Source of the DNA: Oceanospirillaceae bacterium
GTDB taxonomy: Bacteria > Pseudomonadota > Gammaproteobacteria > Pseudomonadales > Litoribrevibacteraceae
Direction of reading: 5' to 3'
Assembly: GCA_015665455.1 (NCBI GenBank)
Contig: JADFAD010000004.1
Coordinates: forward strand, 62,001-126,000
DNA length: 64,000 nucleotides
The notes under the pieces: model-generated
What the model saw: only the letters and a program-made list of their open reading frames with translations
Database searches by the model: none
Told to the model about the DNA's origin: nothing
Shown here: in pieces, positions 1-64,000 of the stretch
Numbering within the stretch: position 1 is the stretch's first letter
Layout of the letters: each line of letters begins with the position of its first letter
Translations under genes and position numbers: made by a program

Positions 1-9
1 TATTGATCT

Positions 10-1134
10 ATGACTTCTTATAAAAATTCTTTAGCTCTTTTTTCCCGCATGGCTCATTTCTTTATTGCCTCACTTATTCTGATTTTAAGTACGAATACTT
101 ATGCAGCTTGGCCTTTCTCTAGTGAGTGTTCTGATGCAGAGTCAACAGATAAGCCTAACTGGGTGTCGCAAAGCTATGATTACAGTGAACCTGGTTACCG
201 TTTTGGTTTTGGTGAAGCAAGATCTTATAAAGAGGCGACTTACCAAATGCTGCTCGATGAAGCGGAAGGACGGGCGTTAGAAGATATTGTCAGTAGCATT
301 CAAGTTATTGTCAGCACAAAAACAGGGGTAACAACGCTCGTTGAGTCGGAAGATGGGCAAGAATCGATAAAGCGAAAAACAGACAGTAACATTGAAACCA
401 GTAGTTATATCGATCTACCTGGCTTGTCTATACATCGGCAGTGGCAAGATGCTGAGACTTGTACTGTTTATGTTCAAGTTAGGATATCAGAATCACGTTT
501 GTCCGTTGTGCTTAAAAAATCTCAAGCGGATATGTACTTCAAGGATGCTCAAGATGAAGGGAAGTCTATAAGTAAGCGGCTTTTAGCCATAAGTGAAGCG
601 ATAAGGCTTGCTAAGACGTACGACTTTAGGGTGATATCTTCAAGCAAATCCAGTGAGCAGCTGATCAGAGAGTACAAGCACCTTCAACAGCAGCTCGATA
701 AAATATCCAGTAAAAACAACAATGCTGTTTTTGTGATTAACCACAGTACAGACACAAACCAACAGGCATTAAGCCCCATTGCTGATTCTTTAAAGTCTTC
801 AATGTCAGGATCTTTTGAAATATTTAAAGCATGTAATTCGCCAACTCTCTGCTTGGATCACGCAGGCAAAACGCCAGCTAACTTTGCATCCATTGCTGAT
901 GTTAAGCTGAATACCGTAAAGCAAAACGGTTTCTGGGTGGGCGATTTTACCATTGAACTTACGCTATGGGATTTGTCTGATAACACGAAAAAGTATCATT
1001 CCGGAGTGCTTGGTTCGAAAGTGATGAATCGCCATAAACACAAGCTTACTTTGAATAAAGCCATGAAAAAGTGGCTTAAGGTTTATGATCATAAGCTTGA
1101 AGAATTTAAAACCATTGCATCGACCATAGAGTAA
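10..1134 (+). CDS. LPP20-like secreted protein
   Basis: A 374-residue exported protein. A hydrophobic stretch at about residues 17-33, ending in a TYAA-type signal peptidase site, indicates periplasmic or surface location. Residues 60-170 look like an LPP20-family domain: a YRFGFGEA start, an alanine- and glutamate-rich helix, then strands ending in a WQD...TVYVQVRI segment. The rest has no family I recognise. The upstream region is cut by the window edge, so the start is uncertain; an internal ATG at 49 would give a more usual signal peptide. It lies 10 bases before a thioredoxin-fold gene and probably shares its transcript. Biochemical role unknown. Confidence 0.75.
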   Translation: MTSYKNSLALFSRMAHFFIASLILILSTNTYAAWPFSSECSDAESTDKPNWVSQSYDYSEPGYRFGFGEARSYKEATYQMLLDEAEGRALEDIVSSIQVIVSTKTGVTTLVESEDGQESIKRKTDSNIETSSYIDLPGLSIHRQWQDAETCTVYVQVRISESRLSVVLKKSQADMYFKDAQDEGKSISKRLLAISEAIRLAKTYDFRVISSSKSSEQLIREYKHLQQQLDKISSKNNNAVFVINHSTDTNQQALSPIADSLKSSMSGSFEIFKACNSPTLCLDHAGKTPANFASIADVKLNTVKQNGFWVGDFTIELTLWDLSDNTKKYHSGVLGSKVMNRHKHKLTLNKAMKKWLKVYDHKLEEFKTIASTIE

Positions 1135-1144
1135 AAGGAAGGGT

Positions 1145-1645
1145 ATGTTCAATCGTATAGTATGCGTTATAGCGCTTTTGTTCAGTTCAACCGTGTTTGC
1201 ATTGGAGGTGGGAGATACCGCTCCGCAAATCATTGGTCGAGATATATCCGGAGGTTTGTTTGCCCTATCAAGAATGGAAGACAAGCCAAAGGTCATTAAT
1301 TTTTTCTGGGTGAAATGTGTGCCATGTCAAAAGGAAATTCCGTTACTGGCAAAGAAAGAAAAAGAGCACCCTAACGTGGCGTTTGCTGTCATTCATGCCG
1401 AAATGAATATAGATACCGAGTCAAACTATGACATCACTGATATTCAAGCGTTTACTGAATCATTACCTGCGTCGCCAAATACAATGGTTCTTGGTTCTGA
1501 TCGATTGAAGCAACAGTATGGTTTCGCTGATAAAGGCTTTCCTATCAGCTTTTTGTTAAGCAAGGAGAACAAAGTCGAGAAAATATTGCTTGGTTTTAAT
1601 GATAAAACGATTAAACAGTTAAATGATTGGTTGGAACAGTATTAA
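1145..1645 (+). CDS. TlpA/AhpC-like periplasmic thioredoxin-fold protein
   Basis: A 166-residue protein with an N-terminal signal peptide (hydrophobic residues 3-18) and a thioredoxin-like fold. The active-site motif is FFWVKCVPC, with cysteines at 58 and 61, followed by KEIPLL as in TlpA/ResA-type oxidoreductases. A GFPISFLL segment near residue 134 supplies the cis-proline region. The likely role is thiol-disulfide exchange in the periplasm; the partner is unknown. A good ribosome site (AAGGAAGG) precedes the ATG. It sits between an LPP20-like gene and a DsbA-like lipoprotein gene, which suggests one envelope redox operon. Confidence 0.85.
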   Translation: MFNRIVCVIALLFSSTVFALEVGDTAPQIIGRDISGGLFALSRMEDKPKVINFFWVKCVPCQKEIPLLAKKEKEHPNVAFAVIHAEMNIDTESNYDITDIQAFTESLPASPNTMVLGSDRLKQQYGFADKGFPISFLLSKENKVEKILLGFNDKTIKQLNDWLEQY

Positions 1646-1684
1646 CGTTCAGTTCTTGAGTTCTAAATTACATGGATATTCAAT

Positions 1685-2341
1685 ATGACTCGGTTTAGTT
1701 TTGGTGTTGTTAAATTGCTCTGTATTTTTGGGGTTATCTTTGGTCTGACTGGGTGTGGTGACGACGCTGCTCAGTTTCAGGAGGGAACTCATTACATTAA
1801 TTACCCGAATGCGGTTGATGACCAACTGGAGTTAAAGCCTGAGTTGGCGAAGGCAGATGTCATTGAGTTTTTTACATACGGTTGTCATCACTGTCAGGCC
1901 TTCGCCCCCAAACTGGTGTCTTGGCATGATAAGAACCCAGATAAGGTTATAGAATACGTTCCTGTCGTTTGGAGCGAGCAGGCGGTAATGCATGCGAAAG
2001 TTTTTTATCTGATTCAGCGATACTCTAACTTTGAAGCGCTGCACCATGAGCTGTTTGATTTGGTCGCAGGTTTTTTGAGAACGGATTCTTTAGAAGATCA
2101 AAAAGTTAAGTTTATTGTTTTTTTTGAATCTAAGGGTATCGAGCCTAAGGTCGTATTGGAGGCTTTAGATACGTCATTGTTGGACGCTAAAACAGCCTCT
2201 TCAGTGCTTTTAAGTAAGCGGTTTGAGATATCGGGAACCCCAACCGTGGTCATTAATCGGCAGTATAGAGTTAACAACAAAGCGCTTTCGAGTAAAGATG
2301 AGCTATTTGATATTGTTGATGAAATATTTGCAACGAAATAG
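1685..2341 (+). CDS. DsbA-like thiol:disulfide lipoprotein
   Basis: A 218-residue DsbA-family protein that appears membrane anchored: a lipobox LTGC places the lipidated cysteine at residue 24. The redox motif is FFTYGCHHC (cysteines 67 and 70). The dipeptide between the cysteines is HH, not the PH of E. coli DsbA. The cis-proline loop is visible as SGTPTVVIN near residue 180. The family oxidises or isomerises periplasmic thiols. No dsbB-like partner is nearby. The ribosome site is weak. A hairpin terminator follows directly. Lipoprotein anchoring and CHHC are the unusual points. Confidence 0.85.
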   Translation: MTRFSFGVVKLLCIFGVIFGLTGCGDDAAQFQEGTHYINYPNAVDDQLELKPELAKADVIEFFTYGCHHCQAFAPKLVSWHDKNPDKVIEYVPVVWSEQAVMHAKVFYLIQRYSNFEALHHELFDLVAGFLRTDSLEDQKVKFIVFFESKGIEPKVVLEALDTSLLDAKTASSVLLSKRFEISGTPTVVINRQYRVNNKALSSKDELFDIVDEIFATK

Positions 2342-2358
2342 CTTAATTGCGAACACAA

Positions 2359-2383
2359 AAAAGGGCTCATGATGAGCCCTTTT
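2359..2383. terminator. Bidirectional Rho-independent terminator
   Basis: A nearly perfect palindrome with arms AAAAGGGCTCAT and ATGAGCCCTTTT around one central base. A- and T-rich flanks serve both strands. It lies between convergent genes ending at 2341 (+) and 2399 (-). Confidence 0.85.
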
Positions 2384-2398
2384 CTTGTTTGATCTGTT

Positions 2399-3283
2399 TT
2401 AACTTTCTATTCCGATAATGAACCATGGCGCATCGGCTTCTTTAAGGTCTCGCTCAAGATGCCAGATATCAGTAATGTCTTCTTCAATACCTTCAACTGT
2501 ATCCTTGTATCGGCCTTCAAACTTAATACTTACTTGAGCTGTTCCAAAGACTTGGTGTGCTCGAACGAGGCTTGCATCGATGAACATGATTTCTGTGTGT
2601 TGTTCGCCTGTCAGTTGCTTGCGTTCAGCAATTAACTCTTCACCTAATGTTGGGCTTGTGTATTCAGCGATGATATCGAAGTCAGAAGTGTTCCATGCGT
2701 TTTGGAGTGTTCGGTAGTGCTCACAAGAGCCTGTTAGGAAACCGTTGACGTCAAAGTTTGGTGGTAGGTCCAGTGGGACTTCTTCCTCGTCAGACTGGTT
2801 CTCAGTTCTGCCTTGAGTGCCTCCAAAACTTGGTTGGCTCGTTGCCGGTTCGTTATCCTGCTCATTGCTGCGGAATTGTTCGTTATTTGAACCTGCGTAA
2901 GCGGGACGGGCTAATGAAGAGGCTTTAGAACGGGCCATTCCTTTAAATAGTTTATAGGCGACAAAGGCGATCAGGCCAAGGATCAGAATATCCATAAACT
3001 GAATACCTTCAAATGCGCCACCTAGAAGAGAGCCAATTAGGCCACCCACTAACAGGCCTCCCAGTAGGCCGCCAAGCATGCCTTTCTTAGAGCTGGCTGC
3101 GCTTTTCTGTGCGTTCGCAGGTTGTGACGCGTTTGCATTGTTATCGGCTGTAGGCTTTTTTGCAGGGGCTGTTTTAAACGATTTTCCGAATGATTTACTT
3201 CCGCCAAACTTTTTAGCTTCGGCTTCTGCGATTGTAAAAGTAAATGCAAAAAGAATGGCCATTACAGCCCATAGATTTTTCAT
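2399..3283 (-). CDS. Tim44-like domain membrane protein
   Basis: A 294-residue protein. The ATG at 3283 is preferred over the upstream in-frame ATG because AGGAAAGAG precedes it and because it opens a proper signal peptide (MKNLWAVMAILFAFTF, cut after AEA). A basic low-complexity stretch follows, then a glycine-rich hydrophobic segment (about residues 70-100), a second hydrophobic helix, an acidic linker, and a C-terminal Tim44-like domain (about residues 175-294) ending WFIIGIES. Bacterial members are inner-membrane-associated and poorly understood; the mitochondrial relative assists protein import. A promoter-like sequence lies just upstream. Confidence 0.85.
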   Translation of the reverse strand: MKNLWAVMAILFAFTFTIAEAEAKKFGGSKSFGKSFKTAPAKKPTADNNANASQPANAQKSAASSKKGMLGGLLGGLLVGGLIGSLLGGAFEGIQFMDILILGLIAFVAYKLFKGMARSKASSLARPAYAGSNNEQFRSNEQDNEPATSQPSFGGTQGRTENQSDEEEVPLDLPPNFDVNGFLTGSCEHYRTLQNAWNTSDFDIIAEYTSPTLGEELIAERKQLTGEQHTEIMFIDASLVRAHQVFGTAQVSIKFEGRYKDTVEGIEEDITDIWHLERDLKEADAPWFIIGIES

Positions 3284-3327
3284 AGATTGCTCTTTCCTGC
3301 TGGTTCTTTCCTGTTCGTGGAGAGAGC

Positions 3328-3355
3328 ATCCTAACTTGATTGTAGAGCAAGTCAA
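3328..3355 (-). promoter_or_regulatory. Candidate sigma70 promoter for the Tim44-like gene
   Basis: Read on the minus strand: TTGACT, a 16-base spacer, then TAGGAT, about 45 bases before the ATG at 3283. Both hexamers are close to consensus; the spacer is slightly short. Confidence 0.5.
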
Positions 3356-3485
3356 CCTGTTGCTGGTTTCATAATTCAGTATGTGTGTGTTCGATGTTGA
3401 TTTACAATGCGTATTCAGACACTTATTTCTTTTTTGAGAAGTAACTCTTTGTTTATCAAATATCTTTAAATACAAGGCAATTGAT

Positions 3486-4064
3486 ATGGGTGATGACATT
3501 CATAAGGTAGAATCACAGACTCGTCATTGGGTTGAGCAAGTGATTGTCGGATTTAACTTTTGCCCTTTTGCAAAGAAGGAAGTCATTAGAAACAGCATTC
3601 GTTACGCTGTGTTGAACCATAAAGGCAAGGCAAGGGATACATTCTTTGATGCATTAGATGATGTGATAAAAGAATGCCGCAACCTTGATGAACACCCTGA
3701 AATAGAAACAACCTTAGTGGTTTTTCCTTTTCTTTTAACTTCATTCGATGAGTTCTTGGATTTTCTGGGTTTTGCGGAGCAGTTGTTAATCGATAGCGGT
3801 TATGAAGGTGTCTATCAGTTGGCTAATTTTCATCCGGATTACCGTTTTGAGGGGGAGTCTTTTGATGATCCTTCAAATTACACAAACAGATCCCCTTATC
3901 CAACGCTTCACATTATTCGTGAAGCAACGATGGAAAAGGTATTAGCTAATATTGCCGACCCTGAAGAAATTCCAGAAAGGAACATTCGGGTTGCGCGTGA
4001 ACTGGGTAATCAGAAGCTCGGTGATATTTTATCTGCGTGCATGGCCCTGAACAGTAATGACTAG
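3486..4064 (+). CDS. DUF1415 family protein
   Basis: A 192-residue soluble protein of the DUF1415 family, recognised from the N-terminal VIVGFNFCPFAK segment and the later YQLANFHPDYRF and NRSPYPTLHIIRE blocks. There is no signal peptide or membrane helix. The function of the family is unknown; the conserved cysteine, histidines and aspartates would allow metal or redox chemistry, but that is inference. It is divergent from the Tim44-like gene and convergent with a methyltransferase gene whose stop lies 7 bases away, with no terminator between. Confidence 0.88.
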   Translation: MGDDIHKVESQTRHWVEQVIVGFNFCPFAKKEVIRNSIRYAVLNHKGKARDTFFDALDDVIKECRNLDEHPEIETTLVVFPFLLTSFDEFLDFLGFAEQLLIDSGYEGVYQLANFHPDYRFEGESFDDPSNYTNRSPYPTLHIIREATMEKVLANIADPEEIPERNIRVARELGNQKLGDILSACMALNSND

Positions 4065-4071
4065 CGTTGTT

Positions 4072-4749
4072 TTATAGAAATCCTTTTGCCTCGTATATGA
4101 TGACGTGCTTGAATTCATCGAACCTCTCTAGAGGAGGTAGGGTTTCCGCATGCCCCTCAGCGAACTTTGTATAACCTTCAACGTTAAGGTTTTTAACCCT
4201 TGAGTCTGCCATCAGTATATTGTTACAGCGTTGTCTAAGTTCTGTGAGTAACGGTATGTTGTCTCGATCGTAAAGCACATCAGCGGCTAGGATTACGTCA
4301 ATATTTTCGAGTAACTGCTCTTCCAATGAAAAGAAGTCGTCATTGAATTCAAGGTTAACGTCGTTGAGTTCTGCATTCGCTTTGCAGCTGGCAATGGCAT
4401 CTTGATCAATGTCACACACGATCACTCGTTTTGCACCAAACTTAGCGGCCGCTATGGCGGCTATTCCAGACCCAGCCCCAAAATCCACCACGACTCTATT
4501 TTTAATTGATGAAGGATGTTGTTCTATGTATTGAGCCATAATTTGGCCACTGGCCCAGCAGAAACTCCAATAGGGTGGGGCTTCCCATATTACTCGTACC
4601 TCTTCTGGGCTAAATGGACGGTCCATATTACTGTCGTCGAGTAGCCAGAGTTTTAACCATGGTGTCAAAGGCATTGAGGTGGCAATGAGGTTTGCTGTAG
4701 GTAATGACTTCTGTAGACGTACAGTTAACTCATTAAGTGCGGCCGACAT
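4072..4749 (-). CDS. Class I SAM-dependent protein methyltransferase (ETFB-lysine/PrmA-like)
   Basis: A 225-residue Rossmann-fold methyltransferase. Motif I is VVDFGAGSGIAAIAAAKFGA (about residues 88-107), followed by the acidic VCDID loop. A PPYWSFCWASGQ block upstream resembles the conserved substrate-side segment of electron-transfer-flavoprotein lysine methyltransferases and related nicotinamide N-methyltransferase-like proteins. It most likely methylates a protein lysine, but the substrate cannot be read from sequence. No etfAB genes are in the window. The start ATG has GAAGGAAG upstream on the minus strand. Confidence 0.8.
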   Translation of the reverse strand: MSAALNELTVRLQKSLPTANLIATSMPLTPWLKLWLLDDSNMDRPFSPEEVRVIWEAPPYWSFCWASGQIMAQYIEQHPSSIKNRVVVDFGAGSGIAAIAAAKFGAKRVIVCDIDQDAIASCKANAELNDVNLEFNDDFFSLEEQLLENIDVILAADVLYDRDNIPLLTELRQRCNNILMADSRVKNLNVEGYTKFAEGHAETLPPLERFDEFKHVIIYEAKGFL

Positions 4750-4812
4750 TTCTACTTCCTTCTAAAAATCTGTGTCTATACTCAACGTAATGCCAGCGGA
4801 TTATAACGAGTT

Positions 4813-5805
4813 ATGAACCAAACATCCCAAGAAAAGTCATGCTTATATGTTTATCGAGATGGCGCTCAATGCCAAGAAGAAAGTGGGCCGGACTCTCCGT
4901 TTTGTTATTGGCATGATCCGGTTATAGATAAGTCGTCTGATGATGTTAAGTCGAAACTTGAAACTTGGGCCAAAAGCGGTAAGTCTCTGGATGGGTTCCA
5001 GCTCAAGAAGGTGGACTTATCCCACATTAACCTCGTTAAAAGAGGGTCCAAGGTTGGTTATTCTTTCAGGGATGCGGACTTATATAGGGCAAATTTACAT
5101 CGAGCCCATTTATTTGCTATGGATTTTAGCGGCAGTTCTTTGATGAAGGCCGATATGAGCTTGTCTAATCTTCATTGTGCTAACTTGAAGGGATGTAATT
5201 TATTAGGCGTTGATATTGGTAAGTGTCGCCTTGAAAACATTAACTGGGGGGAGTTTGTTTCTCAGGAAGTGAGAGCTAGGCAAGCATTAAAGGAGGGTGA
5301 GGTCCAGTTGGCCAATGATCACTGCCAAGAGGCCGAAGAAATATATAGGAACGTTCGTAAGAGCTGTGAAAAGCAAGGACTGTTTGAAACGGCAGGTTAT
5401 TTTTTTCATCGTGAGATGGTCATGCGTCGATATCAAATGCCTCAGGAGTCATTTGGACGCTTTGTATCTAAAATGGTGGATGTGTTCTGTGGCTATGGCG
5501 AGAAGCCTCTGCGAGTCGTATTGTTTTCAATGGCATTGATTTTTTGCTGTGCAATAACGTATTTCTTTTTAGGGATTTCGGGAAGCTCTGGAATGGTATC
5601 GTTTAATTCGTCTCACTCGGTCTCTGATAACCTGATGGCGCTCGCAAATTGTCTTTATTATTCGGTGGTGACCTTCACGACCCTTGGTTATGGCGATTAT
5701 ACGCCAGTGGGCCCATCAAAAGTCATGGCTGCTGTTGAAGCCTTTGCAGGGAGTTTTACGATGGCGCTTTTTGTTGTAGTTTTTGTGAAAAAAATGACGC
5801 GTTGA
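4813..5805 (+). CDS. Pentapeptide-repeat/potassium-channel fusion protein
   Basis: A 330-residue multidomain protein. Residues 10-34 form a small Cys-rich knuckle (C10, C20, C31, H34 in CYWHD) that may bind zinc. Residues 65-145 are pentapeptide repeats of the A(D/N)LXX type (DADLYRANLHRAHL and onward). A helical TPR-like linker (about 155-215, containing FFHREMVMRR) follows. The C-terminus is a two-helix channel: TM1 near 235-255, pore helix and filter TTLGYGDYTP near 290-300, TM2 to the end. TLGYGD is the potassium-selective signature. The knuckle and repeats probably sense or scaffold something in the cytoplasm; the ligand is unknown. Confidence 0.9.
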   Translation: MNQTSQEKSCLYVYRDGAQCQEESGPDSPFCYWHDPVIDKSSDDVKSKLETWAKSGKSLDGFQLKKVDLSHINLVKRGSKVGYSFRDADLYRANLHRAHLFAMDFSGSSLMKADMSLSNLHCANLKGCNLLGVDIGKCRLENINWGEFVSQEVRARQALKEGEVQLANDHCQEAEEIYRNVRKSCEKQGLFETAGYFFHREMVMRRYQMPQESFGRFVSKMVDVFCGYGEKPLRVVLFSMALIFCCAITYFFLGISGSSGMVSFNSSHSVSDNLMALANCLYYSVVTFTTLGYGDYTPVGPSKVMAAVEAFAGSFTMALFVVVFVKKMTR

Positions 5806-5824
5806 TGTGTCACTTTATAGTGTG

Positions 5825-6652
5825 TTAGGTAGCAATAGCGTTCATTTTTTCTTCGATAAATGTATCCAAAATGCTTTTTAGGTACTGTTCGATGGTTAAG
5901 CTCTTATCATGAAGCAAAGGCGACAAGTCCAATGCCAAGTTGATGGCGCGAAAACTGTCTTCTTGATGGCTGGATGTGAATGTCGCATTGGCTATTCGAC
6001 GACCTAGAACCGCTTTGTCATACCCTTTATTACCATCAATTTGTGAGTCATAGACACCAATCAGTGCTTGCTCAAGGTTAGGCATTGGGCTGCAATCAAG
6101 TTCAATTTTATATTCTTCAGGCAACCAATCTAAACTTCCCCAGACTTCAACGCCCAGAACTTTGGGGTTGTACGTTGGGTCTATTTCTCTCATTACTTTC
6201 ACTGCTTCAATGGCAATCCTGCAGGTGGTGATGTGCGTGGAATGTTTGTCTGCTGGGTTGTGGGTATATATAACATTTGGACGACAAGAAGAAAGCTCCC
6301 TTACAAGTTTAAGGGTCATCTCTTTTGGGGAAGCCTTTAAGTCTGAACTCGAACAATCCCATTGCTTACAGAAGGCATATTCGCCGATTTGGGCTGCTTT
6401 TATTTGTTCTTTCTGGCGAATACTAATTAACTGATCGTTGGATATCAGATCATATTTTCCGCCTCGTGAGGCGCCTGCGCCATTAGTCAGTGTAAATGAG
6501 CTGAACCATTGGTTTGGTTCTAGAAAACACTTTTGGATACCTGAATAACCTATTATTTCTGCGTCATCTTGGTGAGCGACAATGGCTAGGTGCGTTGTCA
6601 CCGCTAAGGCTTGGTTTTCGTCTTTATCGGGTGTTATGTAGGTCAGTAGCAT
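5825..6652 (-). CDS. PIG-L family N-acetyl sugar deacetylase
   Basis: A 275-residue LmbE/PIG-L-like hydrolase. The metal-binding motif is IVAHQDDAE (residues 24-32), with Q where most members have P. The second metal region is YTHNPADKHSTH near residue 130. Family members are zinc-dependent deacetylases acting on GlcNAc-type conjugates. The gene lies 6 bases after a NAG-kinase-like gene and has no clear ribosome site, so translational coupling is likely. The pair suggests processing of an N-acetylated amino sugar or conjugate, by inference. It is convergent with the channel gene. Confidence 0.85.
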   Translation of the reverse strand: MLLTYITPDKDENQALAVTTHLAIVAHQDDAEIIGYSGIQKCFLEPNQWFSSFTLTNGAGASRGGKYDLISNDQLISIRQKEQIKAAQIGEYAFCKQWDCSSSDLKASPKEMTLKLVRELSSCRPNVIYTHNPADKHSTHITTCRIAIEAVKVMREIDPTYNPKVLGVEVWGSLDWLPEEYKIELDCSPMPNLEQALIGVYDSQIDGNKGYDKAVLGRRIANATFTSSHQEDSFRAINLALDLSPLLHDKSLTIEQYLKSILDTFIEEKMNAIAT

Positions 6653-6658
6653 AGGGCG

Positions 6659-7534
6659 TTATCGGGTTATTAATTTTAGTGCACGATGTGCAGCAGCTTG
6701 TGAGGCAGTTAAATTACTTTCAACCAAGTGTACCTTAAATCGGTGGGTCAGTTCTTCCTCAAGCAGGATTGATAATGCAGATCCTTTATGGAGGCAGGAT
6801 CCATACAGTCCTATGGAGAAGCCGGAAGAGGGTAAGTATTGTTTCGTGATTGCTGCCTCTATATGTGTAATCAGTGAAAGTGCCGCGTCTTTTATGCACG
6901 AAAGAGCGAGAGGGTCTCCGGCTAAAGCCAGCTTATTGACAGTATCAGCAAAGCTTGAAACTTCACCGATGTTGTCTTGTTTAGCTAAGAGTTGGTTTAT
7001 GCTTTCGGTATTAAAGTGCTTATGAGCAGATTTATATAGGGGGGTTATGTTTCCTAAATCCAGTTCTTTGAGTGCTTTTTTTATTGCGCTCTTCGCAATA
7101 TCGAAGCCTGAACCGCTGTCACCGAAATATGAACCATATCCGCCAAATTTAAACGGTTTACTATGAAAGTCCAGACCATAAGCTATGGATCCAGTGTCTG
7201 ATCTGACTGTAATGCATGGCGGCGTCATGTCAAATTTGAATAGGTTAAGAAGGGCATTCGATATTACTTCAAGTGCGCTAAGGTGCGTCTTGGATTTAAT
7301 GGTTTCGATGAGCTGTGCTTGTTTGTCAGACTCGTCCCAACCTGCAAGGCCTATTGAAACGGCTTGAATTGATGTGTGCTGATTTATTATTCTAATTAGA
7401 AAATCAGAGGTTTCTTCTAACGTATCATTGGCTAAATTGCAGGCAGAGAGTTTATCTTCAATAATAATCTCTTTGGCTTGATTTACTATACAAATGTATG
7501 AATCTGGACTGCCTGCATCGATGCCTAAGAACAT
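6659..7534 (-). CDS. BadF/BadG/BcrA/BcrD-type ATPase, NAG-kinase-like
   Basis: A 291-residue actin-fold (ASKHA) protein resembling N-acetylglucosamine kinases of the BadF group. The phosphate-1 motif is GIDAGSPDSY at the N-terminus, degenerate relative to the usual DGGGTKT. The middle motif VRSDTGSIAYGL (about 109-120) and the segment GDSGSGFDIAKSAI (about 138-151) match the family better. It probably phosphorylates a sugar or cofactor, but the altered first motif makes the substrate and even activity uncertain. It is the first gene of a tightly linked pair with the PIG-L deacetylase downstream. Confidence 0.78.
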   Translation of the reverse strand: MFLGIDAGSPDSYICIVNQAKEIIIEDKLSACNLANDTLEETSDFLIRIINQHTSIQAVSIGLAGWDESDKQAQLIETIKSKTHLSALEVISNALLNLFKFDMTPPCITVRSDTGSIAYGLDFHSKPFKFGGYGSYFGDSGSGFDIAKSAIKKALKELDLGNITPLYKSAHKHFNTESINQLLAKQDNIGEVSSFADTVNKLALAGDPLALSCIKDAALSLITHIEAAITKQYLPSSGFSIGLYGSCLHKGSALSILLEEELTHRFKVHLVESNLTASQAAAHRALKLITR

Positions 7535-7565
7535 TATGATTAACCCATAAAAACAGAGGGCATCA

Positions 7566-7590
7566 AATATTAGTCTTGTGAACTAATATT
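7566..7590. repeat. Intergenic hairpin
   Basis: An inverted repeat with arms AATATTAG and CTAATATT and a 9-base loop lies between two minus-strand genes. The T-tract is poor, so it may be a weak terminator or mRNA processing structure. Confidence 0.4.
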
Positions 7591-7597
7591 CTTACTC

Positions 7598-7816
7598 TCA
7601 GAGGTGTAGGTTGTTCAGATCAACTGTCTTTTGTCTGTTGTATGTTTCAACCACAGTGCCATCTTCCATAATATGAACAAATAGATTATCAATTTCACCT
7701 TGAGTAACTGGATATTGAATGCTCACGGATTGGCCATTCATTCCGCCAAGCTTTTCTTTAAGCTCGTTAAGGTCTTTACAGGAAACTTCTAAATCAAAGG
7801 TTTTGATTAAATACAT
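7598..7816 (-). CDS. Small conserved-looking hypothetical protein (72 aa)
   Basis: A 72-residue cytoplasmic protein with no recognised family. It has alternating strand- and helix-like segments: a strand around residues 1-10, a helix at 14-24 (DLNELKEKLG), then strands around FVHIMEDGTVVETY. There is no signal peptide. An AGGT-like ribosome site lies a little far upstream of the ATG. It sits upstream of the NAG-kinase/PIG-L pair on the same strand, separated by a small hairpin, and diverges from the cyclic-nucleotide-binding-fold gene. Codon use looks like its neighbours. Confidence 0.6.
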   Translation of the reverse strand: MYLIKTFDLEVSCKDLNELKEKLGGMNGQSVSIQYPVTQGEIDNLFVHIMEDGTVVETYNRQKTVDLNNLHL

Positions 7817-7895
7817 CCAGTGGTACCTATTCTACGTGTGGTTAGCATAAATATTTGTGAGTATTTTCTAAAAGATTAACATCTTTACCCCTTAG

Positions 7896-7911
7896 AACTT
7901 AATATTAAGTT
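7896..7911. promoter_or_regulatory. 16-bp perfect palindrome, candidate operator
   Basis: AACTTAATATTAAGTT is a perfect palindrome. It abuts a TATGAT -10-like hexamer at 7911-7916 in the divergent intergenic region, about 45 bases before the ATG at 7956. No convincing -35 box is present, as expected if a bound protein controls this promoter. Confidence 0.4.
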
Positions 7912-7955
7912 ATGATTATGGCAAGGATATTTCGTACTTATTATAGGAGTCTTAG

Positions 7956-8588
7956 ATGTTGATCGAAGTCGATATGGAAGCGGATCAGCTTCATCGTCTG
8001 TTACTGGGTGTTTCTTTTTTTAATGATTTAAAAAAGCTCGGTGAAGAGCAATCTCAGATTTTAATATCATTGGCTCGAATATATAAAGCGTCGCCAGGCG
8101 AAGTCGTTATCTACAAAGGTGACATTGATTCTTCTATTTACTTTTTGTTGAAGGGGCAGCTGGAAGTCTATTCAGGTGAGACCGTAAAAGCGGAAGAGAA
8201 AGTAAACTACATTTCGCCGGGTGAAAGCTTCGGTACGTTTGCAATGATCAATGGGAATGAGCGTACAGCGACCATTGCAGCCGATGAGAATTGCCATGAG
8301 GTTGTACTTTTGTCTCTTAATGCGGAGCTTTTTGCTGATCTGTATAACCATGATTTGGTCAGTTTGGGGTCCAAACTGGCTTTTTATCGAATGGCTTGCC
8401 ATAGCGCTCGTTGGAAGTTGGAAATGTACCGCATGGAACACGCTGATTGCCCGTTAGTGAACAAGCTTCGAGATGTGAAGCTCTTTTTAGGACAAAAAGA
8501 CACTCAAGAAGAACTTGAAGCCCTAAAAGATCAAGCACAAGCCCTTTCTGATTTATTAAATCAATGGAATCAATACTTTAATAGTTAG
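7956..8588 (+). CDS. Cyclic-nucleotide-binding-fold protein without DNA-binding domain
   Basis: A 210-residue protein whose residues 35-135 form a cNMP-binding beta barrel (PGEVVIYKGDIDSSIYFLLKG, shortened here to its recognisable core, then the phosphate-binding cassette). The cassette reads FGTFAMINGNERTATIAA: the arginine is kept, but the glutamate that normally contacts the cyclic nucleotide ribose is threonine, so binding of cAMP is doubtful. The C-terminus is helical and coiled-coil-like (DTQEELEALKDQ) with no helix-turn-helix, so it is not a CRP-type transcription factor. AGGAG precedes the ATG. Role unknown; a sensory or scaffold role is inference. Confidence 0.85.
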   Translation: MLIEVDMEADQLHRLLLGVSFFNDLKKLGEEQSQILISLARIYKASPGEVVIYKGDIDSSIYFLLKGQLEVYSGETVKAEEKVNYISPGESFGTFAMINGNERTATIAADENCHEVVLLSLNAELFADLYNHDLVSLGSKLAFYRMACHSARWKLEMYRMEHADCPLVNKLRDVKLFLGQKDTQEELEALKDQAQALSDLLNQWNQYFNS

Positions 8589-8654
8589 CGTCTTCAAAAT
8601 GAGTCTGGTCTCATTTAATATGAAGCCTAACTTTACATTGTTTACAAGATGATA

Positions 8655-8670
8655 TGTGACTTTTGTCACA
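8655..8670. promoter_or_regulatory. Perfect CRP/Vfr-type binding site
   Basis: TGTGACTTTTGTCACA contains both ideal half-sites TGTGA and TCACA separated by 6 bases, in an AT-rich context. It lies 98 bases before the GTG of the large lipoprotein gene. A TAGAAT -10-like hexamer at 8725-8730 would place the site near -75. Confidence 0.65.
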
Positions 8671-8767
8671 TTTATTGGCCGGTGTTTGGTTGTTTGAAGA
8701 CTGCTATTCCAGTAATGTGTTTATCTAGAATGATCCTTCTAATTTATCGTTTTGCCTAGGAGGCGAA

Positions 8768-11560
8768 GTGAATCTTTTTAAATCTGTACGTATTTCTACA
8801 AAAGCAATAAAGACAATCAGTGCTGTTTCTGTTCTTGCTGTTTTAGCTGGTTGTGATGAGAGTGGCGATTCAATTGGTCCAAAGCCCCCTATTACAGTAA
8901 ATGGCCAGGTGATGAAAGGGGCTTTGGTTGGTGCTCCTGTAAACATTTTTAGAGCTGACTCAGGAGGAAATATACCAATTTCGCCAAACGAAGATGGAGT
9001 CGAAGAAGGCTTGTATACGGATGAAAATGGTGAATTCAGTATTGAATTGAACGGTGACGATTATCGTGATAAGACGCTTGTGGTTAAAGTGGGCAGTACG
9101 ATTTGTACCTCTGAAACTTGTGAGGGTTCTAATGGTGCTACAGTTAATCAGGATGAAGAGTACTTTCTAGGTAGTTATCGTTGCGACGACCCTAATGGAT
9201 GTATAGATCCTACGGATTTGTCAATTGTTGCTTTTGGTGAGTTAGTTCCTTTAGATTTTGAACTCATTTCTGTGGTTCCTATCATTGAAAACTCAAGCTC
9301 AATCGACAGCCAAGATATTGGTATATCTGTATTAACGACCCTTGCAGTTGAAGAGATTCTTTTACTAGGTGGATATAGTGAGCTTTTTGCTAGGGCAGGA
9401 AATCAAAAAATTGCTGAAGTCTTCCAATTAGATGGAATAGATCTTGTTTCACAGCCAATGGTTGATGTTAGTAATCTTTCCAGTGCGGTTGAAAGTGATG
9501 AAACTTGGCTTCTATCAGTAGTTAATGCAGGAATCATAGCATCTAGTACGAAACCCTCTAATGTTGTATCTCAGACAACAATGGGTGAGGCTTTGACTGC
9601 ATTAAAGCAAGAGTATGAAAATCGAAGCAACCAATTGGTTTACAATAACTCTACTGAGAACGATCTAGATTTAAGCGCTTTTTACGAAGTTGCGCAAAGC
9701 ATTACTAACCGACCGAGTGTTACTGGTTTTGTTTCCGATTCGGCGAAGGAATCGCTTACAGAAAAGGAAACGTTTATAAACTCACAGACGCCAGATAGTA
9801 GAACGGATGAAACTCTTGACGTTTCTCCTGATCAAGATACGTTGGACGCGCTGGCGGATGCTCAATCTTACATGTTTGATACAACTGATTGGTATACGGA
9901 CACCGTTGCTCCAGGCACGACGGCGCACACCAAGTTTGATTTTATGATGGACAGTATGCGAGCAGGTCAGCGAGAGTCTATTGGCTATATGGAAACATTA
10001 GGTAATGATTTCACGTTGGTATTAGCAGCTGCCTTGAATTCTATTATTGATTCAAACCTTTCTTCAGCCGTGACGCTTAATTCTACAGATAAAGACGGTA
10101 ACGCAGTAACGGCCACTTTAACCCCTGTTTCAGGCGGTTATACGGTGGAAGGTGATTATTTAAATTCCAGTTTCGACATTAAGTTTTCTGTGTCTGAGAC
10201 AACGAATGATGAAGGTGTTCTTCCTGATAATCCTCCTGAAGGCGAAGAAGATGATCGAGTTTTCCGGTTTGATATAGATCCTGATGCTTCAGATGTTGAA
10301 TTTGCAGCGTCAAATGAAGGGTTGACGTTGAACTTCAATACAGACTCAAACGCAGGCAATGATTCAGCGGTAAGCCTTCAAATTGATTCCGAATTCGATG
10401 GTACTGAGGCGACAACCGTTAGATCTTCTTATCGTTGGGAAGATATTACGCTAGCTCAAACAGACATTGGTAGTTACGATCAAACATTAGGGCGTATTAC
10501 AATTGATGGCCAGTTAATCTTTTCTATGGAACATGTGGCTGACACGATTCAACGCGAAGACCTTGATGGGGACGGTGAAACAGACACGTTTAATGTGCCA
10601 AGAGTGGATGGTAGAGAGTTTGTATTTTTACAGTTCGGTATTAACGATCCTTTAAGCCCCGTTGCCAGTAAATTTCGTTTGACGGTTGCAAATACGGATA
10701 CACAAACAGGGGATACATGGCCTGTAAGCTATTTATTTAGGGTATTGAATCACGTTTCTTCAGGAACGGAAGGTTACAGTGCTGAAGGCTTTGGTTCATT
10801 TGATCAAGACTATTTGACTGGCACTGGTAGCAGTGATTGGGGGGAGACGTCTTGTGATTTTCTTCCTGTGTCCTATGCTATCTCGTTCAGTCATAACACG
10901 TCAGACGATGAAACGTTTAATGATATTGACGTTGTTCTTGATACCAGTATTCTTGATGAAGACGATAATGTAGAGAATTTGGCCTATGCTTTGTCTGTTG
11001 TTCGTGAGAGTACACAGCTTCAAGCTCAAATTAAATCTCTAAAAGATCAAGATGAGCTTTGCTCTGTTTCATTTCAAGCGTCGGATGGTTCTACTTCAAC
11101 AGTTGATTTCTACGACTCGACAACGATCAGTGAGTCAGGATCTTATAATGATCGTGTTGTTTTGTATGTCGGCTTGGGCGATGTCACAAACAACCATTCA
11201 TTAACCTTTTCAGATGACAATGCGACAGGCTTAATTACTTATGATGATTGTGAGAATTTTGGCTCGTACTCTGCGACAGGTGGTGACCCTTTGGGTCGGC
11301 TTTATAGTTGTGACACACCAGAAACAGGCGGTGATGATGAACAATGTTTAATAGATGGCGCGTATACCGATTTTAGTTCTGGTTTGGTTTCGGGTGAGAA
11401 GATTGAGAGGGAGAACGGAGAAATTACTGTAACGAATGATAACTACAGTTCTTGCTCTGATTATGATTCCGGCACTGGCGAAAATGAGTGGGAAGTACGT
11501 TATATTGATGGCACCATTCAGGTTCTACCTTTCGACTTAACAGGCTTCGGTGTTCAATAA
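8768..11560 (+). CDS. Large acidic lipoprotein of unknown function (930 aa)
   Basis: The GTG start is chosen because AGGAGG sits 4 bases upstream. The signal peptide ends in a lipobox LAGC (lipidated cysteine about residue 29), so the protein should be anchored in the envelope. Residues 40-110 resemble a carboxypeptidase-regulatory or Ig-like domain (VNGQVMKGALVGAPVNIF and YTDENGEFSI). The remaining 800 residues are rich in Asp, Ser and Thr, with scattered cysteines near the C-terminus that could form disulfides, and match nothing I recognise. It stands alone between a CRP-like site and a strong terminator, so it is probably a separately regulated gene. Confidence 0.85.
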   Translation: MNLFKSVRISTKAIKTISAVSVLAVLAGCDESGDSIGPKPPITVNGQVMKGALVGAPVNIFRADSGGNIPISPNEDGVEEGLYTDENGEFSIELNGDDYRDKTLVVKVGSTICTSETCEGSNGATVNQDEEYFLGSYRCDDPNGCIDPTDLSIVAFGELVPLDFELISVVPIIENSSSIDSQDIGISVLTTLAVEEILLLGGYSELFARAGNQKIAEVFQLDGIDLVSQPMVDVSNLSSAVESDETWLLSVVNAGIIASSTKPSNVVSQTTMGEALTALKQEYENRSNQLVYNNSTENDLDLSAFYEVAQSITNRPSVTGFVSDSAKESLTEKETFINSQTPDSRTDETLDVSPDQDTLDALADAQSYMFDTTDWYTDTVAPGTTAHTKFDFMMDSMRAGQRESIGYMETLGNDFTLVLAAALNSIIDSNLSSAVTLNSTDKDGNAVTATLTPVSGGYTVEGDYLNSSFDIKFSVSETTNDEGVLPDNPPEGEEDDRVFRFDIDPDASDVEFAASNEGLTLNFNTDSNAGNDSAVSLQIDSEFDGTEATTVRSSYRWEDITLAQTDIGSYDQTLGRITIDGQLIFSMEHVADTIQREDLDGDGETDTFNVPRVDGREFVFLQFGINDPLSPVASKFRLTVANTDTQTGDTWPVSYLFRVLNHVSSGTEGYSAEGFGSFDQDYLTGTGSSDWGETSCDFLPVSYAISFSHNTSDDETFNDIDVVLDTSILDEDDNVENLAYALSVVRESTQLQAQIKSLKDQDELCSVSFQASDGSTSTVDFYDSTTISESGSYNDRVVLYVGLGDVTNNHSLTFSDDNATGLITYDDCENFGSYSATGGDPLGRLYSCDTPETGGDDEQCLIDGAYTDFSSGLVSGEKIERENGEITVTNDNYSSCSDYDSGTGENEWEVRYIDGTIQVLPFDLTGFGVQ

Positions 11561-11594
11561 CCTTCTATAGGTCATAGTTTTAATTAACTTGAGG

Positions 11595-11632
11595 GCAGAC
11601 GCGTCAGTTGTTACTGTTGCGTCTGCTTTTTT
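11595..11632 (+). terminator. Rho-independent terminator
   Basis: Stem GCAGACGC/GCGTCTGC followed directly by six Ts, 35 bases after the lipoprotein stop codon. Confidence 0.9.
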
Positions 11633-11681
11633 GTTTCTATTTATCATGCGTTTTTTCGTAAAGCATCCTTAAGAAAATACT

Positions 11682-13364
11682 ATGTACAATGAATATTTTG
11701 GTCTGACTGACCGACCTTTTTCTATTGCTCCGGACCCTCGTTATCTATACATGAGTGACCAACATAGAGAGGCGCTTGCGCATTTGATGTATGGTGTGCA
11801 ACAGGATGGCGGCTTTATTCTTCTTACTGGAGAAGTTGGAACGGGCAAGACAACTGTGTGCCGTTGTTTTTTAAAGCAGTTGGATGAAGCCATTGATGTC
11901 GCCTACATAGTAAATCCAAAACAAACTGCATTAGAGTTGCTTGAGTCAATGTGTGATGACTTGGGTATTGCCCGGGTGCAAGATGATGTTTCCATTAAAT
12001 CTCTTACCGATGTTATAACCAGTCGACTCTTACTTAATCATTCACAAGGTAAAAACACCGTTCTGTTAATTGACGAAGCTCAGAACCTGTCCGTTGATGT
12101 ACTTGAACAGTTACGTCTTTTAACTAATTTAGAAACGGATCAAAAAAAGCTTCTGCAAATTATTCTTTTGGGACAACCAGAGTTACTTGATCTATTGGCT
12201 AAGCCAGAATTAAGGCAGCTTTCTCAGCGTGTTACTGCTCGATTTCATATGGATCGATTGGATCGCAAGGACATCATTCCATACGTTCGTCATCGATTGG
12301 CCGTTGCCGGCTGTAGAATGTCTTTATTCCCCGAATCAACAGCCAAAGTGATTGAGCGTGCGAGTGGTGGTGTCCCTCGATTAATAAATCTTATTTGCGA
12401 TAGAACGTTGCTTGGTGTGTATAGCAGTAATGGTAATACGGCAAGCATTAAAATTTTGAAGAAAGCAGCGAAAGAAGTACTTGGCGAACAAAAGAATGGA
12501 GCAAATCAAGGGCGTTTAAATACTAAGGTCGCCATAGTTTGTATCTTTTCTGTTCAGTGTTTAATGTTTTTAGCTTGGTTGCTATTGAGAAATGATGCTC
12601 CTGTAGGAAGGGCCGATAATGAAGCTGTGATGATCGAAGTCCCGGATCCAGTTGTTGAAAGCGAGGGTCCTGAAGTACAACAAAATTACGATCACTTAGG
12701 CGCGTTTAAATCCTTGGCGGGTATCTGGGGGATTGAAGATTCCTCTAATAGCTGGACTCAGCTGTGTGATTCCCTATCTTTAACTCGAATAGCGTGTGTG
12801 AGTGATAATATTACTTGGAATAAGTTGGAGAAAATTAATCGGCCAATGGTGGCGACGGTTTTATTTCAGGGTGTTGTCAATCGTATGCTTGTGACCAGAT
12901 TAATTGAAGGGAGTGAGTTGGAAGTGCAGCTCACTAATGAGTCTGGAGAGACGTATCAATCTACTGTCTCTAGAGATGTATTTGAGCAAATTTGGACCGG
13001 AAAAGTTCACTATCTTTGGTTGCAGCCACAAGTGAGTGGGTTGCTGTTGAGGCCTGGAGATATACACCCTTACGTTCAAGCGGTAAGGGGAGTTTTGATG
13101 ACGAACCCCATCGGTGATGATGTATATGATAAGGCGTTATCAGATCTTGTTCGAAGTTTTCAAAAGACCTCAAACGTTACCAGTGATGGTGTCATTGGTC
13201 CTGAAACAATCATGTTATTAAATTCGATATCCGAAGCGGTTCCAATGTTATTCACGCCCAATGAAAGATCGACCCTAAAACTAAAGGGGAGCGATTCAGG
13301 TCAAGTCTCGGCTTCTAACATAAAAGACAGTGAAGCCGTTCTCTATGCAAAGGAGAATAACTGA
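11682..13364 (+). CDS. gspA: GspA/ExeA-type AAA ATPase with peptidoglycan-binding domain
   Basis: A 560-residue ExeA-like protein. It has an N-terminal AAA domain with Walker A GEVGTGKTT (residues 50-58) and Walker B VLLIDEAQ (about 129-136), one transmembrane helix near 285-305, a middle domain, and a C-terminal PG_binding_1 domain (about 465-520, FQKTSNVTSDGVIGPET). In Aeromonas, ExeA with ExeB remodels peptidoglycan so that the type II secretin can assemble. Here no other gsp genes are in the window, so the partner secretin is elsewhere or different. The start has a weak ribosome site. It overlaps gspB by one base. Confidence 0.88.
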   Translation: MYNEYFGLTDRPFSIAPDPRYLYMSDQHREALAHLMYGVQQDGGFILLTGEVGTGKTTVCRCFLKQLDEAIDVAYIVNPKQTALELLESMCDDLGIARVQDDVSIKSLTDVITSRLLLNHSQGKNTVLLIDEAQNLSVDVLEQLRLLTNLETDQKKLLQIILLGQPELLDLLAKPELRQLSQRVTARFHMDRLDRKDIIPYVRHRLAVAGCRMSLFPESTAKVIERASGGVPRLINLICDRTLLGVYSSNGNTASIKILKKAAKEVLGEQKNGANQGRLNTKVAIVCIFSVQCLMFLAWLLLRNDAPVGRADNEAVMIEVPDPVVESEGPEVQQNYDHLGAFKSLAGIWGIEDSSNSWTQLCDSLSLTRIACVSDNITWNKLEKINRPMVATVLFQGVVNRMLVTRLIEGSELEVQLTNESGETYQSTVSRDVFEQIWTGKVHYLWLQPQVSGLLLRPGDIHPYVQAVRGVLMTNPIGDDVYDKALSDLVRSFQKTSNVTSDGVIGPETIMLLNSISEAVPMLFTPNERSTLKLKGSDSGQVSASNIKDSEAVLYAKENN

Positions 13365-14398
13365 TGTCATATATTCTTGATGCATTAAGAAAATCCGAAC
13401 AAGAGCGCAGAAATCAAGAGGTAGTTGGGTCTTTCGAGAGTTCTATGATGAGTGCCTCTGCAAATCAGGCACCGGATCGTAAGTTTTTATTGGTTACTAT
13501 TGTTGTTTTACTGGTTCTGGTGAATCTTTCTGTGCTTGCTTTTATTTTTAAAGACTCTTTATTTCAGGCGCCTAGATCACATGGTGAAGTTGTTTCGGAT
13601 ACGTCAACTCATCGTGAGGGGCGATCTAATTCTGAATTGAATGTTAAATCAGCTGTGATTAACGGGGGGCAACCTGAATACAATCAGGGCAGAGGCTCAA
13701 TAGATAATCGTAGGGTTGATGAGGCACCAAATAATGTTCAGAGGTCTATTGACCCGCGAGTGGCGTCATACGCAAGAGATCACTATCAGGAGCAGTCTAG
13801 GCAAGTGTCAAGCGTGGCCTCTGACTTGAATAGAGTCGCGGTGGTTGAATCCTATGCGCCTCAGCCAGAGGTTATAAGACCTAGAGCTATATCAGAGAGA
13901 GACAGGGATTTAGGTGTGATTTCTAATGTCGAGTACCAAGAGCCTGTGAAAAGTGGGATTTCACAAAAATATCAAGATTTCCAAAGTGGGGAATCAAGAC
14001 CCAAGTACGATCTTGTGAATATGAGCTCTAGACCTTCGATAGCGAACCCGTTAGAAGATATCTTGAATGACCCTCAAGTTATTGCACCTAATTCGGGCCA
14101 AGTGCAACAAAGGGCTCAGCAGAAATACCTAACGGCTGCTGAGATATCAAGGTTACCGAGAATTAAAGAGCTGTCACTTGAGCAGCAGGCAAAGGTGCCT
14201 GTGATCAAGTTCTCTGGTCACTTGTACTCGTCTAGGCCTGAATCACGGAGTGTGCGTTTTGGTGATAGAAAGTACAAAGAAGGTGATTGGTTAGATAATA
14301 ATATTGAACTCCAGACCATAACAGAGGATGGCGTTGTATTTAATTTGGATGGTCACATGTTTTATATGTCCTCATTTGAAGATTGGTTAGGTAAGTAG
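13364..14398 (+). CDS. gspB: GspB/ExeB-type secretion accessory protein
   Basis: A 344-residue protein. The N-terminus SYILDALRKSEQERR is the hallmark of GspB/ExeB. One transmembrane helix (about 41-63) follows, then a long polar, probably disordered region. A C-terminal T2SSB-like domain (about 275-344) ends in VVFNLDGHMFYMSSFEDWLG. It partners GspA in the inner membrane. The ATG overlaps the gspA stop as TGATG, with AGGAG upstream, which implies coupled translation. dinG follows after 10 bases. Confidence 0.9.
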   Translation: MSYILDALRKSEQERRNQEVVGSFESSMMSASANQAPDRKFLLVTIVVLLVLVNLSVLAFIFKDSLFQAPRSHGEVVSDTSTHREGRSNSELNVKSAVINGGQPEYNQGRGSIDNRRVDEAPNNVQRSIDPRVASYARDHYQEQSRQVSSVASDLNRVAVVESYAPQPEVIRPRAISERDRDLGVISNVEYQEPVKSGISQKYQDFQSGESRPKYDLVNMSSRPSIANPLEDILNDPQVIAPNSGQVQQRAQQKYLTAAEISRLPRIKELSLEQQAKVPVIKFSGHLYSSRPESRSVRFGDRKYKEGDWLDNNIELQTITEDGVVFNLDGHMFYMSSFEDWLGK

Positions 14399-14408
14399 TG
14401 AGTTCTAG

Positions 14409-16547
14409 ATGTTAAATGATGCCCTTAAAAATAATATCCAAGGGGCTTACCGGAAGTTTCTTGCTGAAAAAGATTTAAAACCACGGCACGGTCAGAAGCA
14501 GATGATTGCTGTGCTTGCTCGTACGCTTGCGAATATCAAAACAGACAGTGATGATAATCGCATGGGGTCAGATCCGTATGTCGCTTTGGTGGAGGCTGGT
14601 ACGGGTACGGGGAAGACGTTGTCTTATCTTTTGTCCGTTATCCCTATTGCCAAGTCGCACGATAAGCGAATTATTATTTCCACGGCGACGGTTGCGCTTC
14701 AAGAACAGATTGTTCTAAAAGATTTACCAGATGTTTATGCCAATTCAGGATTGGAGTTCAGCTTTGCATTAGCAAAGGGGCGTCGTCGATACATGTGTCC
14801 AGTGAATCTTCAATTGGCTATTTCGCCCTCGCAAAATGAACAGAGTATGTTTCTATTTGAAGATGAAATAGATCTTCAGACGGATAAGGCCATGCTTCCG
14901 GTCTTGGAGGATCTTGCTCAGGCGTTCGATGGCAATGATTGGAGTGGTGACTTGGATGATTGGCCGGATGACCTTTCTGATGAGGTCAGGACGACAGTCA
15001 CAACGGACCAACATCATTGCTCAGGGCGAAAATGCCCTATGTATAATAAGTGCCCATTTTTTGAGGCAAGACAAACGCTTGATAAAAGTGATGTTATTGT
15101 TGCCAATCATGACCTGGTTTTGTCTGATTTGAGTCTTGGTGGTGGGTATGTCCTTCCATCTCCTGAAGAGACTATTTATGTTTTTGATGAGGGACATCAT
15201 CTTCCGACTAAGGCTATTAATCATTTTTCCTCTCAAGCTGGCTTGCTGGAAAGTCGTCTTTGGCATAAGCAACTTGATCGGGTTTTAGCTAGGATTCCTC
15301 AGAACTTTGATGATCGACGTGTCGATGAGTTCTGTCGTGTCATACCTGTGATTCACTCTGAGTTGGGTGAATACATACAGCATAATTATGACCTTCTTGA
15401 GCACTCTCAGGGCTTGCCTAGAGAAGAGCTGAGAGACAGCGAGCATGAACGAGCCATTGCCAGAATTCGCTTTGATTTAGGTCGGGTACCAGAGGAATTG
15501 AGGGAGCAGGGCGCTCAAATCAAACTGACCTATAACAGATTGTTAATACAGTACAACAAGCTTTTGGCGGTAGTTGATGACCTAATAGAGGATTCGGAAA
15601 AGGCTGTTTCTCCCGAGCTTGAGCAGCTTCAATCGTGGTTGTCGATGGTCATCAATGAAGTTGAAAGACGGCAGACGCTTTGGGTTAGGTTTTGTGCGGT
15701 TCCAGAAGAAGGAGAGTTGCCCGTTGCCCGTTGGATTGATGTGACTGAATATAATCATCAGGTCGATTATCAAATTAATACAAGCCCAATAATGGCAAGC
15801 GAGGACTTAAAACGATTTCTTTGGTCTAGATGCTTTGGGGCTGTCGTGACCTCAGCCACATTGACGGCTTTGGGTAAGTTCGATCGTTATAAAACGAGTG
15901 CAGGTTTGTTCGATAATGCTGTTTGTGAACAAGTTATGAGTCCATTTAATTGGCAGAGTGCTCAACTGGTTGTTCCGAATTTAAGGTCTCTCCCCAATCA
16001 AGAACAGCAACATTCAGAAGATATAGCGCTTCGCCTGCCAGAGCTAACAAAAAATGATAAAGGGAGCTTGTTGCTGTTTTCTTCACGAAGGCAGCTTCAA
16101 AATGTTATGACGCTCGTGCCTTCAACTTATCGAGAGAAGTGCTTGATTCAGGGCGAAATGAGTAAACAAGAGCTGATGAAGCGCCATAAGCAGCGTGTTG
16201 ACTTGGGCTTGCCGAGCGTTCTTGTTGGTTTGGCGAGTTTAGCGGAAGGCGTTGATTTGCCGGGTGAATATTGCACTCATGTGATGATTGCTCGAATTCC
16301 ATTTGCTGTGCCAGATGATCCCGTTGGAAAGACACTTTCTGAATGGTTGGAGTCGCGGAAGATTAATCCGTTTTTTCATATTTCAGTCGCAGATGCGTCT
16401 GTTAAATTGGTTCAGGCGTGTGGAAGACTTTTACGTTCTGAAACTGACACCGGTCGGATTACGTTGATGGACCGAAGGATTGTTACTCAGAGGTACGGTC
16501 AAGCTTTGATTAATAGTTTGCCACCTTATTCTTTAGTGATTGAATAG
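14409..16547 (+). CDS. dinG: ATP-dependent DNA helicase DinG
   Basis: A 712-residue XPD-like superfamily 2 helicase. Walker A is EAGTGTGKTLSYLL (about residues 62-75). Four iron-sulfur cysteines are visible, one in RRRYMCPVN and three in CSGRKCPMYNKCPF. The DEGHH box is near residue 261, and the C-terminal motif QACGRLLRSETDTGR contains motif VI. E. coli DinG is SOS-induced and resolves R-loops and G4 structures. I see no LexA box near this start, because the gene begins 10 bases after gspB and is probably transcribed with it. A hairpin follows the stop. Confidence 0.92.
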   Translation: MLNDALKNNIQGAYRKFLAEKDLKPRHGQKQMIAVLARTLANIKTDSDDNRMGSDPYVALVEAGTGTGKTLSYLLSVIPIAKSHDKRIIISTATVALQEQIVLKDLPDVYANSGLEFSFALAKGRRRYMCPVNLQLAISPSQNEQSMFLFEDEIDLQTDKAMLPVLEDLAQAFDGNDWSGDLDDWPDDLSDEVRTTVTTDQHHCSGRKCPMYNKCPFFEARQTLDKSDVIVANHDLVLSDLSLGGGYVLPSPEETIYVFDEGHHLPTKAINHFSSQAGLLESRLWHKQLDRVLARIPQNFDDRRVDEFCRVIPVIHSELGEYIQHNYDLLEHSQGLPREELRDSEHERAIARIRFDLGRVPEELREQGAQIKLTYNRLLIQYNKLLAVVDDLIEDSEKAVSPELEQLQSWLSMVINEVERRQTLWVRFCAVPEEGELPVARWIDVTEYNHQVDYQINTSPIMASEDLKRFLWSRCFGAVVTSATLTALGKFDRYKTSAGLFDNAVCEQVMSPFNWQSAQLVVPNLRSLPNQEQQHSEDIALRLPELTKNDKGSLLLFSSRRQLQNVMTLVPSTYREKCLIQGEMSKQELMKRHKQRVDLGLPSVLVGLASLAEGVDLPGEYCTHVMIARIPFAVPDDPVGKTLSEWLESRKINPFFHISVADASVKLVQACGRLLRSETDTGRITLMDRRIVTQRYGQALINSLPPYSLVIE

Positions 16548-16591
16548 GGTCATTGAAAAGGCCGTTAAACGTACTTTATTGGAAATGGTTA

Positions 16592-16634
16592 ACCCATTCC
16601 GGTTGTTAGCCGGAATGGGTGGTATGCGTTTTTT
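16592..16634. terminator. Hairpin terminator between convergent genes
   Basis: An 11-bp perfect stem ACCCATTCCGG/CCGGAATGGGT with a 7-base loop. A six-T run follows 8 bases later on the plus strand, and the stop of the minus-strand gene lies just beyond. The displaced T-run lowers certainty. Confidence 0.6.
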
Positions 16635-16637
16635 GAA

Positions 16638-17357
16638 TCAGTTCTTTGGTAATTGTAGCCGGATGTTTATTGCGTTTTGAAGTGCTTGATTGATAGAAAG
16701 AATATCACTGTTCACACCTCCTGCTGGTAATCCTGATTCAAAATCGGCAGGGTTCACGATCGGTATTTGAATGAAGCCGTTTGTTCCGTCAGTGCCAACC
16801 TGAAGATTGTCGCCATAAAAAATACCGCTGTCTGAAACCAGTGACAGTGGTTGCCCTGTCGTAGGATCAGTGAACCCTAGGTTTTGTAGATCTTGTACTG
16901 TGTAAGAGAAGTTTTCAGGCAGCGTAAATCCTTCTGGCGCACCTATGATCTCTCTTGGAGGTAACAGAGCTGGGTCTGATTGGAAACTTGTCTGAGTTGC
17001 GTTGATCAGGGCTGTTTCAGTACGTGTTGATTCCCAGCTTTGATTTGCTTGGAAGCTTGCGATCGCTGCTTGCTCGGCTTGTTCATCGAGTTCACTTTCT
17101 CTGTCTACTTGATCAGGATCCCCTTTGCCGGGTGTAAACTTTACATTAACTATTTTCTTTCCAATTTTTTCTTGTGTGCTTTTAGGGATGTAAATAGTTG
17201 AGTCTTCAATGTAAGCCGAATTAAGTTCATTAGGGGAAAGTTCAACTACGTCTGCATGGGATATGTTGACTAGCATCAATAGACAAGGTGATGCGATTAG
17301 GAGTCGTAGTTTCTTGTTCATGTCTGTTTTGGAGCTTCCATTTTTAGTCATTAACAT
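16638..17357 (-). CDS. Secreted hypothetical protein (239 aa)
   Basis: No family recognised. A signal peptide (hydrophobic core LLIASPCLLMLVNI, cut after SHA) indicates periplasmic or outer location. The rest is polar and proline- and asparagine-rich: an acidic, glutamine-rich middle (about 75-115), then a region with FTLPENFSYTVQDLQNLGF and a C-terminus rich in Asn and Gln. The start at 17357 has AGGA 9 bases upstream; an internal ATG at 17321 would give a shorter signal peptide but lacks a ribosome site. It faces dinG and lies downstream of a PilZ-protein gene pair on the same strand. Confidence 0.7.
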   Translation of the reverse strand: MLMTKNGSSKTDMNKKLRLLIASPCLLMLVNISHADVVELSPNELNSAYIEDSTIYIPKSTQEKIGKKIVNVKFTPGKGDPDQVDRESELDEQAEQAAIASFQANQSWESTRTETALINATQTSFQSDPALLPPREIIGAPEGFTLPENFSYTVQDLQNLGFTDPTTGQPLSLVSDSGIFYGDNLQVGTDGTNGFIQIPIVNPADFESGLPAGGVNSDILSINQALQNAINIRLQLPKN

Positions 17358-17397
17358 GATTTTTTATCCTGTTTGGATGTGTACTTGTGCTGGTTAT

Positions 17398-17433
17398 GAC
17401 GTTCCCAAAAATTACAGCTCCAGTGGAAACGTC
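17398..17433. promoter_or_regulatory. Spaced inverted repeat, candidate operator
   Basis: Arms GACGTTCCC (17398-17406) and GGAAACGTC (17425-17433) differ from perfect symmetry at one position and are separated by 18 bases. They lie 41 bases before the ATG of the 239-residue secreted protein gene. Confidence 0.35.
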
Positions 17434-17515
17434 AATTAAACTCATTTTTTTATATTGTCTCTTGCAAGGCAGTATAGTTCACTATTACGAGTATTTTTTA
17501 TCGGCTTGGTTATTA

Positions 17516-17815
17516 TTAGTTATGTTTTAATACCGAATGTATCACTAAGTTACGTTCAAAATAGACCTTGAATTGCTCATATTCCCATGTAGTAATCGGA
17601 GGTTCGCCAACTGGGCCAGAAATAAGAATTGGTTGGCCGTAGGTTGATTCTACACGCTGCATTGATTGCCCGTTTGCAGGGCGTTCTAAAGATTGAATAT
17701 CCTGGGCTTGCTGTGAGACCGGCACAACTATTTCATCAGCTTGAATTGAGCTAAAGCAAAATACTGTGCTGGTCGCTAGAATCGTAGTGAGTACTGATTT
17801 ATATATGTTTTTCAT
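17516..17815 (-). CDS. Small periplasmic protein with BamE/SmpA-like pattern
   Basis: A 99-residue exported protein. A signal peptide (to about residue 26, SSIQADE) is followed by a short domain with GQSMQRVESTYGQP, then PPITTWEYEQFKVYFE. This G..M..V...G.P...W.Y...V.F pattern resembles SmpA/OmlA (BamE)-like folds, but there is no lipobox cysteine. Related small proteins are conserved in pseudomonads without a known function. Its ATG overlaps the stop of the upstream PilZ-domain gene as ATGA, so the two are translationally coupled. Confidence 0.75.
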   Translation of the reverse strand: MKNIYKSVLTTILATSTVFCFSSIQADEIVVPVSQQAQDIQSLERPANGQSMQRVESTYGQPILISGPVGEPPITTWEYEQFKVYFERNLVIHSVLKHN

Positions 17816-18393
17816 TGGCCTAGTCTCTGTTTTCTTCTTTCTTCTAATTGTTTATGAAATATTCGACGTGCAATTTTATCTTTGTCTTGCTCTTCAATAT
17901 TAACGAATTGAAGGCCATAGCGATACATAGGGTCTAATTCAAACTTGCTGTCTTCCAGAGCATCGCATGTAATAACTTTAGCGTAGACTTCGAAGCTTAG
18001 ATAGTTTGGAAGGAATACAATGTTAAGTGCAACGTAATTATTAATTGGCGAAGGCGTTGGGTAGTAGAAATCAATGCCTGTTTCGCTCACGGAGACTTTT
18101 CGTTCAGTATGTTTGTTGGCATCAGGGTGGCTTGAAAGAATGAGCTTGGCCAGTGATTCTATTTTGGTATTTACTATTTTTAAATACTTTGCTGTTGCAG
18201 ATGAATCCGATTCAATGGCGTTAAGTAACGTGCCTTCTTCTGCTTGATTAGCAATGATGTCGCTGAGTAGCTTGAAATGATCTGGTAAAGGCAGAGGGAA
18301 ACTGGCTTCTTTTAAGGGAGAGGCAGGTAAAAAGGCCATTCTTACAATGGCTTTGTCTCTTATTCGAATGTATTCCCTTTGTTCTGTAGCCAT
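17812..18393 (-). CDS. PilZ-domain protein
   Basis: A 193-residue cytoplasmic protein. An N-terminal REYIR (RxxxR) and a later SVSETG in place of D/NxSxxG suggest a PilZ-type cyclic-di-GMP-binding barrel (about residues 95-180), with the second motif slightly degenerate. A helical insert (about 30-90) separates the two halves, so this is not a minimal PilZ domain. The C-terminus is basic (EERRKQRLGQ). It is upstream of and coupled to the small exported protein, and divergent from lolC, as in related genomes where a PilZ-like gene abuts lolC. Confidence 0.75.
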   Translation of the reverse strand: MATEQREYIRIRDKAIVRMAFLPASPLKEASFPLPLPDHFKLLSDIIANQAEEGTLLNAIESDSSATAKYLKIVNTKIESLAKLILSSHPDANKHTERKVSVSETGIDFYYPTPSPINNYVALNIVFLPNYLSFEVYAKVITCDALEDSKFELDPMYRYGLQFVNIEEQDKDKIARRIFHKQLEERRKQRLGQ

Positions 18394-18543
18394 AAATAAA
18401 CCCTAGTGCGTTCTTATGTGATTTCTTCAATTCTAACGTATTGATTACATTACTGTTGAGTTTTTACTCAGATTTGATGTTTTTCTTGATATTCGAGTAC
18501 GCCTGTCACAAACTAGCGACTCTTTTAGGTCACCACGATTGCT

Positions 18544-19785
18544 ATGAAAACCAATATCCCAATACTAGTCGGTCTGCGCTATACGCGCGCTAGACGCCGT
18601 AATCATTTTATTTCATTTATTTCTCTAATTTCGATGCTTGGCTTGATGCTAGGGGTTGCTGTGCTTATTACTGTTTTATCTGTTATGAACGGTTTTGATC
18701 AGGAACTACGAAGTCGAATCTTAGGGATGGTGCCTCATGCCACCATCACGGAACAAGGTGGGATGAACGATTGGCAGTTCATCGCGGAGAAGGTTAATCA
18801 ACATGAAGATGTGATAGGTGTTGCTCCCTTTATTAATGCTGAGGGTATGCTCACGCATCAAGGGAATGTAAAAGGTGCTCTGATCACGGGCATTGACCCG
18901 ACTTATGAACCTGATGTTTCTATCGTAGGTAATCATATTGTTGATGGTGAATTGGAGGGCCTTGAAAAAGGTCGCTTTGGCATTATTCTTGGCAACTTGT
19001 TGGCTGCTCAATTGGGCGCTGTGATCGGTGATAAAGTTACTTTGGTGCTGCCTGAAGCGAGTTTGTCTCCTGCAGGTGTAATGCCTCGTTTAAAACGATT
19101 TACAGTTGTGGGATTGTTTAAGGTAGGTGCAGACTTAGATGCTTCCGCAGCATACATTCATATTAAAGATGGTGCTCGATTGTTCCGATTGGGTGATGCT
19201 GTGCATGGCGTGCGTTTGAAATTAAATGATCTGTTTGAGGCGCCTTATGTTGCATGGCGTTTGGCTGCAGACTTACCCGGCCGTTTTTACGCCAGCAGTT
19301 GGGTTCGAAGTCACGGGAATTTATTCCAAGCCATCCAGATGGAAAAGAAAATGATTGGGTTGTTGCTTCTGATGATTGTTGCTGTCGCAGCGTTTAACAT
19401 TGTTTCTACCTTAATCATTATGGTGACTGAAAAGCAAAGTGATATTGCTATCCTTCGTACGATGGGTGCATCTCCGTCCACCATAATGGGGGTGTTTGTT
19501 GTTCAAGGGTTTGTTATTGGTTTGGTTGGGACAATACTAGGTACGCTGCTCGGGGTACTTTTAGCATTAACAGTGACGGACATTGTTAGCGGAATTGAGC
19601 AGTTGTTTAACATTCAATTCTTGAACGAAAATGTTTACTTTATTAGTTACTTGCCTTCGCAATTGCGCTGGGAAGACGTTGGGTTTATTTCTGTGGCTGC
19701 ATTGGTTTTAAGCTTGCTTGCTACTTTATATCCGGCGTATAGGGCGTCTAAAATTCAACCGGCAGAGGCGTTGCGCTATGACTGA
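18544..19785 (+). CDS. lolC: LolC/E family lipoprotein-releasing permease
   Basis: A 413-residue inner-membrane subunit of the Lol lipoprotein-sorting ABC transporter. The N-terminus (VGLRYTRARRRNHFISFIS) and first membrane helix, a large periplasmic domain (about 45-265), and three C-terminal helices (about 270-405) match the family. It ends YPAYRASKIQPAEALRYD. Only this one permease gene accompanies lolD here; no lolE follows, so the protein may act as a single LolF-type permease or its partner lies elsewhere. The end overlaps lolD by 8 bases. Confidence 0.93.
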   Translation: MKTNIPILVGLRYTRARRRNHFISFISLISMLGLMLGVAVLITVLSVMNGFDQELRSRILGMVPHATITEQGGMNDWQFIAEKVNQHEDVIGVAPFINAEGMLTHQGNVKGALITGIDPTYEPDVSIVGNHIVDGELEGLEKGRFGIILGNLLAAQLGAVIGDKVTLVLPEASLSPAGVMPRLKRFTVVGLFKVGADLDASAAYIHIKDGARLFRLGDAVHGVRLKLNDLFEAPYVAWRLAADLPGRFYASSWVRSHGNLFQAIQMEKKMIGLLLLMIVAVAAFNIVSTLIIMVTEKQSDIAILRTMGASPSTIMGVFVVQGFVIGLVGTILGTLLGVLLALTVTDIVSGIEQLFNIQFLNENVYFISYLPSQLRWEDVGFISVAALVLSLLATLYPAYRASKIQPAEALRYD

Positions 19786-20455
19786 TATTGTTCTGAAGTG
19801 TACTGAAGTGTTTAAATCCTTCGAAGATGGAGATCTTAAAACATCCGTTTTGCATGATATCAATCTTGAAATTGTTGCAGGTGAGATGTTAGCTATTACG
19901 GGGGCGTCCGGTTCAGGTAAGTCGACACTGCTTAATATGCTTGGTGGTTTAGATCTTCCTTCTGAAGGTGAAGTTCTCTTGATGGGGCAAAGTTTTGAGT
20001 CTTTGTCTGAGAAAAAGAAGGGCTTGTTGAGAAATAAAAATCTTGGATTTGTGTACCAATTTCACCATTTATTACCGGAGTTCTCTGCAGAGGAAAACGT
20101 GGCAATGCCTCTATGGATTGCAGGCGAGGGTAAGGGATCTTCAATTGTTAAGGCTCGTAAACTGTTGGATCAAGTGAAACTATCCCATAGGTATCAGCAC
20201 CGTGCAGGTGAGTTGTCAGGTGGGGAGAGGCAGCGGGTTGCAATTGCCAGGGCGCTTGCTGCGAATCCTAAATGCGTATTGATGGATGAGCCTACGGGAA
20301 ACTTAGATTTTGAAACGGCTGAGCATATTCATGAATTAATAAGATCCATCAATGAAACTATGAATGTGTCATTTGTGGTAGTGACTCATGATTTAAAACT
20401 GGCAGAAAAGATGGGGCGACGACTTAATCTTGTTGATGGTAGGGTCTCTAATTAA
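19778..20455 (+). CDS. lolD: LolD, ATP-binding subunit of lipoprotein exporter
   Basis: A 225-residue ABC ATPase. Walker A is GASGSGKST (about residues 41-49), the signature is LSGGERQRVAIARAL, and Walker B is CVLMDEPTGNLD. The ATG at 19778 (MTDIVLKC) is preferred over an upstream in-frame ATG inside lolC because it gives the normal family length. The protein powers release of outer-membrane lipoproteins to LolA, whose gene lies at 61720. A hairpin terminator follows. Confidence 0.95.
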   Translation: MTDIVLKCTEVFKSFEDGDLKTSVLHDINLEIVAGEMLAITGASGSGKSTLLNMLGGLDLPSEGEVLLMGQSFESLSEKKKGLLRNKNLGFVYQFHHLLPEFSAEENVAMPLWIAGEGKGSSIVKARKLLDQVKLSHRYQHRAGELSGGERQRVAIARALAANPKCVLMDEPTGNLDFETAEHIHELIRSINETMNVSFVVVTHDLKLAEKMGRRLNLVDGRVSN

Positions 20456-20468
20456 CAGATATTACAAT

Positions 20469-20499
20469 GGTTCGTAATCTCGTTACGAACCTTTATTTT
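20469..20499. terminator. Bidirectional terminator overlapping a stop codon
   Basis: Stem GGTTCGTAA/TTACGAACC with a 5-base loop, followed on the plus strand by TTTATTTTC. The 3' arm contains the stop codon of the convergent DUF2062 gene. It serves lolD and may also serve that gene. Confidence 0.75.
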
Positions 20500-21019
20500 C
20501 TTGCCTTTTAGTACGATCTTTTATTCGTTTATTCCATTTTCTAATTACTTTGTATCGCCAGATGAATCTTACGGCGACATAACCCGTTGATCCCAAAATT
20601 ATTCCTGCTACAGCAGAACCGAAATAAAGTGGCTTCCATACTATGGACAGCCCATTGGCTAGCCATTCGGCAGTGAATTCGAATGAATCAACGGGTTCTG
20701 TACCGAGTAACCAAGCGCCAAATTTATACGTGGCAAAAAAGAGCGGGGGCATGGTAATCGGGTTTGATATCCAAACGAGTCCTATGGATAGAGGGATGTT
20801 TGCGGTTAGATAGAATGCAAGGAAGGCGGCTAAGATCATTTGAAATGGCATAGGGATCATCGCGCAAAATAAGCCAATTAACGCTGCTCTAGCTACAGAC
20901 CTGCGATTAAAGTGCCAAAGGTTAGGCTCACTAATAAGCCCATGCATGAATTTTAGTGAGCTAAGCGCCAAAACCTCTTCGCGTGAAGGGATTTTGAATT
21001 TAAAGTCTTTCAGTGCCAT
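20483..21019 (-). CDS. DUF2062 membrane protein
   Basis: A 178-residue protein of the DUF2062 family, with an N-terminal cytoplasmic segment, then hydrophobic helices (about 45-75, 78-105 and 130-155) and the characteristic WISNPITMPPLFFATYKFG block. The C-terminus is basic. Function unknown; the family is a two- or three-helix inner-membrane protein. Its place between lol genes and comEC is conserved in pseudomonads. It is convergent with lolD and shares the terminator that includes its own stop codon. Confidence 0.9.
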   Translation of the reverse strand: MALKDFKFKIPSREEVLALSSLKFMHGLISEPNLWHFNRRSVARAALIGLFCAMIPMPFQMILAAFLAFYLTANIPLSIGLVWISNPITMPPLFFATYKFGAWLLGTEPVDSFEFTAEWLANGLSIVWKPLYFGSAVAGIILGSTGYVAVRFIWRYKVIRKWNKRIKDRTKRQENKGS

Positions 21020-21039
21020 AGGGATAATCGGTTCTGATT

Positions 21040-23445
21040 GTGTTTGTTAGTTGTCTGGTTTTTATAGCGTTCTACTGTAGTTATATTTTAACGCACCTAC
21101 TTGAGGAGGCTTGGTGGTGGCTTGTAGTGCCTGCCCTCATTGCAGCGGGGTATTCTACCTTACAGCGTAATAAAGTCATCGCTTTATTTGTCGTGATTGG
21201 TTTCTTACCCTTTTTAGTTCAGCTTAAACTGATAACTACTTCAAATTACTCTTTTCCTTATAAGGTCGAGCGCTTAAATGTAACCTTAAAAGTTAATCGT
21301 GACTCGATTGTAAATTCATGGGGGTCTAAAACACCCTTTATTATTGTAGACACACACGATTGTTTTGATTCAACTATATGTCACATGGCGATCGGCAAAA
21401 AAGTGATTTTAAATGATTATAAGGGACGTGAATTTTATGTTGGGGATGAAATTTTAACGGAAGTTCGGTTGAAACCTCCGTTAGGGTTTCATAATCCAGG
21501 TGGGTTTGATTATGAACATTGGCTATATTCTAAGGGTATTTGGGCTGTGGGGTATCTCAGGGGGGAGCACAAGCTTATAGCTCAAAGCTTTGATGTGGGC
21601 TGGTATTCAAGACTGGGAAGAATACTATCATCGTCAGATGTGGGAGATGAAGAATTGGCCAGAGGCCTAGGGTTAGTTAAAGCCCTTGTGCTTGCGGATA
21701 AAAGTAGTGTTAGTGAAGAAGATAAACAAATATTAATGAATTCAGGCCTCATTCATTTATTTGTGATCAGTGGTTTGCATGTCGGTTTATTGTTTGGCTG
21801 TTTGTTGTTGGTTATTCGATCGACGCTTGCTGTTTTAATTGGAAGATTCAGTTCATATATCTCAAGTCGCGCTATTCTATTTTCTAATATGCTGCCGCTT
21901 TGTTTGGTGTGGTGGTATGTGATTCAAATTGACTACCCTATTGCGGCGCTCAGAGCGGCGATCTTTATTTCTCTATGGCAGTTATCCAGATTCTTTTCGT
22001 CTGAAATGTCTATTTGGCACGTCATTTCTATAACGTGTTGGCTTGTTTTGGCGATGTTCCCTGAGCAAATATTCTCCGTGGGTTTTTGGATGTCTTTTGT
22101 TGCGGTGTCTTGTTTGGCTTTACCTATTTGGGGGCGTTTGAAGTCGGATGTTGAGAAGGGGAATCGCGGTAAAGTTAAACTCGGGTTTATGCACAGAGGG
22201 TTGGCGTATTTAAGTCTTGCGCTTAAGTTCCAGATATCGGTTACATTAGGGCTTATGCCTTTTGTTTTATGGTTACAGAGTAATGCGAGCTTTATAGGTG
22301 TTTTTTGGAATTTAGTGCTTATCCCTCTCTTTAGTGTTTTTGTTGTTCCTTTTTTATTGTTGTCAGTTGCTGTTGCTGAATTTTCGTCGGTCGCTGCGTT
22401 CGAGCTGTTTTCAGTCTTAGCGCAAAGTCTTGTTTGGTTGATCGATGTTGTTGAAACTTCTTTGCTGGCAATTGAACGTGTCGATTGGTTGGGGGATGTT
22501 AGTCTTATTTATCCTCCCTTGCTTATTGGGTATCCGTTACTCCTTATATTGCTTCCAGTGAATAAGTTATTTAAAGTTTTTGGTATTACCTCTGTTGTTT
22601 TTATTCTGCTGGTTACTTCTTCGGCCAAGTCTGAATTGAAGTTGTGGTTTCTTGATGTAGGACAAGCACAGTCCGTTGTTTTTGTTAAAAATAATCGAGC
22701 AGTGGTCTATGATGCGGGATTTAGATCTGGACGCTTCAATGCGGCGGATGCAGTCATTATTCCTTTCCTTAGATCTAGGCGAGTTCACTCGGTTGATCAC
22801 TTGGTTATAAGTCATAAAGATTCGGATCATAGTGGTGGTCTTTCTGCTTTAATGGCGAGTGAATACGAACCTAGTCAGCTGCATTTAAATTACGAACAAA
22901 GGAATTCAGGGGCTTTTGAGTCTGTTGGTTGTGCGAGAGGGGATAAATGGGAATGGCAAGGTGTGGGGTTTGAGGTCTTGTGGCCTCCAAAACAAACCTT
23001 CCTAGATGGTGATGTGCTTAGCAATAATGATCGATCGTGTGTGGTTCGTGCCGTTTTCGGAAATAATGAAGTGCTATTGGTTGGTGATATAACTTCAAAC
23101 GTTGAATCTGAGTTGGTGCGTTTAGGCGACTTTGATGGTAGGGGTGGAGTAGGTACTGTGCTCTCAATGCCTCATCATGGCAGTAAAACCTCAAGTTCTC
23201 CGGAGTTTATTGATTCCGTAGATCCTTTGTGGGTAGTGGCTTCTAGTGGGCCATTGAGCCGATATGGTCATCCTGCTAAGGAGGTTGTGAATAGGTATTT
23301 ATTAAGGGATATTAAAGTATTGGATACTGCTCGTCATGGTGCTGTTAAATTTAAATATAATAAGAGTGAATTGGAGGGTAATCCAGTATCTTGGAGAGCG
23401 GTAAATCATTTCCATTGGCATACGGATAGGTTTGAGGAATTTTAG
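21040..23445 (+). CDS. comEC: ComEC/Rec2 DNA uptake channel protein
   Basis: An 801-residue protein with a GTG start that has only a distant ribosome site. It holds an N-terminal DUF4131-type region, a polytopic Competence domain (about 225-500) with GLIHLFVISGLHVGLLFG, and a C-terminal metallo-beta-lactamase domain (about 530-760) with HKDSDHSGGL, VLLVGDIT and MPHHGSKTSS. ComEC carries single-stranded DNA across the inner membrane during transformation, and the C-terminal domain may degrade the other strand. Full length suggests competence capability, though other competence genes are not in this window. Confidence 0.93.
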   Translation: MFVSCLVFIAFYCSYILTHLLEEAWWWLVVPALIAAGYSTLQRNKVIALFVVIGFLPFLVQLKLITTSNYSFPYKVERLNVTLKVNRDSIVNSWGSKTPFIIVDTHDCFDSTICHMAIGKKVILNDYKGREFYVGDEILTEVRLKPPLGFHNPGGFDYEHWLYSKGIWAVGYLRGEHKLIAQSFDVGWYSRLGRILSSSDVGDEELARGLGLVKALVLADKSSVSEEDKQILMNSGLIHLFVISGLHVGLLFGCLLLVIRSTLAVLIGRFSSYISSRAILFSNMLPLCLVWWYVIQIDYPIAALRAAIFISLWQLSRFFSSEMSIWHVISITCWLVLAMFPEQIFSVGFWMSFVAVSCLALPIWGRLKSDVEKGNRGKVKLGFMHRGLAYLSLALKFQISVTLGLMPFVLWLQSNASFIGVFWNLVLIPLFSVFVVPFLLLSVAVAEFSSVAAFELFSVLAQSLVWLIDVVETSLLAIERVDWLGDVSLIYPPLLIGYPLLLILLPVNKLFKVFGITSVVFILLVTSSAKSELKLWFLDVGQAQSVVFVKNNRAVVYDAGFRSGRFNAADAVIIPFLRSRRVHSVDHLVISHKDSDHSGGLSALMASEYEPSQLHLNYEQRNSGAFESVGCARGDKWEWQGVGFEVLWPPKQTFLDGDVLSNNDRSCVVRAVFGNNEVLLVGDITSNVESELVRLGDFDGRGGVGTVLSMPHHGSKTSSSPEFIDSVDPLWVVASSGPLSRYGHPAKEVVNRYLLRDIKVLDTARHGAVKFKYNKSELEGNPVSWRAVNHFHWHTDRFEEF

Positions 23446-23524
23446 TTTTTGCGAACAGGTTAAAAAACCTTTATTCTCAACCCGTTAATATATACCTAAC
23501 AGAATAATTAGGGAGATCTAAAGA

Positions 23525-24154
23525 GTGTTTGAGCTAGTGAAAGCAGGTGGCTGGTTAATGTTTCCAATTCTTGCGTGTTCGGTCATCGCAATGGGAATTA
23601 TTATTGAGCGTTTTTGGTCTCTGAGAGCGACTAAGGTTGCTCCCCGAAAGTTGTTGGCTCAGGTTTGGGTATGGATTCAAAACTCCGAACTTGATAAAGA
23701 AAAGCTTCGCGCGTTAAAGCAGCAGTCTCTATTAGGGAGCGTTTTTGCTGCAGGCTTAAATAACTCGTCCAAAGGTCGAGAAGTAATGAAGGAGAGTCTC
23801 GAGGAGCAGGCAAGTCATGTTGCTCATGAGATGGAGCGTTACTTAAATACCTTAGGTACTGTTGCGTCTATAACGCCTTTGCTGGGTTTGTTAGGGACTG
23901 TGATCGGCATGATTAAAGTGTTTAACGACATTATGCTGCAAGGTACTGGTAATGCAAATGTGCTGGCAGGCGGTATTAGTGAGGCATTATTGACAACGGC
24001 TGCTGGCTTGACTGTCGCTATTCCTGCGATGATTTTCTATCGTTATTTTACTCGCAAAATTGATGAACACCTTGTTTTTATGGAGCAAGAATCCATCAAA
24101 CTAGTCGAGGTTCTTCAAGGTAACCGTAAGGTAGATATGGCGGAGGGAGATTAA
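23525..24154 (+). CDS. exbB: ExbB/TolQ/MotA family proton channel protein
   Basis: A 209-residue inner-membrane protein with three helices (about 10-30, 110-135 and 155-180), containing the family block LGTVASITPLLGLLGTVIGM. With the ExbD-like protein that follows it forms a proton-driven motor that energises outer-membrane processes. The GTG start has GGGAG 9 bases upstream. There is no TonB gene next to it; the exbB-exbD-lpxK order is the standard one in this bacterial group. Confidence 0.9.
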   Translation: MFELVKAGGWLMFPILACSVIAMGIIIERFWSLRATKVAPRKLLAQVWVWIQNSELDKEKLRALKQQSLLGSVFAAGLNNSSKGREVMKESLEEQASHVAHEMERYLNTLGTVASITPLLGLLGTVIGMIKVFNDIMLQGTGNANVLAGGISEALLTTAAGLTVAIPAMIFYRYFTRKIDEHLVFMEQESIKLVEVLQGNRKVDMAEGD

Positions 24155-24156
24155 GC

Positions 24157-24573
24157 GTGAATTTTCGATCGCATAAGCGTGAGGAAGTTTCGATAGATCT
24201 TACCCCGTTAATTGACGTTGTTTTTCTTTTGTTGATTTTCTTCATGGTATCAACCACTTTTACGAAAGAAACGCATCTCGAAATTGATTTACCGGAAAGT
24301 TCTGCCGAAGCTGTTTCAACTGATGATGTAGAAATTCTTGAGATTATCGTTGGTTCTTCAGGCGAGTACTCTTTGAATGGCAAGAGTTTGATTAATAATC
24401 AAATTGATACGCTTAAACGAGCGCTTGAGAAAGAATCAAAAGGCGATACTAAGTTGCCTATGGTAATTACTGCTGATGCCAGTGTTGCTCATGAATATGT
24501 TGTAAGGGCTATGGACGCAGCGGCTCAATTAGGGTTTACCAAGCTAAGTATTACTACCAAGCAGGCAAAGTGA
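24157..24573 (+). CDS. exbD: ExbD/TolR family protein
   Basis: A 138-residue protein with one N-terminal membrane helix (about residues 17-37) bearing the proton-carrying aspartate in LTPLIDVVFLLLIFF, and a periplasmic domain. The GTG start is supported by GGAGGGAG just upstream. It lies 2 bases after exbB and 3 bases before lpxK, consistent with one transcript. Confidence 0.92.
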   Translation: MNFRSHKREEVSIDLTPLIDVVFLLLIFFMVSTTFTKETHLEIDLPESSAEAVSTDDVEILEIIVGSSGEYSLNGKSLINNQIDTLKRALEKESKGDTKLPMVITADASVAHEYVVRAMDAAAQLGFTKLSITTKQAK

Positions 24574-24576
24574 CGC

Positions 24577-25599
24577 ATGAGCTCAATAGAAAAGGCTTGG
24601 TACGAAGGGGCGAAGTGGTTATCTATACTTCGCCCTTTTAGTTTTCTCGCAGAGCGATATGCCCGATCTAAACGTAAAAAGTACCTGTCCAAAATAGAAG
24701 AGAAATGCTATTTAGGGCGTGATGGGGCTGCTATCCCGCTTATCGTAGTGGGTAATATTTCGGTGGGTGGGACGGGTAAGACGCCTTTCACTATTGCTCT
24801 TTCCGAATACTTTATTTCACAAGGTAAGCGAGTGGGTATTGTAAGTCGAGGTTATGGGAGTAAAAGTAAGCGTTTCCCATTTGATGTTATGGAAGACTGC
24901 TCTGCTGATTTGTCGGGTGATGAACCGTTATTGTTAAAACAAAGGCTGGGTTGTCCTGTGGTTATCGATCCCGATCGAACTGCCGCTGTAGATTACTTAC
25001 TCTTGAATTATGATGTTGATGTGCTCATTTCTGATGATGGCATGCAGCATTATAATATGTCTAGAGTAATGGAAATTGCCCTTATTGATGGCAGTCGGGG
25101 TTTAGGTAATGGAAGGATGTTACCAGAAGGGCCTTTGAGAGAGCCCGTGGACAGACTGTCTTCTGTTGATTTCGTTGTTGTTAATAGTGCCGTTGATGGT
25201 TTCCCTAAGACGTCCAACTCTTCTTGTTGGTCATCTTGGTTCGAAGAAAATTCGTATTTTAATATGAGCATCGAACCGGGCGAGTTTATGAGCCTGAACG
25301 CTGGACAATCAGAAGTCATAACTGGTGAACAAGTTTATGCTGTGTCAGGGATCGGTAACCCAGAAAGATTTTATAACACCTTATCTCTTATGGGGGTAAA
25401 ATATTACCCTAAGGCGTTTTCAGATCATCATGATTTTTCTCTTCTTGATTTTGTCGATATGGTTGATCATCGGATTGTAATGACAGAGAAGGATGCTGTT
25501 AAATGCCGTGAATTGGATCTCGGTAATGCAGTTTACTTGTCCATTAATGCAAAGCTTGATGATGGATTTTTAGACCGAGTTTACAAACAGTTATTTTAA
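24577..25599 (+). CDS. lpxK: Tetraacyldisaccharide 4'-kinase LpxK
   Basis: A 340-residue inner-membrane-associated kinase that adds the 4'-phosphate to the lipid A precursor. The P-loop is [14 protein letters not shown] (residues 59-72), and DDGMQHY (about 152) is the catalytic or lipid-binding segment of the family. The N-terminus carries an amphipathic membrane-associated helix. The short YcaR/Trm112-like gene usually found between lpxK and kdsB is absent: only 16 bases separate them. Confidence 0.95.
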
Positions 25600-25615
25600 A
25601 TTTTTTGGAGTATTT

Positions 25616-26383
25616 ATGAGTTTTTCGGTTGTTATTCCTGCCCGATATTCCTCTTCTCGTCTGCCTGGTAAGCCACTGAAAGAAATTGCTGGTAAAACAA
25701 TGATTCAGCATGTGTATGAAAGGGCGCTTGAAAGTGAAGCTAAGGAAGTCATTATCGCTACCGATGATGATAGGATTCAGGAAGTTGCGGAAAGCTTTGG
25801 TGCTAGAGTTTGTATGACCAACCCAGATCATGCATCTGGCACAGATCGACTTCAAGAGGTCGTGTCACAGCTAAATTACTATGCAGATGACATTGTGGTA
25901 AATGTTCAAGGTGATGAGCCTCTGATTCCTCCACGAGTTATAAATCAAGTTGCTCATAACTTAGCTGCTGAGAAAGAGGCAAGCATTGCAACTTTGTACG
26001 AGCCAATTGAGCAAGCTGAGAATATCTTTAACCCCAATATTGTGAAAGTGGTTACAGACCAAAATGATTTTGCTTTGTATTTTTCACGGGCGCCAATTCC
26101 ATATGCCAGAGATGATTTCTCATTGACCAAAGATGAAGTTCCAAAGGGTGTTTCATTTAAGCGTCATATCGGTATATATGCTTATCGAGTTAATCTGTTG
26201 AATAGTTTTGTTAAATGGGATGAAGCTCCAATTGAAAGTACTGAGTGTCTTGAGCAGCTTCGTGCTTTGTGGAATGGCTCAAAGATACACGTGGCTCTTG
26301 CTGACGAAATACCGCCGGGTGGTGTAGATACTGAAGAAGATCTTGAGCGTGTAAGAGCGTATTTTTCAGCTAAACAGTCTTAG
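25616..26383 (+). CDS. kdsB: CMP-Kdo synthetase KdsB
   Basis: A 255-residue cytidylyltransferase that activates Kdo for attachment to lipid A. The nucleotide motif [14 protein letters not shown] is at residues 7-20, with later [13 protein letters not shown] and the conserved GVDTEEDL C-terminus. GGAG precedes the ATG by 5 bases. It is part of the lipid A and cell-wall run from exbB to murB. Confidence 0.95.
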
Positions 26384-26397
26384 GTGTATTAACAATT

Positions 26398-26868
26398 GTG
26401 AAAATTTTATTTGTTTGCTTAGGGAATATTTGCCGTTCTCCAACGGCTGATGGGGTTTTTCGAACGTATGTCGAACGCGCCGGTTTGACTGACCAGGTTT
26501 CTGTTGATTCAGCTGGTACAGCTGCGTGGCATATTGGAAAGTCACCAGACCCAAGATCTGAGCAAGCTGCCTACGAGCGCGGCTATGACTTGTCGTTGTT
26601 GCGTGCTCGGCAGGTTCTTCTTGAGGATTTTTCTGAGTTTGATCTAATTTTGGCAATGGACAGTGAGAACTATTCAAACCTACTGTCATTATGCCCTGAT
26701 GAATGTAAGCCTAAAGTGAAAATGTTTTTAAGTTACAGTCGGATTGCAACTGATGGGGATGTTCCTGATCCGTATTATGGCGGGCATTCGGGCTTTGAGG
26801 ATGTTCTAGATCTTGTTGAAAGTGCAAGCGAGGGTCTGCTTGCGTACGTTCAGAGTAAGCTATGTTAA
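26398..26868 (+). CDS. Low-molecular-weight protein-tyrosine phosphatase
   Basis: A 156-residue phosphatase with a GTG start. The catalytic P-loop CLGNICRS begins at residue 7, and the general-acid segment DPYYGG is near residue 121. Family members dephosphorylate tyrosine kinases or other small substrates; here there is no polysaccharide kinase neighbour, and the gene sits between kdsB and murB as in related genomes. The last 7 bases overlap murB. Confidence 0.92.
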   Translation: MKILFVCLGNICRSPTADGVFRTYVERAGLTDQVSVDSAGTAAWHIGKSPDPRSEQAAYERGYDLSLLRARQVLLEDFSEFDLILAMDSENYSNLLSLCPDECKPKVKMFLSYSRIATDGDVPDPYYGGHSGFEDVLDLVESASEGLLAYVQSKLC

Positions 26869-27890
26869 TTCAACAGCAGGTGAGTCTTAAAGAATTCAAT
26901 AGCTTTGGGTTGGATTCTATTGCATCCCATTTTTGTGAGCCTTCTTCCGTAGATGATTTAAAACAGGCATTTATTTTTTCTCAAGAAAACAACTTACCTG
27001 TTTATATTTTAGGTGGAGGGAGTAATGTTCTTTTTTCTTCTCCTGAAATCACTGGTTTGATGATTCATTTGAGGCTCTTTGGGCGGTTTATAAGTGAATC
27101 GGAAGCGTTTTTTACTGTTAAGGCCAGTGCGAGTGAAAACTGGAATGATTTTGTTGGTTATTGCATTGATAACGGCATTGTAGGTTTAGAAAACCTCTCT
27201 CTTATTCCAGGGACAGTCGGTGCATGCCCGGTTCAGAATATTGGTGCGTACGGTGTAGAGGTTGCTGAGTTCATTGAATCTGTGACGTGTTTTGACGTTA
27301 AGACAGGCGTTGAGGTTGTACTTTTAAATGAGGAATGCCGTTTTGCTTATAGAGACAGTGTATTTAAGCGCGCTTGTAAGCATTTGGTGATACTTTCAGT
27401 TCAATTCTGTTTCCCTAAAAATCAATCTCTGCGATTGAATTATGGGGATGTCTCAGGGCGAGTTGAGTATCGTTTAAAGAAGGATGAAAAGAGCGGGTTG
27501 GTTACAGCAAGATTAGTGTCTGATGTGATCTCGGAAATTCGTTCTGAAAAATTACCTGACCCAGCTGTTTTAGGGAATGCGGGCAGTTTTTTCAAAAATC
27601 CGATTATAAGCCAGGAAGTGTACTTAAAGTTAAAAGCTGATTTCCCTTTGTTGGTTGCTTATCCTCATGGAGAGCGTTTTAAGGTTGCTGCAGGGTGGTT
27701 GATTGATCAGATTGGGTTTCGAGGGTATCAGTTAGGTGGGGCTGCTGTGCATGATAAGCAAGCTTTGGTCTTAGTTAATAAGACTGGGTTTGCGAGTATT
27801 GACGAGTTGTTTCAATTAGTTGATTTGATTCGTGAGAAGGTTAGGTGTGTTTATGGCTTGGAGCTTGAGGTTGAGCCTGTGAAGATTTGA
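26862..27890 (+). CDS. murB: UDP-N-acetylenolpyruvoylglucosamine reductase MurB
   Basis: A 342-residue FAD enzyme of the second step in UDP-MurNAc synthesis. FAD binding is shown by YILGGGSNVLFS and IPGTVGACPVQNIGAYGVE. The catalytic serine lies in GNAGSFFKNP and the C-terminus has LELEVEPV. The length and split-substrate loop match the E. coli-type (type I) enzyme. Its ATG overlaps the phosphatase gene by 7 bases, so translation is coupled. A strong terminator follows between it and rne. Confidence 0.95.
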   Translation: MLIQQQVSLKEFNSFGLDSIASHFCEPSSVDDLKQAFIFSQENNLPVYILGGGSNVLFSSPEITGLMIHLRLFGRFISESEAFFTVKASASENWNDFVGYCIDNGIVGLENLSLIPGTVGACPVQNIGAYGVEVAEFIESVTCFDVKTGVEVVLLNEECRFAYRDSVFKRACKHLVILSVQFCFPKNQSLRLNYGDVSGRVEYRLKKDEKSGLVTARLVSDVISEIRSEKLPDPAVLGNAGSFFKNPIISQEVYLKLKADFPLLVAYPHGERFKVAAGWLIDQIGFRGYQLGGAAVHDKQALVLVNKTGFASIDELFQLVDLIREKVRCVYGLELEVEPVKI

Positions 27891-27936
27891 TATTAGTGAG
27901 GGTGGTAGTGCAAGCGCAGCATGGAATTATGAACAT

Positions 27937-27965
27937 AAAAAAGCCCGGGTATACCGGGCTTTTTT
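27937..27965. terminator. Bidirectional Rho-independent terminator
   Basis: GC-rich stem AAGCCCGG/CCGGGCTT with loop GTATA, flanked by A- and T-runs on both sides. It separates convergent murB and rne and can act on both strands. Confidence 0.92.
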
Positions 27966-27978
27966 ATGTCTGCTGATT

Positions 27979-30900
27979 TTACTCAGCAGCTTTATCAACC
28001 TGATTTGAGGTTTCAGGTGTTGAGCCTTGGGCTTGTGGCTCAGCCTTAGTCTCTTGTGGCTTAACTTCAGCAGGTTTAGTTGCTTCAGTCGGCGTGTTTT
28101 GCTGTGTGGCTACTGGCTTTTCAGTAGGTGCTTCAGCTGATTGTGCTTGAGTGTTTTCGCTTTTTTGAAGGCGAGGATCATTCGTTGCTCGTTTACTTGC
28201 TGAGCGGCGAGAAGGCCTTTTGGTCGCTTTAAAAGATTCAGAGCTGGAAGTGATTGTTTCAGCTTTGGGTTTTATTCTTTCCGGCGCTTTCTTAGCTTCA
28301 GCTGCTTTTTCTTCTGCTTTCTGATCTAGCTTCAGTTTGCGTTCGGCAGCTCTGGCACTTCGTCGAGTTGTTTTAGGCTTATCTTCAGGTGTACTCTTTA
28401 CTGTGTCTGAAGTTGCTTTTTCTTTCTCGGCAGTAGCGGTCAGAGTATTTTGTTCTGCATTGATACTTTTAACCACTTCAGGGGTTTCTTTGCTTGGCTC
28501 TTTAGACGGAGCTGGTGAAACTTCCTGCTTAGGTTTTGACGCTGTTTCTTGGCTTGGTACTGCTTGGTTATCGTCCGTGATCGGCTTATCTGCAGGTGTT
28601 GGTGTTTCTTTCTTTTCTGCAGTTTGAGTTGCGATCTCAGTTGCTTTATCTGAAGTTTGGTTTGAAGCTGAATTAGAATCTGCTTTGTTCTCAGAACGAT
28701 TTCTTCTGCGATCATTGCGGTTTCTTGTATTTCTTCTGCTTGAGTTGCCTTCTGACTGAGACTTTTTCTCTTGCTGTGTTTCGTTTGGCTTAGATTCTGA
28801 TTTTTTAACGTCAGAAACTTTAGCTTCAGGTGCTTTCACATCAGGCGTTTTTACATCAGAAGACTTAACTTCAGGCTTCTTAGTTTCAGGTGTTGTGTTG
28901 CTTGGTGTTGCTGCTGTGTTTGCTAGCTCTTGCTCAACTGCTGGTTTCTGATCTCGCTTTGGAGATTGATTTCTTCTGCGTTGAGTATTGTTGTTGCGTG
29001 AACGGCGACGAGGTTGATCTTCTCGTTTATTTTGAGCTGCGTTTGCTTGGTTGTCAGTTGTTGAGCGATCTTGTTGCTTTGTATTCTTGCGATCATCTGA
29101 CTGATTATTGCGTGCATTACGATCTTGCGCTTTATTATCGTTGTTTCTATTAGGCTTGCGATCGTGTTGATTGCCTGATTTCGTATTACGGCCTTGATCG
29201 TTACGGTTACGATCATTTCGATCGTTTCTGTTGCGGTCGTTTCTGTTGCGGTCGTTTCTGTTGCGGTCGTTTCTGTTGTTTTGAGATCTGTTTGAGTTAC
29301 GGTTCTCTTGAGGCTTTCTGTTACCTTGTTGACGTGGTTTTGTCTGCTTTGGTTCTGGCTTAGGTTCTTCTTCTGTTTTGAATAGATTAGAGAAGCCTGC
29401 AGAAAGACGGGCAAAGAAACCTTCTTTCTTCTTTGTTGTACTTTCTTGTGTTGCTGGTGTAGACGCAGCTTGAGCCGGTGCTGGAGTTGAATGAACAACA
29501 GTTTTGACTGCAGCTTCCGCCCTTACAATTGCTTTGGGCGCCGTAGCTTCAACAACTTCAGGTGTTGGCGCATCAGGGATCATAGCAACAGTAGATTCGT
29601 TACGAGTTTCAGTGATGTGATCATCTCGTAAGCGAACAACTTCATACTTTGGTGTATCAATATACTGATTTGGAACGATCAGTATTTTTACGCCTTGTTC
29701 TTTTTCTATACGTGATAGCTGAGAGCGCTTTTCATTGGTTAGGTAGGTTGCAACAGAGATAGGGACAATTGCTCTAACTTCAGAGGTACGTTCTTTGAAA
29801 GCTTCTTCTTGAAGAAGTCGCATGATCGAAAGTGCAAGTGATTCTGTGTCTCGGATGGTGCCGTGACCACTGCATCGAGGACAAACGATACCAGAGGTTT
29901 CACCAAGTGAAGGGCGAAGCCTTTGGCGAGACATTTCTAATAAACCAAAGCGAGAGATTCTTCCTACTTGAACGCGGGCTCTGTCCATTTCAAGCGCTTC
30001 GCGTAAACGGTTTTCTACTTCGCGCTGGTTTCTGCTTTGCAGCATATCAATGAAGTCAATTACGATTAGGCCACCCATATCGCGTAATCGAAGTTGACGT
30101 GCAACCTCGTCAGCTGCTTCAAGGTTCGTCATTAACGCTGTTTCTTCGATGTCAGAGCCTTTGGTTGCTCGGGCAGAGTTAATGTCGATGGATACTAGGG
30201 CTTCTGTTGGATCAATTACGATTGAGCCACCAGACGGTAATTTAACTTCACGTTGAAATGCAGTTTCGATCTGGGTTTCTATTTGATAACGATTAAATAG
30301 CGGTACGGCATCATCGTAAATTTTGATCTTGTTTGCATAGTGAGGCATAACTTGGTTGATGAAGGTAACGGCGTCGTTATGGACGGCGCGGCTATCAATT
30401 AGCACTTCACCTATGTCTTTACGCAGGTAATCACGAATCGCGCGGATAATTACATTGCTTTCCTGATAAATAAGGAAAGGTGCATCACGCTCATCTGAAG
30501 CTGATTTAATGGTATTCCAGATGGTCGTTAGGTAATTCAAATCCCACTGAAGGTCTTCAGTGCTGCGGCCTACACCAGCGGTTCTTACAATTACACCCAT
30601 GTCTCTTGGAATTTCCAAGCCTGACATGGCTTCTCTTAACTGTGTTCTTTCGTCGCCCTCAATTCGGCGCGAGATACCTCCTGCACGGGGGTTGTTAGGC
30701 ATAAGAACTAGGTAACGACCAGCAAGGGAAATGAAGGTTGTTAGTGCAGCCCCTTTGTTTCCTCGTTCTTCTTTGTCCACTTGAACGATAACTTCTTGGC
30801 CTTCTTTAAGAAGTTCTTTGATGTTTAAGCGTTGACCGCGTTCAGGCTTGCTGACGAAATATTCTTTAGAGATTTCTTTTAGGGGAAGAAAACCGTGACG

Positions 30901-31089
30901 TTCTGCACCAAAATCAACAAAAGCAGCTTCGAGGCTTGGCTCGATTCTAGTGATTTTAGCTTTATAGATATTGGCTTTTTTCTGTTCGCGAGTACCTGAC
31001 TCAATGTCTAGATCATATAGGCGTTGACCGTCAACAAGCGCAACACGCAACTCTTCTTGATGAGTTGCGTTGATTAGCATTCTTTTCAT
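27979..31089 (-). CDS. rne: Ribonuclease E
   Basis: A 1036-residue endoribonuclease. The catalytic half (1-530) contains an S1 domain (about 38-120), the metal-binding aspartates in [13 protein letters not shown] and [11 protein letters not shown] (about 300-350), and the zinc-link CPRCSGHG near 405. The C-terminal half (about 540-1036) is highly charged and low complexity, with RNDRN-type Arg/Asn/Asp repeats followed by Lys/Glu/Pro/Thr-rich stretches: the usual disordered scaffold for RNA and degradosome partners. It has its own promoter and a long structured leader upstream, as expected for RNase E autoregulation. Confidence 0.97.
29225..29278. repeat. 15-bp tandem repeat in the rne coding sequence
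   Basis: The unit TTTCTGTTGCGGTCG occurs three times in perfect tandem (29225-29269), then a partial copy. On the coding strand it specifies an Arg/Asn/Asp pentapeptide in the disordered arm of RNase E. Copy number could vary by slippage without shifting the frame. Confidence 0.9.
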
Positions 31090-31294
31090 GTAAATCCAAG
31101 TTTTTCAGTGGGTTGCATGCGGTCGATGATGCAGAAGTTAAACAAAAAGAATTGGACTTAAATAAAAAAGTACAAACGCCAAATGAAAATCTTCAACTGC
31201 AATTTCGAGTTATGCATGCCCCGAATGTTCAAAAACGACATCTTAGTTAGATTGTCGCAACTATTTTGGTAAACTAACCGCCTTTCTTCGGAAG

Positions 31295-31391
31295 GGTGGT
31301 GGTTCGCCTTCTCGAAGCCAAAGTGTCTTGCGCGGCTTGACGCTTTGAACCGAAGGAAATAAATAACTTCGGTTTTTTGTAATTCACCACC
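31295..31391 (-). ncRNA. Structured rne 5' leader element (four-way-junction fold)
   Basis: Within the rne leader, an outer 7-bp stem (GGTGGTG 31295-31301 with CACCACC 31385-31391) encloses three hairpins that abut each other: AACCGAAG/CTTCGGTT (31348-31355 and 31367-31374), CAAAGTGTC/GACGCTTTG with one mismatch on this strand (31319-31327 and 31339-31347), and a small one at 31301-31319. E. coli rne has an autoregulatory leader of about 360 nt (Rfam rne5); whether this element is homologous was not tested. The remainder of the 31090-31502 interval holds the promoter described below and AT-rich leader sequence. Confidence 0.65.
31348..31378 (+). terminator. Terminator-like hairpin on the plus strand within the rne leader
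   Basis: Read on the plus strand, AACCGAAG/CTTCGGTT with an 11-base loop runs directly into six Ts. No plus-strand gene ends upstream, because rne is on the minus strand. It could end an antisense or small RNA, or merely be the complement of the leader hairpin. Confidence 0.4.
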
Positions 31392-31451
31392 GGTTACAGA
31401 GCTAGATCATCATCTTTATGTGATACTAACTTAGTAGACGCGGCGACGCAG

Positions 31452-31480
31452 ACTATAGCAATAAATATCAAGACCATCAA
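31452..31480 (-). promoter_or_regulatory. Sigma70 promoter for rne
   Basis: On the minus strand: TTGATG, a 17-base spacer, TATAGT. Predicted transcription start is near 31445, giving a leader of about 356 nt before the rne ATG at 31089, close to the known length of the E. coli rne leader. Confidence 0.7.
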
Positions 31481-31502
31481 TTGAATAGGTTTATAGTTTT
31501 TT

Positions 31503-32471
31503 ATGAGTTTAACTTCCAGTAATCAAAGTGTCTCAGTTACGTATATTGAAGTAGAAGAGGATTATCAGGGGCAAAGGCTGGATAATTTCTTAATCACCAG
31601 GCTGAAAGGGGTTCCAAAATCCAAGGTCTATCAGATTATTAGGAAGGGTGAGGTTCGAGTAAATAAAAAAAGGAAGAAGGTGGATTATCGGTTAGAGACT
31701 GACGATGTGGTGAGGGTTCCGCCTATAAGAACCGCTGATCCTAAACCTGTAGTGAAGGTTTATGATAAAACCCTGAAGTTAATTGAAGATGCAATTATTT
31801 ATGAAGATGATTGCTTTATGGCCATTAACAAACCGAGTGGTATTGCTGTTCATGGTGGAAGTGGCGTTACTTGGGGGTTGATTGAGGCTGTGCGCCAGAT
31901 TAGGCCGGATGTTCGGCGTTTAGAGTTGGTGCATCGTCTTGATCGTGACACTTCCGGTATTATCCTGATTGCTAAGAAAGGAAGTGTCTTAAAAGTTTTT
32001 CATCAGTACTTACTAAATAAACAAATGTCTAAAATTTATCATGCGTTAGTGGTTGGTCGTTGGCCAAAGCATAAGCGCGAGGTGGATGTGCCGCTTAGAA
32101 AAATTGAATTGGCTTCCGGCGAACGAATTGTCAAAGTGGACGGCAAAGGAAAAAAATGTAAAACAGAGTATCGAGTTCTTGATGCGTATAAGGGGTACTC
32201 TTTGGTGGAGGCAAGCCCAATAACGGGGCGCACTCATCAAATCCGAGTGCATTGTCAATTTGCAGGAAGTGCAATTGTTGGGGATGTGAAATACTGCGCT
32301 GAAGAAGATTTATTGGAGCAAAAGACTCTCGGGTTTAATCGACTTTGCTTGCATGCACGGGAACTGCGCTTTAAACATCCTGAGACTGAGAAACCTATGA
32401 AGTTAACGGCTGATTATGATAGTGACTTTCAGAAAATTTTAACGAAGGTACAGTCTTTGGTGTCCAAATAA
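31503..32471 (+). CDS. rluC: 23S rRNA pseudouridine synthase RluC
   Basis: A 322-residue enzyme that modifies three uridines of 23S rRNA in E. coli. It has an N-terminal S4 RNA-binding domain (about 20-75) and a catalytic domain with HRLDRDTSG (catalytic Asp at about 147) and the RTHQIRVH segment. No good ribosome site is visible upstream of the ATG. Divergence from rne is the classical arrangement. The stop overlaps the next gene as TAATG. Confidence 0.95.
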   Translation: MSLTSSNQSVSVTYIEVEEDYQGQRLDNFLITRLKGVPKSKVYQIIRKGEVRVNKKRKKVDYRLETDDVVRVPPIRTADPKPVVKVYDKTLKLIEDAIIYEDDCFMAINKPSGIAVHGGSGVTWGLIEAVRQIRPDVRRLELVHRLDRDTSGIILIAKKGSVLKVFHQYLLNKQMSKIYHALVVGRWPKHKREVDVPLRKIELASGERIVKVDGKGKKCKTEYRVLDAYKGYSLVEASPITGRTHQIRVHCQFAGSAIVGDVKYCAEEDLLEQKTLGFNRLCLHARELRFKHPETEKPMKLTADYDSDFQKILTKVQSLVSK

Positions 32472-33127
32472 TGTCGAATAAATATGATTTAGTGATTTTT
32501 GATTGGGATGGCACTTTGGTTGATAGTGCTGATTTGATCGTAGATAGCATGCAGGCTGCTTTTAAAGAAGCTTCTCTAACGATACCTACTGATTCGAGTG
32601 TTAAAAATATTATTGGCCTAGGGATAAAAGAAGCTGTTCAAGTATTGGATGATTCAATATCAGAATCCGATTTGCTGAATGTTTGTCGGTTGTATGGTGA
32701 GCATTTTGTTGTTCGAGATATTGGCGAAATGAAAGTGTTTGATGGCGTTTTTGACTTGTTGGATTCTTTGGCTAAGGGTAAAACGCTATCTGCAGTAGCA
32801 ACCGGTAAAACGCGTAAAGGACTTGTCCGTGGTTTAGGGCGGTTTAAAAAGTCACATTGCTTTGAGATTACGCGGTGTGCAGATGAAACTAAATCTAAAC
32901 CTCATCCTTTGATGCTCAGTGAGATTTTGGAGGCAACCTCTGTGCCGATAGAAAAGGCTGTGATGGTTGGGGATTCAATATATGATATGGAAATGGCTCA
33001 AGCAATCGGGATGGACTCAATAGCGGTGACTTATGGGGTTCACTCGAAAGAGCAAATGGATCCGTATAGACCCAAAATATACGTTGATAGTGTATCTGAA
33101 TTATCTGATTTTTTATTTAATGAGTAA
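32471..33127 (+). CDS. HAD-superfamily hydrolase, phosphoglycolate-phosphatase-like
   Basis: A 218-residue HAD hydrolase. Motif I is DWDGTLVDS (nucleophile near residue 11), motif II is in ATGKTRKGL, and motif IV is MVGDSIYDMEMA. A helical cap lies between residues 20 and 90. The phosphate substrate is not evident; relatives at this rluC-sppA position are annotated only as hydrolases. Its start overlaps the rluC stop by one base. Confidence 0.9.
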   Translation: MSNKYDLVIFDWDGTLVDSADLIVDSMQAAFKEASLTIPTDSSVKNIIGLGIKEAVQVLDDSISESDLLNVCRLYGEHFVVRDIGEMKVFDGVFDLLDSLAKGKTLSAVATGKTRKGLVRGLGRFKKSHCFEITRCADETKSKPHPLMLSEILEATSVPIEKAVMVGDSIYDMEMAQAIGMDSIAVTYGVHSKEQMDPYRPKIYVDSVSELSDFLFNE

Positions 33128-33153
33128 TTGTTGATTAATAGATGGAGTGTCGA

Positions 33154-34170
33154 GTGTCTGAACAAGAAGGGGAAAGTGTGTTAGATAATAAAACTCGTGG
33201 AGCAATGGACAGTGCCGCTGCAGGTGATGCAGGTAATAAAGAGTGGCATTTAATTGAAAAAATGGTTTTAACCATGGCGTTGGAGCAGAGAAAAGCTCGA
33301 CGTTGGGGGGTTTTTAAGTTTTTAATTACCATTGGCTTTATGTTTTTCGTTTTTTCTATGACTCTGCAGACCGCAAAGTTTGATCGAAAAGCGTTGGCCG
33401 GTTCAGGTGAGTTTACTGCGCTCGTCGAGATAAAAGGGCCAATTATGGCGGACGGCGAAGCAAGTGCAGATATTCTTGTTACTGGGTTGCGAGATGCTTT
33501 TGAAAGCCCTGGAACGAGAGGTGTGGTATTAAGAATTAATAGTCCTGGTGGGAGTCCGGTTCAGTCTGGCTACGTTAATGATGAAATAAAGCGTTTAAAG
33601 GCGTTGTATCCTGATATTCCTGTTTATGCGGTGATTTCTGATTTGGGTGCTTCCGGTGCCTACTATATAGCAGTGGCTGCCGATAAGATTTATGCGGATA
33701 AAGCGAGCTTGGTTGGGTCTGTTGGTGTAACTGCTTCCAGTTTCGGTTTTGTTCAGGCAATAGAGAAGCTGGGCGTTGAGCGTCGCACATTTACATCAGG
33801 TGAACATAAAGGGTTCCTTGATCCATTTTTACCTGTAAAAGATGATGAAAAAGTTTTTTGGGAATCTGTTCTGAATACGACCCATGAGCAGTTTATAAAT
33901 GTGGTCAAAGAAGGGCGTGGCGATCGCTTGGTCGATAATCCTGATTTGTTTTCTGGTCTAGTTTGGTCTGGTGAGCAGGCACTTGAGTTAGGTTTGATTG
34001 ATGAATTAGGGAGCAGTAGTTATGTTGCTCGTGAAGTCATTGGTGCAGAAAAAATTGTAGATTTTACTCCTAAACCAGATCCATTTCAGGAGTTTACTAA
34101 GCGTTTAGGCACCAGCATGGCTATGTACTTCAGTAAAGCGCTGGGGGTTGAGGGGCCAGTTTTAAGATAA
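33154..34170 (+). CDS. sppA: SppA-type S49 signal peptide peptidase
   Basis: The GTG at 33154 is preferred to the ATG at 33142 because GGAG lies 6 bases before it; the protein is then 338 residues. One membrane helix (about 52-72) is followed by an S49 protease domain. The Ser nucleophile lies in SDLGASGAYYIA and the Lys base in the ADKASLVGSVGV or HKGFLDPF region. The substrate-entry segment VVLRINSPGGSPVQSG is clear. It is the short single-domain form, not the 67-kDa E. coli SppA, and degrades remnant signal peptides at the inner membrane. Confidence 0.9.
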   Translation: MSEQEGESVLDNKTRGAMDSAAAGDAGNKEWHLIEKMVLTMALEQRKARRWGVFKFLITIGFMFFVFSMTLQTAKFDRKALAGSGEFTALVEIKGPIMADGEASADILVTGLRDAFESPGTRGVVLRINSPGGSPVQSGYVNDEIKRLKALYPDIPVYAVISDLGASGAYYIAVAADKIYADKASLVGSVGVTASSFGFVQAIEKLGVERRTFTSGEHKGFLDPFLPVKDDEKVFWESVLNTTHEQFINVVKEGRGDRLVDNPDLFSGLVWSGEQALELGLIDELGSSSYVAREVIGAEKIVDFTPKPDPFQEFTKRLGTSMAMYFSKALGVEGPVLR

Positions 34171-34185
34171 AAATTTCTAGTGAAT

Positions 34186-34214
34186 AAAAAAGGAAGCTGG
34201 TGCTTCCTTTTTTT
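34186..34214. terminator. Bidirectional Rho-independent terminator
   Basis: Stem AAAAAAGGAAGC/GCTTCCTTTTTT with a 4-base loop and T-run. It lies between convergent sppA and maf. Confidence 0.92.
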
Positions 34215-34223
34215 ATGCTTGGC

Positions 34224-34808
34224 TTAAAGTATGTAAGTCTTTTCTTGTTCAAGCATTTTTACTAATTTGATTAATGGCAGACCGATCAGACTATTTGGAT
34301 CTTCACCGATTAGTTTTTCAAACAGAGCGATACCTAAAGCTTCGCTCTTAAAGCTGCCTGCGCAATTTAACACGTCTTCTTTGTCTACGTAGTTGCTTAC
34401 TTGCTCTTCTGTCAGGTTTCGAAAAACAACATGGAAAGGTTCAATGCAAGATTGGTATTCGAGGCTTTCAGCGTTGAATAAGCATAATCCGGTGTGAAAC
34501 GTGACGGTTTTGCCTGACATGCTTAATAGCTGCTTAATTGCATTCTCTCTCGTTTTGGGTTTTCCTAACGCATTTCCATCAACTTCTGCAACTTGGTCTG
34601 ATGCTATAATAAGACCTTCGTTGATATTCTCTGCGACGGCTTTTGCTTTCTCTATGGATAATCTTAGAGAAATCTCGGCGGGTTTCTCGTTAGGAAGAGG
34701 GGTTTCATCAATGTTAGGGCTTATGCATTGGTGTTCGAGTTGTAATTTATTTAATAGCTCTCTTCTAAAAGGTGAGGATGAGGCTAAAATAATAGGTGTA
34801 GTTGGCAT
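34224..34808 (-). CDS. yceF: Maf-family nucleotide pyrophosphatase (YceF type)
   Basis: A 194-residue Maf protein with the N-terminal ILASSSPFRRELL and the catalytic IIASDQVAEVDG block. E. coli YceF hydrolyses 7-methyl-GTP; the context next to yceD-rpmF and the SDQVA motif favour YceF over the dTTP/UTP-specific YhdE, but specificity is inferred. It is divergent from yceD and convergent with sppA. Confidence 0.92.
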   Translation of the reverse strand: MPTTPIILASSSPFRRELLNKLQLEHQCISPNIDETPLPNEKPAEISLRLSIEKAKAVAENINEGLIIASDQVAEVDGNALGKPKTRENAIKQLLSMSGKTVTFHTGLCLFNAESLEYQSCIEPFHVVFRNLTEEQVSNYVDKEDVLNCAGSFKSEALGIALFEKLIGEDPNSLIGLPLIKLVKMLEQEKTYIL

Positions 34809-34885
34809 CTTGAGTCTTATTTCGCTAGCTGCTTATGGTCGTTCCTATTTTAAAGGTAAATTGTCGGTTTTTCATTAATTTACCT

Positions 34886-34914
34886 TTGACAGAGTTAAGT
34901 TCAATCCCTATTAT
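34886..34914 (+). promoter_or_regulatory. Consensus sigma70 promoter for yceD-rpmF
   Basis: A perfect TTGACA, a 17-base spacer, then TATTAT. The predicted transcription start falls at about 34919-34924, essentially on the yceD ATG, so the transcript would have almost no leader. Confidence 0.8.
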
Positions 34915-34923
34915 GGCGCCCTT

Positions 34924-35451
34924 ATGTCAAAGTCATCATTACCAGATTATGTAAATCCACGGCGATTGGCCAATCAGGGTATGTCCCTGGAGGGTGAGAT
35001 CTCAGCCGATTCGTTTAAACGAATTGCAGAGGTTGCAACCATCACCGGTCAAAGTGTTCAAGTGAAGCTAAAATTTTTCTCGGATGAGGAAAACTTTAGG
35101 GTGATCTCGGGCTCAATTGATATGGATGTTGATTTGGATTGTCAGCGGTGCCTGACTCCGGTGAGTGTAAAGGTTGAGAGTCAATTTGAAGTTGCTATTG
35201 TTGCAACGGATGAATCGGCAAGAAATATACCTAACCACTATGAGCCAGTGATTGTAGAGGAAGATACTCTTGATCTCGTGCCGTTGATAGAAGAAGAACT
35301 TTTACTGGCATTGCCAATGCATGCATATCACAATGACTGTGAAGTGCAGATGTCATACGGCGATGCTGAAGATGTAGCCGAAGTGGAAGAAACTACCCCT
35401 AATCCATTTCAAGTGCTAGCAAATTTGAAAGTGGGTAAAACAAAGAATTAG
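34924..35451 (+). CDS. yceD: YceD / DUF177 protein, large-ribosomal-RNA accumulation factor
   Basis: A 175-residue DUF177 protein with the conserved CQRCL segment near residue 74 and the C-terminal [10 protein letters not shown] signature. E. coli YceD affects 23S rRNA processing and accumulation. N-terminal similarity to other YceD proteins supports the ATG at 34924 although no ribosome site precedes it. It heads the rpmF operon, the usual arrangement in proteobacteria. Confidence 0.93.
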
Positions 35452-35462
35452 GAGTAATCCCG

Positions 35463-35654
35463 ATGGCTGTTCAGAAGAGTAAAGTAACTCGTTCAAGACG
35501 TGGTATGCGTCGTTCACACGATACGCTTACAGGTGCAGAGTTATCTGTTGATTCAACAACAGGTGAAACTCACCGTCGTCACCACGTGACAGCAGACGGC
35601 TTCTACCGCGGTAAGCAGGTAGTTGTTAAGGCTGAAGCTGCAGACGAAGAGTAA
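35463..35654 (+). CDS. rpmF: 50S ribosomal protein L32
   Basis: A 63-residue protein starting [20 protein letters not shown], with [12 protein letters not shown]; all core L32 features are present. The C-terminus is a few residues longer than in E. coli and acidic. AGGAG precedes the ATG. There are no zinc-binding cysteines, as usual in proteobacteria. Confidence 0.97.
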
Positions 35655-35659
35655 GACAC

Positions 35660-36655
35660 ATGATTACCATTGCTATTGATGCAATGGGCGGGGACTTTGG
35701 TCCCCTGATCACTGTGCCGGGTGCGCTCAAGTGCCTTGAGATTGTGCCCGACCTTCGCCTTATTCTAATAGGCGATGAAAATCAAATTTCCCCCCTTATT
35801 CCTAGAAACCTACAGTCTTTTGTTGAAATTGTGCATACTGATCAGTGTATCAGCATGGATGAGAAGCCCTCCCGAGCTTTGCGTGGCCTGCCTAATTCAT
35901 CAATGAAATTAGCTATTCAAGCCGTTTCAGAAAAGTCAGCGGATGCTATTGTCAGTGCTGGTAATACTGGCGCCTTAATGGCAATCAGTCGTCATATTCT
36001 ACAAACCCTTCCTGGTATTGATCGGCCGGCAATTATGGCTCGATTACCTGTAAAAGAAGGTGCTACTTATATGCTCGATTTGGGCGCTAATGTCGATTGT
36101 CAGGCTGAGCACTTATACCAGTTTGCTATTATGGGGGCTGCTTTTGCGGCGGCGAATGGGCATGTTATACAGCCTAAAGTTGCTCTTTTGAATGTAGGTG
36201 TTGAGTCAATAAAGGGTAACCAACAAGTTAGGCTGGCTTCACATCAAATCGCGCAAAGTGAGGCTCTTAATTACATTGGATTTATCGAGGGGAATGAGTT
36301 GTTCAGCGGTAAGGCCGACGTTATTGTGTGTGACGGCTTTGTTGGTAATGTAGCTCTCAAAGCTTCTGAGGGTGTGATGCGGTTGGCTGCTGAAAAAATA
36401 CATGATCGCTTTTCTGTATGGTGGTTAAGGTGGCTGGGTTTAATGCTTAGGCCTTTTTTGAAGTCCTTAACCAAAGAGCTGGATCCTACCTATTTGAATG
36501 GTGCCCTTTTGGTCGGTTTGCAGGGGATCGTCGTGAAGGGGCATGGCTCTTCTGATGTGCAGAGTTATACCAATGCGGTCATGCAGGCTTATCGTGAAGT
36601 TGCGAATAAATCCAATGATCACTTCGAAGAAATAATGAATCAAATTGAGTTTTAG
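35660..36655 (+). CDS. plsX: Phosphate acyltransferase PlsX
   Basis: A 331-residue enzyme that converts acyl-ACP to acyl-phosphate for phospholipid synthesis. The N-terminus IAIDAMGGDFGP and segments SAGNTGALMA and VCDGFVGNVALK are diagnostic. It follows rpmF by 5 bases. The next gene is fabD: fabH, which sits here in E. coli, is absent, the same layout as in Pseudomonas. Confidence 0.96.
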   Translation: MITIAIDAMGGDFGPLITVPGALKCLEIVPDLRLILIGDENQISPLIPRNLQSFVEIVHTDQCISMDEKPSRALRGLPNSSMKLAIQAVSEKSADAIVSAGNTGALMAISRHILQTLPGIDRPAIMARLPVKEGATYMLDLGANVDCQAEHLYQFAIMGAAFAAANGHVIQPKVALLNVGVESIKGNQQVRLASHQIAQSEALNYIGFIEGNELFSGKADVIVCDGFVGNVALKASEGVMRLAAEKIHDRFSVWWLRWLGLMLRPFLKSLTKELDPTYLNGALLVGLQGIVVKGHGSSDVQSYTNAVMQAYREVANKSNDHFEEIMNQIEF

Positions 36656-36666
36656 AGGTTTTATTG

Positions 36667-37584
36667 ATGTCTGTTGCTTTTTTGTTCCCGGGTCAGGGTT
36701 CCCAGTCTGTATCAATGGGTCAAGATTTATATGATCAGGATGAGCTTTACAGGAATACAATTGAAGAAGCGTCGAATGCTCTTGGTTATAATCTGTGGGA
36801 TATCATTGTAGAAAATACAGATGATAAGCTGAATCAGACCCAGTTTACGCAACCTGCGTTATTAGCTACTTCCATCGCTTTATATCGATGTTATTTATCT
36901 AAGGGCGGAGAGCGTCCTACAGTGTTGTCGGGCCATAGTTTGGGCGAGTATTCGGCGCTAGTGGCGTCCGGTGCATTGTCTTTTGTTGATGGGTTGAAGT
37001 TGGTAAGCGCACGAGGTCAATTTATGCAAAGCGCAGTACCTGTTGGTGAAGGCGCGATGGCTGCTGTTTTAGGCTTATCTTTGGACGATATAAGAGCAGT
37101 ATGTTCTACGTCGGAAGGTCTTGTTGAGGCTGCTAATATTAATGCGCCGGGCCAAATAGTAATTGCAGGCAGTAAGTCGGCAGTTGTGAATATTTTACCG
37201 TTAATGAAAGATGCGGGTGCTAAGCGAGTCATTGAGCTACCTGTAAGCGTTCCATCGCATTGTGAATTAATGAAGCCGGCTGCGAAGGAATTGGCTCTTA
37301 TGTTAGAAGGCGTGAACCTTTCTGAGCCTGAAATCGATGTGGTTCATAATGTTACTGCTGCTCCTTCAGGGTCGGTTGATGATATTAAAAAGCTGTTAAT
37401 AGAGCAGTTGTATAGTCCCGTGCGATGGGTCGATTGTGTAGAGAAACTGAAAGATTATGGCGTTGATAGTTTGGTCGAGTGTGGGCCTGGTAAGGTTTTA
37501 TCTGGCTTGGTTAAGCGTATTGACCGTTCATTGAGTTGCTCATCTTTAAATTCAGTGGGCTCTATGTCTGAATTAGTAAATTAA
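36667..37584 (+). CDS. fabD: Malonyl-CoA:ACP transacylase FabD
   Basis: A 305-residue transacylase. The catalytic serine is S91 in SGHSLGEYSAL, and the N-terminal FLFPGQGSQS is typical. The ATG at 36667 is chosen over the TTG one codon upstream because GAGG is spaced 8 bases away. It loads malonate onto ACP for chain elongation. Confidence 0.96.
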   Translation: MSVAFLFPGQGSQSVSMGQDLYDQDELYRNTIEEASNALGYNLWDIIVENTDDKLNQTQFTQPALLATSIALYRCYLSKGGERPTVLSGHSLGEYSALVASGALSFVDGLKLVSARGQFMQSAVPVGEGAMAAVLGLSLDDIRAVCSTSEGLVEAANINAPGQIVIAGSKSAVVNILPLMKDAGAKRVIELPVSVPSHCELMKPAAKELALMLEGVNLSEPEIDVVHNVTAAPSGSVDDIKKLLIEQLYSPVRWVDCVEKLKDYGVDSLVECGPGKVLSGLVKRIDRSLSCSSLNSVGSMSELVN

Positions 37585-37603
37585 TCAGTTTGGGATTTTA
37601 TTA

Positions 37604-38332
37604 ATGGATAAGAAAATTGCATTAGTAACAGGTGCGAGCAGAGGGATTGGTGCTGCAATCGCTAATAAGCTTGTAGAGCTTGGTTATTATGTTTTAGGAA
37701 CGGCGACGTCTGATCAAGGTGCTTTGGCGATTTCAGAGCAGTTGTCTGATTCTGGTGTCGGCTACAAGCTTGATGTTGGTTCTGAAGGGTCAATTAAGGC
37801 ATTCTTTGCTGACTTAAAGTCTTCTGATTTGTTGCCTTTGGTTGTTGTTAATAATGCCGGTATTACTGACGATGGTTTGGCTCTTCGTATGAAAGGTGAT
37901 CAATGGCAAAGAGTTATTGATACGAATCTATCCGGTGCTTTCCGAGTTGCTCAGGCTGCGTTTAGATCTATGACAAAAGCTCGATGGGGGCGCATAGTGA
38001 ATGTTTCGTCTGTGGTCGCACAGGCTGGTAACCCAGGCCAAGCTAATTATTGCGCTTCAAAAGCGGGTTTGGAGGGAATGACTCGCTCTTTAGCAAAAGA
38101 ATTGGCAAATCGAAATATTACGATTAATTGTGTTGCTCCAGGTTTTATCGCTTCTGATATGACAGAAATGCTTAATGATCAGCAGAAGGATGCGATATTG
38201 ACTCAGATACCAATGGGTCGTATGGGGGATGCAAATGAGGTCGCTGCAGTTGTGGGTTTCCTTTGTACTGAGCCAGCTTCTTATGTAACTGGTCAGGTTC
38301 TTCAGGTTAATGGTGGGATGTACATGAGCTAA
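37604..38332 (+). CDS. fabG: 3-oxoacyl-ACP reductase FabG
   Basis: A 242-residue short-chain dehydrogenase. The NADPH motif is TGASRGIG (9-16), NNAG lies at 83-86, and the catalytic set is S136, Y149 and K153 (YCASK). It performs the first reduction in fatty acid elongation. The acpP promoter -35 begins 8 bases after its stop. Confidence 0.96.
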   Translation: MDKKIALVTGASRGIGAAIANKLVELGYYVLGTATSDQGALAISEQLSDSGVGYKLDVGSEGSIKAFFADLKSSDLLPLVVVNNAGITDDGLALRMKGDQWQRVIDTNLSGAFRVAQAAFRSMTKARWGRIVNVSSVVAQAGNPGQANYCASKAGLEGMTRSLAKELANRNITINCVAPGFIASDMTEMLNDQQKDAILTQIPMGRMGDANEVAAVVGFLCTEPASYVTGQVLQVNGGMYMS

Positions 38333-38339
38333 TTGCTCA

Positions 38340-38368
38340 TTGACATATACTCCGATTAAACCTATAAA
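38340..38368 (+). promoter_or_regulatory. Consensus sigma70 promoter for acpP
   Basis: TTGACA, exactly 17 bases, TATAAA. Predicted start is near 38375, giving an acpP leader of about 82 nt. Confidence 0.85.
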
Positions 38369-38389
38369 GATCCTTGAATTTATACTTGC

Positions 38390-38422
38390 GGTTGTAAGAT
38401 ACGTTTAGCTAAACTTACAACC
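38390..38422 (+). promoter_or_regulatory. Hairpin in the acpP leader
   Basis: Arms GGTTGTAAG and CTTACAACC pair perfectly across a 15-base loop that itself contains the palindrome TTTAGCTAAA. It ends 18 bases before the GGGAG ribosome site and has no T-run, so it is not a terminator; an mRNA-stability or translation role is inferred. Confidence 0.6.
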
Positions 38423-38456
38423 ACTAAAACTATAGCTATTGGGAGAAAGTTCGCTC

Positions 38457-38690
38457 ATGAGTACGATTGAAGAGCGCGTCAAGAAAATTGTTTGTGAACA
38501 GTTGGGTGTTAAGGAAGAAGACGTAAATTCTTCTTCATCTTTTGTAGATGATCTTGGCGCTGATTCACTAGACACTGTAGAGTTGGTTATGGCTCTGGAA
38601 GAGGAATTTGAAACAGAGATTCCTGATGAAGAAGCTGAGAAGCTGACTGCTGTTCAGGACGCGATTGACTACGTTGTAGCGAACCTCTGA
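38457..38690 (+). CDS. acpP: Acyl carrier protein AcpP
   Basis: A 77-residue acidic protein. The phosphopantetheine serine is S37 in [12 protein letters not shown]. The ATG at 38457 gives the standard start [10 protein letters not shown]; an upstream TTG would add six non-family residues. GGGAG lies about 11 bases before the ATG. Its own strong promoter and terminator suggest high, semi-independent expression. Confidence 0.98.
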
Positions 38691-38711
38691 TCTTCTGATC
38701 TGGTTTGATAG

Positions 38712-38734
38712 AAGCCGCCTTTTTGGCGGCTTTT
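38712..38734 (+). terminator. Rho-independent terminator after acpP
   Basis: Stem AAGCCGCC/GGCGGCTT with loop TTTTT and trailing Ts, between acpP and fabF. Confidence 0.92.
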
Positions 38735-38784
38735 GTGTATCTGAAGTTTAGTTTTGTGTTTTTAAAATAATGAATGGGTGATTT

Positions 38785-40023
38785 ATGCAGGGTCGGCGCG
38801 TTGTTGTTACCGGGATGGGATGTGTGTCTCCGCTCGGTAATTCGGTTGAGTCTTCTTGGTCGGCAGCGGTAAGTGGGAAAAGCGGGGTTTCTTTAATTAC
38901 TCGTTTTGATGCGGCTGAATTCCCTGTTCGTTTTGGTGGTGGAATAAAGAACTTTGATGCTGACGTGTTATTTGGCAAAAAAGAAAGCCGAAAAATGGAT
39001 GCTTTTATTCAATACGGCGTGGCGTCTTCTATAGAGGCTTTTGAAGATGCGGGGCTTCATGAATATGAATTTGATAGTGATCGAGCTGGAGTGGCATTTG
39101 GTTCTGGAATTGGCGGTATTGAAAGCATAGAGCGTAATCATGATGTTTATAACGCATCCGGCCATCGACGCGTATCTCCTTTTTTTATTCCTTCTGCGCT
39201 TGTTAATATGTTGTCGGGTCATGTATCAATGCGTTTGACCTTGAAAGGCCCTAATGTCGCTATTTCAACCGCTTGCGCAACGGGAATTCATAATGTTGGA
39301 TACGCGGCGAGAGCAATTGCCTACGGTGATTCAGATATTATGTTGTCTGGCGCAGGAGAGATGTGTACAACTCAATTAGGGTTATCTGGCTTTTGTTCAT
39401 CTAGAGCACTATCTACTCGAAATGACTCACCGGAAGAAGCATCTAGACCTTGGGATAAAGATCGTGATGGTTTCGTATTAAGCGATGGCGCAGCGACCCT
39501 TGTGCTTGAAGAATATGAGCATGCAAAATCACGTAATGCTCCTATTTATGCGGAAGTAGTGGGTTTTGGGATGAGTGGGGACGCTCATCATATAACAGCT
39601 CCGCCAGAGGATGGTGAAGGTGGCCAGAGAGCGATGATTGCAGCACTTAAGGACAGCGATCTTGACCCTTCTGATATTTCTTACATAAATGCGCATGCAA
39701 CCTCCACCTTGTTGGGTGATAAGGCAGAAGCGGCAGCGGTCCAGTCCGTATTTGGTGCTTCTTTGAGCGGTTTGTTGATGAGTTCAACGAAAAGTATGAC
39801 TGGTCATTTATTGGGTGCAGCAGGCGCGCTTGAGTCTGTCTTTTGCGTTAAGGCGCTTCAAGAGAAAATTGCACCACCGACGATAAACTTGTGTTCATCG
39901 GATGTGGAAGGCATTGATTTGGTCGAGGGCAAGGCTAAAGGCTTTGAGGGCAGGGCGGTGATGAATAATTCTTTTGGTTTCGGTGGAACGAATGCGTCAT
40001 TGATCTTTGCTGAGTGCGATTAA
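38785..40023 (+). CDS. fabF: 3-oxoacyl-ACP synthase II FabF
   Basis: A 412-residue condensing enzyme. The catalytic Cys is C164 in STACATG, with H304 in NAHATST and H341 in MTGHLLGAAG. It elongates acyl chains, including palmitoleate to vaccenate in E. coli. It is 4 bases from pabC. Some mRNA must read through or start after the acpP terminator. Confidence 0.97.
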   Translation: MQGRRVVVTGMGCVSPLGNSVESSWSAAVSGKSGVSLITRFDAAEFPVRFGGGIKNFDADVLFGKKESRKMDAFIQYGVASSIEAFEDAGLHEYEFDSDRAGVAFGSGIGGIESIERNHDVYNASGHRRVSPFFIPSALVNMLSGHVSMRLTLKGPNVAISTACATGIHNVGYAARAIAYGDSDIMLSGAGEMCTTQLGLSGFCSSRALSTRNDSPEEASRPWDKDRDGFVLSDGAATLVLEEYEHAKSRNAPIYAEVVGFGMSGDAHHITAPPEDGEGGQRAMIAALKDSDLDPSDISYINAHATSTLLGDKAEAAAVQSVFGASLSGLLMSSTKSMTGHLLGAAGALESVFCVKALQEKIAPPTINLCSSDVEGIDLVEGKAKGFEGRAVMNNSFGFGGTNASLIFAECD

Positions 40024-40027
40024 TTAG

Positions 40028-40855
40028 ATGAAGATACTTTACGAGTCAGATGACGTTAAACTTAATAATCGTGCCCTAAATTATGGGGATGGTTTGTTTG
40101 AGACAATATTGGTTAAGGAAACGAAAATTCCTTTATTGAAATACCATCTGGCGCGTTTGTGCAACGGAGCTAAGAAATTAGGGATGAATTTTGGTAAAAA
40201 TGATGCATCCGAGCTTGGTCTTCGTATTAGTGAGTTAGCAAATGAACATGGCAGTTCAATTATTAAGTGTATTTTAACACGAGGTGCTGGAGGCCGGGGG
40301 TACAGGTCTCTGGTTGATGCAGAGCCTGAAGTGTATGTTCAAGTGTTCCCGTCACCGTCATCAATGAAGGTGTCTTTATTGAGAGAAGGTGTCTTGCTTC
40401 GAGAGTGCTTGATACGCTTGTCTTGTCAGCCTGCGTTGGCAGGGTTAAAGCATTTAAATCGCTTAGAGAATGTTCTTGCGAGAAATGAATGGCATGATGA
40501 TGACGTTTTTGAAGGGCTTCTGTTGGATACGGGAGGGCTGATTATTGAGGCTACACAGGCAAATATATTTTTTAACATTGGATCTCGATGGGTTACTCCT
40601 GATCTGAGTTTCAGTGGTGTTAGTGGTGTTCTGAGGGGCTGGTTGTTGGATAAGTCTCAAGAGCTGGGTGTTAAAACAGGCGTTACAACCCTGAGTGTTG
40701 ACGATTTAGGAAAGGCCCGAGGTTGTTTTGTTTGTAATTCTGTTAATGGTATTGTTCCTGTTCGGTCTATTTCCATGTCGAATGGCAATGAATATAAATT
40801 TCAAGTGGACGAAGCTTATGCCTTGTCTAACCAAGTTCGAAGTGTAATGTATTGA
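40028..40855 (+). CDS. pabC: Aminodeoxychorismate lyase PabC
   Basis: A 275-residue fold-type IV PLP enzyme that makes p-aminobenzoate for folate. NYGDGLFETI is near residue 18, and the PLP lysine is K141 in GLKHLNRLENVL. The C-terminal FVCNSVNGIVPV block is conserved. The stop overlaps the mltG ATG by one base. Confidence 0.93.
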   Translation: MKILYESDDVKLNNRALNYGDGLFETILVKETKIPLLKYHLARLCNGAKKLGMNFGKNDASELGLRISELANEHGSSIIKCILTRGAGGRGYRSLVDAEPEVYVQVFPSPSSMKVSLLREGVLLRECLIRLSCQPALAGLKHLNRLENVLARNEWHDDDVFEGLLLDTGGLIIEATQANIFFNIGSRWVTPDLSFSGVSGVLRGWLLDKSQELGVKTGVTTLSVDDLGKARGCFVCNSVNGIVPVRSISMSNGNEYKFQVDEAYALSNQVRSVMY

Positions 40856-41901
40856 TGTCTTTATCTTTGTTAAAACGGTTATTAGTGATTGGTATTTTGG
40901 TAGGTGGTTTGGCGGTAGCTGGCTATGCTTGGCATTTACATAAGAGTTTCAATCAGCCATTCAGTCAGTTGGATGAATATCCAGAGTATATTGATGTAAA
41001 CCCTGGTGACGGACTGTATAAGGTTTGTTGGCGCATGAAATCTCTAGGGCTAATTGAAAGCGTGAGGCCTTTTTGTCGTGTTGCTATGTGGGCGGGATAC
41101 AATCGATTAATTAAAGGCCGATACGTTATATCCGAGCAGGATTCTGCAGTCTTGTTGTTAGAGAAAATGATGTCGGGGGATGTTGCCCAATTTAATATTT
41201 CATTAATTGAAGGTCAGTCGTTTGATCAAATGATGACGCGCATTGCTCAAAACCCAAATATAACTTCAACTCTAATTGGGCTTTCAGACGCTGAAATCAT
41301 GGTGCGTGTAACAGGCGAAGCATTGCATCCGGAGGGGCGTTTTTACCCGGATACGTATACATTTTCTCATGGTGTGAGTGATCTGGATGTTTTGATTCGT
41401 GCTCATAAAAGATTGAAAAAGGTGCTGTCCGAGGAGTGGGCACTTAAAAGCAAGTCGCTTCCTTATAAGAATGAATATGAAGCCTTGATCATGGCTTCCA
41501 TAGTAGAAAAAGAGACGGCAGTTGGTAGTGAGCGGCCCCAGATAGCAAAAGTTTTCGTAAGGCGTTTAGGGTTGGGCATGCGCTTACAAACCGATCCGAC
41601 CGTTATATATGGCATGGGTGATGGGTATAAAGGGAATATTACTCGACGCGACCTAAGAAAAAAAACGCCTTATAATACCTATCAAATTAATGGGTTGCCT
41701 CCGACACCTATTGCTATGGTTGGGCGAGAGGCAATACATGCGGCTTTAAATCCAGAAGGTAATAATGCACTTTATTTTGTTGCAAAGGGGGATGGCACAC
41801 ACCATTTCTCGAAGACGCTTTCTGAACATAATGCAGCAGTACGAAAATACCAGATTAGAAAGAGACGTCAAAATTACAGATCAACGCCTAATCAGCCATG
41901 A
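40855..41901 (+). CDS. mltG: Endolytic transglycosylase MltG
   Basis: A 348-residue inner-membrane protein with one N-terminal helix (about 7-27), a LysM-like subdomain and a YceG catalytic domain. The catalytic glutamate is E218 in ASIVEKET, the same position as in E. coli. It cuts nascent peptidoglycan strands and so sets glycan length. The ATG at 40855 is preferred to a TTG one codon earlier. Confidence 0.95.
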   Translation: MSLSLLKRLLVIGILVGGLAVAGYAWHLHKSFNQPFSQLDEYPEYIDVNPGDGLYKVCWRMKSLGLIESVRPFCRVAMWAGYNRLIKGRYVISEQDSAVLLLEKMMSGDVAQFNISLIEGQSFDQMMTRIAQNPNITSTLIGLSDAEIMVRVTGEALHPEGRFYPDTYTFSHGVSDLDVLIRAHKRLKKVLSEEWALKSKSLPYKNEYEALIMASIVEKETAVGSERPQIAKVFVRRLGLGMRLQTDPTVIYGMGDGYKGNITRRDLRKKTPYNTYQINGLPPTPIAMVGREAIHAALNPEGNNALYFVAKGDGTHHFSKTLSEHNAAVRKYQIRKRRQNYRSTPNQP

Positions 41902-41918
41902 TGCGAGGACTTTAAGCA

Positions 41919-42584
41919 GTGTCTAATGCGTTATTTATCACCTTTGAAGGTGGCGAGGGGGTCGGTAAAACGACCAATATTGAATATTTTAAGGAGTTAA
42001 TGCAGCAGGCTGATTTAAGTTTTAGGGCAACACGAGAACCTGGAGGTACGCCGTTTTCTGAAGAAATTCGGAATTTACTTCTATCCCCTAGAGAGGAGTC
42101 TGTTTGCTCTACCGCTGAGCTATTGTTGATGTTTGCTGCTCGATCTCAGCATTTATCTGGATTAATAGAGCCCACTTTAAATAGTGGTGTGTCGGTTGTA
42201 TGTGATCGATTTACAGATGCAACTTATGCTTATCAAGGGTTTGGTCGAGAGTTGGGCACCAACGTAATTTCTACTTTAGAAGAATTGGTGCATGGAGATC
42301 GACAGCCGAATTTAACCATTATTTTAGATGCGCCTGTTGAAGTTGGCATGGCTAGGGCCAAAAGCCGGGGGGCATTGGATCGATTTGAGCAAGAGGATAT
42401 AGAGTTCTTTGAGCGAGTAAGGCAAGGGTACTTATCTCGGGCTAAGTCGAACCCTGAGCGTTATGCTGTGGTGGATGCTAGCGTTACATTGGATCAGGTT
42501 CAGGTACAAATTAAAGACGTGTTTCAGCAGCGGGTTTTGAATGTGCTTCACTCCTTTGGTGGTGAGGCAAATAATTTTGGTTGA
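41919..42584 (+). CDS. tmk: Thymidylate kinase
   Basis: A 221-residue kinase with a GTG start preceded by GAGGA at 9 bases. The P-loop is FEGGEGVGKTT (9-19), with the DR(F/Y) motif in VVCDRFTDATYAYQG and the LID region in AKSRGALDRFE. It converts dTMP to dTDP. The end overlaps holB. Confidence 0.95.
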   Translation: MSNALFITFEGGEGVGKTTNIEYFKELMQQADLSFRATREPGGTPFSEEIRNLLLSPREESVCSTAELLLMFAARSQHLSGLIEPTLNSGVSVVCDRFTDATYAYQGFGRELGTNVISTLEELVHGDRQPNLTIILDAPVEVGMARAKSRGALDRFEQEDIEFFERVRQGYLSRAKSNPERYAVVDASVTLDQVQVQIKDVFQQRVLNVLHSFGGEANNFG

Positions 42585-43584
42585 GAGTGATACCTCTGGT
42601 TTGATCCATCCATTGGCCTGGCATGGTTCTGCGTGGTCTTCTTTGTTGGGCGCGTTGAATAAAAATCACCTTGCTCACGGTTTATTGATCTATGGTCATA
42701 ATGGTGTAGGTAAATTACATCTAGCGAAAGCGCTTGCGCATTTGCTCTTGTGCAGTTCTTCAGAGGCGGGCAGGGCGTGCGGTCAATGTAATTCCTGTTT
42801 ATTAAATAGCGCGGGCACTCATCCAGATTTATTTTTTGCTCAACCTGAACAGGCTGGGAAGGCGATTAAAGTTGATTTGATCCGAGAGCTTAACCATTTT
42901 GTTTCTCAAACATCACAGATGTCAGGTAGGAAGGTGGTTGTTATTGAGCCTGCGGATGCAATGAATATTAACAGTTCAAATGCATTGCTTAAAACACTGG
43001 AAGAGCCAGCAGGTGATACTCACCTTATATTGGTTGTGGATTCTCTAAGTTCGTTAATGCCGACAATTCGCAGTAGGTGTCAGTATTATGAGCTACAGCC
43101 ACCTAAGCGGGATGAGGCTAGGTCTTTTCTTGCTGAACGTTATCCTGATCGAACAGATCATGATGTTCTTATCGATATTGCTGAAGGAGGTCCGTTTTAT
43201 GCCGTAGAGCTTATTGAGAATGGCAAGTTGGAATGGCGTTCTTTATTGAGTTCCGGTTTGGTTGATGTTCTGAAGGGGAAATCTACTGTTGAGGTCGCTG
43301 AGTCATGGAGAGCGATAGATTTGATGGATGCTCTCTATTGGTTGGATAACTGGATTAAAGACATGGTCATTCTTGTTATGACCAAGGATGAGAGTAGGAT
43401 CAAAAACAAAGATCTTAGTGAACTGATGGGCTTGGTTTTACAAAAGTCGGTTGATCCTAGGTTTTTGCACCGTTATCGAGAAATACTTCAGGCAACCGAA
43501 AGGGCAGCTATTGAGAGTCATCCTAATAAACAGTTGGCGTTTGATCGACTGCTTATTGACTGGTGTAAGATGATATCAATGTAG
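42577..43584 (+). CDS. holB: DNA polymerase III delta' subunit HolB
   Basis: A clamp-loader subunit of about 335 residues. It has the P-loop-like GHNGVGK, a four-cysteine zinc module (CSSSEAGRACGQCNSC) and the SRC motif in TIRSRCQYY. The start is uncertain: the TTG at 42577 has GAGG 9 bases upstream and the usual N-terminal length; the ATG at 42541 would overlap tmk by 44 bases and add 12 residues. The tmk-holB-pilZ-tatD order is conserved in pseudomonads. Confidence 0.92.
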   Translation: MVESDTSGLIHPLAWHGSAWSSLLGALNKNHLAHGLLIYGHNGVGKLHLAKALAHLLLCSSSEAGRACGQCNSCLLNSAGTHPDLFFAQPEQAGKAIKVDLIRELNHFVSQTSQMSGRKVVVIEPADAMNINSSNALLKTLEEPAGDTHLILVVDSLSSLMPTIRSRCQYYELQPPKRDEARSFLAERYPDRTDHDVLIDIAEGGPFYAVELIENGKLEWRSLLSSGLVDVLKGKSTVEVAESWRAIDLMDALYWLDNWIKDMVILVMTKDESRIKNKDLSELMGLVLQKSVDPRFLHRYREILQATERAAIESHPNKQLAFDRLLIDWCKMISM

Positions 43585-43697
43585 ATTTTTTAATAATAAA
43601 TGCTGTTTTAGATAAATTTATTGACGTAACACCGTCTATCACTCATATTTTGTAAGTTGTCGAATTTTAAAAGAAATTTTTTACTGTTTAAGGGGTA

Positions 43698-44027
43698 ATG
43701 CAAACTATGTTGCAGCTGACTATTAAAGATAAAAGCGTTCTTTATGCTGCCTATATGCCTTTTGTTGATAAGGGTGGTTTGTTTATTCCAACACCGAAGA
43801 AGTATAAGCTGGGTGATGAAGTCTTTATTTTATTGAATTTAATGGACGAGCCAGAGCGTATTCCAATTTCAGGTAAAGTCGTTTGGATCACCCCGCAAGG
43901 GTCTCAGGGGAATAGAGCTGCAGGAATTGGCATTCAATTTACAATGAAAGATGAGTCTGCTCGTCATATGATTGAAAAAATTCTAACAGGGTCGCTCGAT
44001 TCTGACCGTCCAAATCATACTATGTGA
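43698..44027 (+). CDS. pilZ: Type IV pilus regulator PilZ
   Basis: A 109-residue protein closely resembling the founding PilZ of Pseudomonas: LTIKDKSVLYAAYMPF, GGLFIPT, GKVVWITP and the C-terminal SDRPNHTM are all present. It lacks the RxxxR cyclic-di-GMP motif, as the founding protein does, and acts with PilB and FimX in pilus biogenesis. The ATG at 43698 is only 2 bases from AGGGG; the ATG at 43707 has better spacing and may be the real start. Confidence 0.93.
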   Translation: MQTMLQLTIKDKSVLYAAYMPFVDKGGLFIPTPKKYKLGDEVFILLNLMDEPERIPISGKVVWITPQGSQGNRAAGIGIQFTMKDESARHMIEKILTGSLDSDRPNHTM

Positions 44028-44060
44028 TAATATAATTTAAGCTTAATTATATTGATTTAT

Positions 44061-44089
44061 AAAAGCCTAATGAAAATTAGGCTTTTTTT
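44061..44089 (+). terminator. Rho-independent terminator after pilZ
   Basis: Stem AAAAGCCTAAT/ATTAGGCTTTT with a GAAA loop and seven Ts. tatD begins 20 bases later. Confidence 0.92.
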
Positions 44090-44108
44090 GTTTTTGAAGA
44101 GAAGTTTT

Positions 44109-44888
44109 ATGTATTTAGTTGATTCTCATTGCCATCTTGATCGTTTAAAACTTGATGCTTATGGCGGTAGTTTGGAGAAAGCGTTAGATGCCGCTCGGGA
44201 TCGAGGTGTTGGTCGGTTCTTATGTGTTGGAATTGATATGCAAAATGCAGCTCAAGTCATTGAGTTGGCCGAAAAGTACGATGATGTCTATGCTTCGGTG
44301 GGCATGCATCCATTATCTCTAGAGCATGCAGCGCCGAAAGCCGACGAACTGTTGTCGTTGGCGGATCACCCTAAGGTTATTGCTATTGGGGAGATGGGGT
44401 TGGATTTCTTTTATGATAAAGATCAACACGAAGAGCAAGAAAAGAGATTTATAACTCAATTGAACGTTGCAGCTGATTGTCAAAAGCCTGTGATTATCCA
44501 TACCCGCGATGCTAGGCAGAAAACATTAGATATTTTGAATGAGTACTGTGACTTAAATGTTGGTGGGATTCTTCACTGTTTTACTGAAAGCTTGGAGATG
44601 GCCAAAGCAGCTTTGGATATGAACTTTTATGTGTCTATTTCTGGTATTGCAACATTTCGAAATGCAGATGAGTTAAGAGATACTGTATGCGCGCTTCCAT
44701 TGGAACGGTTGTTGGTTGAAACCGATGCGCCTTATCTTGCCCCAGTTCCTCACAGGGGAAAGCCTAATGAGCCCTCGTTTGTTAGGGATGTAGCAGAGTT
44801 TGTTGCGGAATTAAAAGGTGTGAGTTTTGAAACACTTATGGAAACTACAACGCAAAACTTTAATAAGCTAATGAGATTGCCAGAATAA
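44109..44888 (+). CDS. tatD: TatD-family metal-dependent DNase
   Basis: A 259-residue TIM-barrel hydrolase. The metal motif DSHCHLD is near the start, with GEMGLDFFYD, HTRDA, HCFTE and ETDAPYLAP further on. The ATG at 44109 is chosen because an upstream in-frame ATG would begin before the pilZ terminator. Family members are 3'-5' exonucleases or deoxyribonucleases. The stop lies in the loop of a hairpin. Confidence 0.93.
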   Translation: MYLVDSHCHLDRLKLDAYGGSLEKALDAARDRGVGRFLCVGIDMQNAAQVIELAEKYDDVYASVGMHPLSLEHAAPKADELLSLADHPKVIAIGEMGLDFFYDKDQHEEQEKRFITQLNVAADCQKPVIIHTRDARQKTLDILNEYCDLNVGGILHCFTESLEMAKAALDMNFYVSISGIATFRNADELRDTVCALPLERLLVETDAPYLAPVPHRGKPNEPSFVRDVAEFVAELKGVSFETLMETTTQNFNKLMRLPE

Positions 44889-44896
44889 TCTGGCAA
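44877..44896. terminator. Hairpin overlapping the tatD stop codon
   Basis: Stem TTGCCAGA/TCTGGCAA with loop ATAA holding most of the stop region; a T-run (ATTTTAG) follows slightly downstream. It separates convergent tatD and ybiB. Confidence 0.55.
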
Positions 44897-44912
44897 GGCT
44901 CATTTTAGTTGT

Positions 44913-45941
44913 CTATAGAAGGCTTTTGTTGCGTTGATTCCAAAGCTCTGTTGCCCAGGCAAGGCATTCAGTTTGACTCTTCTGATCGTGGTGCATCAGT
45001 CGTAAGGCAAATGCAGCTGTTCCAATGACTGCCATTTCTGCATACTCATCTTGATGTTTTCCGCTCCAAAGTGCTGGGAGGAGGTTTATATCGAGCTCGT
45101 CTGGCCTTACGTGTCTCTGGCTAAATAGAGGAGGCCAGGTTTCTTCTATCAATTGATTATTTATTGAAGATCGAACTTCGACTTTTGAATCTGGATTTCG
45201 CTCAATTTCGCCGCCTTCACCTTTAATAACAGCTAGATTTTGGTAACCCAAAAGTTGCCCTGCCACTTGATGGACAGGGTTGTAGCCTGGGTGAAAAATT
45301 CCTTGTACAACGGAGGCAGAGTTCATTGGGTTAATTAGGCGTGCAAGGCTGTGTACGGGTGACCTAAGCCCTAGTGTATCTCGTAGTTGTATGATGTCGT
45401 GTAATTTAGGTGAGAACGACGACAGTGGCATATAGCAGAAGCTGTTGTCTGTTAGTGCTTTGTCTGCATCAGTGAAATTATTAACGATTGGCAGCTTTAA
45501 ATAATTAAGAACATTCTCCGTGTATATTCTTCCAACGGTATGCCCTGACGCGCCATGCATGAAAACTTTATACTTGTTGTCTGACAATAGTAGTGCACTG
45601 AGTATAAACCAAGGTAGATGACGACGCTTGCCAGCATAAGAGGACCAGTCTAAATCGGGGGTTACGCTGTTCTCAATCGATAGGTGTTGTTTTACTGCTT
45701 GGACAAAACCTGCAATCTCTTCTGCACTTTCTTCTTTAACGCGAAGAAGCATTAGGAAGGCGCCAAGTTGAACATCTTCGACCTTACCCTCAAGAATCAT
45801 GCTCATTGATTCTCTGGCTTCATCTTGTGTAAAAGATCGACTTCCACGTCTTCCTTTTCCTAGGATACGAACGTATTGTGCAAATGGATGTTCGTCTCTT
45901 TCCACTGGGAAGTTGCTTTTGCTCATTGATGATAATTCCAT
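44913..45941 (-). CDS. ybiB: TrpD2/YbiB-type nucleic-acid-binding protein (TrpD-like fold)
   Basis: A 342-residue protein of the anthranilate-phosphoribosyltransferase fold that lacks normal TrpD context. MLLRVKEESAEEIAGF is the helical domain, and the glycine-rich phosphoribosyl loop is replaced by MHGASGHTVGR. YbiB/TrpD2 of E. coli binds nucleic acids and is not an active TrpD. An internal ATG at 45926 is an equally good start. It is the last gene of the tusDCBE operon here. Confidence 0.85.
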   Translation of the reverse strand: MELSSMSKSNFPVERDEHPFAQYVRILGKGRRGSRSFTQDEARESMSMILEGKVEDVQLGAFLMLLRVKEESAEEIAGFVQAVKQHLSIENSVTPDLDWSSYAGKRRHLPWFILSALLLSDNKYKVFMHGASGHTVGRIYTENVLNYLKLPIVNNFTDADKALTDNSFCYMPLSSFSPKLHDIIQLRDTLGLRSPVHSLARLINPMNSASVVQGIFHPGYNPVHQVAGQLLGYQNLAVIKGEGGEIERNPDSKVEVRSSINNQLIEETWPPLFSQRHVRPDELDINLLPALWSGKHQDEYAEMAVIGTAAFALRLMHHDQKSQTECLAWATELWNQRNKSLL

Positions 45942-45960
45942 TCAAAATGGTTAAAAGTAA

Positions 45961-46290
45961 TTAAAAACAGTTAGCAGGTCTGGGTAAACCGGCTATCTTG
46001 GAAGCCTGTTTTGCTGGGCTCTCCGGAAAAAGGGTCATTAAGTAGATGCTGCTGCTCTTTTCTTCACCCAAAGCTTTTTTAACCGCCTTTGCTAAGGGGC
46101 GAGCAGATGGAGAGGTCTCATACGTCGCATAAAACTCCTTAAGGACGTTTATTATTTCCCAGTGCTCTTTCGTTAAAGATATATTTTCTTGTTCGGCAAT
46201 GGCTTCGGCAGCGGCAGGGGACCAATCATTTAGATTTTTTAAATAGCCGTCAGGATCAGTTTCAAGTGTTTTGTTTTTTACGGTAAGCAT
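45961..46290 (-). CDS. tusE: Sulfur relay protein TusE (DsrC family)
   Basis: A 109-residue DsrC-like protein. The reactive penultimate cysteine C108 (RPANCF) is present at the E. coli position. It accepts persulfide from TusBCD and hands it to MnmA for 2-thiouridine in tRNA wobble positions. It lies 2 bases after tusB. Confidence 0.94.
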   Translation of the reverse strand: MLTVKNKTLETDPDGYLKNLNDWSPAAAEAIAEQENISLTKEHWEIINVLKEFYATYETSPSARPLAKAVKKALGEEKSSSIYLMTLFPESPAKQASKIAGLPRPANCF

Positions 46291-46292
46291 GG

Positions 46293-46571
46293 TTAACGCC
46301 AGCTGATTGTCTTGGTGAATTCGAGGGCCAGCGCTACAAATTCATCGTAGTTGATGGAGTTGATTTCTGGGCAAGCAAAGAGGCCTCTTGCAGACATGTC
46401 TTCCGATAGGACGTAGTACTTATTTTTTGTCTGAGGCAGTAAATTTATATTTTGGGTTATGTAGGAGCCATCTTCAATGAACAGTATCCCATCGTTGGGG
46501 TTCATCACCGCAAGGCAGTCCTTCAGTGCTGAATTTGTAAACGGGGATGAGAATACAAGATGAAGAGTCAT
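46293..46571 (-). CDS. tusB: Sulfur relay subunit TusB (DsrH family)
   Basis: A 92-residue protein. The ATG at 46571 has AAGGGG 6 bases upstream; an upstream in-frame ATG would overlap tusC. It starts MTLHLVFSSPF and ends IS-W-R in DsrH style. It forms the TusBCD heterohexamer. Sequence divergence is high, so part of the call rests on operon position. Confidence 0.88.
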   Translation of the reverse strand: MTLHLVFSSPFTNSALKDCLAVMNPNDGILFIEDGSYITQNINLLPQTKNKYYVLSEDMSARGLFACPEINSINYDEFVALALEFTKTISWR

Positions 46572-46584
46572 GCTTACCCCTTGC

Positions 46585-46947
46585 TTAAAAAGTAAGAACA
46601 GCGTCGGCTGTTTCAATTAATTTGGATATTTTGACGGTGTTAATGAATTCACAATCAATCATAAGTTGGTCTTTGGGAATATTCCGCTCTGTAAGACTGT
46701 TTGAATCGCAGTAAATATCTTCTATGTCATACATTTCGAATGCTGAGATCATTGATGAAGTGTTCTTCATAGGAAGAGCGGTAGGATCCTGCTCTTTTAG
46801 GGTTTGGAATACCCCGTCGCCTTGATAAATAACGGATATGTCTTGATCGTAGGCTGCGGCCGTTAGAATGAAGTCTATAGCGTCTCTGGCACCTGAATTA
46901 CCGTATGGTGCAGTTCGGATGATTAAAAGTATTTTCTTTTTTGTCAT
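46585..46947 (-). CDS. tusC: Sulfur relay subunit TusC (DsrF family)
   Basis: A 120-residue protein. The ATG at 46947 gives MTKKKILLIIRTAPYGNSG, the normal DsrF start; a longer in-frame ORF would overlap tusD. ARDAIDFILTAAAYDQ and VIYQGDGVF are typical of DsrE-like folds. It is the structural subunit of TusBCD. Confidence 0.92.
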   Translation of the reverse strand: MTKKKILLIIRTAPYGNSGARDAIDFILTAAAYDQDISVIYQGDGVFQTLKEQDPTALPMKNTSSMISAFEMYDIEDIYCDSNSLTERNIPKDQLMIDCEFINTVKISKLIETADAVLTF

Positions 46948-46960
46948 TCGGTAGGCCTTA

Positions 46961-47374
46961 TTAAAATGACACAACCCGATCGGACTGGATAATTGCGTCA
47001 ACCAGTTGTCCGAGTCCTGAAAGATTAAACCCATCAGCAAGGTTGTTGGCTGGGGTTTGATATCTGGTCTGTTCCTGAGAATCAATAATGCCGCGTTTAA
47101 TAGCTGCAGATATGCATGTAACTAAGTCAATATCATTGGTTGTTGCTAATTCTGTCCATTCGGAGCTGAGGTTGAGCTCATCTTGGGGGGCAACGGAAGA
47201 GTTGTTAGCAACCTGTGTTGCATCACTGTAAAAGAAAACTCTATGAATCTTGTGGTTTGCTTTGAGTACGCTTTTGGCAAAGTTCAGCGCTGTAATGTGA
47301 CCTTGTGACGCCCAAGCAGAGGAGGTGACGAGCAGGCTAAAGGTTTTAATATTTTGGGTATTTGTACTGTTCAT
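46961..47374 (-). CDS. tusD: Sulfur relay subunit TusD (DsrE family)
   Basis: A 137-residue protein that heads the operon. The sulfur-carrying cysteine is C87 in LVTCISAAIKRG, and the C-terminus LSGLGQLVDAIIQSDRVVSF fits TusD. It receives sulfur from TusA. No tusA or mnmA is in this window. The end of yccA, with its terminator, lies just upstream. Confidence 0.93.
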   Translation of the reverse strand: MNSTNTQNIKTFSLLVTSSAWASQGHITALNFAKSVLKANHKIHRVFFYSDATQVANNSSVAPQDELNLSSEWTELATTNDIDLVTCISAAIKRGIIDSQEQTRYQTPANNLADGFNLSGLGQLVDAIIQSDRVVSF

Positions 47375-47387
47375 AATGAAATCGCAT

Positions 47388-47423
47388 TAAAAAAGCCTCG
47401 AAATTATATAATATCGAGGCTTT
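47388..47423 (-). terminator. Rho-independent terminator of yccA
   Basis: On the minus strand: stem AAAGCCTCGA/TCGAGGCTTT and six Ts, 24 bases after the yccA stop and 14 before the tusD start. Confidence 0.9.
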
Positions 47424-47446
47424 CAAGACAGCATGTTAATCAATGA

Positions 47447-48112
47447 TTAATCATTGTTAGCAAAGCCAAGTAGGCTTAAAAGGCTTAGGAACATGTTGTA
47501 GATAGAAACATATAGAGTAACAGTAGCAGAAATGTAGTTTGTTTCGCCGCCATTAACAATTTCGCCTGTCTGCCATAGGATCAGAGCAGATGAAAGCAGA
47601 ACAAAGCCAACAGAAAGAGCAAGTTGAAGCATTGGTAGTTCAAATAACCAAGCAGCAAGTACGCCAACCATAAGCACGATAGCGCCAACAAAAATAAAGT
47701 TTGTTAGGAAGCTAAAGTCTTTTTTGGTGGTAACTGCAAAAGCTGAAAGGCTTAGGAATGCAATGGCTGTCATAGTAAAGGCTGAAGTGATTAGCTCGCC
47801 TCCATTAGGAATGGCCATGTACATATTTAGAATTGGTCCAAGCGTAAAGCCCATGTAACCAGTGAAAAGAAACGTTAGAGCGATACCTGCTCCGCTTTCT
47901 TTTGTTTTTTCAATGCCGAAAAGTAAACCTATGAATACTACGATGTGTAGTAGAAAAGGGATTTGAGGTGTTCTGAATTGCATGGCCGCGAACGCAGTTA
48001 ATGCGCTGAACGCTAATGTCATAGCAAGAAGAGTGTATGTGTTTCTTAAAACCTTGTTTTTCACTTCCGTTGAAGGATAGGCCTGGTCAATTACCTGATA
48101 GTCGTTATTCAT
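47447..48112 (-). CDS. yccA: YccA / Bax inhibitor-1 family membrane protein
   Basis: A 221-residue polytopic protein with about seven hydrophobic helices and the BI-1 features ALSVGFVLLSSALILWQT and the C-terminal LSLLSLLGFANND. E. coli YccA is an FtsH substrate and modulator of membrane protease activity. Upstream on the minus strand lies a weak TTGATT/TACTAT-type promoter; the 267-base gap to the GacA-type gene holds no gene I can support. Confidence 0.92.
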   Translation of the reverse strand: MNNDYQVIDQAYPSTEVKNKVLRNTYTLLAMTLAFSALTAFAAMQFRTPQIPFLLHIVVFIGLLFGIEKTKESGAGIALTFLFTGYMGFTLGPILNMYMAIPNGGELITSAFTMTAIAFLSLSAFAVTTKKDFSFLTNFIFVGAIVLMVGVLAAWLFELPMLQLALSVGFVLLSSALILWQTGEIVNGGETNYISATVTLYVSIYNMFLSLLSLLGFANND

Positions 48113-48379
48113 TAAAGAATCTCCGTAAAATGATGAATCAACAGCTATTATCTAAGCTCTTTGATCCTATAGTATTGCAAGAGTTCCCAAAATCAAACAA
48201 AACTCTTTGGTCTTCGGGTTTTTTAGGGCTAATATCGACTGATTAGAGTAATATTAAAAAAGATGTTAGGAATTATTGTTAGTGCTATCGTAAAGATGAG
48301 ACGCGATATTAATCAATGGAAGATTTGTCCTGATGTATTTAAAAGCTTTTGCATCTGAAAGGATAATTAGGAGGGGAAT

Positions 48380-49048
48380 GTGATTGATGTACTAGTGGTT
48401 GATGATCATGATCTGGTAAGAGCAGGCATTAGTCGCATGCTTGAAGATGTAAATGGCATTAAAGTTATTGGTGAAGCTGCTTCGGGTGAAGATGCAATAT
48501 TACGTTGTCGTGAATTGCATCCTAATGTTGTTTTGATGGATATCAAAATGCCTGGAATCGGTGGTCTAGAGGCAACAAGAAAGTTGTACCGCATGGATCC
48601 TGATATTCGTGTTATTGCTGTAACAGTATGTGGGGATGATCCTTTTCCTTCTCGCTTATTACAGGCTGGTGCAGCTGGGTATGTAACTAAGGGGGCGGAC
48701 CTTGATGAGATGGTTCAGGCTATTCGTGTAGTGAAGGCTGGGCAGCGTTATATTAGCCCGGAGATCGCTCAGAAGCTTGCTTTGAAACCCTTCAGTAGTG
48801 AGCCGGATGAGTCGCCTTTTGACCTTCTTTCTGAGCGTGAGATACAAATCGCAATGATGATTGTGAATTGTTATAAGGTTCAGGAAATATCAGACAAGCT
48901 TTGTTTAAGTCCCAAGACAGTAAACAGTTACAGATACCGTATTTTTGATAAATTACAGATTAGTAGTGATGTTGAGCTTACTCTTTTGGCGGTAAGGCAT
49001 GGAATGATTGATGCTGAGCAGCCAAGCAAGCAAGGTGTCACGGCTTAG
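48380..49048 (+). CDS. gacA: GacA/UvrY-type response regulator
   Basis: A 222-residue NarL/FixJ-family regulator. The phosphoacceptor is D54 in VLMDIKMPG, and the LuxR-type helix-turn-helix is in LSEREIQIAMM...LSPKTVNSYRYRIFDKL (two parts). The start is GTG with AGGAGG just upstream; the out-of-frame ATG two bases earlier is not used. In most relatives uvrC follows gacA; here cspD on the other strand follows instead. It would act with a GacS/BarA sensor on regulatory RNAs. Confidence 0.92.
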   Translation: MIDVLVVDDHDLVRAGISRMLEDVNGIKVIGEAASGEDAILRCRELHPNVVLMDIKMPGIGGLEATRKLYRMDPDIRVIAVTVCGDDPFPSRLLQAGAAGYVTKGADLDEMVQAIRVVKAGQRYISPEIAQKLALKPFSSEPDESPFDLLSEREIQIAMMIVNCYKVQEISDKLCLSPKTVNSYRYRIFDKLQISSDVELTLLAVRHGMIDAEQPSKQGVTA

Positions 49049-49097
49049 AAAATGGGATTCACTGTTCAGTGTGAGTTTCGTAAGCCTAAAAACAAAG

Positions 49098-49122
49098 AAA
49101 CCAGCGTAAAGCTGGTTTTTTT
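49098..49122. terminator. Bidirectional Rho-independent terminator
   Basis: Stem AAACCAGC/GCTGGTTT with loop GTAAA and a seven-T run on the plus strand; A/T-rich flanks also serve cspD on the minus strand. Confidence 0.88.
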
Positions 49123-49149
49123 GTTTCAAATGACGACGTCAGCACTAGG

Positions 49150-49404
49150 TTAAGCAGTTTCTGCTTGTTCTTCGGGCTGAGTGTTGGTGCTTTCCGAGTC
49201 GCTAGGCATGCGGATGTTGATAGCGTGCAGGCCTTTATCGCCAGGTGTTGTGTCAAACTCAACATCCTGTCCAGCCTTAAGAGTTTTATATCCATCCATC
49301 TGAATTGATGAATAGTGAGCAAATAAATCTTCGTTGTGTGAATCTGACACAATAAAGCCGTAGCCTTTTGCGTTGTTAAACCACTTGACCTTTCCTGTCG
49401 CCAT
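49150..49404 (-). CDS. cspD: Cold-shock-domain protein CspD
   Basis: An 84-residue protein with a cold-shock domain: KVKWFNNAKGYGFI (RNP1) and DLFAHYSSIQ (RNP2), and an acidic Glu/Gln-rich C-terminal tail. CspD in E. coli inhibits DNA replication in stationary phase and is degraded by Lon. Divergence from clpS-clpA is the classical layout. Confidence 0.92.
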   Translation of the reverse strand: MATGKVKWFNNAKGYGFIVSDSHNEDLFAHYSSIQMDGYKTLKAGQDVEFDTTPGDKGLHAINIRMPSDSESTNTQPEEQAETA

Positions 49405-49769
49405 AGGAGACCCCCTAATTCCCTGTGATCATACTTCCAAGGCATGGTAACGGACTCTTATACTTCTTTTATTATGAAACCCAAGTTCAGTTGTAGGGTT
49501 TTCTAATTATTAAGAGCGCTTCCATGTTCTTGTTGCTTGTTTACAATTCTTAACATATATCACCTTCTGTCAAGTTGTCACTAATTAAAAAAGAATAAAA
49601 TGTGCGCAATCCCCAGTTTTTCTGTGTTTTACTGTGCATTAAGGGTTATTTAGGCTTGTAATCTAGTGCCTCGGCCCAATAAAGATTAAGAGCAAATAAT
49701 AAATGACAGTGAAATCTACGTGTATTTCCGATTTTTCATCTAAGCTAAATATTATGGAGGGAGTAAGAC
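49405..49769. other. 365-bp intergenic region between cspD and clpS
   Basis: AT-rich divergent control region. A minus-strand TTGGGT (49479-49484), 16-base spacer, TATAAG (49457-49462) could be the cspD promoter. For clpS a strong ribosome site (GGAGGGAG) is clear, but no single promoter stands out. No ORF or RNA gene that I can support lies here. Confidence 0.55.
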
Positions 49770-50105
49770 ATGTCCAGTGGGTTTGGTGATGATCAAGAGT
49801 TCGGGTTCGGTACCGGGCTGGCGACAGCGCCTTCAGAGACAGAGCTAAAGCCGCCTCCTATGTATCGGGTAGTATTATTAAATGATGATTTTACTCCGAT
49901 GGATTTTGTAGTGGAGATTTTAATGGTCTTTTTTAATATGAATGATCAGCAAGCCACAGAAGTAATGTTGACAGTTCATACTAAGGGAAAAGGTGTTTGT
50001 GGCATATTCAGTAAGGATGTTGCAGAAACTAAAGCGCTTATGGTGAATGACTACTCAAGACAAAGCCAGCATCCTCTTCTTTGCGAAGTTGAAGTTGCAG
50101 ATTGA
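49770..50105 (+). CDS. clpS: ClpS adaptor protein
   Basis: A 111-residue adaptor. After a flexible N-terminal tail, the folded domain (about 30-110) has [17 protein letters not shown] and [19 protein letters not shown]. ClpS binds N-terminal Phe, Tyr, Trp or Leu and delivers proteins to ClpAP. It lies 41 bases before clpA. Confidence 0.96.
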
Positions 50106-50146
50106 TTAAGCTTTTAAATACCAGATGTTATTTGAGGTGATTTTGT

Positions 50147-52414
50147 ATGCTCAGTAAAGATCTAGAGCTAACTCTGAATGTTGCGTTTAAAGAAGCCCGT
50201 AGCAAACGTCATGAATTTATGACCGTGGAGCACTTGCTATTGGCACTCCTCGATAATGAAGCTGCGTCCGGCGTGTTGAAAGCATGTGGTACAGACATAT
50301 CTAAATTACGGTCTGATTTGCTGGAATTTGTGGATTCAACGACACCTCTCATCCCTGAGGCGGATGAGGAAAGAGAGACACAGCCTACGTTAGGTTTTCA
50401 GCGGGTTCTTCAGCGGGCTGTTTTTCATGTTCAGTCTTCAGGAAAATCCGAAGTGACAGGTGCGAATGTCCTTGTCGCTATATTTAGTGAGCAAGAAAGT
50501 CAGGCTGTTTATTATCTTAAACAGCAAAACGTTGCTCGCATTGATGTTGTTAATTACATATCGCATGGCATTTCTAAGGTTTCTGATGGTGATCATCAGG
50601 AAGATGTGGGTGCAGGAGAGGCTCAAGAAGAGGGCGCTGCTGCAGACGCGACTGAGAGTCCTTTAGAGGCTTATGCTACCAATCTGAATCAGCAGGCCAA
50701 AGAAGGGCGTATAGATCCTCTCATTGGCCGAGATAAAGAAGTTGAGCGCGTTATTCAGGTGTTGTCTCGTCGTAGAAAAAATAATCCCTTGCTTGTCGGT
50801 GAGAGTGGTGTAGGTAAAACCGCTATTGCTGAAGGTTTGGCGCTTTTGATTGTTGAGGGCTCTGTGCCGGATGTTATCAAAGATGGGGTTGTTTATTCTT
50901 TGGATCTTGGTGCTCTGCTTGCAGGTACAAAATACAGAGGCGACTTTGAGAAGCGGTTTAAGGCTTTGCTTGCAGAGTTAAAGAAAAAGACGCATGCAAT
51001 TCTCTTTATTGATGAAATTCACACCATTATTGGTGCGGGAGCGGCTTCTGGTGGGGTTATGGATGCGTCGAATTTATTGAAGCCTCTACTGAGTGGTGGA
51101 GAGATTCGTTGTGTAGGGTCTACTACTTTTACGGAATTTAGAGGTATCTTCGAAAAAGACAGTGCACTAGCGCGTCGCTTCCAGAAAATTGATGTTGCTC
51201 AGCCTTCCGTTGAGGATACATTTGAGATTCTGAAAGGTCTGAAGGATCGTTTCGAAGAATATCATGATGTGAAGTACGATGAAGAGGCGCTTCATGCTGC
51301 TGCAGAGCTTTCTGAGCGTTACATTAACGACCGACATTTGCCTGATAAGGCAATTGATGTGATAGATGAGGTGGGGGCCTATCAGAAGCTTCTACCTGCC
51401 GATCTAAGAAAGACTCGCATCGAAGTTGTGGATATTGAGTCAATTGTAGCGAATATCGCTCGTATACCGCCTAAGAGTGTGTCTTCCTCCGATAAGGATC
51501 AGTTGAGAACTCTAGATTCTGACTTGAAAGAAAAAGTGTTTGGTCAGGATGAGGCGATTGAAACATTGTCTTCTGCGATTAAATTGTCGCGTGCAGGTTT
51601 GAAAGAACCAGAGAAGCCAATGGGGTCATTTATTTTTGCTGGGCCGACAGGTGTTGGTAAAACAGAAGTGACTCGTCAATTGGCGGATACCTTGGGGATC
51701 GAGTTGATTCGATTCGATATGTCTGAGTACATGGAAAGTCATACTGTATCCCGTTTAATCGGTGCCCCTCCTGGCTACGTTGGTTATGATCAGGGCGGTC
51801 TGCTAACCGAGGCGGTCAATAAAACACCGCATTGTGTTTTGTTGCTTGATGAGATCGAGAAAGCGCATCCAGAAGTCTTTAACTTGCTCTTGCAGGTGAT
51901 GGATCATGGCACATTAACTGATAATAACGGTCGTAAGGCTGACTTCAGAAATGTTGTGTTGATCATGACGACTAATGCTGGGGCAGAGGTGATCAGCAGA
52001 AGATCCATAGGTTTTGCAAATCAGGATCACTCTACAGACGGTATGGAAGAGCTTAAAAAGACGTTCACACCTGAATTCAGAAACCGTTTAGATGCAGTGA
52101 TTCAGTTCAGTGCGCTTTCTGTTGATGTTATTCGGAACGTGGTTGATAAGTTTGTCGAGGAGTTGCAGCATCAGTTGGATGATAAGGATGTTGTGCTGCA
52201 CGTGGATGATTCTGCGAAGGATTGGCTTGCCGAGCACGGTTATGATGAAAAAATGGGTGCTCGCCCAATGTCTAGATTGATTCAGGATCAGCTTAAGAAG
52301 CCGCTTGCTGAAAGTATATTGTTTGGTGATTTATCTGAATCTGGTGGTGATGTATTTATCACTGCGAATGATGATGGTATTGCATTGGATGTGGAAGCTC
52401 ACGAAGCGGTTTAA
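50147..52414 (+). CDS. clpA: ClpA ATPase, unfoldase of ClpAP
   Basis: A 755-residue Clp/Hsp100 protein. It has an N-terminal domain (1-145), AAA-1 with [13 protein letters not shown] (about 219-231), and AAA-2 with [10 protein letters not shown] (about 500-509). It feeds unfolded substrates, including ClpS-bound N-degron proteins, into ClpP. The stop codon sits in the centre of a perfect palindromic terminator. Confidence 0.97.
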
Positions 52415-52430
52415 ACCGCTTCGTGTTTTC
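52401..52430 (+). terminator. Terminator containing the clpA stop codon
   Basis: ACGAAGCGGTTT and AAACCGCTTCGT make a perfect 24-bp palindrome (52401-52424), followed by GTTTTC. The clpA stop TAA lies at its centre. Confidence 0.75.
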
Positions 52431-52457
52431 TTCTGCCTGATTTCATTGGGTGTTCTT

Positions 52458-52489
52458 ATCTTAAGTACTGAGTGATCAGTTCTTAAGAT
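52458..52489. repeat. 14-bp inverted repeat between clpA and infA
   Basis: Arms ATCTTAAGTACTGA and TCAGTTCTTAAGAT pair with one mismatch around GTGA. There is no T-run on either side. It lies 34 bases past the infA stop, so it could define the infA 3' end or be a protein-binding site. Confidence 0.55.
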
Positions 52490-52522
52490 GAGTGCCTGTG
52501 AGAAGGCGAGAAGAAAGTGTAC

Positions 52523-52741
52523 TTAGCGAGCGCGGTACACGATACGACCTTTGCTAAGGTCGTAAGGAGTCAGTTCTACTTTAACTTTGTCACCGGTAAG
52601 AATACGGATATAGTTCTTACGCATTTTTCCAGAGATATGCGCAATAACTACGTGGCCGTTTTCCAACTCAACACGGAACATAGTATTAGGCAAGGTATCG
52701 ATAATCGTACCTTCCATCTCAAAATGGTCTTCTTTTGCCAT
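52523..52741 (-). CDS. infA: Translation initiation factor IF-1
   Basis: A 72-residue OB-fold protein: [30 protein letters not shown] and KGRIVYRAR match IF-1 throughout. It blocks the ribosomal A site during initiation. Placement beside clpA is conserved in gammaproteobacteria. Confidence 0.97.
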
Positions 52742-52848
52742 TCAAGCTCTACCTTAAAAATGATTGCCAAATTAATGGGTGCGAATTGTGCACTAATTTC
52801 CTTCAATGTGCAAAACCTCATCGACCTAAATTGAATAAATATGCTGTT

Positions 52849-53550
52849 TTATTCAGAAACGTAGATCTGCCAGTGGTTTTTATCAAAGATTTCCATTGGT
52901 TGATATTTGGTTTTATAGCTCATTTTTTTACAGTTTTTGATCCAGTATCCCAAATACAGGTAGGGGAGTTTGGTTTGTTTGGTTAATTCGATGAGTCGTA
53001 TGACACTGAAGACCCCTAGGCTCAGTGAATCGTATTCAGGATCGAAAAAAGTATAGACGGCAGATAGTCCATCGTCCAATAAATCAAAGGCACTGATCGC
53101 TATTACTTTGTCGTCTATTGAGGTTTCTAGGAAGTAATTAAAGCCATAATCTTTACAAAGGAAGCTTTCATATTGTTTGAGAGAAGGGGGGAACATTTCT
53201 CCATCTGAGTGTCTTAAAATAATATACTTCTCAAATAACTGATATTCATCCGCTGAGAAGTAAGCTTGTCGCACTTTGGTCGTTAGAGGTGAGCATTTGT
53301 TATTAATGCGCTTTTGACTCTTACTGGGTTTGAATGCGTCAACGACCACTCGACAAGATTTACATGCATTGCAAGTTTGACATGTGGGTTTATAAATCAT
53401 GTCACCACTTCTTCTAAACCCGTTACTGCTGAACCAAGATGTGAGCTCTTGCGTGAGCTCAATGTCAGGATCAACAACCAGCGAGGAGCTTATGTGATCC
53501 TCTAAGTAGCCACAGGTTGTTTCGGTCGTATGAAATAGTTTTATTTCCAT
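52849..53550 (-). CDS. bpt: Leucyl-transferase Bpt (arginyltransferase-like)
   Basis: A 233-residue aminoacyl-tRNA-protein transferase of the ATE/Bpt family. The Cys cluster CQTCNACKSCR (about 56-66) and the C-terminal YLYLGYWIKNCKKM-type GNAT-fold segment are visible. Bacterial Bpt adds leucine to N-terminal Asp or Glu, making a ClpS-recognised degron. It lies downstream of aat on the same strand. Confidence 0.93.
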   Translation of the reverse strand: MEIKLFHTTETTCGYLEDHISSSLVVDPDIELTQELTSWFSSNGFRRSGDMIYKPTCQTCNACKSCRVVVDAFKPSKSQKRINNKCSPLTTKVRQAYFSADEYQLFEKYIILRHSDGEMFPPSLKQYESFLCKDYGFNYFLETSIDDKVIAISAFDLLDDGLSAVYTFFDPEYDSLSLGVFSVIRLIELTKQTKLPYLYLGYWIKNCKKMSYKTKYQPMEIFDKNHWQIYVSE

Positions 53551-53599
53551 TCTGGTCTTCGTTGTCGAATCTGTTTTAGTATTTTAGATGAGTTTTATT

Positions 53600-54304
53600 T
53601 TAAGGGGACGGAAATTTATCGGGTAAAAGAAAAGGGGCTATTCCTGATGTCTTGAGGTTATCACACAGAATGGTTTCGAATTCATCTCGATCAATTTCTA
53701 CCGCGCCCAAGCTTAGGAGGTGGTTGCTTGTGACTTGGCAATCAATAACTTCAAACTCCAGGGTAGATAGGTGAGACGCTAAATAATAAATGGCCAGTTT
53801 AGAGGCGTTTGGCTCAAGAGAAAACATGGATTCACCATAGAATACTTTACCTATGCCTATGCCGTATAAACCACCTACTAACGTTTCCTCTCTGTAAACT
53901 TCGATTGAATGCGCAAAGCCTTGTGTATGCAGTTGGGTATATGCCTCTTTCATTTCTTCTGTGATCCATGTACCGTCTTGGCTTTCTCTTTCGGCACTAC
54001 AATAATCAACAACCTCAGAAAAATTAGCGTTACTTCTTATTGTATATATTTGCTTTCTTGAAAGTTTTTTAAGGCTTTTGGATGCATGGAAAGCATTAGG
54101 GAAGATAACGCAACGTGGGCTTGGGCTCCACCACAGGATGGGATCACCGTCTGAAAACCAAGGAAAAATACCTTGAGCATAGGCTCGTACAAGTCTTTCC
54201 GGTGACAGGTCGCCTCCGGCAGCTAATAAGCCGTTCGGGGTTGTTAAAGCTTCATTTGTAGTAGGGAAACTGAGGTCGTCATCTTCAAGCCAGGGTAAAT
54301 GCAT
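53600..54304 (-). CDS. aat: Leucyl/phenylalanyl-tRNA-protein transferase Aat
   Basis: A 234-residue transferase that adds Leu or Phe to N-terminal Lys or Arg. NGLLAAGGDLSPERLVRAYAQG appears in the family form (quoted in part: LLAAGGDLSPERL), as does FPWFSDGDPILWWSP. The ATG has no strong ribosome site. A hairpin with a T-run lies 25 bases upstream in its leader. Confidence 0.95.
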   Translation of the reverse strand: MHLPWLEDDDLSFPTTNEALTTPNGLLAAGGDLSPERLVRAYAQGIFPWFSDGDPILWWSPSPRCVIFPNAFHASKSLKKLSRKQIYTIRSNANFSEVVDYCSAERESQDGTWITEEMKEAYTQLHTQGFAHSIEVYREETLVGGLYGIGIGKVFYGESMFSLEPNASKLAIYYLASHLSTLEFEVIDCQVTSNHLLSLGAVEIDRDEFETILCDNLKTSGIAPFLLPDKFPSP

Positions 54305-54328
54305 GTTCGTTTGTTATTTCCAGTGAGC

Positions 54329-54357
54329 AAAAAAATCCTAGCTGCTATGCAGGATTT
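54329..54357 (-). terminator. Intrinsic-terminator-like hairpin upstream of aat
   Basis: On the minus strand: AAATCCT-GC stem with GC-AGGATTT (one bulged base), then seven Ts. It ends only 24 bases before the aat ATG, and no minus-strand gene lies upstream. It could attenuate aat transcription or end a small RNA. Confidence 0.6.
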
Positions 54358-54390
54358 ATTGTTAGATTAAGAGCAAATTTATCCAGTTCT

Positions 54391-54420
54391 TTGATTACAT
54401 TCTGTAATTGTACTTAGAAT
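54391..54420 (+). promoter_or_regulatory. Candidate sigma70 promoter for the 158-aa lipoprotein
   Basis: TTGATT, an 18-base spacer, TAGAAT; predicted start near 54427. An inverted repeat ACATTCT/AGAATGT (54397-54403 and 54416-54422) overlaps the spacer and -10. Confidence 0.45.
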
Positions 54421-54462
54421 GTCATATTAATTTCATAAGTAAATTTGGGTTTTATATAAGAA

Positions 54463-54939
54463 ATGTTAAAAAATTACATCTTGGTGTTTATGACACTCGT
54501 TTTGTCTGGGTGTTCCAATGTTGAAACTTTAACGCCGTTACTTGGGTATCATGCTGAAACACTTGATTCTTCCGAAAGTCGATTGATCATCTACAGAGAG
54601 CCACTTCAGGAAGTGGAGGATAGGGCGCCTTATCTCTATATTAATAATACTGATCATGGGGCGTTAAAAAATAATCGTTACGTGATTATCCCAATGGAAG
54701 CAGGTAGGCATCATTTATTAGTTAAAGAAATCGATTCATATACTAATCTATATGGAGAGGACGATTGGCCTGTCAGACCTAAAACGACCTCGGTTGACTT
54801 AGAGGCGGGGCAAGAAAAATTTATTCGTTATACAGTACGCATTAATAATTCAGTGTTTGATTGGTATGATGCGTATTTTGAAGAAGTACCCCGGGGCAAA
54901 GCCTTGATAGATTTGGACTTTATGAGTTTACAGCAATAG
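54463..54939 (+). CDS. Small lipoprotein (158 aa), DUF2846-like pattern
   Basis: A 158-residue lipoprotein: the signal peptide ends in lipobox LSGC at about residue 17. The mature part has RLIIYREP, YLYINNTDHGALKNNRYVI and a beta-rich C-terminus, reminiscent of DUF2846-type lipoproteins. Exact family unproven, function unknown. It precedes a metallopeptidase gene by 70 bases. Confidence 0.75.
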   Translation: MLKNYILVFMTLVLSGCSNVETLTPLLGYHAETLDSSESRLIIYREPLQEVEDRAPYLYINNTDHGALKNNRYVIIPMEAGRHHLLVKEIDSYTNLYGEDDWPVRPKTTSVDLEAGQEKFIRYTVRINNSVFDWYDAYFEEVPRGKALIDLDFMSLQQ

Positions 54940-55009
54940 TTAGCGGTTCAAAAAGGCACATAAACTTCCAGAATTTTGGATAAATGAAACTTAAGAGTAT
55001 TTGATTAGT

Positions 55010-57907
55010 ATGACCACAGGAAACTCGTTTAAATTAATTTCAAAACGCGAGATTGATAGCCTTCACGTTACTTTGGAAACTTATGAGCATATAGCGACGG
55101 GTGCTCATCATTATCACTTGGCGACTGAAAATAAAGAGAATGTATTCCTCGTTGCTTTGAAAACAGTGCCGACCGATTCTACGGGTGTGGCTCATATCCT
55201 TGAGCATACTTCGTTGTGCGGCAGTGAGCGATTCCCTGTGCGTGATCCGTTCTTCATGATGATCCGTCGTTCGCTAAATAGTTTTATGAATGCATTCACT
55301 AGCAGTGATTGGACGGCATATCCGTTTGCTTCGCAGAACCGAAAAGACTTCGATAACTTACTTGAAGTTTATTTGGATGCAGTGTTCTTCGCTAATTTAC
55401 ATCCCTTAGATTTTGCTCAAGAGGGTTGTCGTATTGAAGTTAAAGATCCGAAAAACCCGAAAGACAGTGAATTAGAATATAAGGGTGTGGTTTTTAATGA
55501 AATGAAGGGCGCTATGAGTTCCTCTGTGAGCCGCTTGTGGCAAACAATGAGCTCTCACTTGTATCGTACAACGACCTATCATCACAACAGCGGTGGTGAA
55601 CCTGAAAATATTCCAGATTTAAGCTATGACGAGCTTAAAGCTTTTTACAAAAAGCATTATCACCCAAGTAATGCCGTATTCATGACGTTTGGGGATATCC
55701 CAGCCCAAGAGCATCAGAGCAAGTTTGAGTCGCTTGTGTTGTCTCGCTTTGAAAAGAGTGAAGAAAGCATTCATGTGGGAACAGAAGTTCGATTTGGTAA
55801 GCCTGTTCATGTTGAAGATAGTTACGGTACTGCTGATCCCAACGATCAAACTTCGGTGGTCATTGGCTGGTTGTTAGGCGAATCAACGGATCTTGAAGAG
55901 CTTCTTTCAGCCCAGTTTGTATCCAATTTGTTATTGGACAACAGCTCGTCACCGTTAAGAAAATACCTTGAAACATCAAAGCTGGCTGAAACGCCATCGC
56001 CATTGTGTGGTTTGGAAGACAGTAATCAGGAAATGGCATTTCTATGCGGTTTAGAGGGTATTGATCCAGAGAAATCGGATCAGTTCGAATCTGAAATTAT
56101 GGCTTTGTTTGAGTCACTTGCTGAAAATGGTGTGCCGTTAGAGCAACAAGAAGCTGTATTGCATCAATTGGAAGTATCTCAGCGTGAGATCGGTGGGGAT
56201 GGCTATCCATACGGTTTGCAGTTGATTTTATCCAGCTTGGCTGCATCCATGCATGGAGTAAATCCAGCGGATATTTTGGACATCGATCCGGTTTTGACGG
56301 AGCTAAGAGAGAAAATACAGAACCCCGATTATATCAAAGGGCTAATTCGTCATTTCTTCTTGGATAATCAGCATCGTGTAAGTTTAACGATGAAACCCAG
56401 TGAAGAAGTTCTAAACCAAGAGAAACAAAGTGAGAAAGATCGATTAGCAGAGATCAAGTCTTCGCTATCTGATGATCAGTTGCAGGCACTCATTGACACT
56501 GCCAACGAATTAAAAGCTCGTCAGGAACAGGAAGATGATATTTCGATCTTACCTAAAGTTGAGCTCTCGGATATTCATTCTGATATACCACGACACGATC
56601 CTGAAATTAATGAACCCCTAGCGTTGAGTAACTATGTTTGTGGTACAAACGGTATTGCTTATCATCAGGTTGTATTTGATTTACCTCTTCTTTCTGAAGA
56701 AGAGCAGAACTGGCTATCGCTTTATACCTCTATGATTACTGAGGTGGGCTATGGTAATTTGGATTACGAGCAAGCCCAGTTAAAACAGTCTCAAACAGTA
56801 GGTAGTCTTTCTGCTTATTCTTCGTTGATGGCGGACCCTAATGATAAGTTTTCGGTTCAGGGTTATGTTCACTTTTCTGGTAAAGCTTTGAATACAAAAG
56901 CTAGCGAGTTCGTTTCGTTGCTAAAACAAGTCATTAATAATGCACGGTTTGATGAGACTGAACGTGTTTGGGAGTTGTTGCTACAGATGAAGCATCGTAA
57001 GCATCAATCCATTACTGGCTCTGGGCACTCTTACGCTATGTTAGCGGCCTCCGCAACATGGAGCCCCTTATCCTCTATAAATCATCGATTAGGTGGATTA
57101 ACGGGTGTTAATCAATTGATGGAAGACGTAAAAGATATTTCGTGTCTTGATCGTGTATTGCCTATTTTGAAATCCATACATCAGAAAGTCATTGCTAGCC
57201 CAGTGCGAATAGCCGCGATGGCGGACAGCCAAGGGTTGGTTGAGCTGCAAGGTGCCATTGAGAAAGAGTGGGGCAGTCATTCTGAGTTTAATCAGGGTAT
57301 GACTGAATCGGATCTGATTATTACGCCTGCTTCTCGTAAACAGTTATGGAAAACGAACACGCAAGTAAATTTCGTTTCTAGAGCGTTCAAGTCTGCCTTG
57401 CACAATAATGCGGACTCAGCGCCTTTAACGGTTTTATCCAGTGTTCTTCGCAATGGCTATTTGCATAGGGCTATCCGAGAACAAGGTGGCGCATACGGTG
57501 GCGGTGCGAGCCAAGACAGTGCGTCTGGTGTGTTTAGGTTCTATTCTTATCGTGACCCTAGACTAACAGAAACGTTGGATGACTTTACGAAATCAGTTGA
57601 ATGGTTCTTATCGAAAGATCATGGTTTTGAGCCAATTGAAGAAGCAATTCTTGGTGTGATTGGTTCAATTGATAAGCCAGGCTCTCCAGCCGGTGAAGCA
57701 AGACAGGACTTTCATAATCGATTGATGGGTCGTTCGTATGAAGATCGTCACGAGTTTAGAGACAGTGTCCTTGCAATTACTGAATCTGAATTGAAGCGAG
57801 TTGCGGAGAAATATTTGGTCGGCACTGAATATTCTGAAGCGGTGATTACGAATGAAGAGAACTCTAAATCGTTGAACCTTTCTGATTGGGATACGTTCTT
57901 GGTCTAG
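55010..57907 (+). CDS. Insulinase-family peptidase, presequence protease (PreP)-like
   Basis: A 965-residue M16C metallopeptidase. The zinc motif HILEH is followed by TSLCGSERFPVRDPF, and the downstream glutamate is in VVFNEMKGAMSS. M16C_associated and inactive C-terminal M16 halves complete the clamshell. Organelle PreP degrades targeting peptides; bacterial forms probably degrade small peptides. There is no signal peptide, so it should be cytoplasmic. The ATG at 55010 is preferred to the TTG at 55001. Confidence 0.92.
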   Translation: MTTGNSFKLISKREIDSLHVTLETYEHIATGAHHYHLATENKENVFLVALKTVPTDSTGVAHILEHTSLCGSERFPVRDPFFMMIRRSLNSFMNAFTSSDWTAYPFASQNRKDFDNLLEVYLDAVFFANLHPLDFAQEGCRIEVKDPKNPKDSELEYKGVVFNEMKGAMSSSVSRLWQTMSSHLYRTTTYHHNSGGEPENIPDLSYDELKAFYKKHYHPSNAVFMTFGDIPAQEHQSKFESLVLSRFEKSEESIHVGTEVRFGKPVHVEDSYGTADPNDQTSVVIGWLLGESTDLEELLSAQFVSNLLLDNSSSPLRKYLETSKLAETPSPLCGLEDSNQEMAFLCGLEGIDPEKSDQFESEIMALFESLAENGVPLEQQEAVLHQLEVSQREIGGDGYPYGLQLILSSLAASMHGVNPADILDIDPVLTELREKIQNPDYIKGLIRHFFLDNQHRVSLTMKPSEEVLNQEKQSEKDRLAEIKSSLSDDQLQALIDTANELKARQEQEDDISILPKVELSDIHSDIPRHDPEINEPLALSNYVCGTNGIAYHQVVFDLPLLSEEEQNWLSLYTSMITEVGYGNLDYEQAQLKQSQTVGSLSAYSSLMADPNDKFSVQGYVHFSGKALNTKASEFVSLLKQVINNARFDETERVWELLLQMKHRKHQSITGSGHSYAMLAASATWSPLSSINHRLGGLTGVNQLMEDVKDISCLDRVLPILKSIHQKVIASPVRIAAMADSQGLVELQGAIEKEWGSHSEFNQGMTESDLIITPASRKQLWKTNTQVNFVSRAFKSALHNNADSAPLTVLSSVLRNGYLHRAIREQGGAYGGGASQDSASGVFRFYSYRDPRLTETLDDFTKSVEWFLSKDHGFEPIEEAILGVIGSIDKPGSPAGEARQDFHNRLMGRSYEDRHEFRDSVLAITESELKRVAEKYLVGTEYSEAVITNEENSKSLNLSDWDTFLV

Positions 57908-57919
57908 CGCAGTAACGGA

Positions 57920-57958
57920 TTTGGCGTGCTTCCTAACATCATATAGGAAGGCGCCAAA
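57920..57958. repeat. Long hairpin between convergent genes
   Basis: Arms TTTGGCG-TG-CTTCCTA and TAGGAAG-G-CGCCAAA form 14 bp with one small internal loop and an 8-base apical loop. There is no T-run; it is probably a transcript 3'-end structure. Confidence 0.5.
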
Positions 57959-57981
57959 TAAGTATTAGTCCAAACCTGAGA

Positions 57982-58800
57982 TCAGTTTAAATCAAACGTT
58001 GCCCAAACCGGTGCGTGGTCTGAAGGCTTTTCCATCGCTCGAATGTCATAATCAACATCCGCCTCGGTTAACTTTTCTATCAGCTTTTCAGTTGCTAATA
58101 GGGTATCAATTCTTAGTCCACGCTTGGGATCGTCAGCAAACCCTTTACTTCGGTAATCAAACCAACTGAAACGATTGGTGGTTTCTGGGTGCAATACTCT
58201 GAAGGTGTCTTTAAACCCCCAAGCTTTTAATGTATTGAACCATTCTCTTTCTTCCGGTTGAAATGAACACTTACCCGTTCTCAACCAGCGTTTACGGTTC
58301 GGCTCACCGATACCGATGTCTTTGTCTTCTGGTGAAATGTTAAAGTCACCCATGACAACAATGTTTTGATCAGTTTCAAATTGATTATTAAGCTGATTCA
58401 TTAGGTCTTTGTAAAACTTTCGTTTTGCAGGGAATTTGGTGGGGTGATCAATCGCTTCACCTTGTGGGAAGTAGCCGTTACAGACAAAGAAACTTTCACC
58501 GTTGTTTGCCTTAAATTCACCAATGATCCATCGTTTCTGATCTTCTTCGCTGTCGTCAGGAAAACCTTTTTGAATGGATACTGGGTCATTTTTATAAAGA
58601 AGTGCAACACCGTAATGTGCTTTTTGCCCAAAGTAGCTGACCTTATAGCCAAGCTCCTCTATCATGGCTACAGGAAATTGAGGATCGTCTACTTTAGTTT
58701 CTTGTAATCCAATGACATCGGGCTGATGGCTTTCAATGAGTTCTTTTATCTGATGAGGACGGGCTCTTACGCCATTAATATTAAATGAGATTATTTTCAT
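57982..58800 (-). CDS. xthA: Exonuclease III
   Basis: A 272-residue AP endonuclease/3'-5' exonuclease. Metal and catalytic residues are in GLQETKVDD (E34 region), [13 protein letters not shown] and the C-terminal [10 protein letters not shown]. It removes abasic sites in base-excision repair. It is divergent from ftsK. Confidence 0.96.
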
Positions 58801-58847
58801 AGCTTACTCTGGAATGTGGTTATTCGAACGAGATGCGGATTTATCGT

Positions 58848-58867
58848 GAATAATGCAGGAATAATGC
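58848..58867. repeat. Direct repeat GAATAATGC x2
   Basis: Two 9-bp copies, 11 bp start to start (one helical turn), in the xthA-ftsK divergent region about 48 bases upstream of the xthA ATG. Possibly a regulator site. Confidence 0.35.
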
Positions 58868-59014
58868 GCTTCATTTCAACCATGAGTGTTGTTCTTAATG
58901 TCTGAATTAAGGCTTAAACAGTAAAAGCTTTTGATAATCAGGCAAACGGCGCTGGTATGCTAAGGCTAGATTTTTTATTATATTGGCCACTTCATAAAAC
59001 CACAGGATGCCGGT

Positions 59015-61663
59015 TTGAAAGAACAAAATGCTGAAGCTGTGCGCTCGGCCATACCAAAAGAACTTTCACAGCGATTGATTAAAGAAGGCATTTTAATACT
59101 TCTTGTTGCTGTATGTGCTTTTCTGTTTATTTCGCTGATTACTTATAATGTTAGTGATCCCGGTTGGAGTACATCCTCAACACATCAGGTAGTAACCAAC
59201 TCGGGCGGTAAAGTCGGTGCATTGTTTGCTGATGTCCTTCTGTCTTTCTTCGGCTACATGGCTTATTTGTTGCCGCTCCTCATCAGTTGGCGTGCAGTTA
59301 AGATAATTAAAGATAAGCAATACGGACTGATCAATCCGTTTATGTTTATTTTACGCTTCAGCGGATTAATTGTGTTTATTCTTTCTGGTGCGAGCCTAAC
59401 GGCATTGCATTTTTATGTATCGGAAACAGTTCTTTTGCATGGCTCAGGAGGCATTGTAGGAAGAGCACTGTCAGATGCTTTGTTCGAGCGTTTTAATTTA
59501 TTAGGATCAACATTAATACTCCTTTCTCTGTTTTGCATCAGTATTACCATGTTTACCGGTGTTTCTTGGATTAAGTTTTTCGAGAACGTTGGTCGTCTTA
59601 GCATGTTAGTGCTCCGTCTCTTATTTAAACAGTCAAAGAAGGCCGCAAACTACGGCAATTCACGGTTGCAGGCTCGCACACGTAGAGTCAATGAAAATAA
59701 GACGTTATTGGCTGAAGAAAAGCGTGAGCCAGTTATGCTATCTACGGTTCGAGAAGAGAAACATGTGGAACCTCAATTAGGTGAGATTGAGCGGATTGCT
59801 CATGTTGTTGAGAAGAGTACGGTACGAGCGTCGAAGAATCAACGACAGGAAGTTGATCTTGAATTACCGTTTGATGTCGAAGTTGAAGAAGTAGAAAAAA
59901 CGCCGAAATTAAGCTTGAAAGAGAAGTTATTGAGTAAGGCGAAAAGTAAAAAGAAGAAAGAGATCGATTCGGTTGAAACACCTCAGGTCGAGGATGAGGT
60001 TTCTAAAGCGCCGATTAAAGGCGCGGTTAAAACATCAGCGGGGATTGGCGAAGATGAATCCAAAGCTCCGAAAATTACGCCTCTCAAAACAGAACAAAAG
60101 CAGAGTGATCGTACTGAGAAAGAGAAACAAGGGAATTTATTTCCTGCAGATGCAGTAAGTCTGCCTCCTATTTCAATCCTGACACCAGCGGATAAAAATG
60201 AGAAACGCGGATATTCCCCAGAATCTCTGGAGGCAATGTCTCGTTTGATTGAACACAAGTTGAAAGACTTCGGCGTTGTCGCAGAAGTTGTTGAAGTGTG
60301 CCCAGGGCCTGTAATTACCCGATTTGAAATTCAACCTGCACCAGGTGTAAAAGCGTCTAAAATTTCGAATTTGGCTCGGGATCTTGCTCGCTCTATGGCC
60401 GTAGTGAGTGTTCGAGTTGTGGAGGTGATTTCAGGTAAAACAGTAGTGGGTATTGAAATCCCCAATGAAGACCGCGAAATGGTTCGTTTGAGTGAGGTGC
60501 TTGGTTCTCAACGATTTGACGATTCATCTTCACCACTCACTCTCGGCCTAGGAAATGATATTGCGGGCGAGCCAGTTGTTGCTGATCTGGCGAAAATGCC
60601 GCACTTATTGGTTGCAGGTACTACGGGTTCTGGTAAATCGGTGGGTGTAAACGCGATGCTCGCAAGTATCTTGTTTAAATCGACACCGGATGAAGTTCGT
60701 TTGATTTTAATCGATCCAAAAATGCTCGAGCTTTCAATTTATGACGGCATCCCTCATCTCTTAACGCCTGTAATTACAGACATGAAAGATGCGGCGAATG
60801 GCTTGCGCTGGTGTGTGGCTGAAATGGAACGCCGCTATAAATTGATGTCTAAAATGGGTGTTCGAAATGTCGCTGGCTTTAATAAGAAAGTGGCGGATGC
60901 CATTGCGGCGGATGAGCCAATTCTTGATCCCATCTGGAAGCCAGATGAGTTATCTATGACGCCTATTGATGAGCAAGAACAACCTTATTTGGAACACTTG
61001 CCGTTTGTTGTGGTCGTAATTGATGAATTTGCTGACATGATGATGATTGTTGGTAAAAAAGTTGAAGAATTAATTGCACGTATTGCTCAGAAGGCTCGAG
61101 CAGCAGGGATTCATTTAATCTTAGCCACACAGAGACCGTCAGTGGATGTGATCACGGGGTTGATTAAAGCAAATGTTCCTACCCGAATGGCGTTCCAAGT
61201 ATCGTCAAAAATTGATTCAAGAACTATCTTAGATCAAGGCGGTGCGGAACAATTACTCGGCCACGGTGATATGTTGTATATGCCGCCAGGTTTGAACAGT
61301 TTAATTCGAGTTCACGGGGCGTTTGTTGATGATGACGAAGTTCATGCGCTGGTTGATGAGTGGAAGACTCGAGGCGAGCCCGTTTATATCGATTCGGTGG
61401 TTGCAGGTGTTGAAGAGGGTATGCTACCAGGTGAAAAGCCTGCTAATGATGGTGACGATGAATCAGACCCTTTGTTCGATGAAGCTGTTGCTTTTGTTAC
61501 TGAGACTCGAAAAGCCTCCATTTCTTCTGTTCAGCGTAAACTAAAAGTGGGTTATAACCGAGCTGCTCGTATGATTGAAACTATGGAAGCTGCAGGTATT
61601 GTTACTTCAATGGGAAGTAACGGCAGTCGAGAAGTACTTGCTCCGCCACCACCTCCGAGATAA
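59015..61663 (+). CDS. ftsK: DNA translocase FtsK
   Basis: An 882-residue protein with TTG start preceded by AGGA. It has four N-terminal membrane helices (about 25-200), a charged Lys/Glu linker (about 205-395, shorter than in E. coli), a motor domain with [13 protein letters not shown] (about 530-542) and [12 protein letters not shown], and a C-terminal gamma winged helix that reads KOPS sites ([21 protein letters not shown]). It couples chromosome segregation to division. Confidence 0.96.
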
Positions 61664-61719
61664 GTATTCTTCGGTGGTTGATCAAATTCTTTGTAAATGA
61701 TTTAACAGGATGATTTTTT

Positions 61720-62355
61720 GTGTATAGAGCTTTATTGATTTGTGTTGCATGTTTCTCTTTCTTATTTTCAGCGTTTGCCCAAGCGGATGGTGGTGAGCGT
61801 TTAAAACTGTTATTGGATAAGATGAATGCCTATTCTGCATCCTTTACGCAAACCACTACGGATGGCAAAGGGTTTCAGTCTCAGAAAGGCAATGGCGAAT
61901 TTGTACTTGAGCAGCCAGGTCAATTTCGCTGGGTTGTGAAAGAACCTTTCCCTCAAACCATCGTATCTGATGGAAAGTCAGTTTGGGTTTATGATCCTGA
62001 TTTGGAACAGGTTTCAATTGATTACCTTGATGAACGAGCTGCGAAGACGCCTGCTGTGCTTTTAACGGGGTCTACGGAAGAGATTCGTAAGCACTATCGT
62101 ATTTCGGCAAGCAGAGACAGTCTTAAAGAAATTTTCATTCTTACGCCTAAGGATGAAGGCAGCTTATTTACGTTATTGTCTATGAACTTTGTTGATGAAC
62201 AATTGGTTGAGATGCAAATTGAAGACAGCCTTGGGCAGTACACCAAAATAGTATTCACAGATGTTAAGTTGAACCCTGAGCTTGCCAGAGATGTGTTCAG
62301 TGTTTCTTATCCTGACTATGTGGACGTTTTGGATAATCGAGTACAGATCCAGTAA
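61720..62355 (+). CDS. lolA: LolA lipoprotein carrier
   Basis: A 211-residue periplasmic carrier with a cleavable signal peptide (MYRALLICVACFSFLFSAFA, cut near QAD). The mature protein has YSASFTQTTTDGKGF and FRWVVKEPFPQTIVSDGK, typical of LolA. The GTG start has AGGA 9 bases upstream. It accepts lipoproteins from the LolC-LolD exporter encoded at 18.5 kb. The ftsK-lolA-rarA-crcB order is conserved. Confidence 0.95.
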   Translation: MYRALLICVACFSFLFSAFAQADGGERLKLLLDKMNAYSASFTQTTTDGKGFQSQKGNGEFVLEQPGQFRWVVKEPFPQTIVSDGKSVWVYDPDLEQVSIDYLDERAAKTPAVLLTGSTEEIRKHYRISASRDSLKEIFILTPKDEGSLFTLLSMNFVDEQLVEMQIEDSLGQYTKIVFTDVKLNPELARDVFSVSYPDYVDVLDNRVQIQ

Positions 62356-62370
62356 GTTAGGTTAAGCATT

Positions 62371-63744
62371 ATGAGTGATCTGTTCACTGATTCTGAAAAT
62401 GAGATAAAGGCCAGCTTTCAACCTTTGGCTTCTCGTTGCCGACCGTCTTTACTGGAAGGGTATATAGGTCAACAGCATCTCTTAGGTGAGGGGAAACCTC
62501 TTCGCAAAGCCATTTCTTCCAATCAACTTCACTCCATGTTGTTGTGGGGGCCTCCAGGCGTTGGGAAAACAACGCTTGCTCGCATCATAGCAAACAGTTG
62601 TCATGCGGAATTCATTGAAATATCAGCAGTGATGTCGGGTGTGAAAGAAATTCGAAGCGCTGTAGAACAAGCGAAAATGCATTTAGTTCAAGGCCGAAGA
62701 ACGCTTGTTTTTGTTGATGAAGTCCATCGTTTCAATAAAACCCAACAGGACGCCTTCTTACCCTATGTGGAAGACGGAACCATAGTATTTATTGGTGCAA
62801 CGACCGAAAACCCTTCGTTTGAAGTGAATAATGCATTGCTTTCACGAGCGAGGGTCTATCGACTTCAGTCATTAAGTGACAAAGAAATTGAGCAGTTAAT
62901 TCACTCAGCGATTCGTTCTGATGCTGAGTTGGTTGACCAAAATGTGTCTATTGCTGATGATGCTTTGGATTTACTTGCATCGACAGCCATGGGCGATGCT
63001 CGAAGGGCATATAATTTACTTGAAGTTTCTCTTCAAATTGCGCAAGCCAGTGACACCGACGACTGGGATACAGGTTCAAACCAAGAAACGATCATTACTA
63101 AAGCGATTGCTGAGCTGGCTCTGGCGAATGAAGTGAAGCGATTTGATAAGCAAGGCGATGCTTTTTATGATCAAATCTCTGCGTTGCATAAATCCATACG
63201 AGGATCGTCCGTGGACGGTGCTTTATATTGGTTCTGTCGAATGTTAGATGGAGGGTGTGATCCTCTATACATTGCCCGGCGTGTGGTTCGAATGGCCAGT
63301 GAAGAAGTTGGCAATGCTGATCCTAGGGCTTTGGAAGTTTCCCTAAATGCTTGGCAAGTGCAAGAACGTTTGGGCAGTCCAGAAGGAGAATTGGCTGTGG
63401 CTCAAGCGATCACATACATTGCCTCAGCGCCGAAGAGCAATGCTGTTTACACCGCTTACAATAAAATGCGTGCAATTGTTTCTGAGACCAAAGATTATGA
63501 AGTGCCTATGCACATTCGTAATGCGCCCACTAAATTGATGAAAGAGTCTGGGTTTGGCGACGGCTATCGCTATGCGCATGATGAACCAAATGCTTACGCA
63601 GCAGGTGAAAATTATCTGCCAGAAGAGCTGAAAGACTTATCTGTTTATCAGCCCGTAGATCGAGGGCTGGAGAAAAAGATTAGCGATAAGCTTGAATGGC
63701 TTAAATCCCTAGATGAAGCGAGCATGAATAAACGCTATGAATGA
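62371..63744 (+). CDS. rarA: Replication-associated recombination protein RarA (MgsA)
   Basis: A 457-residue AAA+ ATPase related to clamp loaders. Walker A is WGPPGVGKTTLAR (about 54-66), Walker B is LVFVDEVHRFN, and sensor-1 is IGATTENPSFE. It acts at stalled replication forks. It sits between lolA and crcB. Confidence 0.95.
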   Translation: MSDLFTDSENEIKASFQPLASRCRPSLLEGYIGQQHLLGEGKPLRKAISSNQLHSMLLWGPPGVGKTTLARIIANSCHAEFIEISAVMSGVKEIRSAVEQAKMHLVQGRRTLVFVDEVHRFNKTQQDAFLPYVEDGTIVFIGATTENPSFEVNNALLSRARVYRLQSLSDKEIEQLIHSAIRSDAELVDQNVSIADDALDLLASTAMGDARRAYNLLEVSLQIAQASDTDDWDTGSNQETIITKAIAELALANEVKRFDKQGDAFYDQISALHKSIRGSSVDGALYWFCRMLDGGCDPLYIARRVVRMASEEVGNADPRALEVSLNAWQVQERLGSPEGELAVAQAITYIASAPKSNAVYTAYNKMRAIVSETKDYEVPMHIRNAPTKLMKESGFGDGYRYAHDEPNAYAAGENYLPEELKDLSVYQPVDRGLEKKISDKLEWLKSLDEASMNKRYE

Positions 63745-63769
63745 TTCTCTCACGGAGCAAAGCTAATAT

Positions 63770-64000
63770 ATGTTGTTGAATATGCTTTGGGTCTCGCTTG
63801 GCGCCATTATTGGAGCGAACGCTCGTTACTTGGTTTCTGTGTTTGTTGTTCAGTATTTAGGTAAACCCGGCTTTTTCGCTACCTTGACTGTAAACCTAGT
63901 CGGTTCTTTTATTCTTGGGTTAGTTGCGGGGTTTATTCTCGGTAAATTGGACAATACTCACCATTATTGGTTTCTAATTGCCGTTGGTGGACTGGGTTCT
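63770..64000 (+). CDS. crcB: CrcB/FluC fluoride channel (5' part)
   Basis: The first 77 codons are present and the gene is cut by the window edge. MLLNMLWVSLGAIIGANARY, then TLTVNLVGSFILG and GGLGS, match CrcB: GxxxGAxxRY and TxxVNxxGSF are the channel signatures. A weak GGAG lies 12 bases before the ATG; an ATG at 63782 is an alternative. Confidence 0.9.
   Translation, partial: MLLNMLWVSLGAIIGANARYLVSVFVVQYLGKPGFFATLTVNLVGSFILGLVAGFILGKLDNTHHYWFLIAVGGLGS

Follow-up and report, generated by a model that had tools for sequence, protein, structure and literature searches.

The window (the whole 64,000-nucleotide stretch of DNA that was analysed) carries on its forward strand a gene for a 930-residue lipoprotein (8768..11560), which opens with a GTG start codon at 8768 and is preceded by a ribosome-binding site, AGGAGG, in the sequence (8758..8763, + strand). 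A lipobox LAGC with the Cys at residue 29 was read by eye, and the residues from the lipid Cys onward are CDESGDSI. Downstream of the gene we found a terminator-like strong hairpin followed by a T-run (11591..11630, + strand, −23.7 kcal/mol). This element, which was absent from the list of a simple terminator scan, bears out the initial annotation, in which the lipoprotein gene had been given a terminator of its own. Upstream, the lipoprotein gene adjoins a gene for a protein with a cyclic-nucleotide-binding domain (7956..8588, + strand; PF00027, 55.1 bits, cut-off 27.5). Downstream lie a gene for an AAA ATPase of ExeA/GspA-like type (11682..13364, + strand), for which AAA_22 matched above its cut-off, GspA_C39 resemblance reached 17.2 bits (below the cut-off of 27) and the GspA label is our own reading, and the gene for type II secretion protein B, GspB (13364..14398, + strand; PF16537, 53.9 bits, cut-off 28.4). 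The 179-bp intergenic gap in front of the lipoprotein gene holds a CRP/Vfr-type palindrome, ATGTGAC-TTTT-GTCACAT (8654..8671, no strand assigned), with the core TGTGA-N6-TCACA at 8655-8670.

To characterize the lipoprotein, we compared it with domain, structure and genome collections. It gave no Pfam match above the cut-off and no NCBIfam match, and a PDB profile search with it returned one match (E 0.28), which was taken as chance and not as a relative. AlphaFold2, run on two sequences, yielded no usable fold (mean pLDDT 31). These results agree with the earlier description of the product as an unknown envelope protein. Of 293 genomes in the order, 2 carried the lipoprotein at full length, and weak, partial matches were seen at two more loci (L006 and L007). 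When a two-row profile was used, two genomes were matched among 369 from the class, namely the genome itself and, weakly and in part, one other (L057); a relative from another genus of the family (G006) was absent from these matches despite carrying the gene, and was presumably not drawn in the sample. In a contig scan, the pattern made for the lipoprotein was matched 60 times, with no relative among the matches. We also observed that the N-terminal region weakly resembles the N-terminal portions of other large proteins whose remaining parts are different (L006, L007 and L057), and judging from these sequences it is perhaps a shared N-terminal module.

The upstream cyclic-nucleotide-binding protein shares 83% identity with its counterpart in G006 and about 30-45% with relatives in many genomes of the order. 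A nucleotide-binding cassette normally carries Glu at a position where this protein has Thr; the 13 further rows of the alignment show Asp, Thr or Ala there. Since no DNA-binding domain was matched in it and the usual cassette Glu is replaced, this protein was rejected as the regulator of the site. The surroundings of relatives of the protein were also searched for the neighbouring genes. Neither the lipoprotein nor the ExeA-like protein nor GspB was matched in any of the 80 loci kept out of 118 confirmed ones (up to 6 kb per side), or in 28 loci of the order (flank of up to 1.5 kb).

The 16-mer at positions 8655-8670 of the window, read directly from the sequence, is TGTGACTTTTGTCACA, and its centre lies 105.5 bp 5' of the 930-codon lipoprotein gene. 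The two-fold symmetric TGTGA-N6-TCACA arms that mark a CRP/Vfr operator are present, and the palindrome at 8654-8671 is perfect over 7 bp per side, with an inner C-G pair that also matches beyond TGTGA/TCACA. The exact pattern occurs once in the whole window, at 8655-8670, which confirms the perfect CRP site reported there by the initial annotation. In shuffled windows, 0.08 exact sites were expected per window (8 of 100 shuffles had one), while within the 179-bp intergenic gap a perfect site arose in 2 of 5000 shuffles and, with first-order resampling, in 0.1% of 3000 sequences. With up to two mismatches allowed, the window contained 29 sites against 32 expected and thus showed no excess, so that only the exact match carries weight. 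The palindrome can also be drawn as a 7-bp hairpin (−8.6 kcal/mol) standing 65 nt past the stop codon of the upstream gene, and the genome encodes an FNR-type regulator (292 bits, cut-off 228). Even so, it is very improbable that the palindrome serves as the terminator hairpin of the upstream gene or as the site of an FNR-type regulator. As an intrinsic terminator it was rejected, being a stem without a T-run, and it was not listed by the terminator scan, the same scan that had passed over the hairpin at 11591. Both arms of the palindrome read TGTGA/TCACA, unlike the TTGAT/ATCAA arms of FNR-type sites.

To find a regulator for the site, we searched the genome for Crp-type proteins, and three proteins with a Crp-type helix-turn-helix above the Pfam cut-off were detected. 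The one encoded on contig C10 (L002) scored 370 bits against the CRP equivalog model (cut-off 266), its best solved match was P. aeruginosa Vfr (5e-105), and its DNA-recognition stretch of 26 residues is identical to that of P. aeruginosa Vfr. A class I adenylate cyclase is encoded as well (404 bits, cut-off 27), which gives the host a means of making cAMP. Judged by these matches, the genome has a genuine CRP/Vfr, and the objection that the initial annotation had raised against itself, a genome devoid of CRP/Vfr, is excluded.

Across the genome, seven exact sites were found against 5.6 expected from base composition, and extrapolation from the window shuffles gave an expectation of about 6; the reversed pattern, taken as a control, had two exact matches. 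With at most one mismatch, 120 sites were counted against 78 for the reversed pattern in this genome, and 109 against 82 in G006. Because seven exact sites were seen with 5.6 expected, an excess over base composition is not clear genome-wide and the count alone is weak evidence. The location of the sites is better evidence. Judged against mechanically called ORFs of 70 aa or more, six of the seven are intergenic and 5' of a gene (P about 2e-6 at 8.4% noncoding, the estimate that greedy ORF calling gave for the window; 7e-5 at 15%). The genes behind these six sites encode FimV, a GspH-type pilin, a DUF6160 protein, a chalcone-isomerase-like protein, a small DUF3391 protein and the 930-residue lipoprotein. 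The DUF6160 site (L040 2245-2260) falls within the longest ORF that mechanical calling gives (with a TTG start at L040 2198) but 60 bp before an ATG at 2321, and was counted as intergenic by judgement, the G006 protein also starting at the equivalent ATG. The seventh exact site falls within an ORF that we take to be NrdG-like.

Conservation of the sites was assessed against one genome, G006, the sole family relative compared; the genus of the window is itself represented by one genome. Five intergenic sites were comparable, the DUF3391 gene falling outside this set for lack of a full ortholog in G006 (39% identity over 61 aa) and the site of the NrdG-like ORF being left out. The results showed that four of the five are kept in G006 with zero or one mismatch (fimV, 0; DUF6160, 0; pilin, 1; chalcone-isomerase-like, 1); a single match with zero or one mismatch has a chance of 0.7-1.6% in such gaps. 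The pilin and chalcone-isomerase-like orthologs are 57% and 64% identical, respectively. At fimV, the sites of the two genera (L043 2387-2402 and L046 1736-1751) have identical arms (10/10) and agree at 1 of 6 spacer positions. The DUF6160-type exported protein has one exact site here and two in G006 (L049 1825-1840 and 1921-1936); the distance to the start is 60 bp both for the site here and for the nearer of the two in G006, and the exact site of the GspH-type pilin (L045 2269-2284) has a counterpart in G006 with one mismatch (L051 2166-2181). G006 contains six exact sites, and every one of them lies between ORFs (80 aa or more): fimV has one and the DUF6160 gene two, another precedes an ORF that is presumably GGDEF-like, and the remaining two lie between convergent ORFs.

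The lipoprotein promoter behaves differently. By ORF reading, G006 has the same gene order (cyclic-nucleotide-binding gene, lipoprotein, ExeA-like, GspB-like, helicase-like) and its lipoprotein is 54% identical, yet the site is absent from its lipoprotein promoter, where the best place has 4 mismatches of 10, a level reached by 98% of resampled sequences. The palindrome is thus not conserved in this relative, and because it is absent there, the reservation of the initial annotation that a lack of conservation would count against the site applies in part. Conservation at an orthologous promoter is supporting evidence for a CRP/Vfr operator and does not strictly define one. The stretch of the gap nearer the lipoprotein gene, including TAGAAT, is better conserved in G006, and a perfect half-site TGTGA at L038 6460 lies further from this conserved stretch than the window site does. 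Weak binding of CRP/Vfr at the G006 lipoprotein promoter is possible, since Vfr sites can be degenerate according to PMC9563714 and PMC8787478.

We further scored both gaps against the P. aeruginosa Vfr consensus, which PMC8787478 gives as ANWWTGNGAWNY:AGWTCACAT. The best place in the lipoprotein gap scored 13/18, a value that 32% of resampled gaps reach (P 0.32), and the best place in the G006 gap also scored 13/18 (P 0.22). The verified P. aeruginosa fimU site reaches 11/18 on the same consensus and is thus degenerate. With 13/18 in both gaps and 11 for a verified site, the Vfr-consensus score does not help to decide.

These comparisons bear on whether the palindrome is a chance match without effect, the lipoprotein being transcribed from a CRP-independent promoter common to G006. 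The loss of the site in G006, where the TAGAAT stretch nearer the gene is retained, is what such an account predicts; some of the seven exact sites may be chance with 5.6 to about 6 expected per genome, and one of them sits within an ORF. Chance would nevertheless place a perfect site in just this gap in about 0.04-0.1% of cases, and 6/7 exact sites are intergenic. Weighing the shuffles, the reversed-pattern control, the genome-wide location and the conservation, we give a chance origin reduced weight and regard it as possible but rather doubtful.

To examine how the site might act, we considered its distance from candidate promoters, both of which were identified by consensus match only. The best −10-like hexamer, TAGAAT (8726..8731, + strand; the same in G006), has a poor −35 and would place the site centre at −75.5 relative to an inferred start at 8738. 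A weak promoter candidate, TTGTTT-N17-TAATGT (8690..8718, + strand), in which the weaker −10 hexamer TAATGT starts at 8713 with TTGTTT 17 bp 5' of it, would place the centre at −62.5 relative to an inferred start at 8725. The promoter geometry is ambiguous, as it depends on the promoter chosen. PMC6301791 describes strong activation by E. coli CRP at −61.5, −62.5, −71.5 and −72.5 and hardly any at −76.5, with cooperativity factors of 105 at −71.5 and 1.27 at −76.5. Activation by CRP/Vfr is possible on this geometry, yet it is not predicted by the better −10. CRP/Vfr might accordingly bind in a non-activating register and repress the lipoprotein gene, or have no effect by itself. The best −10 lends itself to this view, −75.5 being close to the position at which the E. 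coli factor is as low as reported in that source. The weaker promoter, however, would put the site at a good activating position, and the E. coli spacing rules may not hold here; we consider repression or lack of effect unlikely.

Our preferred explanation is that the palindrome is a real CRP/Vfr site, to which cAMP-CRP/Vfr binds and thereby changes lipoprotein transcription, the gene being a lineage-specific target of the cAMP regulon; we hold the evidence for this explanation as a whole to be evenly balanced. Binding of CRP/Vfr at the site is likely, and the odds that CRP/Vfr controls the lipoprotein gene are about even. What the sequence shows is the site, its place at a promoter, the genes for the regulator and the cyclase, and the sites conserved at other promoters; binding, the direction of the effect and control of this promoter are inferred. 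When cAMP is high, cAMP-CRP/Vfr would bind 8654-8671, and transcription of the lipoprotein gene (8768-11560) would then change, most likely rise. The lipoprotein gene would have been added to the cAMP regulon, or the site kept in this lineage only, while the other targets of the regulon, fimV and a pilin gene among them, are conserved. The palindrome is thus a plausible, lineage-specific and otherwise ordinary element of a well-known kind, and the initial interpretation, cAMP-dependent control of an envelope protein, is partly supported. If the preferred explanation is true, the cAMP-CRP/Vfr regulon would gain one more lineage-specific target, and there would be a first hint as to when this orphan lipoprotein, found at full length in two genomes here, is made. 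The CRP-type sites at the fimV, pilin, DUF6160 and chalcone-isomerase-like genes, common to two genera, make the core of the regulon predictable in the family, and this by-product may be the more useful result.

The neighbourhood also points to a possible route of export. For lipoproteins that reach the surface by type II secretion (T2SS), Gly/Ser- or Asn/Asp-rich motifs after the lipid Cys are described in PMC12802150. The residues after the lipid Cys are DESGDSI here and DSGSGDS in G006, and together with the T2SS neighbours they suggest that the lipoprotein may be exported to the surface by type II secretion. A bolder version appears improbable to us: a surface lipoprotein particular to the family and exported by the T2SS would have joined, in this genus alone, a cAMP-Vfr regulon of fimV and pilin genes, and would be produced along with the pilus machinery on surface sensing.

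Compared with known T2SS-exported surface lipoproteins, the window lipoprotein differs in lacking any domain match. It resembles PulA and InvL, as presented in PMC12802150, in being a large lipoprotein with Asp/Gly/Ser-rich residues after the Cys in both genera; an Asp directly follows the lipid Cys, as the same source reports for PulA, and the lipoprotein gene has genes for GspB and an ExeA/GspA-like protein beside it. In P. aeruginosa, Vfr binds and directly activates the promoter of the minor-pilin gene fimU, according to PMC8787478. The GspH-type pilin gene here has an exact site 5' of it, with one mismatch in G006, although this is another gene than the lipoprotein and the published fimU site is itself degenerate. 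The activation of fimU by Vfr supports the view that the pilin site, and with it the motif itself, works as a CRP/Vfr operator in this genome. Relative to the P. aeruginosa Vfr consensus, the outer and spacer bases of the lipoprotein site fit poorly (13/18). It shares with cAMP-CRP/Vfr operators the exact pentamer arms, the 6-base spacer, the intergenic place 5' of a gene, and a genome that encodes CRP/Vfr together with a class I adenylate cyclase.

Follow-up and report, generated by a model that had tools for sequence, protein, structure and literature searches.

In the window, by which we mean the whole stretch of 64,000 nucleotides analysed here, the gene for RNase E (rne) is preceded by a real and strongly conserved leader RNA that belongs to a lineage-specific class without an entry in Rfam. 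RNA decay in these bacteria centres on RNase E, whose control of its own synthesis is a textbook circuit. Judged by its position, length, promoter and conservation, the leader most likely serves RNase E autoregulation, as the E. coli rne leader does.

The rne leader and its conserved core

The rne gene was identified by an intact reading frame and by its orthologues, which were present in 57 of 57 relatives searched. Conservation was assessed against G001, the only other genome of the family that was compared. It belongs to a different genus, its RNase E is 95% identical across the first 160 amino acids, and all conservation tests below are comparisons of two sequences. The elements of the locus are as follows.

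31475–31480, minus strand: −35 element TTGATG, identical in G001
31452–31457, minus strand: −10 element TATAGT with extended TG; TATATT in G001, with the 17-nt spacing kept
31090–31445, minus strand: predicted rne 5′ leader of 356 nt, placed from the promoter position, with the transcription start inferred
31246–31393, minus strand: conserved leader core, a four-way junction plus 3′ tail, from the alignment with G001 and matches of covariance model R1
31260–31322, minus strand: block of 63 nt identical between the two genera, from the alignment with G001
27979–31089, minus strand: rne (RNase E) coding sequence, an open reading frame of 1036 amino acids with orthologues in relatives

The original prediction had proposed a minus-strand promoter, TTGATG-17-TATAGT, followed by a leader of about 356 nt that would come close to the E. 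coli length, and both proposals held. Because a scan expects 2.3 promoter matches of this quality by chance and found 2, the promoter call rests on the comparison with G001, in which both hexamers keep their positions and their 17-nt spacing (TTGATG-17-TATATT) and the spacer is partly diverged. The length of 356 nt predicted from this promoter compares with 361 nt in E. coli and with a predicted 425 nt in G001. Terminator-like sites were absent from the predicted leader, including the stretch between the core and rne, and the leader should therefore be continuous with the rne message. The core itself ends 156 nt upstream of the rne start codon. On the other side of the promoter lies the divergent gene rluC (31503–32471), and a second block identical to G001, of 28 nt, covers the promoter and the start of rluC.

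How strongly the leader is conserved becomes clear from the adjacent gene. Over the first 1500 nt of rne just 42.5% of fourfold-degenerate sites are identical to G001, and the longest identical run in that region is 26 nt. A run of 63 identical nucleotides in the leader, set against this level of divergence, indicates very strong selection at the nucleotide level. Judged from the alignment, the constraint on the leader acts on nucleotides and not on a protein.

Secondary structure

Three sources were used to derive the fold, namely the minimum free energy (MFE) structure, the centroid and a two-genome RNAalifold consensus. The region 31236–31400 folds with a z-score of −3.6, and none of 200 dinucleotide shuffles was equally stable; the corresponding values are −2.4 for the core of G001 and −3.6 for the whole leader. 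Four helices, P1 to P4, were predicted independently in the window's genome (G000) and in G001, and again by RNAalifold of the pair.

31380–31389, minus strand: 5′ strand of the P1 closing helix, TGGTGAATTA (MFE and RNAalifold, both genomes)
31267–31276, minus strand: 3′ strand of the P1 closing helix, TAGTTTACCA (MFE and RNAalifold, both genomes)
31348–31374, minus strand: P2 hairpin, AACCGAAG/CTTCGGTT, pairing 31374–31367 with 31355–31348
31319–31347, minus strand: P3 hairpin, CAAAG.GTC/GAC.CTTTG, pairing 31347–31339 with 31327–31319
31286–31317, minus strand: P4 hairpin of 10 bp, CTTCGAGAAGG/CCTTCCGAAG with loop CGAACCACCAC, pairing 31317–31307 with 31295–31286
31385–31391, minus strand: GGTGGTG, 5′ strand of the outer stem in the original prediction; complementary, but a disfavoured alternative
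31295–31301, minus strand: CACCACC, 3′ strand of that outer stem, lying mostly inside the P4 loop

Taken together, the predicted folds support a compact four-way junction in which P1 closes P2, P3 and P4, with a free linker, AAAGGCGGT, on the 3′ side of P4. P4 is stable throughout, with a pair probability of at least 0.93 in every window folded and of at least 0.96 when the whole leader of the window's genome is folded. The basal stem of P2 is kept in G001 despite a loop that is 22 nt longer and an altered distal stem. The results for P1 should be interpreted with more caution. Its pair probabilities range from 0.5 to 0.97 in windows on the core, but when all 356 nt of the leader from the window's genome are folded, it gives way to a long-range helix that involves the 3′ end of the leader (P1 probability 0.02), and this makes its closing role uncertain. 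In the whole leader of G001 the P1 probability reaches up to 0.70. The models thus favor P1 as the closing helix, without certainty.

A compact four-way junction had already been proposed in the original prediction, and a junction of three hairpins is well supported, although its closing helix and third hairpin had been drawn wrongly. The first two hairpins correspond to P2 and P3, and the third is replaced by the 10-bp P4 (31286–31317). The 7-bp outer stem GGTGGTG/CACCACC is present as a pair of complementary strands; as the closing stem it gives way to P1 and P4, with which it competes and which MFE, centroid and RNAalifold all use instead. When this stem is forced in the core of G000 or G001, the fold loses 3.7–4.5 kcal/mol of stability, and the stem's pairing probability is at most 0.01.

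Compensatory changes, for which an alignment of related leaders had been suggested, were found in P3 alone; P1 and P4 are invariant between the two genomes, so that two sequences leave these helices untouched by covariation. P3 carries four substitutions in G001, with all pairs kept or gained: a G-C pair has become A-U through changes on both sides, a second G-C has become G-U, and a C.A mismatch has turned into C-G. Four randomly placed substitutions leave nine pairs in 0.3% of trials (p=0.003). We regard this as weak covariation support for P3.

Relation to known rne leaders

The distribution of the leader was explored with R1, a covariance model built from the two leader cores (G000 and G001). 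Among 70 sources, nearly all of them rne loci, R1 matched only its two source sequences; across 294 genomes of the order it matched the window's family only, all other matches having E values of 0.2 or worse; and in 229 genomes of the class it gave no credible match. Weak class matches of 20–25 bits were set aside as chance, the best being a truncated match unrelated to rne. By Smith-Waterman comparison of the core with the other collected rne leaders, the top z-score beyond G001 was 4.1 (L126), outside the invariant block. The core DNA had no match among plasmids and phages, and an exact 25-mer search of viral contigs found nothing.

Two Rfam families describe rne leaders, and the leader is, as far as model searches can tell, a recognisable member of neither. 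A search with the rne5 model (RF00040), the test put forward in the original prediction, matched neither the leader at E≤10 nor any other part of its genome; the G001 leader had no match at E≤1. The rne-II model (RF01756) likewise failed to match the leader at E≤10, the rest of the window's genome or G001. Positive controls scored 235 bits (E. coli, rne5) and 220 bits (pseudomonad L033, rne-II). Under stricter filters rne5 had 0 matches in 143 class genomes. Of 195 genomes of the order searched with rne-II, 7 gave a match, and these 7 belong to a single family other than the window's. None of the Rfam families matched the leader; one hit to RAGATH-15 was rejected because it scored 10.7 bits where the cut-off is 199.5.

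Other lineages have structured rne leaders of their own. In E. coli a structured leader of 361 nt mediates RNase E feedback in cis (PMC8200214, PMC10989929); RNase E autoregulation has been reported for C. crescentus, and levels of the rne 5′ UTR and mRNA go up in P. aeruginosa mutants with a truncated RNase E (PMC11964227). The leader in the window resembles rne5, which occurs in E. coli and close relatives, in being a long structured rne leader (about 356 against 361 nt) with a divergent upstream gene and a presumed role as cis-acting feedback sensor; it differs in its sequence, in its four-way junction and in the missing model match. A short resemblance was noted in the E. coli leader (L050), where GAAAGGCGTTACTTTGCC, some 58 nt upstream of the start codon, recalls GAAAGGCGGTTAGTTTACC of the core (common pattern GAAAGGCG.TTA.TTT.CC; p about 0.01 in one test). 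None of the other leaders scored shares it, it found no support in 28 further leaders of the class, and it was not counted as homology.

Like rne-II RNA of the Pseudomonadaceae (Weinberg et al. 2010, PMC2864571), which comes from the same GTDB order, the leader is structured, specific to its lineage and placed immediately before rne, but it does not match the rne-II model. In Synechocystis RNase E also acts on the long leader of its own mRNA (PMC10989929); there, compared by description only, cleavage falls at a U-rich site and premature termination plays a part.

A further structured RNA, of about 140 nt, is shared by the rne leaders of Marinobacterium, Nitrincola and Neptunomonas (alignment A2; L052:1237-1375, L061:1230-1367, L055:1218-1361, L051:1224-1372 and others). 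In this RNA 12 of 28 pairs are changed on both sides, and its covariation score exceeds 500 of 500 shuffles. Two leaders tested had no Rfam match, and the RNA is apparently an undescribed rne leader class. Like the leader in the window it is a conserved structured rne-leader RNA of the same order, but it forms one long irregular helix instead of a junction, and R2, the model built from it, matches neither the window nor G001. On these comparisons, rne leader RNAs look family-specific.

Proposed function and alternatives

By analogy with rne5 and rne-II, we consider it probable that the RNA is a lineage-specific, cis-acting leader for feedback control by RNase E. Transcription of the untranslated leader would be driven by the conserved promoter (31480–31452), and the transcript would fold so that P1 closes the other three helices, with a conserved tail left single-stranded after the junction. 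Such a leader would most likely serve in cis as a sensor of RNase E. When plentiful, the enzyme could bind the junction or P4 and then cut the rne mRNA, either in the U-rich stretch that separates the core from the start codon or within the coding sequence, and would in this way limit its own mRNA; when RNase E is scarce or busy, the rne mRNA would survive. RNase E-like cleavage motifs were counted, but they occur so often that they carry little information. By analogy, then, RNase E probably regulates its own synthesis through this leader.

Two other readings keep the RNA as a regulator of rne. The leader might be a two-state switch, in which the GGTGGTG/CACCACC stem together with a GTTAG/CTAAC hairpin (31278–31274 with 31250–31246) alternates with the P1/P4 junction, and RNase E or another ligand selects between them. 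The two alternative helices can coexist and would exclude P1, the GGTGGTG/CACCACC state can form earlier during transcription, and the competing strands GGTGGTG, ACCACCAC, GTTAGTTTACC and CTAAC are all invariant in G001, beyond what P1 to P4 need. However, the alternative state lies 7.4 (G000) or 3.8 (G001) kcal/mol above the free minimum, a sequence of this length should by our estimate contain a 7-bp complement somewhere by chance, and invariance between two sequences is no proof of alternative pairing; we hold a switch to be unlikely. About equally improbable is control of rne through the leader by a signal other than RNase E; a different RNA-binding protein, a small RNA or temperature would be examples. 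Little or no change is seen in the P4 loop CGAACCACCAC, the linker AAAGGCGGT and the tail even though they are unpaired, as would suit a binding surface for any partner, but the characterised rne leaders that we found in the literature are all under RNase E feedback.

We consider it very improbable that the conserved DNA is instead the gene of an independent small RNA or peptide, or that it works for the divergent rluC, even though short open reading frames cross the core and the 28-nt identical block also lies upstream of rluC. That block is distinct from the core, and the lack of a terminator between core and rne speaks against a separate RNA. A small coding sequence was rejected because the frames have no start codon in common, suffer a shift or an interruption in G001, and show no synonymous changes in the identical block; a 63-nt run of this kind is not coding-like where fourfold sites are near saturation.

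Feedback control by RNase E thus remains the preferred reading, and the leader would be the third class of rne leader, with no relation to rne5 or rne-II; the RNA of Marinobacterium and its relatives, which shows strong covariation, would be a fourth. With such unrelated classes one can test how a single conserved enzyme recognises them and whether the circuit evolved repeatedly. More tentatively, RNase E feedback leaders may have arisen or been rebuilt repeatedly, with an unrelated RNA for the same task in each bacterial family, the present one being a distinct four-way-junction class, possibly a two-state switch, that nearly the same enzyme recognises; we find this conceivable but doubtful.

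Additional observations

Directly after the rne −10 element lies a G+C-rich stretch, CTGCGTCGCCGC (31451–31440, minus strand), that is largely kept in G001; a discriminator of this kind is often a sign of growth-rate or stringent control. Transcription of rluC may be nearly leaderless (31492–31505, plus strand), as a TATAGT sequence stands 5 nt upstream of its ATG and a Shine-Dalgarno sequence is lacking. Finally, the C-terminal half of RNase E (28900–29500, minus strand) contains low-complexity Arg/Asn/Asp repeats, which probably form a disordered RNA-binding region.
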